Shown here: in pieces, positions 1 through 64,000 of the stretch
How the letters are laid out: every line of letters begins with the position of its first letter
How positions within the stretch are numbered: position 1 is the first letter of the stretch
Assembly (NCBI RefSeq): GCF_030553305.1
Contig: NZ_JARRAH010000003.1
Coordinates: 124,001 to 188,000, forward strand
Length of the DNA: 64,000 bases
Direction of reading: 5' to 3'
Origin: Halomarina ordinaria
GTDB lineage: Archaea; Halobacteriota; Halobacteria; Halobacteriales; Haloarculaceae
Made by a program: the position numbers and the translations under genes
The notes under the pieces: generated by a model
Database searches by the model: none
Told to the model about the DNA's origin: nothing
The model's input: only the letters and a program-made list of their open reading frames with translations

Positions 1-756
1 GAGTTCTATCTTCGCGACGTCGACGCCGGCGGTGACGGCGTCGGAGATGGCCTCGGTCGCGTCGGCGAGCGTCGCGAACACCGCCCGCCCCCCCTTCACC
101 TGCTCGGGCCGGCCCGCCACCTCGAGCGTCGCGCGCGTGACGACGCCGAGCGTCCCCTCGCTGCCGACGACGAGGTCCTTCAGGTTGTAGCCGCTGGAGG
201 TCTTCGCCGCCTTGCTCCCGAGTTCGACGACCGACCCGTCGGCGAGGACGACCTCCAGTTCGAGCACCCAGTCCGCGACCTCGCCGTACTTCACGGTCTG
301 CTGGCCCGAGGCGTCGGTCGCTATCATCCCCCCGATGGTGGAGATGGCCCCCGAGGACGGCAGCGGCGGGAAGAACAGCCCGTGGCGCGCGAGCGCCTCG
401 TTGACGTCCTCGCCGATGACGCCCGCCTGGACGTCGACCTGCAGGTCGTCCGGACGGACCTCGAGGACCGTGTCCATCCGCACGGTGCTCAGGCTGATAC
501 CCCCCTCGACGGGGGTGGCGTTCGATTCGAGACCGGTGCCGGCGGCGTAGGGGGTGACCGGCACGCCGTGGTCGGTGGCGGCTCCGACGACCGCCGCGAC
601 GTCGGCGGTCGACGCCGCGAAGACGACGGCGTCCGGTTCGACCTCGTCCGCCTCGCGGGTCCCGAAGTCGCCCGCGTGGTTCTTCCGGTCGGACGACCCC
701 CGCGAGACGGCCCCGTCGAGGTCCAGGTCGTCGAGAAACGAACAGTCGTGGGTCAT
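1..756 (-). CDS. FAD-linked oxidase of the GlcD / D-lactate dehydrogenase type (N-terminal part)
   Basis: Only the first 252 codons are present; the gene runs off the left edge. The product has the PCMH-type FAD-binding fold of enzymes that oxidise 2-hydroxy acids such as glycolate or D-lactate and feed electrons to the respiratory chain. Visible landmarks are VPVTPYAAGTGLES (about residues 65-78), a later GGMIATDASGQQ stretch and GSEGTLGVVT, all typical of FAD_binding_4. The substrate-binding C-terminal half is outside the window, so the substrate cannot be told. The ATG at 756 has a TATA-like CTTAATATC at 779-787 on the same strand, which fits a leaderless transcript. It is divergent from the MFS exporter that starts at 845. 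Confidence 0.85.
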   Translation of the reverse strand, partial: MTHDCSFLDDLDLDGAVSRGSSDRKNHAGDFGTREADEVEPDAVVFAASTADVAAVVGAATDHGVPVTPYAAGTGLESNATPVEGGISLSTVRMDTVLEVRPDDLQVDVQAGVIGEDVNEALARHGLFFPPLPSSGAISTIGGMIATDASGQQTVKYGEVADWVLELEVVLADGSVVELGSKAAKTSSGYNLKDLVVGSEGTLGVVTRATLEVAGRPEQVKGGRAVFATLADATEAISDAVTAGVDVAKIEL

Positions 757-844
757 GCTCCTACGGGTGCCCGCGGCGATATTAAGCCCGGTGCTCGACG
801 CGGGAGGAAAAGGTGAACACGAGCGGGGGAGTACTGACGCACAC

Positions 845-2296
845 ATGACGACGGACCGGCGGCTCGCCACCCTGGGGATGATGCTGGGTATCTTCCTCGC
901 CGGCATCGACGGGACCATCGTGAGTACGGCCATGCCGACGGTCGTCTCGTCGCTCGGCGGCCTCGAACTCTACTCGTGGGTGTTCGCCGTCTACATGCTG
1001 TTCGCGGCCGTCACGATGCCGCTGTTCGGTCGACTCGCGGACAGCTACGGGCGCAAGCGGCTCTTCTACGTCGGTATCGGCGTGTTCGTCGTCGGGAGCG
1101 CGCTCGCCGGCGCCGCCCGGAGCATGCCGCAACTCATCGCCTTCCGCGCCGTCCAGGGCGTCGGCGCGGGGGCGATGTTCTCCATCCCCTACACCGTCCT
1201 CGGCGTCATCTACCCGCCGGACCAGCGCGGGAAGGCCATCGGGTACGGGAGCGCCGTCTGGGGCGTCTCGAGCGTCGTCGGACCCCTGCTCGGCTACCTC
1301 ATCGTCGCGACGCTGTCGTGGCGGTGGGTGTTCTACCTCAGCGTGCCGGTCGGCGTCGCGGCCGCACTGGTGACCGCCCGGTCGCTGGAGGAGACGACGG
1401 GGGCGGTCGACCGGCACGTCGACGTCGCGGGGGCCGTGACCCTCTCGATAGGGGTGGGCGCGCTCCTGGTCGCGCTCGAGACGCTCGCCGAGTCGACGGT
1501 CGTCGCCGCGGGACTCGTCGCGCTCGGCCTCGCGAGCCTCGCGGCGTTCTACGTCGTCGAACGCCGTGCCCGCGTCCCCATCCTCCCGCTGTCGCTGTTC
1601 GGCGACACGACGTTCGTCGTCACGAACGCGGCGGGGTTCCTCACGAGCTTCGCCGTCTTCGCCGCGCTCACCTACGACCCGCTGTTCGTCCAGAGCGTCC
1701 GCGGCAGCGCCTCGGGCGCCGCGCTCATCGTCTTCCCCATCTCCATCGGGTGGTCAGGGACGAGTTTCGTCTCGGGGCGCCTCATCAACCGCTTCGGCGA
1801 GCGACGCCTCGCCACCGTCGGGCCGATGCTCATGGCCGCGAGCTTCGTGGTCGCCGCCCTCTGGAGCGTCGACACGCCCCTCTGGGCGATGATGGCGACG
1901 GTGTTCGTCACCGGCGTCGGGATGGGGACGCTCACCCCGCCGCTGCTCGTCGCCATCCAGAACCACCTCGGGACCGAGCGGATGGGGCTCGCGACCTCCT
2001 CACAGCAGTTCTTCCGGAACCTCGGGGGGACCGTCGGCGTCGCGGTGCTCGGCGTCGTCCTCAACGCCTCGATGCGCGGGCGGCTCGCCGCCGTCCCCGG
2101 CATCTCCGACCTCGGCGACCTCCAGCGGCGCCTCCTCGACGGGGGGGAGACGCCGGCAGTGGTCGCCGCCATCATGGCCGACGGCCTGAGCGTCGTCTTC
2201 GTCGCGTCGGCAGTCGTGTGTCTGACAGCGGCGGTCGTGGCCGCACAGATACCGGAACCGGGTGGCGAATCGGGAGCCCGTCCGTCGAACGACTGA
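845..2296 (+). CDS. MFS multidrug exporter, DHA2 (EmrB/QacA) type
   Basis: The 483-residue hydrophobic protein matches the 14-helix DHA2 drug:proton antiporters of the cytoplasmic membrane. Motif D1 of that family appears as GIDGTIVSTAMP (residues 17-28). The loop GRLADSYGRKRLF follows between helices 2 and 3 (MFS motif A). Motif C, the antiporter signature, is seen as GVSSVVGPLLGY. The reading frame is open further upstream to 554, but the ATG at 845 begins directly before the first helix and the upstream extension reads as low-complexity antisense of the oxidase gene. The substrate is unknown. An extracellular efflux role is inferred from the family only. Confidence 0.88.
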   Translation: MTTDRRLATLGMMLGIFLAGIDGTIVSTAMPTVVSSLGGLELYSWVFAVYMLFAAVTMPLFGRLADSYGRKRLFYVGIGVFVVGSALAGAARSMPQLIAFRAVQGVGAGAMFSIPYTVLGVIYPPDQRGKAIGYGSAVWGVSSVVGPLLGYLIVATLSWRWVFYLSVPVGVAAALVTARSLEETTGAVDRHVDVAGAVTLSIGVGALLVALETLAESTVVAAGLVALGLASLAAFYVVERRARVPILPLSLFGDTTFVVTNAAGFLTSFAVFAALTYDPLFVQSVRGSASGAALIVFPISIGWSGTSFVSGRLINRFGERRLATVGPMLMAASFVVAALWSVDTPLWAMMATVFVTGVGMGTLTPPLLVAIQNHLGTERMGLATSSQQFFRNLGGTVGVAVLGVVLNASMRGRLAAVPGISDLGDLQRRLLDGGETPAVVAAIMADGLSVVFVASAVVCLTAAVVAAQIPEPGGESGARPSND

Positions 2297-3272
2297 GTAC
2301 GCCGCGACACGGGACGGGACGCGCCCGGAGACCGACCAGCCGCCGGACGAGCGCATCGACGAGAGGTAACGAAATTGTCTCAGAAATAGATAAAGGTCCA
2401 ATATGAGTGTAATTCAATTCGATTCTGACAAATAATTATAAAAATAGAACGAGGCAGTATATCGTGTATACCCTTGCTCAGTAGCGATATAATCGCTATA
2501 GATAAGGTTATAGTGCCGTATACCGGCGCAAACATTGTTCTATAAAATCAGAGGAAATATCTGAATATTGTGGATGCGCGTTGTTCGTCGTCTTCCTCGT
2601 GTGGAACGACAGGGACTCCTCACAGGACCCTTCGTTCTGTCCGGCCTGCGGCGTGCTCGCGCCAACGTCCATAACACGGCTATACCCGTTATGTCGGCGG
2701 CCTGCGCACCCCCGCCGCCGTCGGTCGGTCGGCACCTCAACTCGCGTTCCACCACGGACACCGACGCCCGGACCACCCGGTCACGCCACCCGACGTGACC
2801 GTTCCGCCATCAGTGTAATCGTCGACTGTGTCGTTTCTTTCTGTTATTCACGAAAATCTGAAGCAATATCTTTGGGGGCGTGATATACGACCACGAACAG
2901 GCGGCAAAGGCGTTCGAACTGCTGGTTTTACCCGTAACTGGAGGAGAAACGAGCGGTCAAACGAGTACGGGAGGTGGTCGCAGTCACACTGCACCCCGAG
3001 CGACCGGGACGGAAACCGGCCTCGTCGGCGTTTCGTGGTGATTTCCGGTCGTCAGACGGGTCGCATGTCCGTCCGGCGTCGAACGCGAGCGAGGCGACGA
3101 GCGTATCTGTCTCTTCCGCGCCTGTCGGCGTGTGACGACGGTTCGCGGGCGGACGCGACGTCGTTCGTCCACTGGCTACCGAGTAGAGTCGAGCGTTTCG
3201 ATTAGGATACCGATTCCGGATATCGTTCACTCGTGGTAAAAGTATATGTGAGCGCGCACGGAGTCAGTTACC
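2297..3272. other. Long intergenic region with an AT-rich island
   Basis: I see no convincing gene here. The stretch 2365-2570 is markedly AT-rich against the GC-rich flanks and carries the inverted repeat TAGCGAT-N3-ATCGCTA at 2482-2498. A ten-codon ATG reading frame at 2403-2435 is too short to judge. A second AT-richer patch lies at 2810-2890. The right end holds the promoter of the IclR gene: a TATATG box at 3243-3248, about 28 bases before its ATG. The long open frames that cross the region have no family resemblance and a composition typical of antisense frames in GC-rich DNA. Confidence 0.5.
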
Positions 3273-4088
3273 ATGGAAAACGACAGCGTCACACACGGGA
3301 TGGGCGGGTCGACGAACGGGGTGAAAGCCGTCGAGACCTCCTTTCGAATCGTCGACGCGCTCAAGGACACCGGCGGTGGAAAGGTCACGGACATCGTCGA
3401 CCGGACCGGCCTCTCGAAGGGGGCGGTGTACAAGCACCTGACCACGCTGATGGACCACGACCTGGTCGTGAAGCGCGGACAGGAGTACACCCTCGGGTTC
3501 CGGTTCCTCGATTACGGCGGCTACCTCCGGTCGCGCTACATCGGCTCCGAACTCATCAAACCGCAGATACAGGACCTGGCGGAGGAGACCGGCGAGGTGG
3601 CGCTGTTCTCCATCCCCGAGAAGGACCGCGTCATCACGCTGTTCAGGGAGAACGGCAACAAGGGGGTGTTCACCAGGACGCGCTTGGGGATGCGACTGCA
3701 CATGCACCAGACCGCCGGCGGGAAGGCCATCCTCTCGCAGTTCTCCCGGTCGGAGGTCGAGGGGGTGATCGAGCGGGTCGGCCTGCCGAGGGCGACCGAG
3801 GCCACCATCACCGACGAGGAGGCACTGTTCGAGGAACTGGAGACCATCCGCGAGCGGGGGTTCGCCCTGAACCGGGAGGAGAGCACGGAGGGCCTCGTCG
3901 CCGTGTCGGTCCCGCTCACGCCCGACGACACGGTCATCGGCGCGTGCGGCATCGCCGGCCCCCGACACCGGATGGGCGAGGAGCGGGTGATGGAGGAGAT
4001 ACCCGACCTGCTGTTGAGCGTCGTCAACGAACTCGAACTGAACATCACCCACTCCCACGGCCCCATCCAGCTGTTCTGTCCCGAGTAG
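3273..4088 (+). CDS. IclR-family transcriptional regulator
   Basis: This 271-residue protein has the usual IclR layout: an N-terminal winged helix-turn-helix (about residues 17-75, recognition helix near LSKGAVYKHLTTL) and a C-terminal ligand-binding domain of GAF-like fold (about 90-262) with the family stretch MHQTAGGKAILS. IclR proteins bind a small aromatic or organic acid and control nearby catabolic operons. The neighbours fit that role: a ring-cleaving dioxygenase follows in the opposite direction. The TATA-like TATATG at 3243-3248 implies a leaderless ATG at 3273. A paralogue lies at 51641; both proteins end with a near-identical segment around DLLLSVVNELELNI. Confidence 0.93.
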   Translation: MENDSVTHGMGGSTNGVKAVETSFRIVDALKDTGGGKVTDIVDRTGLSKGAVYKHLTTLMDHDLVVKRGQEYTLGFRFLDYGGYLRSRYIGSELIKPQIQDLAEETGEVALFSIPEKDRVITLFRENGNKGVFTRTRLGMRLHMHQTAGGKAILSQFSRSEVEGVIERVGLPRATEATITDEEALFEELETIRERGFALNREESTEGLVAVSVPLTPDDTVIGACGIAGPRHRMGEERVMEEIPDLLLSVVNELELNITHSHGPIQLFCPE

Positions 4089-4135
4089 ACGACCCGGGGA
4101 GACCGGGTGAGACGGCGGGTGAGAAACGGCGGCCG

Positions 4136-5098
4136 CTATCGGTTGCCGGTCTCGAGCGTCGGGAGCATCGCCTCGATGCGCTCGATGTCGACGTCGAGCC
4201 ACGCCGGGACCTTCAGTTCCTCGCCGTAGTCCGCGGGGTCCTGGTCGATCTCGAACCCGGGGCCCATCGTCGCGTACTCGAAGATGGCTCCACCGGGTTC
4301 GGTGATGTACCGCGAGTGGAAGTAGTCGCGGTCCTTCGTCGACGTCGTGATGTAGCCGTTCTCCCGGAGCGTGTCGCTGATCTCGTCCTGCTCCCACCGG
4401 TTCTTCACGCCGAAGGCGACGTGGAGGTACGTCCCGATACCCATCACGCCGTTGGGGGCGTTCGGGCGGATGAGGACGTCGACCGTGTTCGCGCAGGGCG
4501 CGTCGCCGGGCGCCTCGTAACGGATACGGTCGCCGGCCTGCGGGTGGGTCGCCTCGCCGACGCGGTCCCAGCCCATCACCTCGAGGACGTCCATCGTGCC
4601 CGCGGGGTCCGAGGAGTGCAGCGTCGTGTTGAACATCCCGCGGATACCGTACTCCTCCGGGACGTCGCTGTCGCCCGTCCACGGCTCGATGTCGGACTCG
4701 CCGGTCACCAGTTCGAACGGGAGACCGTCCGGGTCGGTGAACCCGATGGCGGTCTCGTCGAAGCGCTCCTCGACGGTGTACTCGACGTCGTGCGCTTCGA
4801 AGCGGTCGGTCCAGTAGTCGACGGAGCCCTCCGGGATGGTCAGCCCGACCGAACTCATCATCCCCTTGCCGACCATCCCCTCCTCCATCGGCATGTTGGT
4901 CATCGGGAAGTAGGTGACGATGGTACCGGGGGTCCCCGCCTCGTCGCCGTAGTAGAGGTGGTAGATCTTCTCGGGGACGTCGAACCGGACCGTTCGCTTG
5001 ACGAAGCGGAGGCCGAGGACGTCGACGAAGAAGTCGTGGTTCTCCTGTGGGTCGTCACAGAACGCCGTCACGTGGTGTATCCCATTTATCTCTGGCAT
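4136..5098 (-). CDS. Ring-cleaving extradiol dioxygenase of the PcpA / MhqO glyoxalase-fold type
   Basis: This 320-residue protein consists of two VOC (glyoxalase-fold) modules. The pattern of metal ligands is that of hydroquinone 1,2-dioxygenases such as PcpA and LinE: a His in GIHHVTAF (H9), a His in TYLHVAFGV in the second half, and a Glu in GGAIFEYAT. Members cleave para-hydroquinones next to a hydroxyl group using Fe(II) and O2; some relatives (MhqA/MhqO) are quinone-stress enzymes, so the substrate is open. The ATG at 5098 is chosen over one at 5116 because a GGAGGTG ribosome-binding site sits nine bases before it and overlaps the upstream ATG. It converges with the IclR gene. Confidence 0.87.
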   Translation of the reverse strand: MPEINGIHHVTAFCDDPQENHDFFVDVLGLRFVKRTVRFDVPEKIYHLYYGDEAGTPGTIVTYFPMTNMPMEEGMVGKGMMSSVGLTIPEGSVDYWTDRFEAHDVEYTVEERFDETAIGFTDPDGLPFELVTGESDIEPWTGDSDVPEEYGIRGMFNTTLHSSDPAGTMDVLEVMGWDRVGEATHPQAGDRIRYEAPGDAPCANTVDVLIRPNAPNGVMGIGTYLHVAFGVKNRWEQDEISDTLRENGYITTSTKDRDYFHSRYITEPGGAIFEYATMGPGFEIDQDPADYGEELKVPAWLDVDIERIEAMLPTLETGNR

Positions 5099-5276
5099 GG
5101 TATGATACACCTCCACAGTTGCATTCCGACCTGATAATACTTACTGTGATACAGCAGCGAGAACGCGCCGCTCCGTCCCGCTGTCCGGTGAGACCGGCGG
5201 TTCGCCGCGTGACCGAGGGCCGCTCGCCGCGAGCGACCGGTGAGGGGTGACGAGGAGGATACCGGCCCCGGACACC

Positions 5277-5666
5277 TCACTCGCTCGTGCCGGTGTAGAT
5301 GCCGGTCGGGTCGAGGGCGTTCCGGACGCGGTCGGTCGGGGGGGCGGTCGTCGTCACGTCGGCGGCGAACTGCATCTCCCAGCCCGTCGCCTCCTGAACG
5401 TCGCGCTCGGTCACGCCGGGGTGGACCGACTCGACGTACAGCTTGCCCGCCTCGTCGAAGCGCATCACCACCTTGTCGGTGATGACGGCCTCGGGGCCGC
5501 CGCGGAGGCCGAGGCGCGCTCGGTTCTCCCGACCGCCGACGTACCCCGGACTCGTGGCGAAGTCGACCCCCTCGGGGAACCGCCGCCTGCTGTGCGGGGC
5601 GATGAGTATCGTCCGGTGTGCGTTGCTCGCTATCTCGCAGGCGCCGCCGCTGCCGGGGAGACGCAC
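5277..5666 (-). pseudogene. C-terminal remnant of a CoA-transferase subunit B (PcaJ / GctB type)
   Basis: The frame encodes the second half of a class I CoA-transferase beta subunit. It begins abruptly at the family signature VRLPGSGGACEIASN and continues through PEGVDFATSPGYVGG to a normal-looking C-terminus, about 129 residues. The preceding roughly 130 residues expected in the family (nucleotide-like fold, catalytic Glu region) are missing; upstream codons in the same frame show no resemblance. No subunit A gene is nearby. An in-frame GTG at 5666 could start a short product, but it would lack the catalytic half. I infer a deletion remnant of a 3-oxoadipate-type or similar CoA-transferase, consistent with the neighbouring catabolic genes. 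Confidence 0.8.
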
Positions 5667-5844
5667 TGTGCCACATATCCCCCGGTACAGGGGCTGACAG
5701 TATAAGTCTCGGGTCGGGCCGACCCCCGTCGCCGCGTCCGTCCCGGCCGAACCACGGACGGGGCGAGGAGGGACAGCCGTGTCTCCGACCACGTCGAGCG
5801 CGAGGGAAACAGTCAATAGGAGCACTCGTCTGGTGAGAGCTAGC

Positions 5845-6657
5845 ATGGCGACACACACGGTCCAAGGCGGGGGCGACGTCCGCCTGCGCGTCGAGGACGT
5901 CGGCGAGGGACGGCCCCTCCTGCTGGTCCACGGTTACTCGCAGAGTCGACTGGCGTGGCGAAAGCAGTTCGAGTCGACCCTCGCCGAGGATTTCCGCCTC
6001 GTGGCCCCGGACCTCCGTGGACACGGCGAGTCCGACAAGCCCCGCGACGCGTACGACGACGCCGCGCTGTGGGCCGCCGACCTCCGGGCCGTCGTCGAGG
6101 AACTCGGCCTGGACGACGTCGTCCTCGTCGGCTGGTCGTACGGTGGCCTCGTCGTCCTCGACTACCTCGAATCGTTCGGGACCGACCGCGTCGCGGGGCT
6201 CACCCTCGTCGGCGCCATCTCGTCCATCGGGACCGAACGAGCCACCGAGGTCCTCGCCCCGGAGTACCTCGAGTTGCTCCCGGGGTTCGTCTCGACCGAC
6301 GTCGAGGAGAGCACGGCGACGATGCGCGAGTTCGTCGACCTCTGCGTCCACGGGGACCTCTCGCCGGCGGAGAGGTACTTCATGCTGGGGTACAACGTGG
6401 TCGTCCCCCCGTACGTGCGCGACGGCCTCCGGAACCGGACCGTCACCCACCGGGAGGAGTTGGCCGAACTGGACGTCCCCGCGTTGCTCGTCCACGGGGC
6501 GGCGGACCGGGTGATACTCCCCGAGGCCTCCCGGCGGCACGCCGACCTCCTCGACGACGCCGAACGCTCGTCCTACCCCGAGACGGGGCACTCGCCGTTC
6601 TGGGAGGCGCCCGAACGGTTCAACGACGAGCTCCGGGCGTTCGCGGCCGGCGTGTAG
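5845..6657 (+). CDS. Alpha/beta-hydrolase
   Basis: The 270-residue protein is a single alpha/beta-hydrolase domain. The nucleophile elbow is GWSYGG with Ser98; the likely acid is Asp221 (GAADRVI) and the base His249 (TGHSPFW). The oxyanion-side HGYSQSR motif is at residues 29-35. The closest general types are enol-lactone hydrolases (PcaD-like), non-haem chloroperoxidase-like esterases and epoxide-type hydrolases. Given the neighbouring dioxygenase and CoA-transferase remnant, a lactone or ester hydrolase in ring degradation is a reasonable inference, not a demonstrated role. It is divergent from the CoA-transferase remnant. Confidence 0.88.
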   Translation: MATHTVQGGGDVRLRVEDVGEGRPLLLVHGYSQSRLAWRKQFESTLAEDFRLVAPDLRGHGESDKPRDAYDDAALWAADLRAVVEELGLDDVVLVGWSYGGLVVLDYLESFGTDRVAGLTLVGAISSIGTERATEVLAPEYLELLPGFVSTDVEESTATMREFVDLCVHGDLSPAERYFMLGYNVVVPPYVRDGLRNRTVTHREELAELDVPALLVHGAADRVILPEASRRHADLLDDAERSSYPETGHSPFWEAPERFNDELRAFAAGV

Positions 6658-6870
6658 CGCGCACGAGAGGCGTGTCAGCGCCGGAAGCCGAGACGAATCG
6701 TGTACCCGGGTCACCATCAGTAGACGGAGAGACCGGTCCCCGTGTCGAGAGCCCTCGCGGCCCCATCTCGAATTCGTTAATTCGTGCCAACAGAGCCTCA
6801 GCACGCGGAGAACCGTCGTTCTCGTTCGTTCTGGGATAAGGTTAAGTGGGTGGCTTCGATAACCGTTACC

Positions 6871-8046
6871 ATGGAACTGTTCGACTTCCATATCATGCCC
6901 TATCAGTGGGTGACGGACGACGCGTGGCCGTTCCCGAACGACAGGTGGGACCCACAGAAGGGCTCGCAGTTGTACGACGACTACCTCGACGAGTTGGAGT
7001 ACAGCGCGAACAACGGGTTCGACGGTATCGGGTTCAACGAGCACCACTTCTCTGCGTACGGGCTGATGCCGTCGCCGAACATCATGGCCGCCAACATGGC
7101 CGCCCGGACCGAGGACGTGACGCTCGCGTTCTTCGCGAACGTCTCCCCGACGCGGGCCAACCCCGTGCGTCTCGCCGAGGAGATCGCGATGCTCGACAAC
7201 ATGACCGAGGGGCGCATCCTGAGCGGGTTCGCACGTGGCATCCCGTCGGAGTACGCCTCCTGGAGCATCCCGATGGAGGAGTCCCGGCCCCGCTTCGAGG
7301 AGGCGTGGGACCTCATCGTCAAGACGTGGACCGCCGACGAACCGTTCGACTGGGACGGCGAGTTCTGGCAGTACGACAACGTCTACACCTGGCCGCGGCC
7401 GTACCAGGACCCCCACCCCGACCTCTGGATGCCCGCCGAGAGCGACGAGTCGCTCAAGTGGGCGGCCGAACACGACGTCGGCATCGGGTCGACGTTCAAC
7501 ACCCCCGAGGAGATGCGCGAGGCGTTCGACAAGTACCGCGACTTCGCGGCCGACGCCGGCAACTCGGCGGGCGACGACAAGTTCACCATCATGCGCTCGA
7601 CGTACGTCGCCGAGACCGACGAGAAGGCCAAGGAGGAGGCCGAGGAGGCGCTGAAGTACCACTACAAGAACATCACCGCCGGGGTCCACAAGGGCGTCAC
7701 CGCGTGGATGATGGGCGACGACCTCTACGACCCCGAACGGGAAGCGGAGTACCTGGAGAACCTCCACCCGCACGGTCAACTCGCGTGGAACTTCGACTTC
7801 GACGAGTACCTCGAACGCGGCGAGATCGTCGTCGGCAGCCCCGAGACCGTCGCGGCCGAGATCGAACGCCAGTACGAGATCGTCGGCGGGTTCGGGCGAC
7901 TGGCCGGCCAGTTCACCTTCGGCAACCTCAGCCACGAGAAGGCGGTGAAGAACCGCGAGCTGTTCGTCGACGAGGTCATGCCGGAGCTCCAGCGGATGGG
8001 GCAGGTCACCGGCGGCACCGCCCAGGCGGCCGGCGCGGACGACTGA
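6871..8046 (+). CDS. Luciferase-like (LLM class) flavin-dependent monooxygenase
   Basis: The 391-residue protein has the TIM-barrel pattern of bacterial-luciferase-like flavin monooxygenases. Near the N-terminus it shows the family motif FNEHHFSAYG, then a barrel strand VTLAFFANV, and LAEEIAMLDNMTEGR, a well-known LLM signature. These enzymes use reduced FMN or F420 to oxygenate or oxidise organic substrates. The C-terminal part has a conserved end helix near HEKAVKNRELFVDEVMPEL. The ATG at 6871 follows a TTAAG box at about 6842-6848, fitting a leaderless transcript. It lies in the catabolic cluster between two hydrolases, so a role in substrate oxidation is likely, but the substrate is unknown. 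Confidence 0.88.
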   Translation: MELFDFHIMPYQWVTDDAWPFPNDRWDPQKGSQLYDDYLDELEYSANNGFDGIGFNEHHFSAYGLMPSPNIMAANMAARTEDVTLAFFANVSPTRANPVRLAEEIAMLDNMTEGRILSGFARGIPSEYASWSIPMEESRPRFEEAWDLIVKTWTADEPFDWDGEFWQYDNVYTWPRPYQDPHPDLWMPAESDESLKWAAEHDVGIGSTFNTPEEMREAFDKYRDFAADAGNSAGDDKFTIMRSTYVAETDEKAKEEAEEALKYHYKNITAGVHKGVTAWMMGDDLYDPEREAEYLENLHPHGQLAWNFDFDEYLERGEIVVGSPETVAAEIERQYEIVGGFGRLAGQFTFGNLSHEKAVKNRELFVDEVMPELQRMGQVTGGTAQAAGADD

Positions 8047-8217
8047 TTCGTCCCGCGACACGGCCCCCGTCGACCCCGTCACGTGCGCACCCACTCCTCC
8101 GTTCGACCCGCTCCCCGAGCCACCGGACTGCCCGTCCGTCGAATTCGTGGGCACCTGACCTGTCGCCGTCCCCTCGCAGGTAGAACTAATGCGAACGCGC
8201 TCGGACTCAACGGACGG

Positions 8218-8614
8218 ATGAGCCCAACACTACACCAGTCGTTACTGATGGTGTCGGACCTCGACGCCTCGACCGAGTTCTACGAGTCGGTCGTCGGTCT
8301 GCACCCGGACGAGGCGGCCGACAGCAACGTCGAGTACGCCACCGGTGAGGCGACGCTGGTACTGGAGTCGGACTTCGACGAGGACGTGCTCGACGCCTTC
8401 GGCCTCGACGCCCCGGGCGAGGACCGCGGCAGTGGCGTCATCGTCGCCATCGCCGTCGAGGACGCAGAGGCGGTCGACGCGGTCCACGAGCGAGCGAGCG
8501 AGCGACCACGGCGTGCACGTCCGGATGGAGCCGACCGACGTGGGCTGGGGGCGACGGATGGCGCTGCTCGCCGACCCCGACGGCTACACCGTCGAGGTGT
8601 CGGCCCCCCTGTGA
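8218..8614 (+). pseudogene. VOC-family (glyoxalase/dioxygenase-fold) protein, frameshifted in a GAGC repeat
   Basis: The ATG at 8218 opens a typical VOC domain (HQSLLMVSDLDASTEFYESVVGL) that reads well to about codon 92. It then enters four tandem GAGC units at 8488-8503. In this frame the C-terminal VOC strand is lost. In the +1 frame the expected ending resumes at once (ASDHGVHVRMEPTDVGWG to EVSAPL, stop at 8612-8614). Removing one four-base unit restores a single 130-residue VOC protein. I therefore call one gene broken by a one-unit expansion, or a sequencing error at the repeat. It lies between two catabolic genes on the same strand. Confidence 0.8.
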
Positions 8615-8623
8615 CCGGGGGCC
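8602..8623 (+). terminator. Possible hairpin at the end of the VOC gene
   Basis: GGCCCCC (8602-8608) pairs perfectly with GGGGGCC (8617-8623) across a loop of eight bases that contains the stop codon. No T-tract follows, so a terminator role is uncertain. Confidence 0.25.
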
Positions 8624-8662
8624 CTGTATCTATAAGACGTGGGAGGCCGCTTGTCCGGTGTG

Positions 8663-9601
8663 ATGCGGGCACAGGAGCCACACCCAGAGATTCAGGCGTT
8701 CATCGACCAGTCGGCCGACGCACCGGCGTTCCACGAGATGCCGATGGAGGACGTTCGGGCGACCACGAACACCGTGTTCGCCGTCGAGAACCCGACCGAG
8801 GTCGGGGAGGTCGTCGACCGAACCGTCCCCGGGGAGGCCGACGACGTCCCGATTCGCATCTACCTCCCGACGGGCGACGGCCCGTTCGGGGTGACGGTGT
8901 TCTTCCACGGCGGCGGGTTCGTCTCCGGCGGCCTCGACAGCCACGACGAACTCTGTCGGGAACTGGCGAACGCGGCGGGCGTCGCCGTCGTCGCCGTCGA
9001 CTACCGACTCGCGCCCGAACACCCCTTCCCGGCGGCCGTCGTCGACGCCTACGCCGCGACCGAGTGGGTCGCCGAGAACGCCGACTCGTTCGGCGGTGAC
9101 GCCTCCCGACTCGCCGTCGCCGGCGACTCCGCCGGGGGCAATCTCGCGGCCGTCGTCGCGCAGATGGCCCGCGACCGGGGCGGCCCGGACATCGCCTACC
9201 AGGCGCTGCTCTACCCGACCGTCTCGCACACGCAGGACTGGCCGTCGGTCGAGGAGAACGGCGAGGGGTACTTCATCGGCGCGGCGGACCTCGTCTGGTT
9301 CGACGACCAGTACTACGAACACGACGTCGACCGGATGAACGTCTACGCCTCGCCGCTGCTCGCGCCCGACTTCGAGGGACTCCCACCGGCGACGGTCGTC
9401 ACCGGCGGGTTCGACCCGCTCCGGGACGAGGGGGTTGCGTACGCCGAGCGACTGGAGGCCGCCGGCGTCGACGTGACGCACCACCACTACGACGACGTCA
9501 TCCACGCGTTCGTCCAGATGGCGGTCGCACCGTTCGGCTTCGAGCGTTCGGGCGAGGCGTTCGACGACGTGGCCGGCGACCTGCGCGACGCGCTGAACTG
9601 A
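8663..9601 (+). CDS. Alpha/beta-hydrolase fold-3 esterase (hormone-sensitive-lipase family)
   Basis: The 312-residue protein carries all the landmarks of HSL-type carboxylesterases: HGGGF at 82-86 (oxyanion hole), DYRLAPEHPFPA, GDSAGGN with nucleophile Ser157, Asp251 in GFDPLRDEG and His281 in DVIHAF. These enzymes hydrolyse short-chain carboxylic esters in the cytoplasm. The start at 8663 is supported by TATAAG at 8631-8636, about 30 bases upstream, which would put transcription start next to the ATG; an in-frame GTG at 8639 lies too close to that box. The natural substrate is not evident. Confidence 0.92.
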   Translation: MRAQEPHPEIQAFIDQSADAPAFHEMPMEDVRATTNTVFAVENPTEVGEVVDRTVPGEADDVPIRIYLPTGDGPFGVTVFFHGGGFVSGGLDSHDELCRELANAAGVAVVAVDYRLAPEHPFPAAVVDAYAATEWVAENADSFGGDASRLAVAGDSAGGNLAAVVAQMARDRGGPDIAYQALLYPTVSHTQDWPSVEENGEGYFIGAADLVWFDDQYYEHDVDRMNVYASPLLAPDFEGLPPATVVTGGFDPLRDEGVAYAERLEAAGVDVTHHHYDDVIHAFVQMAVAPFGFERSGEAFDDVAGDLRDALN

Positions 9602-9745
9602 GGCCGCGAGCGTCGTCGCGCTGGTCCGCCTCTCGCCGGGGAAACAGCCATGTACGTCGTCGCGAATGACTCGACACCCGGACCCGGGACGGCGTCCGCG
9701 ACGGGTCGCCCGGCCACCGGCTACCGACGGGGGAACACACGACAG

Positions 9746-10147
9746 ATGGCATTCTCGATCGACGGCGCGGTTTCGAGCGGTATCGGCACTGGCAAGGATT
9801 TCGTCGTCCTCGACGGCTACGCCGACCAGTTCGAGGAGCGACTCGGCTACGAACCGTATCCGGGGACGCTGAACCTCGTCCTCGACCGACGGGTCGACGG
9901 CGCGTTCGACGCCCTCGACGCCATCCTCGTCGAGGGGTGGGAGGCCGACGGCCGGTCGTTCGGCGGTGTCGACTGCTATCCCGCGAGCGTCGTCGACGAC
10001 CCCGAATCGGTCCGTCTCCACGCCGTCGTGCCGCGTCGGACCGACCACGACGCCACCACCGTCGAGTTCGTCTCCCCGGTCGACCTCCGCGAGACGTTCG
10101 GACTGGACGACGGTGACCGACTCGAGGTCCGTATCGAGTCCGGGTAG
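9746..10147 (+). CDS. ribK: CTP-dependent riboflavin kinase (stand-alone domain)
   Basis: The 133-residue protein matches the archaeal riboflavin kinase family (DUF120), which makes FMN from riboflavin using CTP. Visible family features are the N-terminal GAVSSGIGTGKDFV, the core LGYEPYPGTLNLVL, a CYPA stretch and the conserved ending around FVSPVDLRETFGLDDGD. The size matches the single-domain methanogen enzyme. Many haloarchaeal relatives carry an N-terminal helix-turn-helix and act also as the regulator RbkR; no such domain is present here. The frame is open to an ATG at 9650, but that extension shows no family match, so 9746 is preferred. ribB lies downstream on the same strand. Confidence 0.88.
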   Translation: MAFSIDGAVSSGIGTGKDFVVLDGYADQFEERLGYEPYPGTLNLVLDRRVDGAFDALDAILVEGWEADGRSFGGVDCYPASVVDDPESVRLHAVVPRRTDHDATTVEFVSPVDLRETFGLDDGDRLEVRIESG

Positions 10148-10254
10148 TCGCGGGGCGCCACGCGCGGGGACGTGGCCGCCGACACCCACCGTGGACCGTC
10201 GCCGCGCCGGTCGGAGAACCAGTGGGGACCGGCGGGTCGAGTACCGGGAACAAC

Positions 10255-10324
10255 GTTTATGTGTCGTGCAATCACGTATCAGACATGGAACCGGACCGAA
10301 CGACGCGGGGGTGGCGGGCGTAGC
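10255..10324 (+). promoter_or_regulatory. ribB promoter and leader with a 12-codon upstream ORF
   Basis: GTTTATG at 10255-10261 is a TATA-like box. The expected transcription start, 26-28 bases on, falls at the ATG of a tiny ORF (10285-10323, MEPDRTTRGWRA) whose TAG ends one base before the ribB ATG. A leaderless transcript would therefore meet the small ORF first, so ribB would depend on re-initiation or on a different transcription start. Confidence 0.4.
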
Positions 10325-11029
10325 ATGTGGAGCGAGACGCTACTCCCGGACAGCCACGAGTACACCCGGCTCAATCCACGCGAGGGGGACCTGGAGGAAG
10401 CCGTCGAAGCGTTCGGTCACGGTACCCCGGTGCTCGTCCACGACGACGACGAGCGCGAGAACGAGGTCGACCTCGTGGTCCCGGCGTACGCGGTCACGCC
10501 GGCCGTCGTCGCCCAGCTGCGCAACGACGCCGGCGGCCTCGTCTGCGTCGCGCTGGCCGACGAGGTCGCGGCGGCGTTCGACCTCCCGTTCATGCACGAC
10601 GCCGTCGACCACCCGGCGGGGCAGTCGACCGACATCGCCTACGACGAGCGCTCGTCGTTCTCGCTGACGGTGAACCACCGCGAGACGTTCACCGGTATCA
10701 CCGACAACGACCGCGCGCGGACCATCGTCGAACTGAGCGAGGCCGCGGCCGCGCCCGTCGAGACCGACTTCGCCGGCGAGTTCGATACCCCGGGACACGT
10801 CCACCTGCTTCGTGCGGCCCCGAACCTCCTCGACGACCGGCAGGGTCACACCGAACTCGGCATCGCGCTCGCGGAACTGGCGGACGTCCCACCGGCCGTC
10901 GTCGTCTGTGAGATGCTCGACGACAGGACCGGCGGTGCGATGTCCCGGTCGAACGCGCTGACGTACGCACGGGCGAACGACTCCGTCTTCCTCACCGGGT
11001 CGACCGTGATCGACGAGATGCGGGCGTAA
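10325..11029 (+). CDS. ribB: 3,4-dihydroxy-2-butanone-4-phosphate synthase
   Basis: The 234-residue protein is RibB, which converts ribulose 5-phosphate to 3,4-dihydroxy-2-butanone 4-phosphate plus formate for riboflavin synthesis. The diagnostic acidic loop reads DDDERENEVD; further family stretches are NDAGGLVCVAL, VNHRETFTGITDNDRA and PGHVHLLRA, then a conserved GHTELGIALAELA and a GGAMSRS ending. The length is normal for a monofunctional enzyme. Together with the riboflavin kinase 178 bases upstream it forms a small flavin-cofactor pair, which may serve the flavoenzymes in this region, including the luciferase-like oxidase. The start at 10325 is preferred over in-frame codons that lie in or before the TATA box. 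Confidence 0.95.
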   Translation: MWSETLLPDSHEYTRLNPREGDLEEAVEAFGHGTPVLVHDDDERENEVDLVVPAYAVTPAVVAQLRNDAGGLVCVALADEVAAAFDLPFMHDAVDHPAGQSTDIAYDERSSFSLTVNHRETFTGITDNDRARTIVELSEAAAAPVETDFAGEFDTPGHVHLLRAAPNLLDDRQGHTELGIALAELADVPPAVVVCEMLDDRTGGAMSRSNALTYARANDSVFLTGSTVIDEMRA

Positions 11030-11154
11030 GGCCGGCGCTCGTCCTCCGCACGACCGCGGCTGCTCCGGCCTCGACGGGTCACGCCGTGTCCGCCCGACCC
11101 GCGCGTCCCTCGGACCGGACCTAGCTTCAATACGTCCGGCATCGAAGTCACGCC

Positions 11155-12180
11155 ATGTCGATGCCCTCATCGGAGTACCCGACCCGGAGAGCCACGGACG
11201 TAGCGTACCTCGACCGCGACGAGTTCGACCCGCCCACCTCGTTGCTCAACCTCCCGTGGGTTGACTGTCACAACCACGCTCACACGCTGTCGTGGGCGGA
11301 CCGCGAGAACTACTCGCTCGCCGGCTGTGAGGGGATGGTGATGGTCGCGTCGGGCTACCACTGGACGCCGTACAAGCCGGTCGAGGCACGGGACGTCCAG
11401 TTCCTGTGGGACGACGTCGTCAACCGCAAGCGGGCCATCGAGCGCGCGCACTTCTTCGACACCTACCTCGCGCTCGGAATCCACACCGGCGTCCGCATCG
11501 AGGACCCCGACGACCTGCTCGAACGCATGCGGTCGTACGCCGACCTCGACGGCGTCGTCGCCATCGGGGAGACGGGTATCACGCCGGCACAGCACGCCGA
11601 GGCGTGGGACCTCGCCGAACAGCGTGCGGTCGTCGAGGCGCAGATGGGAATCGCCGCCGACTGCGACCTCCCGGTCATCCTCCACACGCCCAACGTGGGC
11701 GTCGACCCGGACCGGGACTACCGCCCCGGCGTCGGCCTGCCGGGGTACGAGAGCAACGTCGAACTCGGTCAGGACCCGGTGCTGACCGGCGAGAACCCCG
11801 CGCTCGAAGCGGTGAAGATAGACGTCGAGGCGGCCGCCGACGCCGGCCTCCCCGAGGAGCGCATCGTCGCCTCCCACGCCGACACGAACAACGTCGACTA
11901 CCTGCTCGGCGAGACGGACTGTTACGTCAGTTTCACCGTCGGGTACCCCTGGCTGACGGGTATCGACGCCGCGGACGTGGCGAACGCCATCGAGGCGTAC
12001 GGTCCCGAGCGCGTCATGGTGGACACCGACTGCGCGAACGTCCTCAAGACGGACGTGTTCTCGGTCAAGCGTGCCATCCTCGAACTGTACCGCCTCGGCG
12101 TCGACGAGGAGACCATCCGGCAGGTCGTCTACGAGACCCCACGGGAGGTCTTCGGGCTCGGAACGGAGACCGGCGACTGA
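11155..12180 (+). CDS. TatD-like metal-dependent hydrolase
   Basis: The 341-residue protein belongs to the TatD / amidohydrolase-like TIM-barrel group. It shows the N-terminal metal-binding HxH in VDCHNHAHT (H39, H41), a GETG segment with the bridging Glu, VILHTPN with a further metal His, ASHADTNN, and the C-terminal DTDCAN with the catalytic Asp. Such enzymes hydrolyse phosphodiester or amide-type bonds with two divalent metal ions. The protein is longer than the usual 260 residues of bacterial TatD nucleases and its central region differs, so it may act on a small molecule instead. A second ATG two codons on (11161) is an alternative start. Confidence 0.8.
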   Translation: MSMPSSEYPTRRATDVAYLDRDEFDPPTSLLNLPWVDCHNHAHTLSWADRENYSLAGCEGMVMVASGYHWTPYKPVEARDVQFLWDDVVNRKRAIERAHFFDTYLALGIHTGVRIEDPDDLLERMRSYADLDGVVAIGETGITPAQHAEAWDLAEQRAVVEAQMGIAADCDLPVILHTPNVGVDPDRDYRPGVGLPGYESNVELGQDPVLTGENPALEAVKIDVEAAADAGLPEERIVASHADTNNVDYLLGETDCYVSFTVGYPWLTGIDAADVANAIEAYGPERVMVDTDCANVLKTDVFSVKRAILELYRLGVDEETIRQVVYETPREVFGLGTETGD

Positions 12181-12192
12181 CCTCCCGCTTAT

Positions 12193-13077
12193 CTACCGGT
12201 GACGACAGGTGTTCGTCAGTTCGCCGACCCCGTCGACGCCGACCGTCACCGTATCGCCGTCGTCGAGCAGGACCTGCGGGTCGCGGTACACCCCGACGCC
12301 CGGCGGCGTGCCCGTGAACAGCAGGTCACCCGGCGAGAGGGTGAACGCGCGGCTACAGAACGAGACCAGTTCGTCGACGCCGAAGACGAGGTTCGCCGTC
12401 GTCGACTCCTGGAGTCGTTCGCCGTTCACCTCGGTCCAGATGTCGAGGGCGTGGGGGTCCTCGACCTCGTCCAGCGTCACGAGGTCCGGCCCGGTCGGCG
12501 CGAACGTGTCGAGGCTCTTCCCGCGGACCCACTGGCCGTCGCCGTGCTGGAGGTCCCGGGCGGAGACGTCGTTGCCGACCGTGAGGCCGGCGACGTAGTC
12601 GAGCGCCTCCTCCGGTTCGACGTCCCGCGCCTCGCGGCCGACGACGGCGACGAGTTCCCCCTCGTAGTCGACCTGCTCCGTGTACGCCGGGTCCCAGACG
12701 ATGTCGCTCTCGGGGCCGGTGACGGTGGTCGGGAACTTCGCGAACAGCACCGGTTCGTCGGGGACGGGGTTGTCGCCCTCCTCGGCGTGGTCCACGTAGT
12801 TCAGCCCCACGCAGACGACCTTCCCCGGGTCGGAGACGGGTTCGTGGCGCACCAGCGTCCCGGGGTCGTGTATCCCGATTCCGGTCTCCAGCGCGTACTC
12901 GACGACGAGTTCGGCCTTTCGCTCCCAGTTCCACCCCGCGAGGAGCGACGAGAGCGCTCGCGGCACGTCGACGCCCGCCGCCGCGCCCGCGGTGGGGAGG
13001 TCGACGACGCCCCCCTCGACGCTCACGCCGCACCAGGGCCGCTCGGTCCCGTCCGTCGCGAATTGTCCGATACGCAT
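12193..13077 (-). CDS. Fumarylacetoacetate-hydrolase-family enzyme (first of two paralogues)
   Basis: The 294-residue protein is a member of the FAH superfamily, whose enzymes cleave C-C bonds of acylpyruvates or hydrate and isomerise 2-keto-4-pentenoate-type ring-cleavage products with Mg2+. The metal site is visible as E139 and E141 in DYEGELVAV and D170 in VGNDVSARDLQ; the lid region carries GLNYVDHAEE. The frame is open to 13158, but the ATG at 13077 starts the conserved N-terminus and follows a CTAAGTAC box at about 13101-13107. It is closely similar along its whole length to the gene at 16014 (about two thirds identical by eye), so the pair probably arose by duplication. Confidence 0.9.
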   Translation of the reverse strand: MRIGQFATDGTERPWCGVSVEGGVVDLPTAGAAAGVDVPRALSSLLAGWNWERKAELVVEYALETGIGIHDPGTLVRHEPVSDPGKVVCVGLNYVDHAEEGDNPVPDEPVLFAKFPTTVTGPESDIVWDPAYTEQVDYEGELVAVVGREARDVEPEEALDYVAGLTVGNDVSARDLQHGDGQWVRGKSLDTFAPTGPDLVTLDEVEDPHALDIWTEVNGERLQESTTANLVFGVDELVSFCSRAFTLSPGDLLFTGTPPGVGVYRDPQVLLDDGDTVTVGVDGVGELTNTCRHR

Positions 13078-13189
13078 CCCGCTCACTACCGGGCGCTCGT
13101 ACTTAGCTGTCGGTGTCGCGGACGGGGCCGCCCGACGCACGGGTCCCCTCGGACCCAACAGTTATCGTCACGTCCGAACCTCTCCCCGT

Positions 13190-13879
13190 ATGGAGCCGAC
13201 CTTCGAACCGGAGCGGGTGGAGACCGTCACCTTCGACTCCTACGGGACGCTCGTCGACACCGGCGCCGCGAGCGAGGTGCTCGACGGCGTCGTGGACGAC
13301 CCCGTCGCCGTCGCCCGGCGCTGGCGCGAGAATGCCCTGTTCTTCTCCGTCGTCGCGGGGGCGCTCGAGGAGTACGAGACGTACATGGAGATGCACTGCG
13401 ACGGGTTACGGGACGCCCTCCGGGCCGAGGGCGTCGCGCTCGACGACGAGCGGGTTGTCGAGTTGAACGACGTCTACCACCGCCTCGACCCGTACGAGGA
13501 CGTGGCGCGGGGGTTCGACCGCCTCGCCGACGCCGGATACTCGCCGTCCATCCTCTCGAACGGCAACCCCGAGATGCTCGACTCGCTGGTCGAGACGACG
13601 GGTATCGAGACGTCGGTCGAGGTCGTCGTGAGCGCCGACGAGGTCCGGACGTTCAAACCCGAGGCGTCGCTGTACGAACACGCCGCCGAACGCGTCGGGA
13701 CGCCGGTCGACCGGGTGGCGCACGTCACCGCCCACTGGATGGACGTCCAGGGTGCGGACAACGCGGGGATGCAGGGCGTCTGGCTCGACCGCGACGGCGG
13801 CGAGTGGACCGCGTTCGGCGAGGACCCGTCGCTGGTCGTCGCGTCGCTCGACGAGTGCTGCGAGCGACTGGGCTGCTGA
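13190..13879 (+). CDS. HAD-superfamily hydrolase, haloacid-dehalogenase type II-like
   Basis: The 229-residue protein has HAD motif I TFDSYGTLVD with nucleophile Asp16, motif II as ILSNGNPEML, the lysine motif in FKPEASLY and motif IV as HWMDVQGADNAGM. This pattern is that of type II 2-haloacid dehalogenases and close phosphatase relatives. Against the known dehalogenases, the motif IV region here reads TAHWMD, not SSNAWD, so the Ser and Asn that shape the halide site are not obvious; dehalogenase activity should not be assumed. TTATC at 13162-13166 lies 26 bases before the ATG, a leaderless arrangement. It is divergent from the FAH-family gene. Confidence 0.85.
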   Translation: MEPTFEPERVETVTFDSYGTLVDTGAASEVLDGVVDDPVAVARRWRENALFFSVVAGALEEYETYMEMHCDGLRDALRAEGVALDDERVVELNDVYHRLDPYEDVARGFDRLADAGYSPSILSNGNPEMLDSLVETTGIETSVEVVVSADEVRTFKPEASLYEHAAERVGTPVDRVAHVTAHWMDVQGADNAGMQGVWLDRDGGEWTAFGEDPSLVVASLDECCERLGC

Positions 13880-13889
13880 GTCGGGGGCG

Positions 13890-15791
13890 TCACGCCCCGT
13901 CGGTCGGTCGAACCGGCAGTTCGACGTGCGTGGGGTGGGTCCGCGAGTGGTGGACGGTGTTCCGCGCGACCTCGTAGTCGCGCCCGCCGTAGAGCGGGCC
14001 GCCGGTGTTGCGGTTCACGTCGTACCGGGGGAAGTTCGACGAGGAAATGTCGAGGCGAATCGAGTGACCGGGGCCGAACACGTTGGCGGTCGGGTACGGT
14101 TCCATGACGAACTCGTAGACGGTGCCGGGGTCGACGAAGTCCGGGTCGGTCCGGTAGCCGCGGTAGCGCGCGCGACAGATGCTGTCCGAGAGGTTCAGCG
14201 CGAAGCCGTTCGGGAAGTCCGCGGAGGGTGGGTACTCGTCCAGCAGTTTCGCCGTGAAGTCGGTGTCAGCGGCGTCCGTCTCGGCGGACACCCGGACCGT
14301 GATGGGACCCGTTATCTCGACGGCTTCCTCCAGGGGCGGCGTCCGGAAGACGAGGACGTCGTCGCGTTCCGCGAGCGGCCCGTAGGGGGGGTCGGCGCCG
14401 AAGGTCTCGGGGCGCGTGCGCTGGTCGTACCCCCCGCTCCCGGTGATGTCGAGGCGCTTCCGCTCGGCTATCGGGTACTCGAGGAGGGTGGCGTCGGTCT
14501 GTTCGAACGCGTGGTACGACGAGCAGTTCCCGCCGACCGTCGGCACGGGGTCGGTGGGGTCGAACCGGTAGGTGGTCGCGCTCTCCTCGGCGGTGGGCCG
14601 TTCGGGCGAGAGCGTCCCGTCCGGGTGGGCGTAGTAGGGGGTGAACTCGGTTCCAGGGAGGGGCCACTCCTCGGCGTGTCGCCACTCCCCGCCGTGGAAC
14701 AGTCGCCCGCGGCCGGTCCGGTGGCCGTCGCCCGTCCCCATCCGCCAGTACTGGACCGTCGGCTGGTCGGCCCACGTCCCCTCGCCCTTCAGGTAGTGGT
14801 CGAAGAAGCGAAGGCGCATCGCCTGGTAGTCGCGCGTCGCCTCGGGGCCGAACGCCACCTCCCCGGCGTGGGGCGTGCGCCACGACGGGAGCGGATAGGC
14901 CTCCCAGCCGTGCGTCCACGGGCCGACGACGAGGTAGTGGTCGCTTTCCTTCCGCGCGGCGAGCGCCTCGAAGTTGTCGCAGGTCGCCTTCGTGTAGGAG
15001 TCGTACCAGCCGCCGGCGTAGACGGTGGGGACGTCCGCGCTCTCGTCGTAGTGGGCCTCGAAGTTCAGCCCCGGCGACGCCCAGAGGTCGGCCGACCCGT
15101 CGCTCGTCATGGCGTCGAAGAGCCACTCCTCGTACTCGGGGAGGTGTCGGAGCGGCGTGTTCCCCCGCTCGACGGGCCCGTTCGCCAGCAGGTCGCGGGT
15201 GTCGGTGTTCGCGAGGTGTGCCTGTATCTCCGGCGCGTCGAACGCCCGTTTGGCGAACCCGCCGCCGAGGACGAACGCCCAGCAGAGCCAGCGCAGTTCG
15301 AACGCGCCGTTGTGCCGGAACGTCGCGTCCCAGGCGTTCGCCGCCCCCTGGTTGACGAACATGGCTTCGAGGTGCGGCGGGTCCTGTGTCGCCAGCGCCG
15401 ACTGGACCCACGCGCCGTACGACGAGCCGATGGTCCCCACCTGCCCGTCGCAGTACGGTCGCTCGGCCACCCACTCCACGGTGTCGTAGCCGTCCTCGGC
15501 CTCGTTGGCGAAGATGTAGAACTCGCCGCCGCTCCCGAACCGCCCGCGGACGTCCTGGACGGCGACGACGTAGCCGCGCTCGGCGAACCACTCGCCGTGT
15601 CGCTGCAGGTTGCTTCGCTTGTCGTAGGGCGTCCGGTCGAGCAGCGCCGGGACGGGCTCTGAGAGCGGGTCGCCGGTCGCCGGGTCCACCGGTCGGAAGA
15701 CGTCCGTGGCGAGTTCGGTCCCGTCGCGCATCTCGACCATCACGTCGAGGTCGACGCGGACATCGTACTCGGGGGTCGATACCATACCCAT
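13890..15791 (-). CDS. CocE/NonD-family serine hydrolase (X-Pro dipeptidyl-peptidase S15 type)
   Basis: The 633-residue protein has the three-part layout of CocE and S15 enzymes: an alpha/beta-hydrolase domain with the loop DVRGRFGSGGEFY, nucleophile Ser124 in GSSYGAW, Asp264 in GGWYDSY and His294 in GPWTHGW, followed by a C-terminal jelly-roll domain (from about residue 410). Members hydrolyse esters (cocaine esterase) or amides (glutaryl acylase, X-prolyl peptidase). There is no signal peptide, so it acts in the cytoplasm. An ATG two codons on, at 15785, fits the TATA-like GGTTATGTG at about 15806-15814 slightly better. It converges with the HAD gene, with ten bases between them. Confidence 0.9.
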   Translation of the reverse strand: MGMVSTPEYDVRVDLDVMVEMRDGTELATDVFRPVDPATGDPLSEPVPALLDRTPYDKRSNLQRHGEWFAERGYVVAVQDVRGRFGSGGEFYIFANEAEDGYDTVEWVAERPYCDGQVGTIGSSYGAWVQSALATQDPPHLEAMFVNQGAANAWDATFRHNGAFELRWLCWAFVLGGGFAKRAFDAPEIQAHLANTDTRDLLANGPVERGNTPLRHLPEYEEWLFDAMTSDGSADLWASPGLNFEAHYDESADVPTVYAGGWYDSYTKATCDNFEALAARKESDHYLVVGPWTHGWEAYPLPSWRTPHAGEVAFGPEATRDYQAMRLRFFDHYLKGEGTWADQPTVQYWRMGTGDGHRTGRGRLFHGGEWRHAEEWPLPGTEFTPYYAHPDGTLSPERPTAEESATTYRFDPTDPVPTVGGNCSSYHAFEQTDATLLEYPIAERKRLDITGSGGYDQRTRPETFGADPPYGPLAERDDVLVFRTPPLEEAVEITGPITVRVSAETDAADTDFTAKLLDEYPPSADFPNGFALNLSDSICRARYRGYRTDPDFVDPGTVYEFVMEPYPTANVFGPGHSIRLDISSSNFPRYDVNRNTGGPLYGGRDYEVARNTVHHSRTHPTHVELPVRPTDGA

Positions 15792-16013
15792 CGTTCTCGC
15801 GTGTCACACATAACCGTTCACACGGGACCGCGGCCGCTCGACGGTGCCCGCCGTCGCGACCGGCGCGGCCGTCGCGACCGGATGGGTACCTCTATGTGGG
15901 AGCGCTCGCAAGCCGTGGGTAGTGCTACCGGTCGCAGACGGGCCGTACGTCCACGCGAGCGCGTCACGACGGAACGGACGGACCCGACGGCGACCGGGGA
16001 CACACCCATCATT

Positions 16014-16904
16014 ATGAAACTCGGACAATTCCAGACGGACGTCGTGGCCGCCCCCTGGGCCGGCGTCGTCGTCGACGACGGTGTCGTGTGCCTCGGCGAG
16101 GCGGGGGCTGCCGCGGGTATCGACCTCCCCGTCGCGCTTCGTGAGCTACTGGCGGAGTGGAACTGGCGGGAGAAGGCCGAACTCGCCGTCGACTACGCGG
16201 CGGAGACGGGGGTCGGACGGTACAACGAGGCCGACGTGACGACGGTCGCACCCATCACGTCGCCGGAGAAGGTCGTCTGCGTCGGGCTGAACTACAGCGA
16301 CCACGCCGACGAAGGGGCGTTCGAGGTGCCCGACTCGCCCGTACTGTTCGCGAAGTTCCCCCAGTCGCTCGTCGGGCCCGACGAGCCGATCGAGTGGGAC
16401 CCGGCCCTCACCGAGGCGGTCGACTACGAGGGGGAACTCGTCGCCGTCATCGGGGAGCGCGCCCGGAACGTCGCCGTCGAGGACGCCCTCGACTACGTCG
16501 CCGGCTACACCGTCGGTAACGACGTCTCCGCGCGCGACCTGCAGATGGCGGACGAACAGTGGGTGCGGGGCAAGAGCCTCGACACGTTCGGGCCGCTGGG
16601 TCCGTACCTGCTCACCCCGGACGAGGTCGAGGACCCCCACGCCCTCGACATCTGGACCGAGGTGAACGGCGAACGACTCCAGGAGTCCAACACGGAACAC
16701 CTGATATTCGGTATCGACGAGGTCGTGGCCTTCTGTAGCCGCGCGTTCACCCTCTCGCCGGGGGACGTCATCTACACCGGGACGCCGGACGGGGTGGGGT
16801 ACTTCCGGGACCCGCAGGTCCTGCTCGAGGACGGCGATACGGTGACGGTCGGTATCGAGGGGCTCGGCGAACTGACGAACAGCTGCCGGGAGACGGGCGA
16901 CTGA
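16014..16904 (+). CDS. Fumarylacetoacetate-hydrolase-family enzyme (second paralogue)
   Basis: This 296-residue protein aligns almost without gaps to the one encoded at 12193-13077 on the other strand. The same metal ligands are present at the same numbers: E139 and E141 in DYEGELVAVIG and D170 in VGNDVSARDLQ, and the lid GLNYSDHADEG. It should catalyse the hydrolysis or hydration of a ring-cleavage product, as expected for the FAH superfamily. The two copies differ most near residues 9-30 and 100-125, which lie close to the substrate pocket, so they may handle different substrates. The ATG at 16014 begins the conserved N-terminus; an upstream open stretch from 15801 is not conserved. Confidence 0.9.
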   Translation: MKLGQFQTDVVAAPWAGVVVDDGVVCLGEAGAAAGIDLPVALRELLAEWNWREKAELAVDYAAETGVGRYNEADVTTVAPITSPEKVVCVGLNYSDHADEGAFEVPDSPVLFAKFPQSLVGPDEPIEWDPALTEAVDYEGELVAVIGERARNVAVEDALDYVAGYTVGNDVSARDLQMADEQWVRGKSLDTFGPLGPYLLTPDEVEDPHALDIWTEVNGERLQESNTEHLIFGIDEVVAFCSRAFTLSPGDVIYTGTPDGVGYFRDPQVLLEDGDTVTVGIEGLGELTNSCRETGD

Positions 16905-16906
16905 CG

Positions 16907-16929
16907 CGGTCGGACGGTCGTCCCGACCG
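16907..16929 (+). terminator. Possible hairpin terminator after the FAH-family gene
   Basis: CGGTCGG (16907-16913) pairs with CCGACCG (16923-16929) immediately after the stop codon, followed by a short pyrimidine stretch and then an AT-rich segment. It may mark the boundary between the catabolic region and the partition module. Confidence 0.35.
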
Positions 16930-17031
16930 GTTTCTCGATATAGCGATATGAGATATATTACGACCGTGTTGGCACGCACAGCCTGCTGACCCGCCCGCCC
17001 GGTACCGAGAGGCGACCCACGGTCGAGTCGG

Positions 17032-17079
17032 GAATCAGTGAGTCAGTGACTCAGTACCTCAGCGACTCCTCGATTCGCC
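17032..17079. repeat. Octad array A (GANTCANN) at the 3' end of the RHH gene
   Basis: Six contiguous 8-bp units begin at 17032, 17040, 17048, 17056, 17064 and 17072. The first three read GAATCAGT, GAGTCAGT and GACTCAGT; the others are degenerate. The array runs over the stop codon (17059-17061) into the last codons of the small RHH-like gene. The spacing is exactly eight bases throughout. The same octads occur upstream of parA and again at 61918-61957, so these are probably binding sites and not coding repeats. Confidence 0.8.
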
Positions 17080-17454
17080 GTCGTCCGACTGGGCGAGCGC
17101 GCGAATCCGCTCTTTCGTCTCCTCGGGGTGGGCCTCGAAGGCGACTTCGAAGACGGCGCGGTAGAAGTGCTTGTTCTTCTCCAGGACGTATCCCTCGCGC
17201 TTGAGTTGCTTCTTGAGGCGGGTGAACGTGACGTCGATGTCCTCGCTCTGGGTGGGTTCGACGTAGATGGTCGCGGAGTCCCAGTCCTCGCGGATGTTCA
17301 ACTGGTCGTCGCGTTCCGTCCCGGACGACTGCGCCTCCGGAGTCGTCTCCCCTTCTCCTTCGGCCTCGTCGTCGGTCGTTCCACTGGATTCGCCCGTTCG
17401 CTCGTCGGTGCTCGCGGACGGGTCCTCGAACCGCTCGTCCATTCCGCGGGGCAT
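17059..17454 (-). CDS. Small ParA partner with a ribbon-helix-helix-like C-terminal domain (candidate centromere-binding protein)
   Basis: The 131-residue protein has two parts. Residues 1-57 are very acidic and low in complexity, probably disordered. Residues 58-120 look like a ribbon-helix-helix domain: a short strand SATIYVE, a helix about 72-86 rich in Lys and Arg (FTRLKKQLKREG) and a long helix about 94-119. Its ATG lies one base after the parA stop, so the two are co-transcribed. By analogy with RHH partners of ParA (omega, ParG, SegB) it would bind the surrounding 8-bp repeats, build the partition complex and repress the operon. This role is inferred from position and predicted fold; I do not recognise a named family. 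Confidence 0.7.
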   Translation of the reverse strand: MPRGMDERFEDPSASTDERTGESSGTTDDEAEGEGETTPEAQSSGTERDDQLNIREDWDSATIYVEPTQSEDIDVTFTRLKKQLKREGYVLEKNKHFYRAVFEVAFEAHPEETKERIRALAQSDDGESRSR

Positions 17455-17455
17455 C

Positions 17456-18367
17456 TCAGGCCTCCACCTCCGTCCGCTCGAACGCGCGTTCGAGCGTCGC
17501 CGCGACCTCGGAGAAGAGTTCGCGTTCGACGGTCTGGTCGTTCGCGTCCTCCCACTGGAAGACGTCCATCCCGTTGTCCCAGGCGCGCTGGATGGCGACG
17601 CGCATCGGGAGCCGGAAGACGGGCGCCATCGACGCCCACGAGTCGTCGAACGCCTCGAGGAACTTCCGCGACTGGCCGTCCGACCGGTACATGTTCGCCA
17701 GCAGGCCGACGATGGCGATGTCGATGCCCTGGTTCGTCTCGATGGACTCCAGCTGGTCCCAGAGGTCGTCGAGCGCGTCGCGCGAGGTCGCCTGGGTCTG
17801 GGCGGCGAGGAAGACGTTCTGTGCGGCGATGAACGCCGCGTCGGTCAGCACCGAGAGGTCGGGCGGACAGTCGACGAGGACGAAGTCGTACTCGTGGCCG
17901 TCGTCGATGAGGACTTCGAGTGCCTGTTTCAGCGAGAGGCGGGCGTTCGCGTCGTCCATCCAGTCGCGGGCCAGGCCCATGTCCTTGTGACTCGGGACGA
18001 GATCGAAGTTCAGGTGGTCGTACTCGTCGGCCTCGACGAGTATCTCCGAGAGCGCCGTGTCGTGGGTACGGGGGTTGTCGACGAGGACGTCGAGGAGGTT
18101 CGAATCGTCGGTGACGAGGAGGTTCGGCAGGTCGTTCTTCGGGTTCGAGGGGTCCGCGTCGTCTCCCGGCCCGAGGCCGAGGCCCTTCGTCATGTCCGCC
18201 TGCGGGTCGAGGTCGATGGCGAGGACGTCGTGTCCACGGGTCGCGAGCGCCCCCGCGCTGTTGATCGTCGCGGTAGTCTTCCCGGTCCCACCCTTCTGGT
18301 TTCCGAACGCGACCGTGGGAACGCCCGTCGAGGGCGTGACGGCCCAGCCGCGCGGTACGTCACTCAT
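17456..18367 (-). CDS. parA: ParA-type partition ATPase
   Basis: The 303-residue protein has the deviant Walker A motif KGGTGKTT (residues 25-32), the A' motif AIDLDPQADMT and Walker B FVLVDCPPDLS, with later conserved stretches around AAQTQATSRDALDDL. ParA ATPases bind the nucleoid in dimer form and move or space plasmids and chromosomes with a DNA-binding partner. The N-terminus lacks the long helix-turn-helix extension of type Ia ParA, so it is of the short (type Ib-like) class, in which the partner protein is the repressor. The ATG at 18367 is preceded by TTATGA (18391-18396), about 24-29 bases up, and by three octads lying between that box and the start. Confidence 0.95.
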   Translation of the reverse strand: MSDVPRGWAVTPSTGVPTVAFGNQKGGTGKTTATINSAGALATRGHDVLAIDLDPQADMTKGLGLGPGDDADPSNPKNDLPNLLVTDDSNLLDVLVDNPRTHDTALSEILVEADEYDHLNFDLVPSHKDMGLARDWMDDANARLSLKQALEVLIDDGHEYDFVLVDCPPDLSVLTDAAFIAAQNVFLAAQTQATSRDALDDLWDQLESIETNQGIDIAIVGLLANMYRSDGQSRKFLEAFDDSWASMAPVFRLPMRVAIQRAWDNGMDVFQWEDANDQTVERELFSEVAATLERAFERTEVEA

Positions 18368-18371
18368 ACCT

Positions 18372-18395
18372 GAGTCATTGAATCAGGGAGTCATA
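18372..18395. repeat. Octad array B1 in the parA promoter
   Basis: Three contiguous units at 18372, 18380 and 18388 (GAGTCATT, GAATCAGG, GAGTCATA) fill the space between the parA start codon and its TATA-like box, and overlap the box. A protein bound here would block transcription of the parA operon, which suggests autorepression. Confidence 0.75.
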
Positions 18396-18495
18396 AACGT
18401 ACGTCAGACAATCGGGGCGACCCGGAGCACTCGCACGACGAGCCACCCGGCCTGCGCCTGCACGCCCAATGGGGTACGTTTCGACCAAAATCGTT

Positions 18496-18535
18496 GAATC
18501 AGTGATTCAAGGAAGCAACGACTCGTGTACTCAGG
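18496..18535. repeat. Octad array B2 upstream of parA
   Basis: Five units in exact 8-bp register begin at 18496 (GAATCAGT), 18504 (GATTCAAG), 18512, 18520 and 18528 (TACTCAGG). About 100 bases of GC-rich sequence without octads separate it from array B1. Confidence 0.75.
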
Positions 18536-18583
18536 GCGGACGACAATCCGAGCGCCGTATGTGGAATTCGACCAGTAGTAAGT

Positions 18584-18796
18584 GAATCAGTGACATCAGG
18601 AGTCAACGAATCAAAGATGTAATGAACGGCCAAATCAACGACATAAAGTCAAGGAATCAATGAATCATTGACTCAGTGTATCAGTAAATCAGTACATCAA
18701 TGAATCACGAAAGCATCGACTGCAGGCTCAGGGAATCATCGACCGATGGAGTCGGTGAATCCCGGAGTCCACCAATCAGTGATTCAATGAAACGTC
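18584..18796. repeat. Main octad array B3 (about 26 units)
   Basis: This is the longest array. The unit consensus is GANTCANN, most often GAATCAGT or GAATCAAT. Units at 18654, 18662, 18670, 18678, 18686, 18694 and 18702 are seven in perfect 8-bp phase. The array continues with a two-base phase slip near 18646 and a one-base slip near 18725, then in register from 18733 to 18796 (units include GAGTCGGT, GAATCCCG, CAATCAGT, GATTCAAT). The composition is much more AT-rich than the flanks. It has the look of a centromere-like partition site. Confidence 0.85.
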
Positions 18797-18845
18797 GAAC
18801 GCGTCGGGGACGCCCGCTCGACGGGCAACGACGCACCACGCCGTC

Positions 18846-18909
18846 GAATCAGGGAATCCGTAGGTATCGGATTCGAGGAGTACGTGAGTCACGGATTCCA
18901 TGAGACGGT
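18846..18909. repeat. Octad array B4 next to the recombinase gene
   Basis: Eight units in register begin at 18846 (GAATCAGG), 18854 (GAATCCGT), 18862, 18870 (GATTCGAG), 18878, 18886 (GAGTCACG), 18894 (GATTCCAT) and 18902. A 49-base GC-rich gap separates it from array B3. The array ends 78 bases before the stop codon of the tyrosine recombinase. Confidence 0.75.
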
Positions 18910-18987
18910 AGGCGAACACGCGAAAAGGAACCGTCCCGGTGCCCCAGAGTGGCAGACAGGGCGACAAACGGGCGCTCACTGCACGTC

Positions 18988-20289
18988 TCAGTCGGCGAAC
19001 GCGTCCGCCAGTCGGTCGCGCATGAACTCACGCCGGACCCGGCGGGACCGCGAGTCGGAGAGGTAGTTCCGCACGACGACCCGGGGGTCGCTGCTCCCCT
19101 GCTCCGCGGCGATGGTCTCGACCCCCTCGAGGACGCCCTCCAGGACGGCGGTGTAGGTGTCGTACCAGAAGCGCCGACACAGCTGTGGACTCGGCCGCTC
19201 CCCGCCGATACGGGCGGGGAGGTCGGCCTCGGCAGCGAGCGCCTGGAACCAGTTCCGGACCGTGTTACGGGTCACGTGGGGCGTTTCGCCCCGAGCGGAG
19301 GGGAAGAGATAACCCGTCCACGCGTCGTCGACCGCCAGTTCGTCGACGCGCGCATCGAGCGCCGCGAGGCCGAACAGCACCGAAACCTCGCCCGGACCGT
19401 TCTTGCGGTCGTCGAACCGGACGTAAGGGACGTCGTCGTCGGGGACGTCACGGGTAATCTGTGAGGCGTGCAGCGCGGCGACCTCGCTCGCCCTGAGTCC
19501 CCACCCGGCGAGGGCGGTCACCAGGAGTCGGTCCCGCGGGGTCGAGGCCGCCCGCGTCAGCGCCCGGACGTGTGTCGCCGAGAGCGCCGGCGTCGACGAC
19601 GCGGCCGTCTCCCACTTGAACTCGTCGTAGAGGCCGCTCGCGGGGTTCAGCGAGGCGACGCGCCGCCCCACCAGGTGCTGGTACCAGGCGTCGACGACGC
19701 GGCGCACCCGCTGGAGCGTCTGGGCGCTGTACGCACGGTCGGCCCCCTCGTTCAACCAGTCGAACGCCGCGTAGCAGGCGTCGACGGCCGCGTGGGCGGG
19801 CGTCTCGCGCTCACGGAGGACCGGCGTGAGGAGGTCGTCCGTCCCGTTCGCCTCCCGGTACGCTCGCACGTAGAGGTTCAGTCGGGTTCGAAGGGCGTCG
19901 ACGGACGACGCCGCGAGCCCGTGTCGCGACCGCCGACGGTCGAGGAAGCGTTCGAGGGCGTCGACGGTCCGCCCGTCCGCGGTCGCCCACGCGTAGCCGT
20001 CGTCGACCGACCCGAGTCCGAGGTCCTCGGTCCAGAACTCCCCGAAGGAACGGCCGTGATGGCGCCGCAGCGCCGCGAGAAACGACCGGGCCCCGTGGTC
20101 GCGGAACCACTGGTGCGTGGGTCGCTCGCACGTCGGGTCGATACCCGTCGCCTCCAGACACGGGGCGACCCGGTCGCGGTACAGGGCGACGAACTCCTCC
20201 AGCGAACACGCCGACCACCGAACGTCGTCGAACGAGGGCGTTCGACGGCCGTCGAGTCCGTCCGTTTCGGTCGGCTCCGGCCGGGTCAT
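18988..20289 (-). CDS. Tyrosine recombinase / integrase
   Basis: The 433-residue protein has a SAM-like core-binding N-terminal half (about 105-225) and a C-terminal catalytic domain. The catalytic set can be placed as R266 in GWGLRASEVAAL, K296 in DRKNG, R372 in PQLCRRFWYDTY and nucleophile Y409 in VVRNYLS. The two histidines usual in boxes II and III appear as Q369 and S399, so this is a divergent member. Such enzymes integrate elements, resolve multimers or invert DNA. Its position just beyond the octad arrays and parA suggests a resolvase of the replicon or the integrase of an element. It reads toward the arrays. No tRNA gene or clear att site is visible. Confidence 0.88.
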   Translation of the reverse strand: MTRPEPTETDGLDGRRTPSFDDVRWSACSLEEFVALYRDRVAPCLEATGIDPTCERPTHQWFRDHGARSFLAALRRHHGRSFGEFWTEDLGLGSVDDGYAWATADGRTVDALERFLDRRRSRHGLAASSVDALRTRLNLYVRAYREANGTDDLLTPVLRERETPAHAAVDACYAAFDWLNEGADRAYSAQTLQRVRRVVDAWYQHLVGRRVASLNPASGLYDEFKWETAASSTPALSATHVRALTRAASTPRDRLLVTALAGWGLRASEVAALHASQITRDVPDDDVPYVRFDDRKNGPGEVSVLFGLAALDARVDELAVDDAWTGYLFPSARGETPHVTRNTVRNWFQALAAEADLPARIGGERPSPQLCRRFWYDTYTAVLEGVLEGVETIAAEQGSSDPRVVVRNYLSDSRSRRVRREFMRDRLADAFAD

Positions 20290-20718
20290 TCGAGCCCCCG
20301 TCGACTCGGTCGGTCCGCGCGTCGAGCGCGACGAGGCTCGGCGGGAAGCCCGCTCGCTGGCCGGTCCGCCGGTGGTGAGAGCGCCATCTACTGGTCGTAC
20401 GCCGTTTCAGTCGGTTTACTAATCAATCTGTGGGTTAGGCAGACCAGTTCAGTCTGCGTACCCCACGCCCCTCACGCACCGAAATGACCCCAAATCGATG
20501 AATTCTATGTTGATATATCGAAATCGCGAGCAGTGGTTCCACAGAGGTTCGGCGTTTGGATTTCTACAAATCACACGCTCGAAGGACTGTACCACCCGTG
20601 AATCAGTCAGTAGTAGATATTCACCAGCTGTCACTCTACCATGAGTCACCAGTCAGCACCGCAGCGGGTCGTCGGCCACTCAGCAGTCATCAGTTGCCGC
20701 TTTTGATAGACACTGAGC
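20290..20718. other. Intergenic region upstream of the recombinase
   Basis: No supportable gene is seen. The inverted repeat GCAGAC-N7-GTCTGC at 20439-20457 lies about 150 bases before the recombinase start and could be an operator or a recombination site. Around 20500-20620 the base composition drops to near-neutral GC, unlike the flanking genes. Single GAATCA-like words occur here, but without 8-bp phasing. Confidence 0.45.
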
Positions 20719-20841
20719 GTGAGTCTGTCATCAGTCTCAGGCGGATTGTTATCGGGTACGTCGGTAGGGGTGTTGGTACTGCTAATAGGATATGTGGGAT
20801 GGCCACTTGCCCAAAGTGATTTATTAATCTATAAATTATAA
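20719..20841 (+). CDS. Possible 40-residue single-helix membrane peptide
   Basis: A GTG at 20719 opens a 40-codon frame that ends with TAA at 20839-20841. The product is one hydrophobic helix (about residues 9-30, SGGLLSGTSVGVLVLLIGYV) with a short polar tail. It lies ten bases before another small membrane ORF on the same strand. No family is recognised and no ribosome-binding site is clear; the case rests on the clean hydrophobic profile and the position. Confidence 0.35.
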   Translation: MSLSSVSGGLLSGTSVGVLVLLIGYVGWPLAQSDLLIYKL

Positions 20842-20850
20842 TTCATATCA

Positions 20851-21012
20851 ATGGTCCTTGGAACACTCCTGAACCTCTTCTTCGACTTCATATTTATCGT
20901 GATTGCAGTGTATGTCGGGGCGTACTTAGCACTTGCAAACTTTCATTATACCTCAGAACCAGACAGTACAGCCTCCACCGGTGACACACCACCCGAGACA
21001 CGGGACGAGTGA
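20851..21012 (+). CDS. Small single-pass membrane protein (53 residues)
   Basis: The ATG at 20851 follows an AT-rich promoter with TATAAATTATA at about 20830-20840. The predicted protein has one N-terminal hydrophobic helix (residues 3-30, with LFFDFIFIVIAVYVGAYLAL) and a polar, acidic, Ser/Thr-rich tail ending ETRDE. It has no recognisable family. Codon use is less GC-rich than in neighbouring genes, which suggests recent acquisition together with the recombinase region. A role at the membrane is inferred only from hydropathy. Confidence 0.55.
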   Translation: MVLGTLLNLFFDFIFIVIAVYVGAYLALANFHYTSEPDSTASTGDTPPETRDE

Positions 21013-21051
21013 GTAGTTCCCCGAGTACAGAGCGCGTCTCTCGCTCCCCGC

Positions 21052-21222
21052 TCAGTTGGCGATAATCCGGGCGATCCAGACGATCGGGACGACCGGGATG
21101 GCCAGTCCCGTGACCAGAAGCACGATCGCGATCAGGACTTTCTCCGCACGACTCGAGTCGTGCCATATCGAGTGCCACATGTCGTCGATCGACTGTGCCG
21201 TTCGCTGAATCAGTTGAGCCAT
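21052..21222 (-). CDS. Small membrane protein (56 residues)
   Basis: The ATG at 21222 gives a 56-residue protein with an amphipathic N-terminal half (residues 1-27, MAQLIQRTAQSIDDMWHSIW) and one C-terminal transmembrane helix (about 28-54). It converges with the small membrane ORF at 20851. The frame is open to 21300, but the added residues look like spurious upstream sequence. No family is recognised. Confidence 0.55.
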   Translation of the reverse strand: MAQLIQRTAQSIDDMWHSIWHDSSRAEKVLIAIVLLVTGLAIPVVPIVWIARIIAN

Positions 21223-21296
21223 GTTCTGAATTCCGGGTAACGAGACCAAAAGCCTGCGGCCTGCACGAGTCGGAGACGCTTCGAGGACGGACCGGC

Positions 21297-22280
21297 TCAC
21301 CGTCCGGGGGGTCTGCGTGTCGAGCGAACGTGTTCACGGAGCCCGTAGACGAAGGGGGCGCCGAGGACGACCGCGCCCCCACCCATGAGCGTGTACCCGA
21401 GCGTCGAGATGCGGCGGCTGTCCTCCTCCCCGACGACGAGGACCCCACGCATGCCCTCCTCGCCGTACTCGGTACACTCGTACCTGCTCACGCCATCGCC
21501 GTCGAACGCGACCGCGAAGCGGTGTCCCGCCCCCGCGACCTGTTCGCTGTGGTACCCGAGGTCGGCGTCCGTCACGTCGTAGAGCTGGTCGCCGACCCAC
21601 TCCCAGACGACGGTCGTCCCGGGGTCGATACGCATCGCCGGCGGGTCGAACGCGTACGGGCCCCCGTTGCCCTCCGCGCCCACCTCGACGACGACCTCGG
21701 ACTCACCGCGCCGGTCGACGAGTTCGTGGTAGTTCTCGGTGTCCGCCAGCCAGCCGTCGTAGGTCTCGTCGGGACGGGTCGGCGTGTCGGTCCCACCGCC
21801 GCCACCGCCCAGCGAGACCGTCACGTCACCGACCACGACGGCGCCTCTCATCCCCACCGACTCGTGGGGGGTACAGGCGTAGCGCGTGACCCCTGTCGAG
21901 TCGAGGGTCGTCTCGAAGGTGTCGCCGCTCGACTGGTAGTACTCCGATTCGAACGCGCCGTCCTTCGCGACGACGTTGTGGGACCCACCGTCGCCGGTCC
22001 ACGTCCAGACGACGGTCGTCCCGGGGTCGACGCGGACGGCAGCGGGCGCGAACGCGAACGCACCGCCGTTCCCCGCTGCCCCCACGGTGACCTCGACGCG
22101 TGACTGTCCGCGGGCGTCGGTCACCTCCGCGACGCCCTCGGTGTTCGCGAACCACGCCGCGAGGTCGACCGCCGCTCCGCCCGCCTGCGCCGTCGCGGAA
22201 CCCGCGAGCAGTCCCGGTGCGACCATCGCACCGGCCGTCGCCGCGAGGAACCGCCGGCGAGTCGTGTCGGTCATCGCCAT
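21297..22280 (-). CDS. Tat-exported protein with two halocyanin-like cupredoxin domains
   Basis: The 327-residue protein has a twin-arginine signal (TTRRRFLAATAG), two cupredoxin domains (about 38-152 and 175-285) and a C-terminal transmembrane helix (291-313), so it is anchored outside the cell membrane. The first domain keeps the blue-copper ligands His101, Cys136, His139 and Met144. In the second, Cys269 and Met277 remain but both histidines are tyrosine (Y234, Y272), so normal type 1 copper binding is unlikely there. Halocyanins are small electron carriers of haloarchaea. The ATG at 22280 shares its A with the stop codon of the upstream multicopper oxidase gene, implying coupled translation; an ATG at 22274 is possible. 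Confidence 0.9.
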   Translation of the reverse strand: MAMTDTTRRRFLAATAGAMVAPGLLAGSATAQAGGAAVDLAAWFANTEGVAEVTDARGQSRVEVTVGAAGNGGAFAFAPAAVRVDPGTTVVWTWTGDGGSHNVVAKDGAFESEYYQSSGDTFETTLDSTGVTRYACTPHESVGMRGAVVVGDVTVSLGGGGGGTDTPTRPDETYDGWLADTENYHELVDRRGESEVVVEVGAEGNGGPYAFDPPAMRIDPGTTVVWEWVGDQLYDVTDADLGYHSEQVAGAGHRFAVAFDGDGVSRYECTEYGEEGMRGVLVVGEEDSRRISTLGYTLMGGGAVVLGAPFVYGLREHVRSTRRPPGR

Positions 22281-23425
22281 CACGCCTCGTACCCCGCGTA
22301 GTCCATCACCGTCCGGAACAGTTCGGTGTCCATCGCCTCCCGGTAGACGACCGCGTTGAGCATTCCGCCGGGGTAGGACGACCCGTTGCGGACGTGGTCG
22401 ACCTTGTGACAGTGCATGAGGTAGATGCCGGGGTCGGCGTCGGCCTCGAACTCCACGGTGTACCGTTCGGCAGGCGCGACGTTCACCACGTCCTGGTCGA
22501 ACTGGAGCGCCTCGGGCATCGGACTGCCGTCCTTCTCGACGACGCGGAACCGGTGGTTGTGGACGTGCAGCGGGTGGCTCATGAACCCGGCGTTGACCCA
22601 GTGGACACGGACCGTGTCACCCGATTCGACGATGACGGGCGAGCCGGTCTCGGGGTGGAACGTCGCGGGCGCGGACTTCCCGTTGAACGTGAAGGCGTCG
22701 GCCGTCCGACCGGTGAGGTCGTAGCTGACGTCCTCACCGCCGTGTTGTCGCGACAGGCGGGTGTCCCACTCCTTGGCCGTCATGAAGTACTCCTTGTCCG
22801 CTTCCTCGTAGCCCTCCGGGTCGACGCGCAGGATGCCGTACATCCCCATGTCCATGTGCATCGGCGTCTGGTAGTGGCAGTGATACAGGTGGGTCCCGGG
22901 GACGTTCGCCGGGATGTCGTAGGTGTGGCTCTCGCCGGGCATCACCGTGATACCGGTCGTCGTCGGCACCCCGTCGTTCTCCCACGTCTTGCGCACGCCG
23001 TGGAAGTGCAGCGTGTGAGGGACCTCCATCTCGGAGTTGTCGAGGGTGATCTTCAGGTCGTTCCCCTCGGTCGTCCGGAGGATGGGACCGGGGACGCTCG
23101 GCGTGCCGTCGTCGGCCTGGAACGCCCAGACGACGGGGAGGTCGACCGGTCCGCCCATCGTCTCGCCAGGGTGGATGGCGTGGTGCGCCATCACCGACTT
23201 GATCGTCACCTCGTGCCCCCGCTCGTCGAGGTTCACGACCTCCGGACGGCCGGTCGAGGGGAGGTCGGAGGGGGCCCGGGTGCTGTTGGGAGCGGTGTCG
23301 ACGACGGATGCGGACGGCGACGACACCGTGGTACAACCCGCCGTCGCGAGGAGACCGGCCGACCCGGTCGCGGCGAGGAACTGTCGTCGGGAGATACCTC
23401 GTCCAGGAGCGCCAATCTCGGACAT
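22280..23425 (-). CDS. Multicopper oxidase, Tat-exported lipoprotein
   Basis: The 381-residue protein starts with a Tat signal (SRRQFLAATG) followed by a lipobox LLATAGC with Cys31, so it is probably lipid-anchored on the outer face. Copper motifs are HTLHFHG (137-143), HLYHCHYQTPM (179-189), HPLHVHNH (284-291) and HCHKVDH (338-344) with Met355. It is shorter than three-domain laccases and resembles two-domain multicopper oxidases. Such enzymes oxidise organic or metal donors with reduction of O2 to water, or reduce nitrite. The halocyanin-like gene directly downstream is a likely redox partner. TTATC at about 23450-23456 fits a leaderless start. Confidence 0.9.
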   Translation of the reverse strand: MSEIGAPGRGISRRQFLAATGSAGLLATAGCTTVSSPSASVVDTAPNSTRAPSDLPSTGRPEVVNLDERGHEVTIKSVMAHHAIHPGETMGGPVDLPVVWAFQADDGTPSVPGPILRTTEGNDLKITLDNSEMEVPHTLHFHGVRKTWENDGVPTTTGITVMPGESHTYDIPANVPGTHLYHCHYQTPMHMDMGMYGILRVDPEGYEEADKEYFMTAKEWDTRLSRQHGGEDVSYDLTGRTADAFTFNGKSAPATFHPETGSPVIVESGDTVRVHWVNAGFMSHPLHVHNHRFRVVEKDGSPMPEALQFDQDVVNVAPAERYTVEFEADADPGIYLMHCHKVDHVRNGSSYPGGMLNAVVYREAMDTELFRTVMDYAGYEA

Positions 23426-23566
23426 ACATATAACCGTTGAACAGTGCGGGAGATAAGCAGGTCATCCGATTCTCGGGGCGTAGGAACGAGCCGCTAGTGG
23501 GAGGAGCCCCCGAGTGCTAGGTTCGAGGGAACGTGTCCAGCAGGTGAGACCACGCCCTTCGACGGG

Positions 23567-24802
23567 TCACGTGGCAGGTTCCGGCGCGAGCCACCCGAGG
23601 GCGACGCCGGAGACGGCGACGACGCCGGCGAGGAGGAAGGCCGCGTCGAAGCCGGCGGTGTCGACGACAGCGCCACCGACGATCGGCGCGACGAACGCCC
23701 CGGCGAGGCCGACGCTCGTCTGGAACGCTACCGCCGTCGCGGCGACGCGGGCGTCGACGAGTTCCCGGACGTAGCTGAACGAGAGCCCGATCGTCAACTG
23801 AATCGCGAACCCACTGGCGAGCAGCACGGCCACCAGGACCGGTATCGCCTGTAGTCGCGTGAAGCCGAAGACGAGCGGCGCCGCGACCACGAACGAACCC
23901 ACCACGACGGGCTGTCGTCGACCGCTGAACACCCGGTCCGAGAGGATACCGCTGCTGGTCCGCGACAGGACGCCCACTGCAGGAAACACGGAGACGAGGA
24001 GGCCACTCACCGCCACCGAGAGGCCCATCTCGCGGGTGAGATACGGCCCACCCCAGCTGTTGACGAACAGGTACAGGGCGTACCCGAGGAACCCGAGCCC
24101 GCCGACCAGCCAGACGTGGCGGTCGCGGAGGACGGCCCCGAACTCGGAGAGCGACGGTGCGTCCCCGGCGCTGTGACCGAGCCCCCGACTCGTCGGCCAG
24201 AAGAGCACGAGACCGAGGAGGGCGAGCCCGTTGAACGCGAGGAAGATGGCCGGCCAGCCGAACCGTGCCGCGATCAGTGGTCCGACCGCCTGGCCGAGGG
24301 CGAACCCGACCGGTCCGCTGGCGGTGAAGATTCCGACGGCCGTCGCGCGGCGGTCGCGCTCGACCGCTCTGCTGACGATGTCGATGCCGGCGTTCCAGAC
24401 GGCGACGTACGCGACTCCACCCAGTACGCGGGACGCCACGACGGACCGGAAGTCACCGCTGCGGCCAGCCACCCACCCCCACACCCCGGCGACGAACAGC
24501 GTGAGAACGGCGACGGCCATCGCCGTTCGCGTGTTCGTCCGGTCGAGCCCGATACCGATGGGGACGCTCGCCACGACGGCCGTCCCGAACATCGTGCCCA
24601 CGAGGAGTCCCGCCGCCGTCGCATCCACACCGAGCGACTCCTGAACCAGTGGCGTCACGCTCGCAGGGGCGATCTCGTAGGCAGCGAGCCCCGTCGAGAT
24701 GAGACTGGCTCCGGCGACGAGTCCCCAGAGTCGTCGCGGCTGTCGGTCGGGGGGCGGACCACCTGCTCGGGCGGTGTTCACCACCGTCGATCGTTCGGTC
24801 AT
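23567..24802 (-). CDS. MFS transporter
   Basis: The 411-residue protein has about 12 hydrophobic helices and the general MFS pattern, with a DRTNTRTAM loop after helix 2 and a well-conserved helix 4-5 region (GGVAYVAVWNAGIDIVSRAVERDRRATAVGIFTASGPVGFALG). It resembles the cyanate/nitrate-like or general MFS carriers; the substrate is unknown. The frame is open upstream to 25159, but the ATG at 24802 precedes the first helix and the extension is of low quality. It is divergent from the large regulator at 25332. Confidence 0.85.
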   Translation of the reverse strand: MTERSTVVNTARAGGPPPDRQPRRLWGLVAGASLISTGLAAYEIAPASVTPLVQESLGVDATAAGLLVGTMFGTAVVASVPIGIGLDRTNTRTAMAVAVLTLFVAGVWGWVAGRSGDFRSVVASRVLGGVAYVAVWNAGIDIVSRAVERDRRATAVGIFTASGPVGFALGQAVGPLIAARFGWPAIFLAFNGLALLGLVLFWPTSRGLGHSAGDAPSLSEFGAVLRDRHVWLVGGLGFLGYALYLFVNSWGGPYLTREMGLSVAVSGLLVSVFPAVGVLSRTSSGILSDRVFSGRRQPVVVGSFVVAAPLVFGFTRLQAIPVLVAVLLASGFAIQLTIGLSFSYVRELVDARVAATAVAFQTSVGLAGAFVAPIVGGAVVDTAGFDAAFLLAGVVAVSGVALGWLAPEPAT

Positions 24803-25331
24803 CTCCGGTCGCTCCGTGGTCTTCGACCGAGGGTGCGATAACTCTGCCTGGTATGCGATAGATGGTTCCCCTCGACGGGGAACGAGGACTGCCACGTCCG
24901 GACGGGCGACCCGCCCGGTGGAGGGAGTGTGCGACCGGGGCGCGAACGTCCCCGTACGTCGACACGGCCGTCGGCGTCCGGGCGGTGTGCGTGGAGTGGA
25001 CACCCGGTGTCGGGTGCGGTGCAGCTCGGACTCGGCGTGTCCGGACAGTCGTCTTCGACGAGGTATCCCGTACTCACTGTCCAGGGCTCGGGTCGTCTCG
25101 GACTTATCGATGGGTGTTGAACACCGAATGAAGTAACGGCAGACGCGTTCGTGTTTCAACAGTGCGAACAGCTATCGCTCCACAAACGGTTCCTCGCCGG
25201 ACCCCCCGACGGACCGTCGATTCGGTCCGCCGTTCGAACGACGCTGCCAGCGCGCGCTGCTCCCCGAGTGACTGCGACCTCCGCTCCCGAACGCCGGTAC
25301 GTTCAACCAGCTCGACGTTCAGTATTCAACA
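24803..25331. promoter_or_regulatory. Divergent control region between the MFS gene and the Bat-type regulator
   Basis: No gene is supported. Two dyads built on TTGAAC/GTTCAA words are present: GTGTTGAACAC at 25114-25124 and TGTTTCAACA at 25152-25161. More GTTCAAC and ATTCAAC words lie at 25300-25330, just before the regulator's ATG. A similar dyad, GTTGAACAAC, occurs at 28296-28305 after the regulator gene. They may be binding sites for it. Confidence 0.4.
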
Positions 25332-28208
25332 ATGGTTCCCCCCGCTGGACCCCTCGATGCGACACACATCGCGCTCGTCGGAGCGGCACGGTGGATGGAC
25401 GCGTTCGGAGAGCGGTTGGAGACCGAGACGGCGGCCGCCGTGCGGCGGGTTCCGACGGCAGCGACGGCGCTCGACGTCGTCCGGGAGGACGCCGTCGACT
25501 GTGTCGTCTGTGAACACACGCCCGAGGCCGCCTCCGGTGTCGACCTCGTGGCGTCGATCCGAGAGGAGACGGCGACGCTTCCAGTCGTCATGTGTACGGC
25601 CGACGGCGACGAGGCGACGGCGAGTGCCGCCATCGGCGCGGGCGTCTCGGATTACGTCGCACTGGACGAACCGCCCGACGACCAGTTCGACGACCTCCTC
25701 GCTCGTGTGGACCGGGCCGTCCGGAACGCGAAGCGAGCGACGACGCGGCGAGACAGAGCCCGACAGTTCGACGCCATCTTCCACGACGCCCGGGCCGCGA
25801 CCTGGGTGCTCGACGCCGACGGGACGGTCGTTCGGGTCAACGAGACGGCTCGTGACCAGGTATCCGGCACCGTCGAGGACGTCGTCGGGGAGCCGTTCTG
25901 GGCGCTCCCCTGGTGGGCACACGACGACGCGGTCCGGGCGGACGTCCAGCGAGTCGTCGAGACCGCACGTCGGGGGCGGTTCGGCCACGCGGTCGTCCCT
26001 CGCTCGTCGTTCGAGGAGCCGGCCGACGTCGTCGAACTCTCCGCCCGTCCCGTCCACGACGGGTTCGGTGACCTCGTCTCGGTCGTCGTCGAAGGGGTCG
26101 ACATCACCGAGCGCGTGACGCTCGAACGCGACCTCCGCCGGTCCGAGGAGCTCCACCGGGTGACGCTCAACAACATGACCGATACGATCCTCATGACCGA
26201 CGAGTCCGGTGAGTACACCTACGTCTGTCCGAACGTCCACTTCATCTTCGGGTACACCGCCGAGGAGATCCGCCGACGGCGACCGGTCGACGACCTCCTC
26301 GGCGAGGACCTGTTCGACCGCGACGAACTCGCCGCGAAGGGCGTCCTCAAGAACATCGAGTGTACCGCGACGGACAAGGCTGGACGCGAACACACGCTGC
26401 TGGTCAACGTCCGCGAGGTGTCGATTCAGGACGGCACGCTGCTGTACAGCTGTCGCGACATCACGAAGCGAAAGCAGCGCGAAGAGGCGTTGGCGACGCT
26501 CCACAGGACGGCCCGGGACGTCCTGTACGCCGAGACGCCGTACGGGATCGCACAGCACATCGTCGACGATGCCGCCGGCGTCGTCCATCTCGACGCGAGT
26601 GCGGTGTACCTGTTCGACGCCGACGAGAACGAGCTACGGCCGGTCGCGCAGTCCGCCGCGATGCGTGCGTTGCACGGCCCGCTGCCGACGGTACGAGCGG
26701 ACGACCCGGGACTCGTCAGCGACAGTTTCCTGAACGACGAGCCGCTGTTCTTCGACGACGTCCACGACTCGGAGCGACTCGACAACCGCGCGACCGACCT
26801 CCGAAGTGTCGCCTACATCCCGCTGGGCGACCACGGCGTGTTCGTCGTCGGCTCGGCGGCGGTCGGTCGGTTCGACCCGGTGAGCCGGGAGCTGGCGGAC
26901 CTGTTGGCGGCGACCGGCGAGGCCGCGCTCGACCGCGTCCGACGCGAGGGTCGATTGCGACGACAGGAACGACAGCTCCAGCGACGAAACGCCGAGCTCA
27001 CCGCCCTCAACCGTATCAACGAGATCATCCGGGAGATCGACCAGGCGCTCGTCGCGGCCGAAACCCGCGCGGAGATCGACCACGCGGTCTGCGAGCGCCT
27101 GACCGACGACGACCGGTTCTCGTTCGCGTGGATCGGTGTGCTCGACACCGCGAACGACGTCGTCGAGCCACGCTCGTGGGCCGGGGAGGAACGTGGCTAT
27201 CTGGACGCTCGCTCGTTCACCGTCGCGGCGTCGGCGGTCGAACCGGCTGGCCGGACCGCAGCGACCCACGCCGTGACGACCGTCGACAACGTCGCCGAGC
27301 GCCTCCGACAGGAACCGTGGCGAACGGACGCCCTCTCGCGCGACTTCCTCTCGATCGTGAGCGTGCCGCTCGCCTACGACGAGTTCACCTACGGCGTCCT
27401 GACGGTGTACGCGGACACCCAGGGGGCGTTCGACGACACGACGCGGGACGTCGTCGTCGAACTCGGCGAGACCATCGCGTCCGCGACCAGTGCGATCGAA
27501 CGGAAGAACGCGTTACTGACGACGTCCGTGACACGCGTCGAGTTCGGCGTCGACGACCCGTCGTTCGTTCTCACGCGCCTCGCCCGGGACGCGGAGTGTC
27601 GACTCACCTATCGAGGCGGCGTCCAGCAGACCGAACGCGGGAGCGACGTCTTCGTGACGGTCGACGGCGCGCCCGTCGAGGCGGTTCGGGAGGCGGCGAG
27701 TGCCCTCGTGGCCATCGAGCGGGTCCAACCCATCAGTTCCGACGCGTCCGGTGGCGTCGTCCGACTGCGAATCGCACAGCCGTTTCTGGCCCTCGAACTG
27801 GCCGACCACGGTGCGGTCCTCCAGCGGGTCGTCGCCGAGGACACCGGGACCACGCTCCGCATCGACGTCCCGGAGTCGGTCGACGTTCGCCACATCACTC
27901 AACTGGTCTCGAACTCGGTCGACGGCGTCGAGTTGCGGTCGAAGCGGACGCTCGATCGCTCGTCGACGCGAGACCTCTACTCGCGGTTCCTGGAGCAGGT
28001 CACCGACCGCCAACTCGAGGTGCTCCAGACCGCGTACTACAGCGGGTTCTTCGAGTCGCCACGGGACAGTACCGGCGAGGACGTCGCGGCGGCGCTCGAC
28101 ATCTCGCCGGCCGCGTTCTATCGGCACGCGCGCACCGTGCAACGCAAACTCTTCTCGACCCTGTTCGACGAGGTCGGCGTCGCCGCGTTCCCGGCGACGG
28201 GGAACTGA
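25332..28208 (+). CDS. Bat-type sensor-regulator: receiver-like, two PAS, two GAF, HTH_10
   Basis: The 958-residue protein has a degenerate response-regulator-like domain (about 10-125), two PAS domains (about 145-265 and 270-375), two GAF-like domains (about 385-520 and 540-690), a bacterio-opsin-activator-associated region and a C-terminal HTH_10 (about 895-945; ends FYRHARTVQRKLFSTLFDEV). This is the standard layout of haloarchaeal Bat-like regulators, which sense redox state, light or small molecules and activate nearby genes directly without a kinase step. Candidate targets are the cytochrome bd operon, the small zinc-ribbon gene downstream and the divergent MFS gene. ATG 25332 follows a TATTCAAC segment, suggesting a leaderless transcript. 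Confidence 0.9.
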   Translation: MVPPAGPLDATHIALVGAARWMDAFGERLETETAAAVRRVPTAATALDVVREDAVDCVVCEHTPEAASGVDLVASIREETATLPVVMCTADGDEATASAAIGAGVSDYVALDEPPDDQFDDLLARVDRAVRNAKRATTRRDRARQFDAIFHDARAATWVLDADGTVVRVNETARDQVSGTVEDVVGEPFWALPWWAHDDAVRADVQRVVETARRGRFGHAVVPRSSFEEPADVVELSARPVHDGFGDLVSVVVEGVDITERVTLERDLRRSEELHRVTLNNMTDTILMTDESGEYTYVCPNVHFIFGYTAEEIRRRRPVDDLLGEDLFDRDELAAKGVLKNIECTATDKAGREHTLLVNVREVSIQDGTLLYSCRDITKRKQREEALATLHRTARDVLYAETPYGIAQHIVDDAAGVVHLDASAVYLFDADENELRPVAQSAAMRALHGPLPTVRADDPGLVSDSFLNDEPLFFDDVHDSERLDNRATDLRSVAYIPLGDHGVFVVGSAAVGRFDPVSRELADLLAATGEAALDRVRREGRLRRQERQLQRRNAELTALNRINEIIREIDQALVAAETRAEIDHAVCERLTDDDRFSFAWIGVLDTANDVVEPRSWAGEERGYLDARSFTVAASAVEPAGRTAATHAVTTVDNVAERLRQEPWRTDALSRDFLSIVSVPLAYDEFTYGVLTVYADTQGAFDDTTRDVVVELGETIASATSAIERKNALLTTSVTRVEFGVDDPSFVLTRLARDAECRLTYRGGVQQTERGSDVFVTVDGAPVEAVREAASALVAIERVQPISSDASGGVVRLRIAQPFLALELADHGAVLQRVVAEDTGTTLRIDVPESVDVRHITQLVSNSVDGVELRSKRTLDRSSTRDLYSRFLEQVTDRQLEVLQTAYYSGFFESPRDSTGEDVAAALDISPAAFYRHARTVQRKLFSTLFDEVGVAAFPATGN

Positions 28209-28381
28209 CGTCGGGACCACAGTGGCTCGCCGGTTGCTCGTCGTCACGCGACTGCTGTGGGAGGCACGGTGCGGGGAGGGGGGAGGTTCGAGTACGTTGA
28301 ACAACGAACTGGCGTGTTCTACGCCGGTTGGATGTTGAACTAGTACGCGGATAAGCCGACACGGCGTACGTCCTCGTGACG

Positions 28382-28525
28382 ATGAGAGATGTCGAATACG
28401 ACCCCCGGGAGGAATCGGCGTACGAGTGCTTCGACTGCGGCACCATCGTGGTCGCCGAGTCCTGTCCGAGTGCGTGCCCCGACTGTGGCGGCGCGATGCG
28501 CAACCGCTTGACGACGTTCGAATAG
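28382..28525 (+). CDS. Small rubrerythrin-like zinc-ribbon protein (47 residues)
   Basis: This short gene encodes a 47-residue protein with two CxxC knuckles (ECFDCG at 15-20 and CPDCGG at 32-37), the layout of the small rubrerythrin-like zinc-ribbon proteins common in haloarchaea. It probably binds one zinc or iron ion; the function is not known. A GGATAAG box lies about 30 bases before the ATG and a TTGAAC word lies just upstream of that. It sits between the Bat-type regulator and the cytochrome bd operon. Confidence 0.75.
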   Translation: MRDVEYDPREESAYECFDCGTIVVAESCPSACPDCGGAMRNRLTTFE

Positions 28526-28643
28526 GCCGCGGTGAGCGACGCACGGCAGTCGGCACGGCCGGATGCAGCCGAAACCTCCGCGTCCGGTCGGAGATGACTC
28601 TGCCCCCCTCGGCGACGCGGTCGCCGTACGTACCGTCGAGTCG

Positions 28644-29645
28644 TCAGTTCGTGTACCCCTCACCGTCGACCGGTCCGGCAAACGTCCCGTAGAGGAACTT
28701 GAAGTACCACAGCACCAGCACCAGGACCGGCAGCCCGAACACCGTGGTGAGATTCAGCGCGAGCGGCGAGACGACGGCGGCGTCGATGGTCAGCCCGCTC
28801 GCGGGGTAGATCGTCGGGTACAGCAGGACGGCGACGAGGCCGACGAGGAGGAACGACAGCACGAACGTGGTACCGAACCACAGTCGGTGGCGACCCCGCC
28901 GTGCAGCGACGAGCCCGCCGACGCCGACGCCGACGCTGGCGAGGACGACCGCGGCCGCAGGCGCCGTGAGGAGTAGCGTCCGCACGTCGGAGGGACCGAG
29001 CCAGTAGACGACGCCCAGCAGGACGACGACCCCGCCGAGGTAGGCAACGGTCGAGGCGGTCCCGTATCGAACCATATCGTCGGCGAGCGAGCCGCTGGTT
29101 TTCGCCGCGACGAACGCTGCGCCGCTGGTCAGACAGAGCGCCACCACACCGACGCCGGTCAGCAGGCTCGGCAGGCTGATCGCGGCCGTTCCGAAGATCC
29201 AACTGCCAACGAGCGTCCCGAGGAGCAGCGGCGTGACCGTACTTCCGACGACGAACAGCCGGTCGCAGAGCTCGTGCCACTCGGCGTTCTCGCGCTGTTC
29301 GCGAAGTTCGGGCGCGACGCCGCGAACCAGCAGGCTCATGACGACGAGAATCGCCAGCAGGTACTGTTCACTCAACAGGCGTGAGTAGACAGCCGGAAAC
29401 GCCGCCAGCAGCGTCGTCCCGAAGGCGACCAGCCAGACCTCGTTCGCGTCCCAGATCGGGCCGAACGCCGCCAGAAGGGTCTCGCGGTCACGTTCGTCAC
29501 GTGTCGCGTACAGCATCCCGATTCCGAAGTCCATGCCGTCGAGGGCGACGTACATCGCCAGCGCGAACAGGATGACCCCGAACCAGACGGTCGGCAGCGA
29601 CGGGACGAGGTAGGCGTCGACCGGAACGAACAGGGGACTAGTCAT
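28644..29645 (-). CDS. cydB: Cytochrome bd oxidase subunit II
   Basis: The 333-residue membrane protein has the pattern of CydB: an N-terminal PTVWFGVILFALAMYVALDGMDFGIGML helix with the DGxDFGIG motif, then FGPIWDANEVWLVAFGTTLLAAFP, and about eight further helices. With subunit I it forms the high-affinity quinol oxidase of the cytoplasmic membrane that reduces O2 to water without pumping protons. Its ATG lies inside the end of cydA (8-base overlap, ATGACTAG), so translation is probably coupled. Length is within the normal range for short-Q-loop bd oxidases. Confidence 0.94.
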   Translation of the reverse strand: MTSPLFVPVDAYLVPSLPTVWFGVILFALAMYVALDGMDFGIGMLYATRDERDRETLLAAFGPIWDANEVWLVAFGTTLLAAFPAVYSRLLSEQYLLAILVVMSLLVRGVAPELREQRENAEWHELCDRLFVVGSTVTPLLLGTLVGSWIFGTAAISLPSLLTGVGVVALCLTSGAAFVAAKTSGSLADDMVRYGTASTVAYLGGVVVLLGVVYWLGPSDVRTLLLTAPAAAVVLASVGVGVGGLVAARRGRHRLWFGTTFVLSFLLVGLVAVLLYPTIYPASGLTIDAAVVSPLALNLTTVFGLPVLVLVLWYFKFLYGTFAGPVDGEGYTN

Positions 29646-31089
29646 CGCCGTTCACCCACGGAAGTTGCGGTCGGCTGCGGTCGCCCTCGTCACGGACCCC
29701 CATCCGTTCGAGTTCGTCCTCCATCAGCCACTTGAGGGTGAAGCCGAAGGCGGTCACCAGAGCGAGATACAGCAGGACGAACGCCACGAGCGTTCCCGTG
29801 ACCTCGCTCGCAGTGAGCGTTGTCGACACCGCGTCGTTCGTCCGGAGGACGTCCTGGATCACCCACGGCTGTCGGCCGATCTCGGTGACGTACCAGCCGG
29901 TGAGCAGGGCGACGAAGCCGAGCGGCGAAGCGAGCATCATCGCCTGCAGGTACCGGGTTCGTTCGCGGAGTTGACCCTTGCGCATGAGGTTCCCGCCCCA
30001 CAGCGCGAGGCCGATGAAGAGGAAACCGAGACCGACCATCGCGCGGAACGACCAGAAGACTACCGCGACCGGTGGGTTCTCGTCGTACTCGTGGAGGCCG
30101 GTGATTTCCGCGTCGAAATCACCGCCGCTGGCGAGGAACGAGCCCAGGGCGGGCAGACTGATCGTAAAGAGGTTGTCCGTTCGCGGGTCGGTCATCGCAT
30201 CGAGGCTCCGGGGAACCGCGATCAGGTGGAGGTCGGCCTGCCCGGTCTCGTAGTGGGCCTCCATCGCCGCGAACTTCTGTTCCTGGGTGTCGGCGATGTG
30301 TCGACCGTACGCGTCGCCGTGGATCGCCTGAAACGGGGCCGTGACGAGCAGGAGTACGACCGCCGCCCGGAGCGCGGTGTTCCACGCCTCCGAATCGCGC
30401 TTTCGCCAGACGAAGTAGGCCGAGATCCCGGCGACCAGCAACGTGACGGAGATCACCGAGGCGTTGATCATGTGGACGTACATCCACGGCATCCGTGGAG
30501 TGAAGAACGCCGCCACCGGATCGGTGAGCTGGGCGACCTCCATTCCGTTGCGCTCGACGAGTTCGAACCCCTGCGGGGTCTGCATCCACGCGTTGACGAC
30601 CAGAATCCAGAAACCCGAGAGCCACGCCCCCGCGCCGGTCAGCACCGACGAGAGGACGTAGGTCCGGTCCGAAACGCGCTCGCGGCCGAATAGGAGGACG
30701 CCCAGGAAGACGGCTTCGAGGAAGAAGGCCATCTTCGCCTCGAAGGCCAGCGGGCCGCCGATCATCTCCCCGGCAGCCTCCGCAAACACCGGGAAGTTCG
30801 TCCCGAACTGGAAGCTCATCGGAATCCCGGTGACCGTGCCCATGACGAAGCCAACGGCGAAGACCTTGGTCCAGAACTCCCTGAGATGGGTGTACCGTCG
30901 GTCGTCGGTTCGAACGTCCTTCCACGTGAAATAGATGATAAACGGCGCGAGCCCGATCGAGAGCGCCGCGAAGACGATGTGGACGGTGATCGTCCAGCCG
31001 AACTGGAGTCGGCTGCCGAACTCGGGTGACAACAGCGCGCTTTGTTGTACGATTTGAACAATGGTGACGAGTGAATAATCGAGTATCAT
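29638..31089 (-). CDS. cydA: Cytochrome bd oxidase subunit I
   Basis: The 483-residue protein is CydA. The haem b595 His is seen in TITVHIVFAAL (H37), the haem b558 His in PWMYVHMINAS, and the quinol-site region shows the invariant GRQPW in TEIGRQPWVIQ. It has about nine transmembrane helices. Bd oxidases serve respiration at low oxygen and under oxidative or nitrosative stress. The ATG at 31089 is chosen over 31152 because the conserved N-terminus starts there and a TATAAT-like box lies at about 31129-31136. A 24-bp inverted repeat at 31091-31114 sits between that box and the start codon. Confidence 0.95.
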   Translation of the reverse strand: MILDYSLVTIVQIVQQSALLSPEFGSRLQFGWTITVHIVFAALSIGLAPFIIYFTWKDVRTDDRRYTHLREFWTKVFAVGFVMGTVTGIPMSFQFGTNFPVFAEAAGEMIGGPLAFEAKMAFFLEAVFLGVLLFGRERVSDRTYVLSSVLTGAGAWLSGFWILVVNAWMQTPQGFELVERNGMEVAQLTDPVAAFFTPRMPWMYVHMINASVISVTLLVAGISAYFVWRKRDSEAWNTALRAAVVLLLVTAPFQAIHGDAYGRHIADTQEQKFAAMEAHYETGQADLHLIAVPRSLDAMTDPRTDNLFTISLPALGSFLASGGDFDAEITGLHEYDENPPVAVVFWSFRAMVGLGFLFIGLALWGGNLMRKGQLRERTRYLQAMMLASPLGFVALLTGWYVTEIGRQPWVIQDVLRTNDAVSTTLTASEVTGTLVAFVLLYLALVTAFGFTLKWLMEDELERMGVRDEGDRSRPQLPWVNGDD

Positions 31090-31090
31090 G

Positions 31091-31114
31091 ACGTTCGAAC
31101 CACTGTCCGAACGT
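31091..31114. promoter_or_regulatory. Inverted repeat ACGTTCG-N10-CGAACGT in the cydA promoter
   Basis: Perfect 7-bp arms at 31091-31097 and 31108-31114 flank ten bases. The element lies directly before the cydA ATG and after its TATA-like box, where a bound protein would cover the transcription start. The CGAA/TTCG cores recall sites reported for haloarchaeal anaerobic HTH_10 regulators such as NarO, but the spacing differs. Confidence 0.55.
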
Positions 31115-31296
31115 AAGACGACGATTCGATTATAGACGCTGCCGATTCTCACTCGGGAAGAATGGCCGTGCAGTAATTGTGAACTACTGATTCGAGCGAC
31201 TCGCTGGCACGGTCGTACGGGTCGCTAGCGTGTCGGTCCTGGGCCGTCGGCTGGGACCGCTCGTTTGCACGGACGGCGACCGTGACCGCTTCGGTG

Positions 31297-31746
31297 CTAC
31301 TCGCCGACCTCGGTTTTCACGACGGTCGCCGGCCGGGTCGTCAACCGGAGAACGCGGTCGGTGACGCTCCCGAGCAGGGCGCGATACTCGTTCGGTCGCC
31401 GTTTGGTCCCGAGCACGAGCAGGTCCACGTCGCACTCGTCGGCGTACCGCACGATGGTCTCGGCCGGGCGACCGTGGCGCATCGCTATCTCGACGTCGAC
31501 ATCGACCGCCGATGCCCGGCCCCGGAGCTCCGAGAGCGTCTCCTCGCCGTGTCCCTCGAGGCCGTGTTCGGGGCCTTCGGCTTCGTCGACGTACTCGTCG
31601 CCGCTGTACGCAGTCACGACGTCCTCGTCGACGACGTAGAGGACGTGGAGGACAGCATCGTGAGCGGCTGCGAGGTCGAGCGCGTGAGCCTCAGCCTCTT
31701 CGGACGCGACGGTGCCGTCCGTCGAAAGCAGGATTCGATCGTACAT
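31297..31746 (-). CDS. Universal stress protein (UspA family)
   Basis: The 149-residue protein is a single Usp domain. It starts MYDRILLSTDG, has an ATP-site-like ending GSVTDRVLRLTTRPATVV (the GS-x2-9-G type loop is partly conserved) and LLVLGTKRRPNEYRALLGS before it. Usp proteins bind nucleotides and help cells survive stress, often next to respiratory genes, as here with cydAB. The start at 31746 is preferred to 31761 because a TTTTATC box lies about 28 bases before it. It reads in the same direction as cydAB but is separated from it by the cydA promoter. Confidence 0.88.
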   Translation of the reverse strand: MYDRILLSTDGTVASEEAEAHALDLAAAHDAVLHVLYVVDEDVVTAYSGDEYVDEAEGPEHGLEGHGEETLSELRGRASAVDVDVEIAMRHGRPAETIVRYADECDVDLLVLGTKRRPNEYRALLGSVTDRVLRLTTRPATVVKTEVGE

Positions 31747-31888
31747 TGGATCGGAGTTCATAGCTGACCGTGATAAAACCGATCTCCGATTCCCATCGCT
31801 CGGAAGTCGGGCACACGCGTCCGATGTACTCATCGGTGAAGCGACGGTGGCGAGCCGAGAAACCGAGGAAGAGGAGAGCCGATTTCGG

Positions 31889-33112
31889 CTAGTACTGGTA
31901 CGTGGCTAGGTCTTCCACACTGAGGTCACCGCCTCCATCGGAGAACATCGACTTGGGAATCGTCGCGTCGATGATCTCCATATCGTCGACGACCTGCGCG
32001 ATGTTGAAGTCGACGTTGATGCTACACAGCCGGTACGCATCCAGCGGGTCCAGACCCTCTTGGTGCACGAGGATCGAGATGGCCTCTCTGATCGCGTTGA
32101 CCATGGCGTCGTCGAGATCCTCACTGAAACCCATCGGGATGTAGTGGTCGTCGGTCTCCGCAACCGGCCAGTCCAGCGGAACGTCTTTGTGGAGGGTGAA
32201 CTCCAACGTGGGCGAGAGCGAGGTTTCGATCGCGGTGAGTGACACCTCCCCGTCGCCCTGGGATGCGTGTCCATCGCCCGTCCAGAAGAGCGCACCTTCC
32301 GCGCTGACGGGGAAGTAGACCGTCGTTCCCACCCCCAGTCGGCGGTTGTCCATATTCCCACCGAAGTACGAGGGTGCGATGGTATCCAACGGGCCCGTAG
32401 ATGGTCTCTGACTGACAGCCATGATCCCCATGAACGGGTCTAACGGGAACGCGACGTCCTGCTCCAGTGAGACACCAACCGAGTCGGTGAACAGAGCGGT
32501 CTCCCTCTCTTCGTCGAAGGGAATGACCTGACTGTCACCCTCCGGGAAATCCGTTTCCGGGAGTGCTCCGGACGGGGAAGCCGAACTGACGCCATACGGC
32601 GCACTCACTTCGATGTCCTTGACGTAGACTTCCAGGATATCGCCCGGTTCGGCGTCCTCGACGTACACCGGACCAGTCACTGGATGTGGTCCCTCTCGCT
32701 CTACCTCGTTCCCGACCGTCACTTCCGGTTCGAAGATATCCGAGTGAGCGATACCGTTGTCGAGTAAGTACTGTTCGTGGTCCTCTTCGTCCGGAGCGGT
32801 CAGAACACAACCGAACGTGACAGTGTCTCCCGATTCGATTTCCAGTACCGGCTCGCGGTCGGGGTCGAAGATCCCCCACTGGATATTCTCCGGCGTCGGT
32901 TCGACTTCGTAGTGCTCGTTGCTGTTGTCGGTGCCTGATTCTTGGGCTTGTGTAATGCTGGACCCCGCAACGATTGCAGCACCCGCAGTTCCCGCTGCTG
33001 TCTTTAGAAACCTTCTCCTCCGGAGCGTCTCTTGCGAAGGGAACGTCACCCTGTCGTCTGCCGGTTCACTACCCAATTCACCACCGCTTCGACTAGTTTT
33101 TTCGTCGTTCAC
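31889..33112 (-). CDS. Acetamidase/formamidase family protein with Tat signal
   Basis: The 407-residue protein (GTG start at 33112) has a Tat signal RRRRFLKTAAGTAG at about residues 30-45, followed by an FmdA_AmdA domain. The family signature is visible as WTGDGHASQGDGEVSL, with HPVTGPVYVEDAEPGD earlier. These enzymes release ammonia from formamide or short amides. Most are cytoplasmic, so the export signal is noteworthy; here hydrolysis would occur at the cell surface. The long N-terminal frame opens at 33172, but TATAAA-like sequence at about 33145-33152 points to a start further in. The base composition is clearly less GC-rich than in neighbouring genes, which suggests transfer. Confidence 0.85.
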   Translation of the reverse strand: MNDEKTSRSGGELGSEPADDRVTFPSQETLRRRRFLKTAAGTAGAAIVAGSSITQAQESGTDNSNEHYEVEPTPENIQWGIFDPDREPVLEIESGDTVTFGCVLTAPDEEDHEQYLLDNGIAHSDIFEPEVTVGNEVEREGPHPVTGPVYVEDAEPGDILEVYVKDIEVSAPYGVSSASPSGALPETDFPEGDSQVIPFDEERETALFTDSVGVSLEQDVAFPLDPFMGIMAVSQRPSTGPLDTIAPSYFGGNMDNRRLGVGTTVYFPVSAEGALFWTGDGHASQGDGEVSLTAIETSLSPTLEFTLHKDVPLDWPVAETDDHYIPMGFSEDLDDAMVNAIREAISILVHQEGLDPLDAYRLCSINVDFNIAQVVDDMEIIDATIPKSMFSDGGGDLSVEDLATYQY

Positions 33113-33438
33113 AGACTGTATGTCTACTATCTCCGCAATAAGCGTTGGTTTATACAAAAATAAACAGTGCACAGTGGGGAGTCAGATGGGTAGATTGTAT
33201 TAGGACCTTACCAATACTTGGTTAGTATCGGACCCCAGTATCACAGTCGTCGTGACTGCTATCGGCCCTGCTCTCGGTAGGAAAGACGCCCCTTCTACTC
33301 AGCATGTTACGTTGCATGCATTCTAACCAGATAGACAGTGAGGTAGACTGACGCTCTGCGATCACCGAGTGTCGCTCTGGTGGAGGTATAGCACCTCGCA
33401 GTGCGAAAAATATCCGCCGACGAGCGATTGCCCGCGGT
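33113..33438. other. Intergenic region upstream of the formamidase gene
   Basis: It holds the AT-rich formamidase promoter (33130-33185) and a pair of overlapping dyads, ACCAA-TAC-TTGGT at 33210-33222 and ATACT-N5-AGTAT at 33214-33228, which might be an operator. Nothing else is recognised. Confidence 0.4.
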
Positions 33439-33702
33439 TCAGTCGTCGAGGTCGACGGTGACGGGGCCGGAGTCACCCGCGTCGACCGTCACCGTCGTCG
33501 AGTCGACGAGTTCCTGCCCGTCTGCGAGTGCGCGGACGAACGTCGTGTCGTCGCCGGACGGGTCGTAACCGGTCAACGCCAGCATGACGTCTTCCCAGTC
33601 GGCATCGAGCGATAACTTTCGGACAGTCCTCTGCCGTATCGCCCGTATTGACCGGTGACGGGTCGACGGTCTCGGGGGCGGAGAGTCGACCGGGGGCGAC
33701 AT
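33439..33702 (-). CDS. Small hypothetical protein (87 residues), possibly a gene remnant
   Basis: The last 56 residues (from LDADWEDVMLALTGYD to VTVDLDD) have a regular, acidic, beta-rich character with normal haloarchaeal codon use, like the end of a secreted or surface protein. The first 30 residues are rich in Pro and Arg and look like non-coding frame. A TATTTACC box lies upstream. This may be a short real gene, or the surviving 3' end of a longer one. No family is recognised. Confidence 0.35.
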   Translation of the reverse strand: MSPPVDSPPPRPSTRHRSIRAIRQRTVRKLSLDADWEDVMLALTGYDPSGDDTTFVRALADGQELVDSTTVTVDAGDSGPVTVDLDD

Positions 33703-33793
33703 CGCCCGCGGGGTAAATAATCACTACGCTCGTAGTATATTTATCGTCACAGCGCCGACGTGGCCGGCTCCCGTGCGTCGAGCGACAGGCTGG

Positions 33794-34303
33794 TCACGAC
33801 GAGCGACACCGGTTCGCGACGTCCCGGACGAGTCGGTAGTCCGACTCCGAGTACGCGATGACGCGGACGTCGGTCAGCGACTCAGCGTCGTAGTTCGATA
33901 TCTCCTCACAGACGAGGCGCGCGCCGGTCTCGAGGTCGAACCCCGCCGCGCCTGTCCCGAGAATCGGGACGACGACCGACTCGCAGCCGAGTTCGTCGGC
34001 TTTCTCGAGCGTCGTCCGCGTCGCCGTCCTGATGCTCTCCTCGGTCGCCCGGCCGTCGCCGTAGTGGGGCATGGCCGCCGCGTGGATCACGTGGTCAGCG
34101 TCGAGGTCGTACGCGTCGGTGACCGCGACGTCGCCGAGGTCGACGGGACCGTTCGAGACCGCCTCCTCGTCGATGGGTCCGTTCGCGGCTCGACGAAGCG
34201 CGTCGGCGACGCCACTCCCCATCCGAAGGCTGGTACCTGCGGCGTTCACGAGGGCGTCCGCCCGTTCCGTCGCGATGTCACCCTGGATGACACGGAACTC
34301 CAT
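33794..34303 (-). CDS. Macro-domain protein (ADP-ribose binding or hydrolysing)
   Basis: The 169-residue protein is a single macro domain. It shows the diagnostic VIQGDIATERADALVNAAGTSLRMGSG (residues 5-31) with the ADP-ribose-contacting D9 and N20, and the later VVPILGTGAAGFD loop. Macro domains bind ADP-ribose or remove it from proteins, nucleic acids or O-acetyl-ADP-ribose. TTTACT at about 34329-34335 lies 28 bases before the ATG, fitting a leaderless transcript. The next gene upstream on this strand, a permease with stress-protein domains, is 238 bases away, so they are probably separate units. Confidence 0.92.
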   Translation of the reverse strand: MEFRVIQGDIATERADALVNAAGTSLRMGSGVADALRRAANGPIDEEAVSNGPVDLGDVAVTDAYDLDADHVIHAAAMPHYGDGRATEESIRTATRTTLEKADELGCESVVVPILGTGAAGFDLETGARLVCEEISNYDAESLTDVRVIAYSESDYRLVRDVANRCRSS

Positions 34304-34541
34304 GCCCGACCGTTCGTGACACCGGTAGTAAAGCCCGGGTGCCCGGTGCTGCGAGGGGTCGAGTTTGGCACGCGAACCGTGCGCCACCACCGTCGACTGT
34401 CGTTCCCGGTCGATTCGTGGGCTGAACCCCTTCGTTCGCCCCACGGTCGCTCCGGCGATACGGGAGCGGTACGCGTCTCCTCCCGGTCGTGGCGGGGGTG
34501 GACCGTTCGATTTCCGTCGCCGAGGGGGTTCGGCGACGGGG

Positions 34542-36719
34542 CTAGAACGTGACCCGTTCGAGCAGTCGGCGGACGAACCGGGGGCGGCGCGACTCGTGTG
34601 GGTAGACCGTGACGACCGTACACCCGGGGCTGGGGAAGACCGGCCGGTCGTCGAACACGGCGTCTCGCAACCGGTCGTCGGCACCACGACGCACCAGCAG
34701 GTCGGGTCGGGAGGGTTGCCCGCCGTCGGTCCGGACCGCCTCCGTTCTGACCGGCACCGAGAGCAACGCCGAGAGTTCGGCCTGGTACTCGTCGATCGTC
34801 CGCCGCCGCTGGTCGGTGCTCTCGCGGTCGGCGGGGTACCACAGCGAGACGGTCCCGTCGTTCGCCGCGGCGACGGCGTCGGCGACGTCCACCGCCAGGG
34901 GTGGGTACGGCCCGCGACCCTCGGAGAGGACGACGTCCTCCGGACGGTCGTAGCCGAGGTTGTCCACCAGGAGGACGTCACAGGGGGCGTGCCGGACGAC
35001 CCAGTCGATGGGGTCACCGAGCACGCGCGACCGGAGTCGGAGCGGTTCGTGTTCGGTGACGATGGTGTCCACACCTCGGTCCGCAGCGAAGTTGACGACG
35101 GCGTGTTTCGTGTCGTGGCTGACGACCTCGTCCGCCTCGATGCGGACGTCGAGGTCCGCCGCGAGCGCCTCCGTCCGCGTCTCGAACGACACGTCCGACG
35201 CGGACTGGACCGTCACCTCCTCCGTGAGTGGTGCCTGGTCGGGGATCTCCTCGAAGCGGACGGCGACGACGCGCCCGTCGTCGGGGCGAACGAGGTCGGC
35301 GGCCAGGGCGACGAGCGCGCGCTCGCGCTCCGCGTCCGCGTTCTTCGTCAGCGCCACGAGCACTTCGTGGGTGTCCGCTTCGAGGCTCGATTCGACCTCC
35401 GTGAGGGCATCCCTGCCGACCTGCCGGCGAATCGCGTCCGTCGCCGCCCCTTCCCGGCGAACGCGCGGCCGGACGTAGCCGACGTACCAGACGACGCTCC
35501 CGACGATGATGAGTGCGGCACCGCCGAGCGCGATGGGCCCCATCTGCGTGAGGAGCGCGACGCCGGTGACCGCCCCGAAGACTTGCATCCACGGGTACAG
35601 CGGCGACGTGAACTCGGGGTCGTACTCGGCGCTCCCCTCGCGGAAGGCGACCACGGCCAGGTTGATCAGCGCGAACACCATGATCTGGAACGCGCTCGCG
35701 AGTTTCGCGATCTCGAGAATCGGGACGAAGGCGATGAGTAGCAGGAGGACGACGCCGGTGAGGGTGATCGAGTTCACCGGGGTGCCGAACCGGTCGCTGA
35801 CGGCCGAGAGCGAGGGTGGGACCAGGCGGTCGCGACTCATCGCGAACGGGTAGCGCGACGAGGAGAGGATGCCCGCGTTCGCCGTCGAGACGAGGGCGAG
35901 CATCGCGGCGAGGATGACCGCGAGCCAGCCGGCGTAGCCGAGCGTCGCCTCGGCGGCGACGGCGACGGGCGTCAGCGACCCGGCGACGCTCCCGGGGTCG
36001 GTGACGCCGACCAGCACCGCCACGATGGCCACGTACAGGACGGTCGTGAACGCGAGCGAACCGAGGATGCCGAGCGGGATGTTCCGCCCGGGGTCTTCGA
36101 CCTCCTCGGCGACGCTCGCGACCTTGGTGACGCCGGCGTACGAGACGAACACCAGTCCGGTCGCGGCGAGGAGCCCGCCGACCCCGGCGTCGAAGAAGCC
36201 GGCGTAGTTGGCGGACTGGACACTGGGTGCGCTCCCGGCGGTGAACCAGCCGAGCGCCGCCAGCATGACGACGACGATGGCGACCTGGAGTCGTCCGGTC
36301 TGTTTCGCACCGACGACGTTCACGAGGATGAGAAGCGAAGCGAGTCCCAGCGCGACCGGTGTCACCGGGAGGTCGAACAGCAACAGCAGGTACGGCACGC
36401 CCCCGACGAGCGCGAGCGCCCCCTTGAACGAGAGGGAGAACCACGTCCCGACGCCGGCGACCGTCCCCAGCAGGGGACCCATGCCGCGCTCGATGTAGAT
36501 GTACGTCCCGCCGGCTTCGGGCATCGCGGTCGCCATCTCCGACTTCGAGAGCGCCGCGGGAACGACGAGCACGCCCGCGAGCGCGTACGCGACGATGACG
36601 GCGGGGCCGGCGATCTCGAGCGCGAGCGCCGGGAGGATGAAGATACCACTCCCGATCATCGCACCGATACTGATGGCGAGGACGGACAGCAGTCCGAGGT
36701 CGCGTTTCAGCTCTTTCAT
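34542..36719 (-). CDS. APC-family amino-acid permease with C-terminal Usp-like domains
   Basis: The 725-residue protein begins with an APC permease of about 12 helices (residues 1-430), with the family start LGLLSVLAISIGAMIGSGIF and the GLVFVSYAGVTKVASVAEEVEDPGRNIP segment. The C-terminal 280 residues contain one clear and possibly two universal-stress-protein-like domains (HEVLVALTKNADAERERALVALA; later HAPCDVLLVDNLG). Fusions of this kind are common in haloarchaea and may link amino-acid or cation transport to a nucleotide signal. The ATG at 36719 (MKELKRDLGLLS) is the conserved start; the open frame to 36896 is not supported. Confidence 0.9.
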   Translation of the reverse strand: MKELKRDLGLLSVLAISIGAMIGSGIFILPALALEIAGPAVIVAYALAGVLVVPAALSKSEMATAMPEAGGTYIYIERGMGPLLGTVAGVGTWFSLSFKGALALVGGVPYLLLLFDLPVTPVALGLASLLILVNVVGAKQTGRLQVAIVVVMLAALGWFTAGSAPSVQSANYAGFFDAGVGGLLAATGLVFVSYAGVTKVASVAEEVEDPGRNIPLGILGSLAFTTVLYVAIVAVLVGVTDPGSVAGSLTPVAVAAEATLGYAGWLAVILAAMLALVSTANAGILSSSRYPFAMSRDRLVPPSLSAVSDRFGTPVNSITLTGVVLLLLIAFVPILEIAKLASAFQIMVFALINLAVVAFREGSAEYDPEFTSPLYPWMQVFGAVTGVALLTQMGPIALGGAALIIVGSVVWYVGYVRPRVRREGAATDAIRRQVGRDALTEVESSLEADTHEVLVALTKNADAERERALVALAADLVRPDDGRVVAVRFEEIPDQAPLTEEVTVQSASDVSFETRTEALAADLDVRIEADEVVSHDTKHAVVNFAADRGVDTIVTEHEPLRLRSRVLGDPIDWVVRHAPCDVLLVDNLGYDRPEDVVLSEGRGPYPPLAVDVADAVAAANDGTVSLWYPADRESTDQRRRTIDEYQAELSALLSVPVRTEAVRTDGGQPSRPDLLVRRGADDRLRDAVFDDRPVFPSPGCTVVTVYPHESRRPRFVRRLLERVTF

Positions 36720-36957
36720 ACGGTCTCGGTCGTGCAGACGGGGCGTGCGGAGTGCGGTTCGTCTCGGACGATGGGTGCGGGGGAGGGGGGTCTCATGACT
36801 GAAAATCGTCGATGGGGTGGCCAGTTCGGAACGAACGGGCGAGGTCCGTACCGACTCCGGCGGCGTTCCTACCCGAAGGTGCTGGCGAATACGCATAAAC
36901 TAACGGGTACAGGTGTCGGTACGAGAAAGCAAACGATTGTTATTCACGAACTGATAG

Positions 36958-37176
36958 TCGAGGCCGGTCTCGACCGACATCGCACCGCTCGTCCCGGAAG
37001 CGGTCGAGCGAGGGGGACACGTTCGCGTCGGCCTCGAGGACGCACCGCTCGGCTCGGGACGGACCAACGTCGAGCTGGTCGAGGACGCCCGAGGACGGAT
37101 AGCGGACGCGGGCGCGACGCTGGCGACGGCCGACGAGGTTCGGCGCGAGGTATCAGCGGCGAACACCGGTGTGTGA
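36958..37176 (+). pseudogene. C-terminal remnant of a beta-keto acid cleavage enzyme (BKACE, DUF849)
   Basis: From 36988 the frame reads the last part of a BKACE protein: ERGGHVRVGLEDAPLG, then SGRTNVELVEDARGRIADAG and ATADEVRREV, ending at the TGA 37174-37176. VRVGLED and the following NxELVE are highly specific to this family, which cleaves beta-keto acids with acetyl-CoA. An in-frame TAG at 36955-36957 and the absence of any start codon or N-terminal three quarters of the protein show it is a fragment. It points to a deleted catabolic gene at this site. Confidence 0.8.
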
Positions 37177-37255
37177 ACGGCGGGCGTCGGGCCGGTGGGG
37201 CCGCGCCAGCGTCCGAGGGAAAAGCCCACGTCCGCCCGGTTCGAGGGTCGTTCAC

Positions 37256-37849
37256 ATGGGCTACGACGACCGGTCGATCGGCGGCTTTCTCGACCTCGTG
37301 GCGTCTCACCGGGTGACCCCCGCGGGGGGGACGGGGGCGGCCGTCGGTGGCGCCATCGGGACGGCACTGTGCGAGATGGTGTGTCTGCACACCATCGGGC
37401 GGGACGAGTACGCGGACGTCCGTGACGAGATGACGGCGCTCCGAACGGAGCTGGAGACGCAGCGAGAGGCCCTGCTGACGCTCGCCGACAGGGACGCGGC
37501 GGTCGTCGACGCGCTGCTCGACGCCGACGGCGACGCGGACCGGACCGCGGCGGCGAAGCGGGCCACCGGGGTGCCGCTCGCTATCGGCGAAGCGTGTCTG
37601 ACCGTCCTCGAACGGGCGACGGTGCTGACCAAGAAGGGGAACCGGAACGCCGTCCCCGACGCCGTGACCGGGGCGTACCTCGTGCACGGCGCGCTCCGCG
37701 CGTCGGTGTTCACCGTGCGGACCAACACGGCCCGGCTCTCGGACTCGGCGTTCGCCGAGGAGATGGAGACGCGGGCCGCCGACATCGAACGGTCGGCCGA
37801 GCGCGAACTCGACCGACTGCTCGCGAACGCCGAGGCCGACCGGGAGTGA
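37256..37849 (+). CDS. Cyclodeaminase/cyclohydrolase (FTCD_C / FchA) family protein
   Basis: The 197-residue all-helical protein matches the formiminotransferase-cyclodeaminase C-terminal family. The start IGGFLDLVASHRVTPAGGTGAAVGGAIGTALCEMV has the Gly-rich folate-binding turn typical of the family, and the length is normal for the single-domain form. Members remove ammonia from formiminotetrahydrofolate or hydrolyse methenyltetrahydrofolate in one-carbon metabolism. No other folate gene lies in the window. It starts 80 bases after the BKACE remnant. Confidence 0.88.
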   Translation: MGYDDRSIGGFLDLVASHRVTPAGGTGAAVGGAIGTALCEMVCLHTIGRDEYADVRDEMTALRTELETQREALLTLADRDAAVVDALLDADGDADRTAAAKRATGVPLAIGEACLTVLERATVLTKKGNRNAVPDAVTGAYLVHGALRASVFTVRTNTARLSDSAFAEEMETRAADIERSAERELDRLLANAEADRE

Positions 37850-37863
37850 AACGACGTGGCCGT

Positions 37864-38481
37864 TCAGGGGACCCTGAACACCCGGACGGTGTCGCGTGCG
37901 GTCGGTTCGCGGACGAGCTGTGCGAGGCCGAGTCCGGTGAACACCCCCTTCCAGTCGCGGTGGTACAGCGGGAAGTCGTCGTCGACGCAGCTCACCTCGG
38001 CACCCGTTCGACCGCGCCGCGGGCTGTTCCCCTCGTTCTCGGCGGTTATCAGCAGGTCGCCCGTCACGCGGGCCAGTTCCTCGAAGACCCGGGCGTTCTC
38101 GGGGTGGATGTGCTGGAGCGTCTCGACCGAGTAGACGACGTCGAAGGCGTCGTCGGGAAACTCCGGCACGACGTCCTCGATGGCGCCGGTGTGGAACGTC
38201 CCGGTGGCGGCGAGTCGGGGGTACCGGTCGGCCATCACCTCGAAGGAGTCGGCGTTGATGTCGATACCCGTGAGGTCCTCGAACCCCTCGTCGCGGAGGT
38301 GCGCGAGGTGCCGTCCCGAGCTACAGCCGACTTCGAGGACGGCGGCGTCGGCGGGCGCGTAGTACTGACAGACCGTCGCGAGCGTCTCGCTCACCTCGTT
38401 CGGGCCGATGTCGGCGTAGTACGCGGGCGAGAACGCCCCCGACCGTTCGGCCCAGCCGCGGCGGTTCTCCTCGGGGTCCAT
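37864..38481 (-). CDS. Class I SAM-dependent methyltransferase
   Basis: The 205-residue protein has a Rossmann-type methyltransferase core: motif I VLEVGCSSGRHLAHL (residues 48-62), an acidic residue at the end of strand 2 in LTGIDINADS, and motif IV-like FDVVYSVETLQHI. The substrate cannot be told; the general pattern resembles small-molecule methyltransferases. A GTCTTACC box at about 38502-38509 lies 27 bases before the ATG. It converges with the cyclodeaminase gene. Confidence 0.88.
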   Translation of the reverse strand: MDPEENRRGWAERSGAFSPAYYADIGPNEVSETLATVCQYYAPADAAVLEVGCSSGRHLAHLRDEGFEDLTGIDINADSFEVMADRYPRLAATGTFHTGAIEDVVPEFPDDAFDVVYSVETLQHIHPENARVFEELARVTGDLLITAENEGNSPRRGRTGAEVSCVDDDFPLYHRDWKGVFTGLGLAQLVREPTARDTVRVFRVP

Positions 38482-38695
38482 ACCCCACCGAGGTGGCGGG
38501 GGGGTAAGACACCCTCGTCACGGCCCGCAGGCCCCGGCCGTGGACGGGGTCGACGCGAATCGTTGACGATGCACACGAACGAGGAGTCCCATGTCACGAC
38601 GCGACGCGGACGGCGTGGACCGCCTCCGAGCCGCGTGACTCCGTTTCGGGGACGGTCGGCGGGGACGCGGGGGGAGCGCGACCGTCCGCACGCCG

Positions 38696-39898
38696 TCAGG
38701 ACCGCGGGCTCAGGAACGCGAGGAGGGCCGTCCCCGCCATCAGCGCGGCCAGCACCAGGTACCCCTCGTCGAAGTAGCCGGCGTCGGCGACGGTCCCGAA
38801 GAGGACGGGCCCCGTGGCGCCGAGGGTCGCCGCCGTCGTCCGGACCGTGCCGAGCCCCGTTCCGCGGAGTTCCCTCGGGAAGGCGTCCGAGAGGAACGAC
38901 TGCGTGACGGCGCCCGAGCCGAGCATCGTGCTCACGAGACCGGTGACGGCGGCGAGCGGCCAGAAGCCGTCGACCGAGGGGAGGAGCGCGAAGCCGACGG
39001 TCGGCCCGACGAGCACGAGGACGAGCGACCACCGCATCCCGACGCGGTCGTAGGCGGCGCCCGAGAGCGGTTTGACGACGACGCCCAGCGCGAAGAACAG
39101 GCTGAACAGCACGCCGACGACCGCCGACGAGAGCCCCTTCTCCTGGACGAGGTACGTCGGGTACAGCCCGGTGAACGACTGCCAGACGAAGATGTACAGG
39201 AAGAGGATGAACACCATGAACGCCATGTTCGGCCGGCGGAGCTGGACGGCGACGCCGCGGGCGCTCTCGGCGAGCGGGAGGCCGTTCGAGCGCGCCGAGC
39301 GGTCCTGGACGGGGAGGACGACCCAGATGGCGACGCCCGTCGCGACGAACAGGGGGATGAGCGCGACGAGGCCGGCCTGCCACGCGAGGACGCCGGCGAG
39401 GACGCCGACGACCGGCGGGAGCACCGTCTGTCCCAGGTCCCCCGTCGCCATCGTCACGCCGAGGGCGCTCCCGATGCGGTCGGGGTAGATGTGCGAGAGG
39501 CTCGTGATGCGGGCGATGGGGTACAGCGACTGGCCCAGGCCGACCAGCCCGGTGGCGGCGAAGAGGACGACCGGCGTCGGGGCGACGGCGACGACGGCGA
39601 GCGCGGCCGCGACGGCGAACGTACTCGCCGACATGACGAGGCGCTCGCTGTACCGGTCCGCGACGATACCGCCCGGCAGTTGGCCGACGGCCGACCCGAG
39701 CCAGAGCACCGAGACGAGCAACCCCGCGACGGCGAGGCCGAGGTCGAAGGCGTCGCGCAGGTACGGCAGCAGGACGGGGAAGGTCATCCGCGTCCCGTTG
39801 AGCATCCCCCACCCGACCGCGATGGTCACGAGCGACGTCCCCCGACCGCCGCCCCACAGCGCGCGGGCTTCCCGTCCGACCGATGCGAACACGTCCAT
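38696..39898 (-). CDS. MFS transporter
   Basis: The 400-residue protein has 12 hydrophobic helices and MFS character (GGIVADRYSERLVMSAS after helix 2; a second such loop near GAAYDRVGMRW). It resembles sugar- or organic-anion-type MFS carriers, with no clear substrate. It lies alone between the methyltransferase and a very small gene, on the same strand as both. Confidence 0.85.
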   Translation of the reverse strand: MDVFASVGREARALWGGGRGTSLVTIAVGWGMLNGTRMTFPVLLPYLRDAFDLGLAVAGLLVSVLWLGSAVGQLPGGIVADRYSERLVMSASTFAVAAALAVVAVAPTPVVLFAATGLVGLGQSLYPIARITSLSHIYPDRIGSALGVTMATGDLGQTVLPPVVGVLAGVLAWQAGLVALIPLFVATGVAIWVVLPVQDRSARSNGLPLAESARGVAVQLRRPNMAFMVFILFLYIFVWQSFTGLYPTYLVQEKGLSSAVVGVLFSLFFALGVVVKPLSGAAYDRVGMRWSLVLVLVGPTVGFALLPSVDGFWPLAAVTGLVSTMLGSGAVTQSFLSDAFPRELRGTGLGTVRTTAATLGATGPVLFGTVADAGYFDEGYLVLAALMAGTALLAFLSPRS

Positions 39899-39978
39899 AC
39901 AGGGTCCGTCTCGAACCGCTCACAGCGGACACATAGCCGTTCGTGTTCCGTCGCGAGAGAAGGGGTGTCGACCGCCGG

Positions 39979-40116
39979 TCAGCGCATCTCGGCGAGGTCG
40001 AGCGACCGGTCGGCCTTCACCCACTCACCGAGCGTGCCGGTGGTGAGTTTGACCCACTGGCCGTCGAGTTCGTGTGCGTCGACGCGCGGCCGGTCCGCAC
40101 TCGGGTCCGTGGTCAT
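39979..40116 (-). CDS. Small conserved-looking protein (45 residues), unknown function
   Basis: The ATG at 40116 opens a 45-codon frame: an N-terminal hydrophilic part, the central HELDGQWVKLTTGTLGEWVKAD and a short helix ending LAEMR. The sequence has normal codon use, a defined Trp/Gly-rich core and fits tightly between two larger genes, so I consider it real. I do not recognise a family with certainty. Confidence 0.5.
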   Translation of the reverse strand: MTTDPSADRPRVDAHELDGQWVKLTTGTLGEWVKADRSLDLAEMR

Positions 40117-40207
40117 GGGCGCGCTTCGAGAGTGAGGCCAAAGAGGTGTGGGGCTACCATCGTATCCTGTCGTCGTCGGTGGGGGAACCGACCCGTCTCG
40201 TCGGGGA

Positions 40208-40711
40208 TCAGTCGCCTCCGGTGTCGTCCCCTTCGACGTCGTCAGCGTCGCCGAGGTCGTCGTCCTCCCCGATGCCGTCGAGGTCGTCGATGCCCTCGAC
40301 GTCGAGCGCCACCGGCGACCCGGGGTCCTCGGGCGCGCGGGTGTCGACGACCTCGGCGAGCGTCCGGACGACCACCTCGGGGTTCGTCCGTTCGAGGACG
40401 CGCCGGACCGCGGCGGAGCCGACCCGGCCGGCGACCTCGCGGCCGACGACGCCGGCGAGCGTCCCGCCGGTCGCCCGGCGGACGAGGCGCTGGGCGACGA
40501 CCCGACCGGCCGGGCCGCCGAGGGCGCGGCTCAGTCGCTCGTGGTCGACGGCCTGTTCGTAGGGGGCGCCGTCCGACAGCGCCTCGAAGTCGACCGCCTC
40601 GAACACCTCCTCGACGACGCTGACGGCGAACAGCGCGTCGAAGCCGGACTGGATGCGGTCGAACGGGCCGTCGCTCTCCACCGAGCGGCCGCCGGAGTCG
40701 GAGTGTGTCAC
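40208..40711 (-). CDS. Haloarchaeal protein of unknown function (167 residues)
   Basis: The protein has a mainly helical, hydrophobic-patterned middle (residues 18-120, with repeated VV/AL and Arg-rich turns) and a strongly acidic C-terminal tail from about 138. There is no signal peptide or transmembrane helix. The GTG at 40711 is supported by a CCTTATCC box at about 40737-40744, 29 bases up. I do not recognise a family. The downstream MFS gene on this strand is a separate unit to the right. Confidence 0.6.
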   Translation of the reverse strand: MTHSDSGGRSVESDGPFDRIQSGFDALFAVSVVEEVFEAVDFEALSDGAPYEQAVDHERLSRALGGPAGRVVAQRLVRRATGGTLAGVVGREVAGRVGSAAVRRVLERTNPEVVVRTLAEVVDTRAPEDPGSPVALDVEGIDDLDGIGEDDDLGDADDVEGDDTGGD

Positions 40712-40785
40712 AGTGCCCGTCGTACACGGTCACGGGGGATAAGGTCGGGGCCGCCGTGCGCAAGCAGGTGGCGGGTCGTCGAGGA

Positions 40786-42018
40786 CTACGGTCCCGACGC
40801 CCCCTCCGTCCGGGGGTTGAGCTGGCCGGTCGAGCGGTAGATGCCCCCGAGGAGGACGAGACCGGCGACGAGCGGGACGACCGCGCAGGCGGCGTAGACG
40901 GGGGGGAAGCCGACGGCCTCCACCGCGGGGAGCGAGACGATGGGGCCCAGGCCGCCGCCGACGTCGCCGAGGACGTTGTTCGTCCCGGTCGCCCGACCCA
41001 TCCGGTCGGCGGGGGTGAGGTCGGCGAGCAGCGCCATCAGGGGGCCGCCGACGCCGCCCTGGCCGGCGCCGATGAGGAGACAGCCGACCAGCAGACGGCC
41101 GAGCGAGTCGGCGACCGCGAGGACGAGGAAGCCCGAACAGGCGAGGACGAGGAACGCGAGGAGGACGGGGACGCGCGCCCCGAGGCGGTCGCTCAGCACC
41201 CCGCCGACGAACATGAAGACCGAGCCGGCGAGGACGGTCGTCGCCATGAGGAACCCGGAGGTGCCCTGCGCCGAGTAGCCGAGGACGGTCACGCCGCGGG
41301 CGTCGAGGAGGACGACGAGCGTCGCGAAGAGGACGCCGACGTACGAGAAGTAGAGCCCGAAGTTGACCAGTCCCGCCGTCAGCGCGGGCGCGCTCCGGTC
41401 GATACTCCACGGTTTGACCGCCGTGCGCGTCGTCTCGGCGTGCGTCTCGGGGATGATGAGGTACGCGAGGCCGCTGGCGACGAGCGCGAAGGCGGCCGCG
41501 AGCGCGAAGGCCGTCGCCACGCTGTAGGCGTCGCTCACGACCCCGCCGAGGACGAGGCCGGTGGGGAAGCCGAAGGTGATGCCCGCGCGCACCAGCCCCA
41601 TGCTCGTCCCGCGGGCGGCGGCGTCGCTGACGTCGGCCGTGATGGTGTAGGCCGTCGCGAAGACGAGCGCGCTGCCGACCCCCCAGGCGAGGCGCGCGAG
41701 GAGGAACCACACCTCGGGGAGCGAGGAGGCGAGCGCGACGTTGTAGCCGAGCGTCGCCACCCCCTCGACGGCGAGGCCGACGATGAACGGCGTGCGCGTC
41801 CCGATTCGGTCGACGAGCGCCCCCGCCGGGGCGTTCGCGACCATCCGGACGAACCGGTTCGCGCTGAGGATGAGCCCCACGAGGACCGGCGAGATGCCGA
41901 GGACCCGCCCCAGGTTCGGCAGGACGGGGAAGACGACGCCGCCGCCGAACCCCACGAAGAACGTACAGGCGATGACCGCCCAGACGACGGCGCGCGGGCG
42001 GGAAGTGTCGGTCGGCAT
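40786..42018 (-). CDS. MFS transporter
   Basis: The 410-residue protein has 12 predicted helices and MFS motif A as GALVDRIGTRTPF, repeated as GGVLSDRLGARVPV in the second half. The general type is a drug or small-solute exporter, but nothing in the sequence fixes the substrate. It begins with a short polar N-terminus (MPTDTSRPRA) before the first helix. The gene lies between the unknown protein at 40711 and the AI-2E-type permease, all on the minus strand. Confidence 0.86.
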   Translation of the reverse strand: MPTDTSRPRAVVWAVIACTFFVGFGGGVVFPVLPNLGRVLGISPVLVGLILSANRFVRMVANAPAGALVDRIGTRTPFIVGLAVEGVATLGYNVALASSLPEVWFLLARLAWGVGSALVFATAYTITADVSDAAARGTSMGLVRAGITFGFPTGLVLGGVVSDAYSVATAFALAAAFALVASGLAYLIIPETHAETTRTAVKPWSIDRSAPALTAGLVNFGLYFSYVGVLFATLVVLLDARGVTVLGYSAQGTSGFLMATTVLAGSVFMFVGGVLSDRLGARVPVLLAFLVLACSGFLVLAVADSLGRLLVGCLLIGAGQGGVGGPLMALLADLTPADRMGRATGTNNVLGDVGGGLGPIVSLPAVEAVGFPPVYAACAVVPLVAGLVLLGGIYRSTGQLNPRTEGASGP

Positions 42019-42086
42019 CGGTACGACACACGACCGGCGCTACGAACCTAAACGTCGCGAAGCCGGCCGGGGACGAACGCGGTCGG

Positions 42087-43343
42087 TCAGGGCCGCTCGT
42101 CCGCGTCGGGGCCGCTCGCTCCCGAGCCGTCGGGGTCCTCGCGCGGTCCCTCGCTCGCCACCGACCCGTCGTCGACGCGTTCGACCGCGCTGGGGAGCGG
42201 TTCGTCGCCGTCCAGGTCGGGAATCGGGTCCGCACCGACGGCGTCGGGGGTGACGGGGACGCCGTGGACCAGGTCCGGCAGGACGATGCGCGCGAGGTGG
42301 ACGCCCACCACGAGGACGAGCGGGCCGAGGAACAGGCCGTACCAGCCGAAGACGAGCGGGCCGAGGATGTACGCGAACAGCACCAGCCCCACGTGGAGGT
42401 TCCGCCCGGAGATGTACGGCCGCAGCAGGATTTCGGTCGCGCCGTCGATGACCGCGAGGCTCACCAGCAGGAAGACGAGCGGGTACCAGAGGAGCGCCGG
42501 GTCGGTGATGGCCGCGAGGCCCGCGAGATAGACGACGACGGGGATGTAGACGATCTTCATCCCGACGACCGGGACGAGACTGCCCGCGCCCGCGAGCAGG
42601 GCGATGAACGTCACCGCCGAGAGCGAGAGCGGGTCGGGGGCGACCGCGTTGAGGGCGTTGTAGGAGATGGCGGCGACGACGGCGACGACGAACGCGTTGA
42701 GGATGTTCCCGAAGTAGACGGTCTTCAGGTCGCGGTCGACCGCCCGGCCGTAGGCGACGAGCGCCGCGTCGTCGTCCGCGAGGCCGCGGCGAACCCACCC
42801 CGCGAGCTTGTAGTCGTCGCGCAGGAGGTAGAACGCGACGGCGAGGGCGATGAACAGCTGGAGGAGCCCCGACGCGAGGAGGCCCGCGTAGCCACCGGCG
42901 GTCGCCAGCAGGTCCTGGACGGTGCTCGGCGTGGCGAGGTCCGTGAGCCGCTGGGGGTTCTCCAGCAGGACGGTGACGAGTTCCTGGGGGTTGCTGACCG
43001 CGAGGTCGCCGAGGTACGGCTGGAGCGACGTCTGGTAGTCGCTCAGGTCGATGGCGGCGAGACCGCCCAGTTCGCGGGCGGCGAGAACTACCGTGTAACC
43101 GATGAGCAACAGTATCGGGAGTGCGATGAGCAACAGCGCGAGGCCCGCCCGGAGCGACCGCGAGGGGAAGCGGTCGCCCAGCCGCGAGTAAATCGGGCGC
43201 GTCGCGTAGTAGATGAACACCCCGAGGACGAACGCACCGAGGTACGAGTAGACGACGTAACAGAACACGGCCACGACCGCGAGGGTGAGCGCCCACCACG
43301 CCACCTGCGAACGGTCACCGACGAACTCCGGCTCGACTCTCAT
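42087..43343 (-). CDS. AI-2E-family (PerM/YdiK-type) membrane protein
   Basis: The 418-residue protein has two helices at the N-terminus (residues 14-45), a central soluble stretch (about 95-150), and five or more C-terminal helices with the family patterns LLRDDYKLAGWV, YFGNILNAFVVAVVAAISYNAL and GSLVPVVGMKIVYIPVV. The C-terminus has a 50-residue acidic tail. Members include the autoinducer-2 exporter TqsA and Na+/H+ antiporter-like proteins; the solute here is unknown. The ATG at 43343 begins the conserved part; a GTG six codons upstream is an alternative. Confidence 0.86.
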   Translation of the reverse strand: MRVEPEFVGDRSQVAWWALTLAVVAVFCYVVYSYLGAFVLGVFIYYATRPIYSRLGDRFPSRSLRAGLALLLIALPILLLIGYTVVLAARELGGLAAIDLSDYQTSLQPYLGDLAVSNPQELVTVLLENPQRLTDLATPSTVQDLLATAGGYAGLLASGLLQLFIALAVAFYLLRDDYKLAGWVRRGLADDDAALVAYGRAVDRDLKTVYFGNILNAFVVAVVAAISYNALNAVAPDPLSLSAVTFIALLAGAGSLVPVVGMKIVYIPVVVYLAGLAAITDPALLWYPLVFLLVSLAVIDGATEILLRPYISGRNLHVGLVLFAYILGPLVFGWYGLFLGPLVLVVGVHLARIVLPDLVHGVPVTPDAVGADPIPDLDGDEPLPSAVERVDDGSVASEGPREDPDGSGASGPDADERP

Positions 43344-43470
43344 CGTCCCCTCTTGTCCCACGAGCGGGAAATCGCTTCTGCCCGCGGCACCGCTGCGCGT
43401 GACGCCCTGTTTTCACGCCACGATGTATCTAACGAAATACTGATAGTCATAGAACTCGATACGTAACCAG

Positions 43471-44508
43471 ATGAAGCGTGACCTCCTCGTCGTCCTCGTC
43501 GTCCTCCTCGTCGCCTCGGTGGGGGCCGGCGGGACGTTCCTGCTCGGCGGGGAGGGGTCGGGGAACGCGACCGGCGGGGGCGACGGCGAAGCGAGTCAGG
43601 CGGCGTCGACGGACGCGCCGGACACGCCCTGGGGGAACGAGACCGTCGTCGTCGGCATCAACTACACCACGTGGGAGAACCGGTCGCTCTCCCCCCACGT
43701 GGAGGAGACCCTCGACTACTGGAACGGACCCGCCGGCCGCCACGGGGCCTACGAGGCGACGTTCGTCCTCGACCCGGACGCCGACGACCCGGACGTCGAG
43801 GTGCGCGTCGTCCCCTCGATTCCGACCTGTGGCGTGGAGGGGACCGAACGGACCCTCGGCTGTGCGCCCGTGCTGCGTGAGGGAACGCGCGCGTCGTCGC
43901 CCGAAGTCGTCGAGGTCGTCGCGGGGTACAACGACACCTCCACGACGCGCACCCTCCGCCACGAGTTCGGCCACGTCCTCGGCATCGGTCACGGCGAACG
44001 CCCCTACTCGCTGATGACCGAGCGGTACGACGCGACACGCCTGCCACAGCGCGACGCGGCCGACCGTCCCGACCCCTGGCGTCCCGAACACCTCACCGTC
44101 TACGTCGACGACGGGAACCACTCCGCGAGCGCGGGCGACCTCCGCGAGCAGGTCGGCGGCGCGCTCGGCTACTACGAGTCGGGTGCGGAGGGGGCCGTCG
44201 AGACCGACCTCCGCTTCGCGCTGACCGACGACCCCGCCGAGGCGAACGTCGTGGTCGCGTTCCCCGACGAGCCGACCTGTCGGAGCGGGCCGGGGTCGTG
44301 CCGGACGCTCTACGGCGACGACCCGGACGGGGACGGCGCGCTCGAACACTACGACCGGCTCAGGATCGAGGTCGTCGACGTCGACGGCGAGGCGGTCGGC
44401 TGGCACGTCGGCGCGAACCTCCTCCCGGTGTTCGGCGCCGACGCCGACCGGCCGCCCGCGTTCGTCGACGCGGGCTACGAGGAACGTCGCGGCCGCTGGT
44501 GGGAGTGA
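43471..44508 (+). CDS. Secreted metzincin-type metallopeptidase
   Basis: The 345-residue protein has an N-terminal hydrophobic helix (residues 5-27) followed by a low-complexity linker, so it is secreted or membrane-tethered. The catalytic region shows the extended zinc motif HEFGHVLGIGH (164-174), with Met182 in YSLMTERYD as the Met-turn, which together define the metzincin clan (matrixin-like). The rest has no recognisable domain. Four cysteines (C120, C131 and two near residues 270-277) could form disulfide bonds. It is divergent from the AI-2E-type gene and probably acts on extracellular protein. Confidence 0.82.
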   Translation: MKRDLLVVLVVLLVASVGAGGTFLLGGEGSGNATGGGDGEASQAASTDAPDTPWGNETVVVGINYTTWENRSLSPHVEETLDYWNGPAGRHGAYEATFVLDPDADDPDVEVRVVPSIPTCGVEGTERTLGCAPVLREGTRASSPEVVEVVAGYNDTSTTRTLRHEFGHVLGIGHGERPYSLMTERYDATRLPQRDAADRPDPWRPEHLTVYVDDGNHSASAGDLREQVGGALGYYESGAEGAVETDLRFALTDDPAEANVVVAFPDEPTCRSGPGSCRTLYGDDPDGDGALEHYDRLRIEVVDVDGEAVGWHVGANLLPVFGADADRPPAFVDAGYEERRGRWWE

Positions 44509-44532
44509 CGGGCGTCGAACGCGACGGTCAGC

Positions 44533-45156
44533 TCAGTCGAAGAGGTACCGTCGAATACTGTCGAGGAAGCTCCCGTCGTCTGCTGCGGCCGCGGGGTCGG
44601 TCGCGGCGGTGGAGGCCTCCTCCTCGTCCGTCGCCCCCCTCGGTTCCGTCGGTTCCGTGGGGTCCGACCGTTCGACGGGGTCCACCTCCCCCCCGTCGAA
44701 CGTCGGGGTCGCGGCGAGGGGGTGACCGTCGCGCACGTCGCCCCGGGTGTCGCTCGGTTCCTCGAGCGACCGACCGGGCGCGGCGTCGCGCGTCAACTCG
44801 AAGCCCATGTCCACGATGAGTTCCTCGAGGTGCGCCTCGACGGCGTCGACGTGGATGCGCTGGGTGGGGACGGTCATCGAGATGTCGCTGTCACGCAGGC
44901 GATAGCGCGCCCCCTCGACGTCGAGCTGTGAGACCGCCGGGAGGCGCCCGTGTTCGGCGTAGTACGTCCGCAACTCCGAGACGGACGGTGAGATGGTGTG
45001 GACCCCGACGAACTTCGGCGTCGTCACCTGGACGCCGTCGTTGACGAGCGTGACGTCGCTCACCGGCTGGTTGCCGAGGACGCCGACCAGGAACGACCGC
45101 GCCTGCTCGTGTTGACCCTTCGCGAGCAGTTGTCGGACCCGGTCTTCGAATGACAT
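44533..45156 (-). CDS. Haloarchaeal protein of unknown function next to rdfA
   Basis: The 207-residue protein has a folded N-terminal domain (residues 1-120, starting MSFEDRVRQLLAKGQHEQAR) and a long, low-complexity, acidic tail ending SFLDSIRRYLFD, which may be a short amphipathic helix. I do not recognise the family. The ATG at 45156 has a GGAGG ribosome-binding site about seven bases before it. It is divergent from rdfA, so a link to cell-shape control is possible but not shown. Confidence 0.65.
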   Translation of the reverse strand: MSFEDRVRQLLAKGQHEQARSFLVGVLGNQPVSDVTLVNDGVQVTTPKFVGVHTISPSVSELRTYYAEHGRLPAVSQLDVEGARYRLRDSDISMTVPTQRIHVDAVEAHLEELIVDMGFELTRDAAPGRSLEEPSDTRGDVRDGHPLAATPTFDGGEVDPVERSDPTEPTEPRGATDEEEASTAATDPAAAADDGSFLDSIRRYLFD

Positions 45157-45270
45157 ATATCCCTCCTGAAGCGTCCAGTGGCAAGTACGTTTGGGTTCGA
45201 ACGGATTTCCCTCGGGTGGTCGGGTCCGGGCGACGGGACGTTTATGCCGGTCTCCCATCAAGACAGTGCG

Positions 45271-45906
45271 ATGACCGACGGAACGGACGTGGGCGACGGG
45301 GAGTCGCGGGGGAGTCCGGGACCGCGCGTGAAGGTCGCCCGCCTCATCGACCGACACGGCCTCGTCGGGTACGGCGCCGACCTGGAGGCGCGCTGGACCG
45401 ACCCGGAGGACGACTGGAGCCTCCGCGGCCTGGCGACGTGGTTCAACACGGCGCTCGTCGGGGCGCACCTCGACGAGGCCGGCGTCCCGCACACGCGACG
45501 CGACCCCGGCGAGACGTACCGTCGGCTCACCGACGAGGACGCCACGGAGGGCGAACGGCGGGAGGTCGAGGCGCGACTGGTGCGCGACGGCGTCGACGTC
45601 GAGACACTTCGCGACGAGTTCGTGAGCCACCAGGCGGTCCACACCTACCTGCGCAAGCACCGCGGCGCGTCGGCGCCGTCGGTGAGCGACGAGGAGCAAC
45701 TGGCCCGTGACCGCGAGCGCCTCGAACGCCTCCGGAGTCGGGCGGTCGCCGTCACCGAGGAGACCGTCGACCGCCTGCAGCGCACCGACCGCCTCACGCT
45801 CGGGACGTTCTCCGCGTTCGTCGACGTCCAGGTGCTCTGTGAGGGCTGCGGGCGCCAGTACGAGGTGAGCGACCTCATCGAGGCCGGCGGCTGCGACTGC
45901 CGGTGA
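45271..45906 (+). CDS. rdfA: RdfA family protein (rod-determining factor)
   Basis: The 211-residue protein matches the haloarchaeal RdfA family: an N-terminal KVARLIDRHGLVGYGADLEARW, a middle with FVSHQAVHTYLRKHRGA and the coiled stretch ERLERLRSRAVAVTEETVDRLQRT, and a Cys-rich C-terminus with VLCEGCGRQYEV and GGCDC that probably binds zinc. In Haloferax volcanii a protein of this family is needed for the rod cell shape. The ATG at 45271 is 28 bases after a TTTATG box at 45241-45246, a leaderless arrangement. In many haloarchaea an SMC-related gene follows it; here that gene is broken. Confidence 0.85.
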   Translation: MTDGTDVGDGESRGSPGPRVKVARLIDRHGLVGYGADLEARWTDPEDDWSLRGLATWFNTALVGAHLDEAGVPHTRRDPGETYRRLTDEDATEGERREVEARLVRDGVDVETLRDEFVSHQAVHTYLRKHRGASAPSVSDEEQLARDRERLERLRSRAVAVTEETVDRLQRTDRLTLGTFSAFVDVQVLCEGCGRQYEVSDLIEAGGCDCR

Positions 45907-45981
45907 GAACGCGTCCTCTGGAGGCCGACACGCCCGCGAACCTGATAAAGCTCTATACCGTGCGCGGTCGTCGAACGGTCC

Positions 45982-47870
45982 ATGTGCTCGAAGCAGGCCG
46001 TCCGTGGGGACTCGACGGTCCGCGTGCGGAACGTCGGGGGGATCGACGAGACGGCGGTGACGTTCTCGCCCGGCGTGACGATCCTCCGGGGGCGGAACGC
46101 GACGAACCGTACCTCGCTCCTCCAGGCGGTCATGGCCGGCCTCGGCGGGTCGAGCGCCTCGCTGAAGGGTGACGCCGACGAGGGACGCGTCGAACTCGAC
46201 CTGAACGGGGAGACGTACACCCGGACGCTCCGGCGCGAGGGGGGGTCGGTCCGCTTCGACGGCGACCCCTACCTCGACGGCGAGGAGGCGGAGACCGCGG
46301 AGGTGTTCGCGTTCCTGCTCGAGGACAACGAGGGGCGACGGGCGGTCGCCCGCGGCGACGACCTCCACGACATCATCATGCGACCGGTCGACACGGCCGA
46401 AATCGAGGCCGAAATCGACCGTCTGGAACGCGAGAAGCGAGCGCTGACCCGGGAGCTGGCCGAGCTCGACGACCTCGAGGCCGAGCGCGAAACGCTCGAA
46501 CGCGAGCGGGCGGCCCTCCGGCGTGAACGCGAGGCGACGCGCGAGGCGCTGGCCGAGAAGGAAGCCGAGGTCGACGCCGCCGACGCCGACGGCGAGCCCG
46601 CGAGTCTCGAGTCGACATTGACCGACCTCGGCGAGGTGCGGGCGGCGCTCGAGAACACGCGGCTCGACCTCGACTCGGAGCGCGAGAGCGTCGACGCGCT
46701 GGAACGCGAGCGCGCCGACCTGCGGGCGGACCTCGACGCCCTCCCGGCGGCGACGGACGAGACGGAGGACCTTGAGGCGCGGCTCGAACACCTCCGGGCG
46801 CGCCGACGCTCGCTCGACGGGACGGTGAGCGAACTCCAGAGCATCGTCCAGTTCAACCGCGAGATGCTGGAGGGGAGCGCACCGGACGTCGCGGACGCGC
46901 TCGCGGCGGACGCGGCGGCCGACGCGACGGACGGGGCCGTGACGGACCGCCTGCTCGACGGCGAGACGACGACGTGCTGGACCTGCGGGTCGGACGTCGA
47001 CGTCGACCAGATAGCGACGACCGTCGACCGCCTGCAGTCGCTCCGCCGGACGAAACTGGCCGAGCGAAACGAGATACGCGAGCGACAGGCGACGGTGAAG
47101 GCGACCCTCGACGAGCACCGGACGGAGCGCGACCGCAGAGCGCGCGCGCGAACACGGCTGGAGCGCGTCGTCGACGAACTCGAGCGGCGGCGCGAGCGAA
47201 TCGAGACGCTCGAACGACGGCGCGAGGAGCGAACGGCACGCATCGAACGCCTCGAAGCCGAAGTGGAAGCGCGCGAACACGACGACCACGCCGCCGTCCT
47301 CGCACTCCACCGGGAGGCGAACGAACTGGAGTTCGAACTCGGCCGGCTGGACGACGACGTCGACGAGGTCGGGGAGCGCATCGCCCGCATCGACGGGCGC
47401 CTCGCGGAGCGCGCCGACCTCGAACGCGAGCGCGAGACCGTCACGGAGTCGCTGACGGACCTGCGCACGCGCGTCGACCGTCTCGAGACCGAGGCCGTCG
47501 AGCGGTTCAACGACCGGATGGCGACGGTCCTCGACCTCCTCGAGTACGAGAACCTCGACCGCATCTGGCTCGAACGCTCGGTCGACGAGGACCGGTCGAG
47601 CGTCGACGACGCCACGTTCGAGTTGCACGTGGTACGGACGACGGCGTCGGGGACGGCGTACGAGGACACGGTGGACCACCTGAGCGAGTCCGAACGGGAG
47701 GTGACGGGGCTGGTGTTCGCGCTGGCGGGATACCTGGTCCACGAGGTCCCGACCGCATCGCCCACCTCGTCGACGACCTCGCCCAGGAGGCGCCGTTCCT
47801 CGTCACGGCGCTCCTGCCCGAGGACGCCCGGGCGCTCGACGACGCGTACGACCGCGTCGACGACATCTGA
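45982..47870 (+). pseudogene. Archaea-specific SMC-related protein, broken by a deletion near the Walker B region
   Basis: The frame from 45982 encodes a Sph/Rad50-like protein: a P-loop-like ILRGRNATNRTSLLQ, long coiled coils, and a zinc-hook-like CWTCGS near residue 333. It reads normally through LSESEREVTGLVFALAGYLVHEV (signature helix) to about 47748. The next expected 20 or so residues, which hold Walker B and the D-loop in this family, are missing, and the frame shifts. The true C-terminus (RIAHLVDDLAQEAPFLVTAL, LLPEDARALDDAYDRVDDI) is present in another frame and stops at 47868-47870. In the original frame translation would run on to 48435. ATPase function must be lost. Confidence 0.82.
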
Positions 47871-47964
47871 ACCCTGCCGTCGGAGGGCGAGTAGCGACAC
47901 CGAAGCCCCACGACACCTGCCATCGGGACCGTTCCCTCGGGGCACCGGTCGGAGAGGGACGCCC

Positions 47965-48378
47965 TCAGAGCGGGCGGAACTTCGCGCCGTAGCGGACGAC
48001 GCCCTCGCCCTCGTAGATGCGTCGGACGACGGCCTCGACGCGGTCGCCGCGGCCGTGTTCGTGGGGGTCGCAGTCGGTGAGCATCGCCGGGACGCGCGCC
48101 CCCTCGTCGAGTTCGACGAGCACCGCGCCGATGGCCCCCTCCGCGTCGAGCAGGCCGGCGAACTCCGGCGGCGCGCCGTTCTCGATGACCGTGTGGGCGA
48201 CGATTTCCCCCGTGCCCTCGGGTTCGACCTCCTCGAAGGCGTCGACGGCCGCGCACTCGACGCACGGGCCGTCGGCCGGGAACGTGTGGGCGCCGCACTC
48301 GGTACACCGGCCGAGGACGAGGCGGTAGCGGCTGTCGAGGCGCTGCCACCACGTCGGGACGCTGAGGTACGCCCCCAT
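47965..48378 (-). CDS. DUF35 zinc-ribbon / OB-fold protein (acyl-CoA associated)
   Basis: The 137-residue protein has an N-terminal rubredoxin-like zinc ribbon (CTECGAHTF, then CVECAAV) and a C-terminal OB-fold (about 55-135), the layout of DUF35 proteins. In archaea, DUF35 proteins hold thiolase and HMG-CoA synthase together in one complex and help pass the acyl-CoA intermediate. The gene's ATG shares one base with the stop of the HMG-CoA-synthase-like gene, and that gene overlaps the thiolase gene, so all three are one operon. Confidence 0.9.
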   Translation of the reverse strand: MGAYLSVPTWWQRLDSRYRLVLGRCTECGAHTFPADGPCVECAAVDAFEEVEPEGTGEIVAHTVIENGAPPEFAGLLDAEGAIGAVLVELDEGARVPAMLTDCDPHEHGRGDRVEAVVRRIYEGEGVVRYGAKFRPL

Positions 48379-49340
48379 CAGCGCTCACCCCCCTCGGAGA
48401 GGACGCGACCACGCTTCCGGAGGTACTCCGCGTAGGTGAGGTCCTCGGTGGGACGGTCCTCGTTCGAGGCGACGTCGAGCGACCCCTCGATGCGGAGGGC
48501 GTCGGCCCCCGCGCCGTCGCCGAAGCCGACGACCGCGACGGCTGACTCGCCGGCCGCCCACGCCGCGAACAGGCCGAAGAAGGGGCTCGCGGCCCCCGTG
48601 TCGCCGAGGTCCGCCGCGCGGTGGTACACTTCCACGTCGGCGTCGATTCCCCTCGCGGCGCGACCGGGCAGTTTGCCGTCGGTCGCCGTCGGCGCGAGCG
48701 CGCCGGGGACCGTCTCCAGTCCCTCGACGGCGCCGGCGACGACGCTCGTGAACGCGTCGCGCCCGTAGGCCGTCGCGCCGTACGTCTCGACGCCCTCGCC
48801 GCCGCGTCGACGGAAGCGCGTCCCGGGGTACTCCCGGGCGTAGGTGGCGTGCTCGGCGACCGTCGCCGGCCCGTCCGCACCGACCACGAGGGCGACGGCA
48901 CCGGCGCCCGCGGCGTGGTCGACCGCGTCGTCGGTCGCCCCGACGGGACAGTCGGCGACGACGACGAGCGTTCGGACGGGCGTGGAGAGCGCCGACAGGA
49001 GGGCGCGCGTGCCGGCGCGCGTCGACTGGGTGAACGTCGTCACGTCGGTCGACCGCGGGAGGCCGAGGATTTCAGCGAGGCGGACGCCGACGTCGCCCTC
49101 GTCGAGCGGCGGGGTGGTCGTGGCGAACGCGAGCGCCCCGACGTCGTCCGTGTCGAGGTCACCGAGCGCCGCGCGCGCCGCCTCGACGCCCATCGTGACG
49201 GCGTCCTCGTCGTACCCCGCGACGCGCTTCTCGCGGACGCCGCCGGCCTTGAAGCCGTCCCACGCCTCGCCGACGGTCGCGGCGTCGATACGGGCGCGCG
49301 GGAGGTACGCGCCCGCGCTCACGAGCGCACTCACGCCCAT
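48378..49340 (-). CDS. HMG-CoA-synthase-like protein lacking the catalytic cysteine
   Basis: The 320-residue protein follows the archaeal HMG-CoA synthase fold along its length (start LVSAGAYLPRARIDAATVG, then VREKRVAGYDEDAVTMGVEAARAAL). At the position where archaeal enzymes have the nucleophile Cys in a CxAGT motif, this protein reads STRAGT, with Thr in place of Cys. The later HQPNGK segment with the general-base His reads TATDGK. It should therefore not condense acetyl-CoA in the normal way, and may serve as a structural partner. It overlaps the thiolase gene by ten bases and the DUF35 gene by one. Confidence 0.82.
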   Translation of the reverse strand: MGVSALVSAGAYLPRARIDAATVGEAWDGFKAGGVREKRVAGYDEDAVTMGVEAARAALGDLDTDDVGALAFATTTPPLDEGDVGVRLAEILGLPRSTDVTTFTQSTRAGTRALLSALSTPVRTLVVVADCPVGATDDAVDHAAGAGAVALVVGADGPATVAEHATYAREYPGTRFRRRGGEGVETYGATAYGRDAFTSVVAGAVEGLETVPGALAPTATDGKLPGRAARGIDADVEVYHRAADLGDTGAASPFFGLFAAWAAGESAVAVVGFGDGAGADALRIEGSLDVASNEDRPTEDLTYAEYLRKRGRVLSEGGER

Positions 49341-50500
49341 CCCCCCTCGTAGACGTGGACGACGACGGAACCGCCGGACCCACCCACGTTGTGCGTGAGG
49401 CCGCGCGAGAGGCCGTCGACCTGCCGGTCGCCCGCCTCCCCGCGCAGCTGCTTGAACACCTCGACCACCTGGCCCGTGCCGGTGGCGCCGATGGGGTGGC
49501 CCTTCGACTTCAGCCCCCCCGAGAGGTTCACCGGACGCTCGCCGTCGGGGAACGTCGCGCGACGCTCGACGTACGCGCCGGCCTCGCCCTTCTCGCAGAA
49601 GCCGAGGTCCTCGTACGCCAGCAGTTCCGCGATGGAGAAGCAGTCGTGGACCTCCGCGAACTCGATGTCCTCGGGGCCACAGTCGGCCTCGTCGTAGGCC
49701 TGCCGTGCGGCCTGCTCGGTCGCCGGGATGCCCGTCAGCGTCGGGCGCTGGAAGAGGCCGACCCGGCCGCTCGCCTGTCCGGTTCCGGTGATTCGCACGG
49801 GCCGGTCGGTCAGGTCCTCGGCCGCCTCGCGGCTGGCGACGATGACGGCGCTCGCCCCGTCGGAGGTCGGACAGCAGTCGTAGAGGTTGAGCGGGTCGGC
49901 GACCGACGGTCCGGCGACCGCGTCCTCCAGCGAGCACTCGAAGCGGAGGTGCGCGTGGGGGTTCTTCGCGCCGTTGCCGTGGTTCTTCACGGCGACGTGC
50001 GAGAGCTGTTCGCGCGTCGTCCCGAACTCGGCCATGTGCGCGGAGGCCATCTGGGCGTACACGCCCGAGAAGGTGGTGCCGGCCATGCGCTCCCACTCCG
50101 TCTCGCCGCTGACGCCGAGCCAGTAGCGCGTCTGCTCGCCGCTCATGTCGGTCATCACCTCGACGCCGCCGGCGAGGGCGACGTCCGCGACGCCCGCCCT
50201 GACGGCGAGGACGGCCTGTCGGAGGGCGACGCCGCTCGCGGCGCAGGCGTTCTCGACGCGCGTACAGGAGGTGCCGTCGAGGCCGACGTGCTCGGTGACG
50301 GCCGGCCCGCTCAGTCCCAACTGTCGGCCGCCGACGCCGAGGGTGCCGACGTAGGCCTCGTCGATACGGTCTCGCTCGAACTCGCCGTCCACGGCGTCGA
50401 CCGCGCCGTCGAACGCGGTCTTGAACAGCGAGCGATAGGATTCGTCCGGGAACGCCCCGAAGTCCGACTGGGCGGCCCCGACGACGTAGACGTCTCGCAT
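49331..50500 (-). CDS. Thiolase-family enzyme (acetyl-CoA acyltransferase, SCP2 type)
   Basis: The 389-residue protein is a thiolase with the nucleophile in ENACAASGVAL, the His motif NLSGGLKSKGHPIGATGTGQ and a C-terminal GLTHNVGGSGGSVVV. The latter (no second active Cys) is typical of SCP2-type archaeal thiolases. It cleaves beta-ketoacyl-CoA or condenses acetyl-CoA, probably in complex with the DUF35 protein. The ATG at 50500 has a dyad GAAAC-CT-GTTTC at 50524-50535 just before it. The gene heads the thiolase, HMGS-like, DUF35 operon and is divergent from the hydroxyacyl-CoA dehydrogenase gene. Confidence 0.92.
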   Translation of the reverse strand: MRDVYVVGAAQSDFGAFPDESYRSLFKTAFDGAVDAVDGEFERDRIDEAYVGTLGVGGRQLGLSGPAVTEHVGLDGTSCTRVENACAASGVALRQAVLAVRAGVADVALAGGVEVMTDMSGEQTRYWLGVSGETEWERMAGTTFSGVYAQMASAHMAEFGTTREQLSHVAVKNHGNGAKNPHAHLRFECSLEDAVAGPSVADPLNLYDCCPTSDGASAVIVASREAAEDLTDRPVRITGTGQASGRVGLFQRPTLTGIPATEQAARQAYDEADCGPEDIEFAEVHDCFSIAELLAYEDLGFCEKGEAGAYVERRATFPDGERPVNLSGGLKSKGHPIGATGTGQVVEVFKQLRGEAGDRQVDGLSRGLTHNVGGSGGSVVVHVYEGGWA

Positions 50501-50523
50501 ACGCGTGAGTCCGCTCGGGGCGT

Positions 50524-50535
50524 GAAACCTGTTTC
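50524..50535. promoter_or_regulatory. Dyad GAAAC-N2-GTTTC before the thiolase operon
   Basis: Five-base arms at 50524-50528 and 50531-50535 lie 24 bases before the thiolase ATG. The words are the same as in the dyads around the IclR gene at 51641, but in the opposite order and with shorter spacing. Confidence 0.35.
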
Positions 50536-50627
50536 CATTGTACGAGGTCGACAGGTCCTCGCGGGCGCGCCGTGCCCGCGAAAGCGGAGCGGAACGCTTA
50601 TTCCACCGCTCGAACGCCTCTCCCCGT

Positions 50628-51509
50628 ATGCACGTCACGGTTATCGGAGCGGGGAGCATGGGCCACGGCATCGCCCAGGTGTCGGCGATGGCCGGCCACG
50701 AGGTGACGCTGAACGACGTGGACGACGAGCGGGTCCGGGCCGGACTCGAGGGCGTCGAAGCCAACCTGGCGGGGGGCGTCGAGCGGGGGAAGGTGACCGA
50801 GGCGGAGCGCGAGGCGACGCTCGCGAACCTCACGGGCGAGAGCGACCTGACCGCCGCGGCCGCGGGGGCCGACCTCGTGATAGAGGCGGTCCCGGAGGTG
50901 ATGGACCTGAAGACGGAGGTGCTGGGCGAGGCGGCGGCGGTCGCCGCCGAGGACGCGCTGCTCGCGTCGAACACGTCCTCCCTGTCGCTGACGGAACTGG
51001 CGAGCGCGCTCCCCGACCCGGCCCGCGTGGTGGGCGTCCACTTCTTCAACCCGCCGCACATCATGCCGCTGGTCGAGGTAGTGCTGGCGGAACAGACCGC
51101 CGAGCGGACCGAACGCCGCGCCGTCGAGTACGTCGAGGGGCTGGAGAAGGACGCCGTCGTGGTGCGCGACAGCCCCGGCTTCGCCTCCTCCCGGCTGGGC
51201 ATCGCGCTCGGACTGGAGGCGATGCGGATGGTCGACGAGGGCGTCGCGAGCGTCCCCGACATCGACACCGCGATGCGAGAGGGGTACAACCACCCGATGG
51301 GCCCGCTCATGCTCACCGACCTCGTCGGCCTCGACGTCCGCCTCGACATCGCGGAGTACCTCCGCGAGTCGTTCGGCGAGCGCTTCCGGCCCCCGCAGGT
51401 GCTCCGGCGGAAGGTCGCCGCCGGCCACCTCGGGAAGAAATCCGGGGAGGGGTTCTACGTCTGGGAGGACGGCGAGGCCGTCGGCCCCAGCGACGAGGCG
51501 AGTCGTTGA
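50628..51509 (+). CDS. 3-hydroxyacyl-CoA dehydrogenase
   Basis: The 293-residue protein has an N-terminal Rossmann domain for NAD (VIGAGSMGHGIAQVSAMAGHEV, residues 4-25), the catalytic His in VVGVHFFNPPHIMPLVEVV and the C-terminal helical domain with GYNHPMGPLMLTDLVGLD. It oxidises 3-hydroxyacyl-CoA to 3-ketoacyl-CoA, the step before thiolysis, which fits the divergent thiolase operon. The ATG at 50628 follows CTTATT at 50597-50602 by 28 bases, fitting a leaderless transcript. Length is normal for the single-function type. Confidence 0.95.
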   Translation: MHVTVIGAGSMGHGIAQVSAMAGHEVTLNDVDDERVRAGLEGVEANLAGGVERGKVTEAEREATLANLTGESDLTAAAAGADLVIEAVPEVMDLKTEVLGEAAAVAAEDALLASNTSSLSLTELASALPDPARVVGVHFFNPPHIMPLVEVVLAEQTAERTERRAVEYVEGLEKDAVVVRDSPGFASSRLGIALGLEAMRMVDEGVASVPDIDTAMREGYNHPMGPLMLTDLVGLDVRLDIAEYLRESFGERFRPPQVLRRKVAAGHLGKKSGEGFYVWEDGEAVGPSDEASR

Positions 51510-51552
51510 GCGCACCGAGTGCGCCGTCACGTTCACTGTCAGCCGCCTGACG

Positions 51553-51583
51553 AACGAACCGTTCGTTTCGTGGAAACAGTTCC
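51553..51583. promoter_or_regulatory. Dyad cluster before the second IclR gene
   Basis: AACGAAC-C-GTTCGTT at 51553-51567 is followed directly by GTTTC-GTG-GAAAC (51565-51577) and GGAA-ACAG-TTCC (51572-51583). The overlapping inverted repeats lie 58-88 bases before the IclR start and are likely operator sequence for autoregulation. Confidence 0.5.
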
Positions 51584-51640
51584 AACGTATAGTTTCTCTA
51601 GCGCGAACATTGATGTAGCACGGGGTGGCAGACCGTAGCC

Positions 51641-52429
51641 ATGGCACGGGACGGGCGGACCGGCGGGGGGAGCGAGACGGTTAAGAGCGTCGACACGACG
51701 CTCGCGCTGGTCGAGGCGCTGATGGACCTCGACGGCGCGCGCGTGACGACGCTCGCGGAGGAAGTGGGCGTCTCGAAGAGCACCGTCCACAAGCACCTGA
51801 GCACGCTCTCGGCGCGCGACTACGTGGTCCGCGACGGGGAGGCGTATCGCCTCGGCCTGCGCTGTCTCGACGTCGGGGGGTACGCCCGGGACCGCCTGCC
51901 CGGCGCGACGCTCGTGAAGGCGAAGGTCCGGGAACTCGCGGACGAGACCGGCGAGGTGGCCCAGTTCATGGCCGAGGAACGCGGCCTCGCGGTCGTCCTC
52001 TACCGCGAGGCGGGACGCAACGGCGTCGCCAGCCGGACCCGCCCCGGGATGCGCCTCCCGCTCCACCAGGTCGCCGCCGGGAAGGCCATCCTCTCGCGGC
52101 TCCCCGAGGCGCGGGTCGTCGACATCGTCGAAGGACGTGGCCTCCCGCGAGCGACGGAGGAGACGATTACCGACCCCGACGCGCTGTACGCCGAACTCGA
52201 GGCGGTCCGCGAGCGCGGTATCGCGTTCAGTTACGGCGAGAGCACCAGAGGCCTGTACAGCGTCGCGACGCCGCTCATGGCCCCCGACGACGACGTCCTC
52301 GGTGCCTGCGTGGTTTCGGGCCCGAGCCACCGCATGTCCGGCGACCCGATGGCTCGCGAGGTCCCCGACCTCCTGCTGAGCGTCGTCAACGAACTCGAAC
52401 TCAACATCGCCCACTCCGGCGTGGCGTGA
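51641..52429 (+). CDS. IclR-family transcriptional regulator (second)
   Basis: The 262-residue protein has a winged helix-turn-helix at about residues 15-72 (VSKSTVHKHLSTL as recognition region) and an IclR ligand-binding domain (about 85-255) with MRLPLHQVAAGKAILSRL. Overall it aligns well with the IclR protein at 3273 and both end in a near-identical segment, so they are paralogues with probably related effectors. It sits amid acyl-CoA genes and is flanked by several GTTTC/GAAAC dyads that could be its operators. The start at 51641 is the first ATG and leaves a short polar lead before the DNA-binding domain. Confidence 0.93.
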   Translation: MARDGRTGGGSETVKSVDTTLALVEALMDLDGARVTTLAEEVGVSKSTVHKHLSTLSARDYVVRDGEAYRLGLRCLDVGGYARDRLPGATLVKAKVRELADETGEVAQFMAEERGLAVVLYREAGRNGVASRTRPGMRLPLHQVAAGKAILSRLPEARVVDIVEGRGLPRATEETITDPDALYAELEAVRERGIAFSYGESTRGLYSVATPLMAPDDDVLGACVVSGPSHRMSGDPMAREVPDLLLSVVNELELNIAHSGVA

Positions 52430-52968
52430 TTCGCGGCGTGGTTTCGCCAGTAGAAACGTCGTCCGAAGCGACCGGCACGAAACGTGCTCGGCTCTGTTCT
52501 CAGAGGGATTCGTCCGAACGGCGAACGCCGTCCCCAGAGGCTCTCGGGAGGTAATAGACCCGACGAGAGTGGCCCCTCGTCGTAGCGGGCGTCGGCCAGT
52601 AGTGACAACCGTACCTTCGTAACGTGTCTCGGTCGTCGACGTCGAAACGTTCGAGGTGCGAAGTAGTATATCTCTCGACTATCATCTGGTTTCAGGCTGT
52701 GTGTCCGTCGATATCGGACGATTTTCACGTCACGTGCCACGTCCACACTCTCGTTTCGTACATCGAAACGTTACGGTGCGTCCGGTATCGAATGGCGGAG
52801 GAGTCCTTCGCGGGGAATCGTTCGTTCCGCGTCGCTCGTCGGCGTCCACAGGTACCGGGTAGTGACCGGCGGGAGACACTCGTTTCCGTTCTCGAAACCC
52901 GTCCTCGAACGCGTACGGGCGAGCGTCGCGACGGTAACGCTTTTGCTCGGTCCGTCGGTTGGGAGCGT
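52430..52968. promoter_or_regulatory. Control region with three GTTTC-N7-GAAAC dyads
   Basis: No gene is supported in these 539 bases. Three inverted repeats of identical design, GTTTC-N7-GAAAC, lie at 52441-52457, 52753-52769 (arms extend to CGTTTCG/CGAAACG) and 52882-52898. The last is about 70 bases before the acyl-CoA dehydrogenase start. CTTTTGC at about 52939-52946 may be that gene's TATA-like box. The dyads are the best candidates for IclR operators in this window. Confidence 0.6.
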
Positions 52969-54174
52969 ATGACGCGATTTCTCGACGACGGCTTCAGGCT
53001 CTCCGAGAGTCAGCGCCTCGTCCAGAAGAGCATCCGGGAGGTCTGTGCGACCTTCGACCGCGAGTACTGGCGCGAGTGTTCGACGACCGGCACCTACCCC
53101 CACGAGTTCGTCGACACGCTCGCCGAGGAGGGGTGGATGGGTGCGCTCGTCCCCGAGGAGTTCGGCGGCGCAGGGATGGGCACCCCAGAGACGGTGGTCA
53201 TGATGGAGGAGATAGCCGCGGGTGGCGGGGGGTTCGCCGCCGCACAGGCCGTCCACGGCGGCATCTACAACTCCGTCCCGCTGGTGAAGTACGGCAGCGA
53301 GGAGATGAAAGAGGACCTCCTTCCCCGCGTGGCGCGCGGCGAGGCGTCCATCCAGACGTTCTGTCTCACGGAACCGAACGCCGGGTCCGATTCGACGAGC
53401 ATCGAGACGTTCGCGCGCCGGGAGGGCGACGAGTGGGTCGTCGATGGACAAAAGATCTGGATTTCGCGGGTCGACGTCAGCGACTACGCCGTCCTCGTCG
53501 CCCGCACCACACCCAAAGCGGACGTCGAGAAGCGGACGCGGGGTATCTCGATGTTCCTCGTCGACCTCGACGACGCCGTCGAGCAGGGTGCCCTCGAGTT
53601 CGACGTGATAGAGAAATCCGCCAGCGAGTTCGTCCACTCCTACCAGCTCTACTTCGACGGGCTTCGACTCCCCGAGTCGGCACTCATCGGCGAGGAGGGG
53701 CGGGGCTTCTACCAGGTGCTCGACGGGCTGAACGAGGAGCGTCTCGTCATCGCCGCCGAGTGTCTCGGACTCGGCCACCTCGCAATCGAGCGCGGGGTCG
53801 CCTACGCGAACGAGCGCGAGGTGTTCGGCCGACCCATCGGGCAGAACCAGGCCATCCAGCACCCGCTCGCCGAGGCGTTCGCCCGCCTGCAGGCGGCGAA
53901 ACAGCTCACGTACGCCGCAGCGGAGACGAGCGCGCGCGACGAGGAGGCGGACCTGGGGGCGTACGCGAACATGGCGAAGTTCCTGGCGGCCGACGCGGCC
54001 TTTGAAGCTGCTGACGCTGCGGTCCAGACTCACGGCGGGTTCGGGGTGGCCACGGAGTACGACGTCGACCGCTACTTCCGGGAGGCGCGCCTGACCCGTC
54101 TCGTGCCCATCACCCAGCAACTCGTCCTCAACTACGTCGGCGAGCGCGTCCTCGGCCTCCCCCGCTCGTACTGA
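52969..54174 (+). CDS. Acyl-CoA dehydrogenase (first)
   Basis: The 401-residue protein is a flavin-dependent acyl-CoA dehydrogenase: N-terminal helical domain (VPEEFGGAGMG), middle beta domain with LTEPNAGSDSTS and GQKIWIS, and C-terminal domain with QTHGGFGVATEYDVDRYFREARL. At the place where short- and medium-chain enzymes have the catalytic Glu in a YEGT motif, this protein reads VPIT, so the base must be elsewhere, as in some branched-chain members. The ending NYVGERVLGLPRSY is typical of a subfamily found with CaiB and MaoC genes. FAD and an electron-transfer flavoprotein are expected partners. The ATG at 52969 suits a leaderless transcript. Confidence 0.93.
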   Translation: MTRFLDDGFRLSESQRLVQKSIREVCATFDREYWRECSTTGTYPHEFVDTLAEEGWMGALVPEEFGGAGMGTPETVVMMEEIAAGGGGFAAAQAVHGGIYNSVPLVKYGSEEMKEDLLPRVARGEASIQTFCLTEPNAGSDSTSIETFARREGDEWVVDGQKIWISRVDVSDYAVLVARTTPKADVEKRTRGISMFLVDLDDAVEQGALEFDVIEKSASEFVHSYQLYFDGLRLPESALIGEEGRGFYQVLDGLNEERLVIAAECLGLGHLAIERGVAYANEREVFGRPIGQNQAIQHPLAEAFARLQAAKQLTYAAAETSARDEEADLGAYANMAKFLAADAAFEAADAAVQTHGGFGVATEYDVDRYFREARLTRLVPITQQLVLNYVGERVLGLPRSY

Positions 54175-54265
54175 GGGGACGAGCGGACCGACGGTCTCGG
54201 CCGACCACCGACGATAGACGACCGACGTGGCGCGGTATTATGGTGGTCGCCGCGAACCACGAGGT

Positions 54266-55621
54266 ATGCGTTCCACGTCACCACGTGACCCGGACGGCGA
54301 GCTCGCCGCCTTCGCGGCCGACATCGACTTCGACGACCTTCCCACGGAACTCGTCCGGAGCGCGGAGCGGGCGTTCGTCGACACGGTCGGCGTCACCGTC
54401 GCCGGGGCCGTCGAGGGCGCCGGTGCCGTCGCCATCGAGACGACCCGGGCGGGCGGGGAGGGCGGACCGGCCTCGTTCGTCGGCGTCCCGGGGAGCGCGT
54501 CGGTCCCGGACGCGGCGTTCGCCAACGGGACGGCCGGCCACGCCCTCGACTTCGACGACGTGACGCGCGGGGTGTGGCACCCGAGCGTCCCCGTGGTCGC
54601 CCCCGTTCTCGCGCTGGCGGAGGCGGAGGACCTCCCGGGCGAGCGGGCGGTCACCGCCTACGTCGCCGGCTACGAGACGCAGTGTTACCTCGCCGACGCG
54701 CTCCTCCCCGAGCACTACGAGCGGGGGTGGCACGCGACGGCGACGTTCGGTACCATCGGGGCGGCCGTCGCGTGCGCCGTCCTGCTCGACCTGGACGAGA
54801 CGGCGACCCGTCGTGCGATAAACGCCGCCGCCTCCATGCCCGCGGGGCTGAAGAAGAACTTCGGGACGATGACCAAGCCCATGCACGCCGGCCACGCCGC
54901 CCGGTCGGGGTTGACGGCCGCGATGCTCGCCGCACGCGGCCACACCGCCGCCGATGGGGCACTCGGGACCGACCGCGGCGTCCTCGACCTCTACGCCGGC
55001 GACGACCTGCACCCCGAGGAGATGGCCCGCCTCGGCGAGGAGTGGGCGCTCGCGAGCGACGGCATCCAGGTGAAGAAGTACCCCTGCTGTTACTTCACCC
55101 ACCCGGGCGTGTACGCGACCCAGCGACTCGTCGCGGACAACGACCTCGCCCCGGCCGACGTCGAGTCCGTCCGGGTACTCGCGTCGCGGGGTGCCGCGGA
55201 CGCGCTCCACTACGACGACCCGGACTCGGGGCTGGAGGCGAAGTTCTCCATGCCCTACACGGTGGCCTCGGCCGTCGTCCGCGACCGGGTCGGTCTGGAG
55301 GCGTTCGACGACGAGAACGTGGGTGACCCCGAGGTGCAGGCCGTCCGCGAGCGGGTCGCCTTCGAGGTGGACCCGGACCTCGCCTACGAGCCGTATCACA
55401 CCACCGTCGTCGTCGAGACGACCGCCGGCGAGCGCCACGAGCGGGTCCAGGAGGTCCCCCCCGGAACGCCCGCGGACCCACTGACCGACGAGGAACTGGC
55501 GGCGAAGTTCCGGATGTGCGTCGAGCGCGCCGACGTCGACGTCGACCCGGACGTCGCCTACCGGCGCCTCGACGCGCTCGGCGAACAGGACAGCGTCGCA
55601 CACGTCACGGACGCGCTCTGA
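54266..55621 (+). CDS. MmgE/PrpD family protein
   Basis: The 451-residue protein matches MmgE/PrpD enzymes: the N-terminal helical domain with FANGTAGHALDFDDVTRGVWHPSVPVVAPVLALAE (a family hallmark) and the later KKYPCCYFTHPGVYA, GLEAKFSMPYTVASA segments. Members include 2-methylcitrate dehydratase, cis-aconitate decarboxylase and imidodisuccinate epimerase, all acting on small carboxylic acids. There is no methylcitrate synthase or lyase nearby, so the methylcitrate cycle is not supported. The upstream GGTATTATGG (54232-54241) resembles a TATA box. It lies between two acyl-CoA dehydrogenase genes on the same strand. Confidence 0.9.
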   Translation: MRSTSPRDPDGELAAFAADIDFDDLPTELVRSAERAFVDTVGVTVAGAVEGAGAVAIETTRAGGEGGPASFVGVPGSASVPDAAFANGTAGHALDFDDVTRGVWHPSVPVVAPVLALAEAEDLPGERAVTAYVAGYETQCYLADALLPEHYERGWHATATFGTIGAAVACAVLLDLDETATRRAINAAASMPAGLKKNFGTMTKPMHAGHAARSGLTAAMLAARGHTAADGALGTDRGVLDLYAGDDLHPEEMARLGEEWALASDGIQVKKYPCCYFTHPGVYATQRLVADNDLAPADVESVRVLASRGAADALHYDDPDSGLEAKFSMPYTVASAVVRDRVGLEAFDDENVGDPEVQAVRERVAFEVDPDLAYEPYHTTVVVETTAGERHERVQEVPPGTPADPLTDEELAAKFRMCVERADVDVDPDVAYRRLDALGEQDSVAHVTDAL

Positions 55622-55663
55622 GGGCGGCCGAACGTATATATCGACCACCTCGGTACGTGTGCC

Positions 55664-56803
55664 ATGCTCGCACTGGACGAAGAGCAACGGATGGTGATGA
55701 GCCTCCTCTCGGACATCGCTGAGCGGGAGTTCAGGGACCGTGCCTGCACCTGGGACGGGGCGTTCCCGTGGGAGAACCTGCGCCTGCTCGGCGAGCACGG
55801 CCTCGTCGGTCTCAACCTTCCCGAGGAGTACGGCGGCGGCGGGATGGGCGAGTTCGAGGCGATGCTCGCCATCGAGGCGGTCGGCCGGGTCTGTCCGGAC
55901 ACCGCAAACGCCCTCTACGGCCAGTCGATGGTCGCCCCACGCGCTATCGACATGTTCGGGAGCGAGGCGGCGAAGGAGCGCTACCTCCCGCCCGTCTGCC
56001 GGGGGGAGTCGGCGCTCGCCATCGCTATCAGCGAACCGCACGCCGGGAGCGACGCCGGTGCGATGGACACCCACGTCGTGGAAGACGGCGGTGACCTCTA
56101 CCTCTCGGGCGAGAAGATATGGGTCAGCTACGTCCCCGAGTCCGACGCGGCGGTCGTCTGGGCCTACTTCCCCGACGACAACCTCGGGACGGTCGTCGTC
56201 GACCTCGACGCGCCCGGCGTCGACGTCAACGAGCACTACCGCAACATGGCCGGTCACACCCAGACGCACTTCTTCATGGACGAGGTTCGAATCCCGGCGG
56301 AGAACGTCCTCGTACGCGGGGAGTCGGCGCTGAAGGAGCAGTTGAAGGCGCTGAACTGGGAGCGCTGCGGGAGCGCGGCGTACGCCAACGCCATCGCGCG
56401 CTGTGCCTTCGACCACGCGCTCGACTACGCCCGCGAGCGAGAGCAGTTCGACCGGCCAATCGGCGACTTCCAGGGGATTCGGTGGAAACTCGCCGACATG
56501 GCCGCCCGCATCGAGAGTGCCCGGAGCGTCGCCCTGCGGGCCGCACTCACCGCCGAGGCGCGGGGACGCGTCCCCGACCGCCTGGAGACGAGCGTCGCGA
56601 AGTACGTCTCCGGGCAGACCGTCGAACACGTCGTCAGCGAGGCGCTCCAGATACACGGCGCGACGGGCTACCAGCGCGACCACCCGCTCGAGTACCTCTA
56701 CCGTCTCCAGCGCGGGCGGCGCATCGCCGCCGGCACCGACGAGGTCATGAAGGACACCATCGCGGACGCCCTCTTCGCCGACGGGTTGCCCGGCGTCGTC
56801 TGA
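55664..56803 (+). CDS. Acyl-CoA dehydrogenase (second)
   Basis: The 379-residue protein has the three-domain acyl-CoA dehydrogenase pattern: LPEEYGGGGMGEFEAM, the flavin-contacting AISEPHAGSDAGAM, GEKIWVS, and a C-terminal HGATGYQRDHPLEYLYR region. The YEGT position that carries the catalytic Glu in many family members reads IAAGT, so it lacks that residue. Either another acidic residue acts, as in isovaleryl-type enzymes, or the reaction differs. It is only distantly related to the enzyme at 52969. TATATA at 55635-55640, 26 bases before the ATG, suggests its own leaderless transcript. Confidence 0.93.
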   Translation: MLALDEEQRMVMSLLSDIAEREFRDRACTWDGAFPWENLRLLGEHGLVGLNLPEEYGGGGMGEFEAMLAIEAVGRVCPDTANALYGQSMVAPRAIDMFGSEAAKERYLPPVCRGESALAIAISEPHAGSDAGAMDTHVVEDGGDLYLSGEKIWVSYVPESDAAVVWAYFPDDNLGTVVVDLDAPGVDVNEHYRNMAGHTQTHFFMDEVRIPAENVLVRGESALKEQLKALNWERCGSAAYANAIARCAFDHALDYAREREQFDRPIGDFQGIRWKLADMAARIESARSVALRAALTAEARGRVPDRLETSVAKYVSGQTVEHVVSEALQIHGATGYQRDHPLEYLYRLQRGRRIAAGTDEVMKDTIADALFADGLPGVV

Positions 56804-56974
56804 GGACGTCGGTGTCCGTCGCCGGGACGCCCCTCCCGCGGGTCGCGAGCGAGAGGACGTGTGACGAAACCCGTCTTCGGACCACGTGTGTGGACGTCAG
56901 ACGGGCAGGACACCTGTGCCGCGTCGCGGTCCCGTTCGCTCGCGGGAGACCGGAGACCGGGTATCGGTCGGCGG

Positions 56975-57364
56975 TTAGCGGTTCTCGATGCGCTCGCGCC
57001 AGGCGTCGGGGAGCGGCTTCGACCGGCCCGCCTCGCGGTCGTAGGCCACCTGTACGGACTCGGCGGTGGCCGCGAGGTCGTCGCCGGCGTACACCTCGTA
57101 GCGCATCGTCAGGCTGGAGTCGCCGAGCCGGGTCACCTCCAGGTCGACGCGGACGGCCTCGCCGAGGTCGATGGGGTGGCGGTACTCGACGTCCTGGCGC
57201 GCGATGACGGTGTCGACCCGGTCGAGCCGTTCGTCGAGGACCTCCCGGAAGAACTCCGAGCGCGCCTGTTCGAGGTAGCTGACGTACACGGCGTTGTTGA
57301 CGTGGTTCATCGAGTCGATGTCCCGGAACCGGACCTGGATGTCCGTGCTGAACGGCTCTCCCAT
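56975..57364 (-). CDS. Hotdog-fold acyl-CoA thioesterase (4-hydroxybenzoyl-CoA thioesterase/YbgC type)
   Basis: The 129-residue protein is a hotdog-fold thioesterase with the 4HBT signature RFRDIDSMNHVNNAVYVSYLEQAR (residues 12-35), whose Asp15 or Asp17 is the expected catalytic residue. It hydrolyses acyl-CoA to free acid and CoA, and may recycle CoA for the acyl-CoA genes around it. A GTATTTG box lies about 28 bases before the ATG. It is divergent from the CaiB/BaiF gene. Confidence 0.9.
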   Translation of the reverse strand: MGEPFSTDIQVRFRDIDSMNHVNNAVYVSYLEQARSEFFREVLDERLDRVDTVIARQDVEYRHPIDLGEAVRVDLEVTRLGDSSLTMRYEVYAGDDLAATAESVQVAYDREAGRSKPLPDAWRERIENR

Positions 57365-57517
57365 GGCGCGGAGGGACGGACACCAGCGTCAAATACGTGT
57401 TCGTCCGTCCCCGGAGGGTCCGCCCGTCGGTCGCGCGGTCCCGTCGCCGTCGACCGACGCCGGAGCGTGTGAAATGTACGCACGGGTTTTAAGAACGTTC
57501 GACGTGGTGGTGTGTCC

Positions 57518-58696
57518 ATGCAGCCGTTCGAGGGGGTCGACGTGCTCGACCTCACGCAGTCCATCGCCGGGCCGGTGAGTACGGCGATGCTGGCGTCGAT
57601 GGGGGCGAACGTCGTGAAGCTCGAACCACCCGACGGCGACGCCTTCCGGGGGATGCTCGGCGGCGCGATGTTCACCTACGCGAACCGGGGCGGCAAGCGG
57701 AGTATCGCCGTCGACCTGAAGACCGAGGAGGGGGCGACGGTGGCCCGTGACCTCGCCCGGCGTGCCGACGTGGTCGTCGAGTCCTTTCGTCCAGGTGTCG
57801 TCGAGAAGTTCGGCCTCGACTACGAGACGACGCGCGCCGAGAACCCCGGGGTGGTGTACTGCTCGGTGAGTGGGTTCGGTCAGGGCGGTCCCTACCGCGA
57901 CTACCCGGCGTACGACCCGGTGGTGCAGGCGGCGAGCGGGCTGATGTCGGTCATCGGCTACCCCGACCGGCCGCCGGTCCGCATCGGCGCGAGCGTCATC
58001 GACTGCGGGACGGGTGCGAACGCCGCCTTCATGATGGCGAGCGCGCTCCGCGAGCGCGAGCGCACCGGCGAGGGCGAGTACATCGACATGTCGCTGTTCG
58101 ACGTCGCCGTCTCGTGGATGGGCTACTGGCTCGCGTACTACGACTCCGTCGGCGAGACGCCCCGGCGCGCGGGGTCCAGACTCCACGGCTTCGCCCCGAA
58201 CAACGTCTTCGAGGCCGGCGACGGCGACGCGCTGTACATGAGCGCCATCTCCGACCACCTCTACGAACGGGTCTGTCGCGCCGTCGACCGCGAGGACCTG
58301 CTCGACGACGAGCGGTTCGGGTCGCCCGACGACCGGTGGGACAACCGCGAGGTCCTCGAAGCCGAACTGGCCGAGACCTTCGCGCGCTACGAGCGCGACG
58401 CGCTGGTCGAGCGCCTCGCCGCCGCCGGCGTCCCCACCGGCCCCCTCCAGGGGGTGACCGACCTCCTCGACGACGACCACCTCGCGGCACGGGACCTCGT
58501 GACCGAGACGGAGAACGTCGAGCGCGACCGCAGGGTCCGGACCGCCGCCTACCCCCTGCGGACGCGGGAGGGCCTGCCCGACCTGGCCGACCCGCCCTCG
58601 CTGGGCGAGCACACCCGCGAGGTGCTCGCCGACCTCGGCGTCGCCGAGAGTGAGGTCGACCGCCTCCTCGAGGAGGACGTGGTCCGCGACGCCTGA
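57518..58696 (+). CDS. CaiB/BaiF family (class III) CoA-transferase
   Basis: The 392-residue protein is a class III CoA-transferase. It starts FEGVDVLDLTQSIAGPVSTAMLASMGANVVKLE, carries GGKRSIAVDLKTEEG, and has the catalytic Asp in SGFGQGGPYRDYPAYDPVVQAASG. These enzymes move CoA between organic acids, so this is the probable activation step for the carboxylic acid used by this cluster. TTTTAAG at 57487-57493 is 28 bases before the ATG at 57518 and supports this start against the in-frame GTG at 57512. MaoC dehydratase follows after 60 bases on the same strand. Confidence 0.94.
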   Translation: MQPFEGVDVLDLTQSIAGPVSTAMLASMGANVVKLEPPDGDAFRGMLGGAMFTYANRGGKRSIAVDLKTEEGATVARDLARRADVVVESFRPGVVEKFGLDYETTRAENPGVVYCSVSGFGQGGPYRDYPAYDPVVQAASGLMSVIGYPDRPPVRIGASVIDCGTGANAAFMMASALRERERTGEGEYIDMSLFDVAVSWMGYWLAYYDSVGETPRRAGSRLHGFAPNNVFEAGDGDALYMSAISDHLYERVCRAVDREDLLDDERFGSPDDRWDNREVLEAELAETFARYERDALVERLAAAGVPTGPLQGVTDLLDDDHLAARDLVTETENVERDRRVRTAAYPLRTREGLPDLADPPSLGEHTREVLADLGVAESEVDRLLEEDVVRDA

Positions 58697-58756
58697 CCGG
58701 GAGTACCGCCGACGGGGTGGGTAACACTTAGTAGCGTCTCGCGCGCCGGTCGACGT

Positions 58757-59326
58757 ATGACAGACGAGGACGCGGCGGGCGACCGCCGCCTGGTCGCGGG
58801 CTGGCAGGGCCGGTACTACGAGGATTTCACCGTCGGGGACGTGTACAAACATCCCTTCGGTCGGACCGTGACGGAGACGGACAACGTCTGGCTGACGAAC
58901 CTGACGATGAACCTCAATCCGATGCACTTCAACGAGGCGTACGCCGCCGAGACCGAGTTCGGCGAGCGCCTCGTCGACGGCACGTTCGTCATCGCGCTGG
59001 CGGTGGGCATGAGCGTCATCGACATCTCGGTGAACGCCACCGCCAACCTCGGCTACGATAGAATCAGGCACCACGCGCCGGTCTACCACGGCGACACTAT
59101 CTTCGCCGAGAGCGAGGTCCTCGAGAAGCGCGAGTCGAGTTCGCGCGACCACGTCGGCATCGTCACCACCGAACTCCGGGCGTTCAACCAGGATGGAACG
59201 AAGGTCCTCTCGCTCGAACGCACCCCCATGGTCCTCAAACGCGAGTACGCACAACCCACCGCCGAGCAGCCCCCGGGGTGGCCCGAGGGCGTCGGAACGC
59301 TGAACGCGGACCTCGACGGGGAGTAG
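58757..59326 (+). CDS. MaoC-family dehydratase (mesaconyl-CoA-hydratase-like)
   Basis: The 189-residue protein has a hotdog fold of the MaoC / (R)-specific enoyl-CoA hydratase group. The hydratase motif reads LNPMHFNEAYAAETEFGERLVDG (residues 53-75), with the conserved His57 region and the following Gly-Glu-x-x-Val-(D/H)-Gly turn. The extended layout resembles mesaconyl-CoA or beta-methylmalyl-CoA dehydratases. It would hydrate an unsaturated acyl-CoA, after the dehydrogenases and before the hydroxyacyl-CoA dehydrogenase. TTAGTA at about 58729-58734 precedes the ATG by 26 bases, so it can have its own promoter though it lies close behind the CaiB gene. Confidence 0.9.
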   Translation: MTDEDAAGDRRLVAGWQGRYYEDFTVGDVYKHPFGRTVTETDNVWLTNLTMNLNPMHFNEAYAAETEFGERLVDGTFVIALAVGMSVIDISVNATANLGYDRIRHHAPVYHGDTIFAESEVLEKRESSSRDHVGIVTTELRAFNQDGTKVLSLERTPMVLKREYAQPTAEQPPGWPEGVGTLNADLDGE

Positions 59327-59395
59327 TGGAGCGACGAGGAGGAGAGCCGCGGCGAGGGAGGCGGGGCGGGCGGACGAATCGGGCGCTCCGACCGG

Positions 59396-60352
59396 TCACA
59401 GCCGGTGTCCGCAGGCGCAGTTCCCGATGCAGTAGGTGGTCTCCGTCGTCTCCGAGAGCAGGCCGAGTCGCGCCATGGCGACGGAGACGGCGGCGGTCGC
59501 GTCCTCGCGCGGCCGCACCGACGACGCCGTCGCGCCGTACGGACTCGGTCCGACCGGGATTCGTTCGACGACCTCCCGTCGCTCGTGGTCGACGACCGCG
59601 ACCTCGTCGGTCGTCTGGACGGGAACGTACAGTTTCGTCCGCGAGGGGTCCCACGTCCCGACGAACGCCGACCCGCCGAGGTCGAGTCGCTCCGCGACCG
59701 TCCGGTCCTCGAGGTCGACGACGGTGACGTCGTCCGACCCCGGAGTGAACACGTAGCCCGTCTCGGAGTCGGGGCCGATCTCGTTCGTCAACGGCCGGCG
59801 ACCGAGTCCGTCCTCGGCGGTCACCTCGCCGAACGTCTCCGAGTCGGGGTCGGCGTCGAGGCGGAACTGCACGTGGGTCGGTTCGCGCGCGCTGACGACG
59901 ACGTGTGCGCCGTCGGGCGTCCGTTCGAGCCAGTTCGCCCCGGAGCCGGTCTCCATCGACGCCGTCTCGGAGAGCGACCCGACCGCGAGCGCGCGGACGC
60001 CCCGCCCGACGTTGAGCCACAGCGAGTCCTCGCGGTCGTCCGTCAGCGTCGGGGTGTACTGGTTCGAGGGGAACGACGAGGAGAGTTCGACCGCCCTCGT
60101 CCCGACGCGCTCGTCGCGCTCCGGGTCGATGAGGCTCACCGTCCCGTCACCGGTGTTGAAAACGAACACGGTGGGTCGACGCGATGGGTCGTCTCCGCCG
60201 TCCGAATCACCCGCGTCGCGCAGACAGCCGGCCGTCGCGGCCGCCCCGGCGACCGCGCTCCCCTGCAGGAGTCGACGGCGGGAGACGTCGCCGGCGGGGC
60301 GGTCCGGCGCGTCGGCGTTCGGGTAGAGCGGGTCGGCGTCGGGGGATGTCAT
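59396..60352 (-). CDS. Tat-exported lipoprotein with a YncE-like beta-propeller and Cys-rich tail
   Basis: The 318-residue protein has a Tat signal SRRRLLQGSAVAGAAATAGC with a lipobox Cys at about residue 43, then a beta-propeller of repeated VxVFNTGDGTVSLIDPERDE- and YVFTPGSDDVTVVDLEDRTV-type blades (YVTN/YncE family). It should sit on the outer face of the membrane. The last dozen residues are unusual: TYCIGNCACGHRL holds three cysteines and a histidine in a tight cluster, which could bind a metal ion or form a disulfide. The function is not known; YncE-type propellers often bind DNA, protein or metals. Confidence 0.82.
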   Translation of the reverse strand: MTSPDADPLYPNADAPDRPAGDVSRRRLLQGSAVAGAAATAGCLRDAGDSDGGDDPSRRPTVFVFNTGDGTVSLIDPERDERVGTRAVELSSSFPSNQYTPTLTDDREDSLWLNVGRGVRALAVGSLSETASMETGSGANWLERTPDGAHVVVSAREPTHVQFRLDADPDSETFGEVTAEDGLGRRPLTNEIGPDSETGYVFTPGSDDVTVVDLEDRTVAERLDLGGSAFVGTWDPSRTKLYVPVQTTDEVAVVDHERREVVERIPVGPSPYGATASSVRPREDATAAVSVAMARLGLLSETTETTYCIGNCACGHRL

Positions 60353-60453
60353 GACGGACGAGAGGAGCCGTGGGTAGTAAGGGGCACCGACGGTCCCTGT
60401 CGGGGTCGCACAGTCGGGACGCGTTTATGTCGACGGCCGCCGACGCGGGTTCC

Positions 60454-61863
60454 ATGGATACGTTCGTCGTCGTCGGTGGTGACGCCGCCGGCATGTCGGC
60501 CGCGAGCAAGGCGAAGCGCGACGACCCCGACCTCGACGTCGTCGTCTTCGAGCGCGGCGAGTGGGTGTCCTACGGGGCGTGCGGCCTCCCCTACTACGTG
60601 AAGGGGGAGATACAGTCGCTCACCGACCTCGTCTCGGTGACGCCCGAGGAGTTCCGCGAGGAGCGGGACATCGACCTCCGGACGGGCCACGACGTCGTCG
60701 CCATCGACCCGGACGACCGCACCGTGACCGCGAGGAACGACGACGGGGAGGTCGTCCAGACGTACGACCACCTGCTCGTCGCGACGGGGGCGGCGGCGGT
60801 CACGCCCCCCATCGCCGGCCTGGACCGCGAGGGCGTCTACACCCTCGGGTCGATGGCCGACGGGAAGGACCTCCGCGAGTACGTCGGGCGCGCGCGCGAG
60901 CACCGCGACCTCCAGCAACCCGACCGGGGGCCGGCCTGCCAGTTCCTGGAGACGTGTACCGGTCCCGTCGGCGTCGTCGGCGGGGGGTACATCGGCGTCG
61001 AGATGGCGGAAGCGCTGGCGGCCAACGACTTCGAGGTCCACCTGTTCCAGCGCGGCGGCCGAATCCTGAAGTCGTTCAGCGAGGCGACCAGCGAGGCCGT
61101 CCTCGACCACCTCGACGAACAGGACGTCGCCGTCTACCTGCACGCGGAAGTCGAGGAACTCGCCGGCGGGGAGAGGGTAGAAGCGGTCGTAACCGCCGAG
61201 GAGCGCGTCCCCGTCGAGATGGTCCTCGTCGGGACGGGCGTCCGCCCGCGGACGGCGCTCGCCGAGGAGGCCGGTATCGAACTCGGCGAGACGGGGGCCA
61301 TCGCGACCGACGCCTACTGCGAGACGAACCTCCCGAACGTGTACGCGGCCGGCGACTGCGCGGAGGCCGACCACGTCGTCACCGGCGACCCGGTGCACGT
61401 CCCGCTGGCGCTGACTGCCAACCGGCGCGGACGGGCCGTCGGCCAGACCGTCGCCGGCGAACGGACCGAGGGCGGCGGGGTCGCGGGGACCGCTGCCGTG
61501 AAGGCCTTCGACGTCGAGGCGGCCCGGACGGGTATCCTCGACCACGAGACGGCGCGGGCGGCCGGCTTCGACCCGCTGACGCGGACCATCGACGCGAACT
61601 CCCGGGCGGGCTACTACCCCGAGGGCGGGACGGTCCGGGTGACGCTCACCGTCGACCGGCCGTCCGGACGCGTCCTCGGGGGCAGTCTCGTCTCCGAGTA
61701 CGGCGAGGGAGCCGTCCACCGGAGTCACGCCCTCGTCGGGGCGGTGACCGAAGGGGTGACCGTCGCCGACCTCGCGAACTACGACCTCGCCTACGCGCCG
61801 CCGTTCAACACGACCTGGGACCCCGTGCTGACGGCGGCGAAGGTCGTCGAGGGAGAGCGGTAG
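60454..61863 (+). CDS. CoA-disulfide-reductase-like FAD/NAD(P) oxidoreductase
   Basis: The 469-residue protein is a group 3 pyridine-nucleotide-disulfide oxidoreductase. It has an N-terminal FAD motif VVVGGDAAGMSAASKA, a single redox Cys in VSYGACGLPYYV (typical of CoA-disulfide reductase, NADH oxidase and NADH peroxidase), a second nucleotide motif GVVGGGYIGVEMAEAL and NVYAAGDCAEA. In haloarchaea this group may keep CoA reduced, which suits the neighbouring CoA-dependent genes. GTTTATG at 60422-60428 is about 28 bases before the ATG at 60454, which favours this start over an ATG at 60427 inside the box. The octad array at 61918 follows it. Confidence 0.9.
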   Translation: MDTFVVVGGDAAGMSAASKAKRDDPDLDVVVFERGEWVSYGACGLPYYVKGEIQSLTDLVSVTPEEFREERDIDLRTGHDVVAIDPDDRTVTARNDDGEVVQTYDHLLVATGAAAVTPPIAGLDREGVYTLGSMADGKDLREYVGRAREHRDLQQPDRGPACQFLETCTGPVGVVGGGYIGVEMAEALAANDFEVHLFQRGGRILKSFSEATSEAVLDHLDEQDVAVYLHAEVEELAGGERVEAVVTAEERVPVEMVLVGTGVRPRTALAEEAGIELGETGAIATDAYCETNLPNVYAAGDCAEADHVVTGDPVHVPLALTANRRGRAVGQTVAGERTEGGGVAGTAAVKAFDVEAARTGILDHETARAAGFDPLTRTIDANSRAGYYPEGGTVRVTLTVDRPSGRVLGGSLVSEYGEGAVHRSHALVGAVTEGVTVADLANYDLAYAPPFNTTWDPVLTAAKVVEGER

Positions 61864-61917
61864 GCCTCGGTTCCCGACGCGTTCGTCGAGGTGACACGAA
61901 CCGCTCGTGTCGTCGTT

Positions 61918-61957
61918 ACCTCAAGGAATCATTGATTCAGTGAATCATTGAGTACAG
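61918..61957. repeat. Distant octad array C, same unit as at parA
   Basis: Five contiguous 8-bp units begin at 61918 (ACCTCAAG), 61926 (GAATCATT), 61934 (GATTCAGT), 61942 (GAATCATT) and 61950 (GAGTACAG). The three central units match the parA octads closely and keep exact 8-bp phase. The array lies in the gap between two convergent genes, where it interferes with neither promoter. It is 43 kb from parA. Confidence 0.8.
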
Positions 61958-62048
61958 GACCGCCGGTGCCCTACTACACAGTATCACGAATCGGCGGTTC
62001 CCTCGGGAAATGTTGGGATGTCGAGAACAGACCAGGCCCGAGACGGCG

Positions 62049-62579
62049 TCACTCCTCCCGAACGACCTGTTCGACCAGCACGTCGACGGTGCAGACCGTC
62101 TCGTCGTCGCTCGTGAGGTCGACCGACGCGGGCGTCGCGTCGCGGAGGGTCTCGTAGTCGACGGGCGACCGGTCCGCGTCGCTCCGATTACTCGGCCGTC
62201 TGACCGTCAGGGTGACCAGCACCTGCGGGCTCGACTCGCCGCCAGTCACCTGCAGCTCCTCCACCGAGGCGTCGAGGCGGTCGCCGAGCGCGTTCGAGAC
62301 GACGACGATGGCACGGTTCTCGCAGTCTCCGTCGGAGAACGAGGTGTCGTTCGCCACCATCGCGCCTGCGTCGCCCGCGGGGTCCACCGCGGCGGTGATG
62401 GCGTCCGCGCGTCCGGCGGCGGGGGGCCGTTCGCTCGCCTCGCCGTCCGTATCCCCGTCGGTGTCGTCGGTCCCATCCGTCGCGCCGGACCCGGAGCGGG
62501 GGGCGCTACAGCCGGCGAGACCGGCCGCGACGGCGGCCACACCGGTCGTGAGGACGGCGCGACGGGTGGGGTGGTTCAT
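62049..62579 (-). CDS. Tat-exported lipoprotein of unknown function
   Basis: The 176-residue protein has a Tat-type signal TRRAVLTTGVAAVAAG with lipobox LAGC (Cys24), then a 35-residue Asp/Gly/Thr-rich linker and a small beta-rich domain (about 60-176). The domain has two cysteines (DGDCENRAIV and ETVCTVDVL) that may pair. I do not recognise a family. GTATTTACC at about 62601-62609 lies 28 bases before the ATG. The gene converges with the CoA-disulfide-reductase-like gene. Confidence 0.72.
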   Translation of the reverse strand: MNHPTRRAVLTTGVAAVAAGLAGCSAPRSGSGATDGTDDTDGDTDGEASERPPAAGRADAITAAVDPAGDAGAMVANDTSFSDGDCENRAIVVVSNALGDRLDASVEELQVTGGESSPQVLVTLTVRRPSNRSDADRSPVDYETLRDATPASVDLTSDDETVCTVDVLVEQVVREE

Positions 62580-62659
62580 ACCCGTACTGGTGGACAGGGT
62601 GGTAAATACTTTCTCGAAATAGAGAATGTTTTGTCTCGTGTCTGTTCGGCGCGTCGCCG

Positions 62660-63616
62660 TCAGGAGAACGAGGGGAGGACCTCCTCGCGGTAGAGGTCGA
62701 AGACCGCCTCCTGGTCGTCGCCGATCTGGTGGACGTAGACGTGGTCGTAGCCGGCGTCGATGGCCGTCTGGATGCTGTCGATGTGCTGCTGGGCGTCGGG
62801 CCCGGTCATGATGCTCCCCTCGCGGATGTCGTCCGCCGAGACCATCTGCGTCGCCTGCTCGAAGAAGGCGGGCGTCGGGAGGACGGAGCTCAGTTCGCCC
62901 GGGAGCCCGGAGTTGGGCCACTGCTCGTGGGCGGTGCGGACGCCCGTCTCGTCGTCCTCGGCGACGCAGGCGTGGAGCTGACAGAACCGCGGGCCCTCCC
63001 CGCCGTGGTCCGCCCACGTCTCGAGGGTCTCCTGGGGACCCACCGACCAGAAGCCGTCGCCCATCTCGGCTGCCGACCGGGCGGTCCGGTCGCCGTAGGC
63101 GGACACGCAGATGGGTGGTTCCTCCTCGGGGAGCGTGAACAGGCGGGCGTTCTCGACGGTGTAGTGCTCGCCGTGGTGGCTCACCTCCTCGCCGCTCCAC
63201 AGCTTCCTGATGACCGCGACGGCCTCCTCGAGCATCTCCAGTCGGACGGCGTGTTCGGGCCAGTGGTCCCCGAGGACGTGTTCGTTGAGGTTCTCGCCGG
63301 TGCCGACGCCGAAGAAGAACTCCCGGCCGTCGAACATCGCCGCGGCGGTGGCCGCCGCCTGCGCGTAGACGGCGGGGTGCATCCGCATGATGGGTGCCGC
63401 GACGCCGACGCCGACGTCCACCGCCTCGGTCGCCGCCGCGACCCCGCCGAGCGTCCCCCAGACGAACGGGGAGTGACCCTGGGCGCTCACCCACGGGTGG
63501 TAGTGGTCGGAGACGGAGACGAAGTCGAAGCCCGTCTCCTCCGCGCGACGGGCGTGGTCGACGAGGTCGTTCGGTTCGTGTTCCTCACTGGAGAGTGTGT
63601 AGCCGATGTGTGTCAT
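62660..63616 (-). CDS. F420-dependent oxidoreductase (luciferase-like, G6PDH family)
   Basis: The 318-residue protein is a luciferase-like TIM-barrel enzyme of the F420-dependent glucose-6-phosphate-dehydrogenase-related group. Features are the start IGYTLSSEEHEPNDLVDHARRAEETGFDF, the SDHYHPW motif, the FFFGVGTGENLNEHVLG loop that contacts the F420 phosphate in relatives, and the conserved SAYG and GDGFWSVGP segments. Many haloarchaea have several such genes and the substrates are mostly unknown. The ATG at 63616 begins the conserved N-terminus. Confidence 0.9.
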   Translation of the reverse strand: MTHIGYTLSSEEHEPNDLVDHARRAEETGFDFVSVSDHYHPWVSAQGHSPFVWGTLGGVAAATEAVDVGVGVAAPIMRMHPAVYAQAAATAAAMFDGREFFFGVGTGENLNEHVLGDHWPEHAVRLEMLEEAVAVIRKLWSGEEVSHHGEHYTVENARLFTLPEEEPPICVSAYGDRTARSAAEMGDGFWSVGPQETLETWADHGGEGPRFCQLHACVAEDDETGVRTAHEQWPNSGLPGELSSVLPTPAFFEQATQMVSADDIREGSIMTGPDAQQHIDSIQTAIDAGYDHVYVHQIGDDQEAVFDLYREEVLPSFS

Positions 63617-63765
63617 AGTCGAACGGCCGGTCGTCGAGACCGGTCCGTAGCGCTTCTCCTGACGTCAGTCTAAGTGTACTGCAGGCGTGTGACTGCCGGC
63701 GTCTTCCGCACGCGGGCGGACACGGGAGAACTATACGGGTCCGTGGCATCGGTCCAGTCGTTCAT

Positions 63766-64000
63766 ATGACGACGATAGTCAACGCGCGTATCCCAGCCGA
63801 GGAGTTCGCGCTCCATCACACCCTCTCGACGGTTCCGGAGGTGGAGTTCGAGACCGAACAGATCGTCGAGACCGGCGACGACGTGGTGATGCCCCTCGTT
63901 TGGGCGCGGGGGTCGGACACGGAGGCGATTCGACAGGCCCTCGAGGAGGACCCGAGCACCGACAACGTCGACGTCCTCGCGGAGTTCGACGACGAACTCC
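63766..64000 (+). CDS. Bat-type (HTH_10) regulator, N-terminal part
   Basis: Only the first 78 codons are inside the window. The sequence begins MTTIVNARIPAEEFALHHTLS and continues with PEVEFETEQIV, which is the start of the bacterio-opsin-activator-associated domain of short haloarchaeal HTH_10 regulators. The DNA-binding helix-turn-helix would lie beyond the right edge. A CTATACG box is about 33 bases upstream. It is divergent from the F420-type oxidoreductase gene. Confidence 0.8.
   Translation, partial: MTTIVNARIPAEEFALHHTLSTVPEVEFETEQIVETGDDVVMPLVWARGSDTEAIRQALEEDPSTDNVDVLAEFDDEL

Follow-up and report, generated by a model that had tools for sequence, protein, structure and literature searches.

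In the pSM19035 delta-omega-parS system of Firmicutes, a short ParA and a small partner, omega, are combined with contiguous short repeats lying over the operon promoter; these heptads (WATCACW) are non-palindromic, omega dimers each bind one of them, and ParA activation needs at least four contiguous repeats (PMC9499535). The type Ib system ParF-ParG-parH of TP228 likewise combines a short ParA, a small DNA-binding partner and an array of short boxes: ParG bears an RHH domain, which coats the boxes, preceded by flexible N-terminal tails that activate ParF (PMC7308502). The principle of a ParA acting with a small partner and contiguous short repeats is thus one known from bacteria.

For archaea, the accessible part of a 2016 review of segregation covers SegAB and pNOB8 of Sulfolobus, and no haloarchaeal plasmid system (PMC5120986). 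According to that part, SegA is orthologous to ParA, the downstream gene encodes a partner specific to archaea, and sites are located upstream of segA; the pNOB8 plasmid is partitioned by AspA-ParB-ParA, in which a protein coats DNA from the centromere (PMC5120986). SegB recognises 13-bp palindromes (TCTAGA S TCTAGA), which are dispersed over the chromosome (PMC12284271). Here, we analyse a haloarchaeal gene pair and its repeats. The original prediction knew of no described haloarchaeal system of such design, and we found no description of one in the open-access literature searched. In the open-licence literature searched, we likewise found neither the protein family and its range of archaeal hosts, nor palindromic octads on both sides of the operon, nor the change of the unit from 8 to 9 bp between subfamilies.

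A parA-partner gene pair framed by octads in Halomarina ordinaria

The window, which is the whole stretch of 64,000 nucleotides that was analysed, corresponds to bases 124001-188000 of the 240,923-bp contig NZ_JARRAH010000003.1 (C3) of H. ordinaria, whose assembly comprises six contigs and 3.61 Mb. It contains the following features:

17456-18367, minus strand: parA, 303 aa, Walker-type ATPase without N-terminal HTH extension, with KGGTGKTT inside residues 1-30
17059-17454, minus strand: partner, putative centromere-binding protein, 131 aa (N-terminal peptide, acidic linker and C-terminal domain)
18371-18909, unstranded: upstream octad array (TGANTCAN), putative centromere and operator, its first units directly upstream of the parA start
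17031-17077, unstranded: second octad array, which runs over the 3' end of the partner gene
61917-61955, unstranded: distal cluster of four contiguous octads, candidate extra site, flanked by convergent genes at a distance of 44 kb from the par locus
18391-18398, minus strand: TATA-like element TTTATGA, touching the first three octads and recognized from sequence only

The two genes are separated by a single base and framed by words in 8-bp phase, an arrangement proposed in the original prediction and confirmed here by the coordinates and by the lag-8 statistics given below. The ParA protein matches the AAA_31 family at 4e-33 and the PHROG 'ParA-like partition protein' at 5.9e-41, and its nearest solved structures are Soj, ParF and further ParA proteins; by these similarities, it is a partition-type ATPase.

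The repeat unit is best described as TGANTCA, a palindrome of 7 bp, to which a one-base spacer is added, and the phase differs between the blocks of the locus. When words are counted leniently (at least 4/6 matches), 57 are found, which agrees with the earlier estimate of about 50 units, but this estimate does not hold for words with at least 5/6 matches (22) or for perfect ones (12). The seven units in perfect 8-bp phase reported at 18654-18709 are real (18653, 18661, ... 18701, counted from the T of TGANTCA). Between 18372 and 18909, seven word pairs (at least 5/6 matches in each word) occur at lag 8 and zero at other lags from 4 to 15, as compared with 0.03 on average and at most 1 in 1000 dinucleotide shuffles. 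Over the whole window, TGANTCANTGANTCA is matched 36 times with at most 3 mismatches, versus 6.9 expected (maximum 16). Finally, the exact two-octad word has five copies in the whole 3.6-Mb genome, all of them on C3: four at the locus and one in the 61917-61955 cluster, the only one outside the par locus. This four-unit cluster was missing from the array blocks listed previously. As the lag-8 pairs, the excess of TGANTCANTGANTCA over expectation and the confinement of the exact word within the genome all show, octad phasing at the locus is not due to chance.

Octad arrays are conserved at homologous loci

Among 391 genomes drawn from the class Halobacteria and searched for the partner family, currently annotated as 'hypothetical protein', nearly half (180) contain it, and homologues occur in 39 of 146 genomes of the same taxonomic family. 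They were recovered from 31 plasmid records and 80 loci with names, and the homologous loci are located mostly on plasmids. Partner homologues split into subfamilies, and the window partner belongs to subfamily A, the signature of which is MPRGMDERFEDP...LNIREDWDSATIYVEP...LEKNKHFYR.

A search for 8-bp periodic words beside haloarchaeal parA-partner pairs, suggested along with the original prediction, revealed octads at all intact subfamily-A loci, where the two genes are always 1-2 bp apart. Array statistics were computed on 50 non-redundant intact homologous loci. All 50 carry an array, with a median of 21 octads in 700 bp, and word pairs occur at lags 8 (485), 16 (323), 24 (241), 32 (213) and 40 (182), as opposed to 0, 1 and 0 pairs at the off-register lags 7, 9 and 10. 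The position-weight matrix derived from 747 chained units reads T.81 G.97 A.99 N T.97 C.95 A.87 N. Array positions are also conserved: in 47 of the 50 loci, the parA start codon follows the first octad at a distance of 10 or 18 bp, and 46 loci have a second array at the 3' end of the partner gene. Chained octads are scarce elsewhere in subfamily-A loci, with 5 in 65 kb inside both genes and 6 in 150 kb more than 400 bp downstream. At the genome scale, the three-octad word (at most 2 mismatches) is present 6-13 times per genome in 20 of 20 subfamily-A genomes, with 0 matches for a reversed-pattern control; among the matches listed, the three-octad words fall at the par locus.

One further locus is not intact. 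In L059 (3400-5453 of a plasmid of Haloferacaceae archaeon XH8), all that is left of parA is a C-terminal remnant, located behind a transposase-like frame; the partner is intact and the octads are gone.

The TATA-like element beside the first octads of the window suggests, on sequence grounds, that the operon is autoregulated. Because the array abuts both this element and the parA start codon, as pSM19035 repeats likewise overlap promoters (PMC9499535), it might be an operator only, with the partner repressing transcription of its own operon and a true centromere located elsewhere. We consider this improbable, as the 7-29 octads of each array, reaching about 160-590 bp upstream, together with the array at the operon 3' end in 46 of 50 loci and the distal cluster between convergent genes, exceed the needs of an operator. 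Besides, operator and centromere roles are not mutually exclusive.

Two subfamily-A partner genes (L048 and L076) are found on MAG contigs labelled Thermoplasmata and Spirochaetaceae, which are probably misbinned haloarchaeal plasmid contigs.

The array word changes with the partner subfamily

Subfamily-B partners (signature MSDGWGDASGIEGNY...TNIKDEWNGRTIYIPDD...KKNRHFYPLLVQFG) exhibit about 22-28% identity to the window partner. Their gene order is the same, with a ParA of 272 aa and a parA/partner overlap of 4 bp. Octads are absent from subfamily-B loci, which carry contiguous 9-bp units, AACGAANNA, placed as octads are in subfamily A (45 loci). In these 45 loci, 392 pairs occur at lag 9, versus 0, 1 and 0 at lags 7, 8 and 10, and the first unit is usually located 10 bp from parA; only 1 pair of AACGAANNA was detected in 131 kb of downstream control sequence. 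Subfamily D is found on contig C6 of the H. ordinaria genome and on eight plasmids (e.g. Halobacterium salinarum PHS4); the sequence upstream of its parA has a 9-bp period as well, but a weaker one, and the word is of GTTTG type. As subfamily A bears an 8-bp array, subfamily B a 9-bp array and subfamily D this weaker 9-bp period, the array word changes with the partner subfamily.

It had been anticipated that homologous pairs devoid of phased octads would speak against the prediction. None was found among intact subfamily-A loci, but such pairs exist in the wider family: besides subfamily B with its 9-bp array, the more distant relatives L154-L169 possess the gene pair with no obvious upstream array and an unconvincing periodicity, and a pair of the wide family on the H. 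ordinaria chromosome (L008, G000:C1:570989-572064) has no recognisable array.

Two additional observations concern these subfamilies. The XH8 plasmid record that contains L059 also bears two subfamily-B loci (L095 and L098). On contig C6 (L009, about 3240-3305, minus strand), about 13 copies of a GAGGA pentamer precede the subfamily-D parA, separately from the 9-bp units.

Neighbouring genes

A further gene of the window adjoins the upstream array:

18988-20289, minus strand: tyrosine recombinase, 433 aa, just upstream of the octad array

Relatives of this recombinase were found on 122 plasmid records, and it could play a role in plasmid dimer resolution. In 15 of 29 subfamily-A loci, as opposed to 0 of 38 subfamily-B loci, a homologue is encoded upstream of parA at a distance of no more than 1.5 kb. 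This proximity raises the question of whether the repeats are recombination or accessory sites of the adjoining enzyme. We give this hardly any credence, because about half of the array loci have no such enzyme in their vicinity, the operon separates the second array from it, and subfamily-B loci carry arrays in spite of having no recombinase nearby.

Short phased repeats near replication genes are also the hallmark of iterons, so that the arrays might belong to a plasmid origin and be bound by a replication initiator; an orc1/cdc6 gene is indeed located within 1-2 kb at a few loci of the wider family (L185 and L193). The nearest Orc1/Cdc6 gene on C3, however, is about 50 kb from the par locus, which speaks against iterons, and in six subfamily-A plasmids with annotation, no gene less than 5 kb from the locus is annotated as a replication gene. 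Moreover, the word follows the partner subfamily rather than an initiator, and in L059 the array was lost along with parA. Arrays are thus very unlikely to be iterons.

Partner protein architecture

Two segments of the partner can be delimited:

codons 17419-17454, minus strand: conserved N-terminal peptide MPRGMDERFEDP, candidate ParA-activating motif by comparison with ParG and omega
codons 17062-17304, minus strand: conserved C-terminal domain (residues 51-131), putative DNA-binding domain with a predicted strand and three helices

According to the conservation profile, most residues of the N-terminal peptide are conserved in at least 90% of subfamily A, and the length of the linker varies. 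This acidic linker spans 40-63 residues in aligned subfamily-A proteins, and residues 13-50 of the window partner have a net charge of -11.

The original prediction assigned an RHH-like C-terminus to the partner, which our analyses did not confirm. AlphaFold models of the full-length protein and of the C-terminal domain, with pLDDT of 56 and 67, respectively, contain helices preceded by a strand or an extended segment, a predicted layout that is only compatible with RHH. Searches with these weak models using Foldseek and VIA-align returned no credible match, a result that does not prove a new fold. At the sequence level, a PDB search with two partner profiles yielded no related chain, and scans of Pfam, NCBIfam and PHROGs gave only weak matches or matches of unknown function. 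Comparison of partner profiles (67 and 113 homologues) with omega (1irq) using hhalign gave a probability under 1%, although remoter homology would escape detection by this approach, and no relation to ParG or MetJ was detected. The Pfam RHH_1 model recovered five chromosomal proteins in the H. ordinaria genome, and the partner was not among them.

The MetJ repressor works on contiguous 8-bp palindromic met boxes and has a long first helix after the strand. Its likeness to the partner is a geometric analogy only, as MetJ (sequence 1cma) is not a partition protein and shows no detectable sequence homology to the partner. The palindromic octad would fit one symmetric dimer per unit.

A putative partition system of haloarchaeal plasmids

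The short ParA without HTH extension, the small co-oriented partner downstream and the repeat array upstream are features that fit the placement of the cassette among type Ib ParA systems. Given the partition-type ParA, the conserved phased arrays at fixed positions and the mostly plasmid location of the loci, the cassette is very probably an active type Ib-like ParA partition system of a haloarchaeal plasmid, the arrays serving as both centromere and operator. The partition reading is further supported by the loss of the array where parA is a remnant (L059).

We infer that the partner binds the words, that its tail stimulates ParA, that the operon is autoregulated and that the whole ensures partition. 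Partner multimers would bind along the contiguous octads on both sides of the operon and form a partition complex, i.e. the centromere, which would also cover the parA promoter and thereby repress the operon. The flexible acidic N-terminal tail bears the conserved basic peptide, which may contact ParA and stimulate its ATPase; by analogy with ParG and omega, a partner coating the octads would present many such tails to ParA. Nucleoid-bound ParA would then move or tether plasmid copies.

Among described systems, delta-omega-parS resembles the cassette in its layout, so that the earlier description of the locus as being in the style of delta-omega holds in this respect. It does not extend to the components: the haloarchaeal units are 8-bp palindromes or 9-bp AACGAANNA instead of non-palindromic 7-bp heptads, no pair is spaced by 7 bp in the 50 subfamily-A loci as against the 485 pairs at lag 8, and the partner, unlike omega, has a long acidic linker. 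As word length and symmetry differ and profile comparison detects no homology, the sequences do not support membership of the partner in the omega family. With TP228, the partner shares the order of parts, a tail stimulating ParF in ParG being followed by the DNA-binding domain (PMC7308502), but TP228 boxes are degenerate tetramers with AT-rich spacers, and ParG is a 76-aa RHH protein without detectable homology to the partner.

The cassette also differs from the archaeal systems. SegAB is chromosomal, whereas exact octad words are confined to the plasmid contig in H. ordinaria, and the scattered 13-bp sites described for SegB are set apart from the contiguous 8- or 9-bp haloarchaeal arrays. 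The pNOB8 system, as presented in the accessible part of the review, differs in having three genes, with an AspA of winged-HTH type and ParB as adaptor, and in spreading from a single nucleation site of 23 bp (PMC5120986).

A broader proposal can be made only tentatively, and we hold it with less than even confidence: the partner may represent a large, unnamed family of centromere-binding proteins in archaea, which would have no sequence relationship to their bacterial counterparts and whose fold is possibly new or strongly modified. In this family, contiguous-array centromeres would have evolved independently of bacteria, and the unit would have changed with the subfamily (8 bp palindromic versus 9 bp directional). 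If true, this independent family would offer a natural series for studying the reading of repeat length by a segrosome.

For the inheritance of haloarchaeal megaplasmids, a defined gene pair is now proposed together with its DNA site, likewise defined. Subfamilies with 8-bp and 9-bp units coexist in some genomes, which makes incompatibility and the reading of repeat length directly testable, and arrays could be used as markers for typing haloarchaeal replicons and in building stable vectors.

Orphan and viral relatives

Short partner-like proteins also occur as orphans (L077 4929-5237, G186:C4:7197 and G442:C35:22116). They have neither the conserved N-terminal peptide nor a parA, and a complete cassette is located about 6 kb away on the same contigs. 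Viral families of unknown function match the partner family (L123 and PHROGs 26668/29165); a search of viral_contigs gave no relative with the window partner as query and one locus with the alignment as query. In PhiH1, a 402-bp gene of unknown function overlaps the end of the parA gene (PMC6210493).

Follow-up and report, generated by a model that had tools for sequence, protein, structure and literature searches.

The ParABS system of the bacterial plasmid pSM19035 (Delta, Omega and parS heptads) combines a ParA-type ATPase with a small partner gene and has contiguous short repeats over the par promoters and several parS sites per plasmid; full activation of the ParA ATPase needs at least four contiguous repeats (PMC9499535). 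The pSM19035 repeats are 7 bp long and non-palindromic, the sites lie at promoters, and the partner was shown to be an RHH protein. A second centromere-like cluster has been described for the megaplasmid pAMI4 of Paracoccus, a repABC replicon, where three extra parS repeats (3parS) in non-coding DNA, 11.5 kb from repC and rare among relatives, are bound by the partition protein and are essential for proper partition (PMC9040568). In Sulfolobales and other archaea the SegAB system consists of a ParA-type ATPase and a small downstream partner with dispersed binding sites, which are 13-bp palindromes (TCTAGA-S-TCTAGA), mostly intragenic and numbering about 30-50 per chromosome (PMC12284271). Chromosomal ParB-parS systems also have a ParA-linked site away from the par genes and near the origin, the site being a single long palindrome. 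The form of archaeal chromosome and plasmid centromeres, clustered or dispersed, has been listed as an open question (PMC5120986).

We analysed a window of 64,000 nucleotides, bases 124001-188000 of contig C3, which is a 240,923-bp plasmid replicon of a haloarchaeal genome in six contigs. It contains a par operon with arrays of phased 8-bp repeats (octads) and a further octad array, here called the satellite, 43.5 kb from the start of parA (Table 1). The ATPase is of the deviant Walker A kind of the ParA family (type I) and lacks an N-terminal DNA-binding domain, and contiguous octad blocks in 8-bp phase cover the par promoter directly upstream of parA, both as in type Ib systems. In contrast to pSM19035, the units are 8 bp long with a palindromic core, the fold of the partner is tentative, and the satellite of this archaeal plasmid is located between convergent genes. 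With pAMI4 the plasmid shares a rare second cluster in non-coding DNA kilobases from the par operon, but pAMI4 uses the repABC partition protein B and classical parS, and binding and function were tested there. The octads do not correspond to SegB-type 13-bp palindromic sites, since they are phased and occur at two places on the plasmid. They also differ from the single palindrome of chromosomal parS, and no ParB-family domain (HTH/CTPase) was detected in the partner or in 27 aligned orthologs by Pfam, or in the partner by NCBIfam. The likeness to chromosomal parS, which a previous sequence-only reading of this DNA had drawn, thus holds as a mechanistic analogy only.

The par locus

The ParA protein matched Pfam AAA_31 (4e-33) and, below the equivalog cut-offs, NCBIfam ParA families; Soj/ParF structures are relatives, and the P-loop starts at about residue 20 of 303. 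The position of the partner gene directly after parA is conserved in annotated relatives, and its product has a conserved N-terminus (MPRGMDERFEDPS) that an acidic linker joins to a C-terminal domain, likewise conserved. Searches of Pfam, including RHH, and of NCBIfam gave no significant family match for the partner, and a PDB search with the partner profile returned no relative of solved structure at E <= 1. AlphaFold models were of low confidence (pLDDT 53-55) and too poor for a structure search; that strand 62-67 together with the helices would fit a ribbon-helix-helix is a guess from these models.

Many relatives carry a two-unit octad block 11-26 bp before the parA start, at an identical distance (1561-1576 in seven plasmid stretches). 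This block is likely the operator of the par operon, as expected of an autoregulated operon. The chromosome of the same genome (C1:570989-572064) encodes a ParA 46% identical to that of the plasmid, and a gene distantly related to the partner comes next; no obvious repeat array was seen nearby.

Table 1 Features of the par locus and the satellite region; positions are those of the window
Feature	Position	Strand	Basis or remark
Short octad block immediately after the partner gene	17031..17061	.	Same position in most relatives
Partner gene, 131 aa, directly after parA; candidate octad-binding protein	17059..17454	-	Arrays co-occur with partner
parA, deviant Walker A ATPase (KGGTGKTT), 303 aa, without N-terminal DNA-binding domain	17456..18367	-	Motif and family searches
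Main octad array, upstream of parA, in several blocks with two to six phased units each; putative centromere and operator	18371..18907	.
Tyrosine recombinase (XerA/XerC-like) adjoining the par array	18988..20289	-	Cassette member often, not always
CoA-disulfide-reductase-like FAD/NAD oxidoreductase, left neighbour of satellite	60370..61863	+	Homologues elsewhere at 76-85% DNA identity
Convergent intergenic gap holding the satellite, 185 bp	61864..62048	.	tblastn and nucleotide Smith-Waterman: no parA, partner or integrase remnant
Full five-unit satellite including degenerate flanks TACCTCAA and TGAGTACA (4/6 each)	61917..61956	.	Chance of >=4/6 per unit 0.02
Satellite core, three strong octads GGAATCAT TGATTCAG TGAATCAT	61925..61948	.	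Three-unit PWM 37.6, replicon maximum; exact 8-bp phase
Short lipoprotein-like gene, right neighbour of satellite	62049..62579	-	Lipobox LAGC read from sequence; no significant family match

Three other contigs of the genome, also plasmids, have their own ParA gene and their own phased short-repeat array, built from the 9-bp word TACATTNNN on C4 (129.2-129.5 kb), the 12-bp word CGTATACGNNTN on C5 (7.1-7.3 and 8.5 kb) and the 9-bp word TTNGTACNG on C6 (25.1-25.6 kb). Their architecture is that of C3, while words and phases differ, and no off-par block of the respective motif was found on any of them. According to this, phased arrays look general for these ParA plasmids, whereas satellites do not.

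The satellite array

The satellite consists of the units TACCTCAA GGAATCAT TGATTCAG TGAATCAT TGAGTACA in exact 8-bp phase. The octad is better read in the register TGANTCAN, a palindrome TGANTCA plus one base, of which the five units match 4, 5, 6, 6 and 4 of the six specified bases, respectively. Five phased units had already been described by the sequence-only reading; the array was confirmed with a shift of one base, but only three of its units are strong and two are weak. Since a random octad of the local base composition reaches at least 4/6 with a probability of 0.02, degenerate flanks in phase are unlikely by chance. The octads are undegraded in a replicon with a GC content of 69%. Their position between a converging reductase-like and a lipoprotein-like gene, away from promoters, proved to be as previously described. 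The sole orc1/cdc6 detected on the replicon (C3:190458-191708) lies just beyond the window, 4.5 kb from the satellite.

Short palindromic words are common, which could favour an explanation of the satellite by chance or low-complexity similarity. A three-unit pattern with up to three mismatches gave 52 matches in the window, compared to 0.87 expected from shuffles, and all of them were at par or the satellite. When at most one mismatch was allowed in the whole 3.61-Mb genome, 13 of 13 matches were at these two places on the same replicon, and the reversed control pattern had none. Furthermore, a PWM trained on par arrays of other species only ranked the satellite as the top three-unit window of the whole replicon (37.6 vs. 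a shuffle maximum of 15.0), which supports the earlier view of a site of the same type as the par octads. Apart from the satellite, such a cluster occurs off par nowhere on the par replicon or in the rest of the genome. Chance, to which we assign a negligible probability, is already refuted by this genome-wide scan. The outcome that would have refuted the sequence-only reading, phased clusters as often in shuffled sequence or on replicons without this ParA, did not occur. The satellite thus exists, is of the par type and is specific to its replicon. An octad match on C6 and lone matches elsewhere were near chance level and were set aside.

Octad arrays in other haloarchaea

Octad arrays travel with the parA-partner pair. 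Every intact orthologous operon examined has an array upstream of parA, usually accompanied by a short block after the partner gene; the sample comprised about 30 operons from many genera (eleven further genomes of the family and 20 named, intact plasmids). Besides the source, ten of 146 family genomes contain a close partner ortholog; Halosimplex pelagicum, where identity is 39%, makes an eleventh. Multi-hit octad clusters in the 146 genomes are confined, few exceptions aside, to those with a partner ortholog, in agreement with the proposed link to this ParA; the remaining genomes have no octad matches or, again with few exceptions, isolated single ones. Among named plasmids with the partner, arrays are present at par in 20 of 21. 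In the exception, Haloferacaceae archaeon XH8 (CP132293.1), parA is truncated with a transposase-like gene upstream and the upstream array is lost, while the partner gene is intact and a two-unit block after it was kept. No octads were found on a Halomarina plasmid that carries the same reductase gene but lacks par. The recombinase gene is missing beside the array-bearing par loci of Halosegnis rubeus, Haloarcula japonica, Halocatena salina and Natrarchaeobaculum. Therefore, the arrays do not follow the recombinase; by their distribution they appear to track the parA-partner pair, i.e. the gene downstream of parA, and not the neighbouring integrase.

The par plasmid of a same-genus genome shares only the recombinase-par cassette with the source plasmid, and the longest exact match of the satellite to any par array examined (21 bases) is found there. 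In Halosimplex pelagicum R2 (5.2-Mb chromosome, 2515596-2548519), which has the distant partner (39%), the variant word GATTCAACG occurs at par and again 31 kb away.

Isolated blocks off par are the exception and occur in roughly a quarter of the replicons with such par operons. No comparable second octad cluster was found in seven other replicons, complete or available as a whole contig; Haloarcula amylovorans C23 and C24 of archaeon H-GB1-1 were covered in part. As most relatives are without an off-par block, the par system does not need one. The suggestion of a dispersed centromere-like site can therefore be kept for a par-type site on the same replicon, but not for broad dispersal, with one extra block here and none in most relatives, and action of the ParA system at several places was an overstatement, since the replicon has two, par and the satellite. 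Four free-standing blocks were found in Haloarcula amylovorans (C9, 33 kb; C23, 68, 81 and 84 kb) and others on Haladaptatus plasmids, and tblastn and nucleotide alignment revealed no par relic at these blocks. In Natronosalvus rutilus (NZ_CP100356.1, about 198.7-199.0 kb) an isolated block lies beside a readable ParA C-terminus and partner start (E about 1e-30), and in Salinigranum rubrum (NZ_CP026310.1, about 27.1-27.2 kb) beside a partner C-terminus (E about 2e-5). Both blocks have intact octads, are within 0.7 kb of orc1/cdc6 and proved to be leftover 3' ends of dead second par operons. Thus, an isolated block alone is not evidence of function. Four of 11 satellites have an orc1/cdc6 gene no more than 5 kb away (p about 0.01); because two of these four are such relics, origin proximity does not count as independent evidence and was rejected as a general rule.

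Large extra arrays of Haladaptatus were not counted as satellites, being a split array and duplicated integrase-array units. In Haladaptatus sp. QDMS2 the recombinase gene and half an octad array are present twice on one plasmid (L262:16427-18044, L265:1479-3096), with about 26 kb between the copies when counted through the start of the record, and one copy lies 8 kb from par. Strain comparison of a Haladaptatus satellite was uninformative about its conservation, as the 1.1-kb gap is almost identical throughout. For the satellite of the source plasmid, a relative with the same intergenic gap was not found; DNA matches of reductase homologues stop where the gene ends or a few bases from there, short of the array. 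The exact satellite sequence had no match in viral contigs.

Possible roles of the satellite

The partner encoded after parA can probably bind the satellite, in the way expected for the arrays that flank its operon. By analogy with systems whose partner binds phased repeats, several dimers of the partner would cover the octads, shutting down parA and bringing in ParA. A partner-octad complex at the satellite, if formed, would engage ParA too; the free block would be a second docking point for the segregation machinery, with par as the main centromere of the plasmid and the satellite, at a distance of 43 kb, as an auxiliary one. That the satellite is such a spare par-type block, bindable by the partner, has in our estimate an even chance of being correct. 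We infer an octad-binding role for the partner, in preference to ParA or a third protein, along with binding of the satellite in vivo and a contribution of the satellite to segregation or to tethering of the origin side to par; possibly, the satellite is an origin-side auxiliary centromere. Its size is borderline because pSM19035 needs four contiguous repeats for full ATPase activation, and with three strong and two weak units the strong ones may be too few.

The main rival is that the satellite is a passive leftover of a par operon once near orc1/cdc6 and since deleted or replaced, its octads perhaps still binding protein but having no role. This explanation is realistic because two fossil par operons were found, both beside orc1/cdc6, and it would fit the frequent location of par operons within 1-14 kb of orc1/cdc6 in relatives as well as the short distance between satellite and orc1/cdc6 here. 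Nevertheless, tblastn detected no remnant of parA, partner or integrase in the gap or within 1.5 kb, and the nucleotide Smith-Waterman score of the gap (32) was below the median of random replicon stretches (33.5). Moreover, both neighbouring genes are intact and converge neatly, the octads are undegraded, and the present par operon retains its own 3' block. We regard a leftover as possible but less probable. We consider it improbable that the satellite is bound by another protein sharing the octad motif, be it the par-adjacent tyrosine recombinase or a regulator. In favour of such a protein, the recombinase gene borders on the main array in this plasmid as in many relatives, and it was duplicated together with a half-array in Haladaptatus. 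Against it, several par loci that lack a neighbouring recombinase gene have kept their arrays, the location of the short 3' block is at the partner gene, and the satellite is not near a promoter.

No earlier description of octad arrays was found in the open-licence literature; as only open-licence papers were covered, the novelty of the family is not proven. The arrays appear to be a little-described family of archaeal centromere candidates, present on about thirty plasmids. Haloarchaeal plasmids might have a distinct centromere family of phased palindromic octads, with extra blocks on some large replicons (here on the origin side) serving as auxiliary centromeres, and a single ParA system would then hold a replicon at more than one point; this wider picture is tentative and rather doubtful at present. 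The relics also serve as a warning: a par operon that was lost can leave an isolated parS-like block behind as a fossil. Motif and register together define an archaeal centromere candidate that is conserved together with a single parA-partner pair in numerous genera of haloarchaea, and replicons with and without satellites, along with the dead par loci, provide a natural experiment which makes tests of binding and segregation straightforward.
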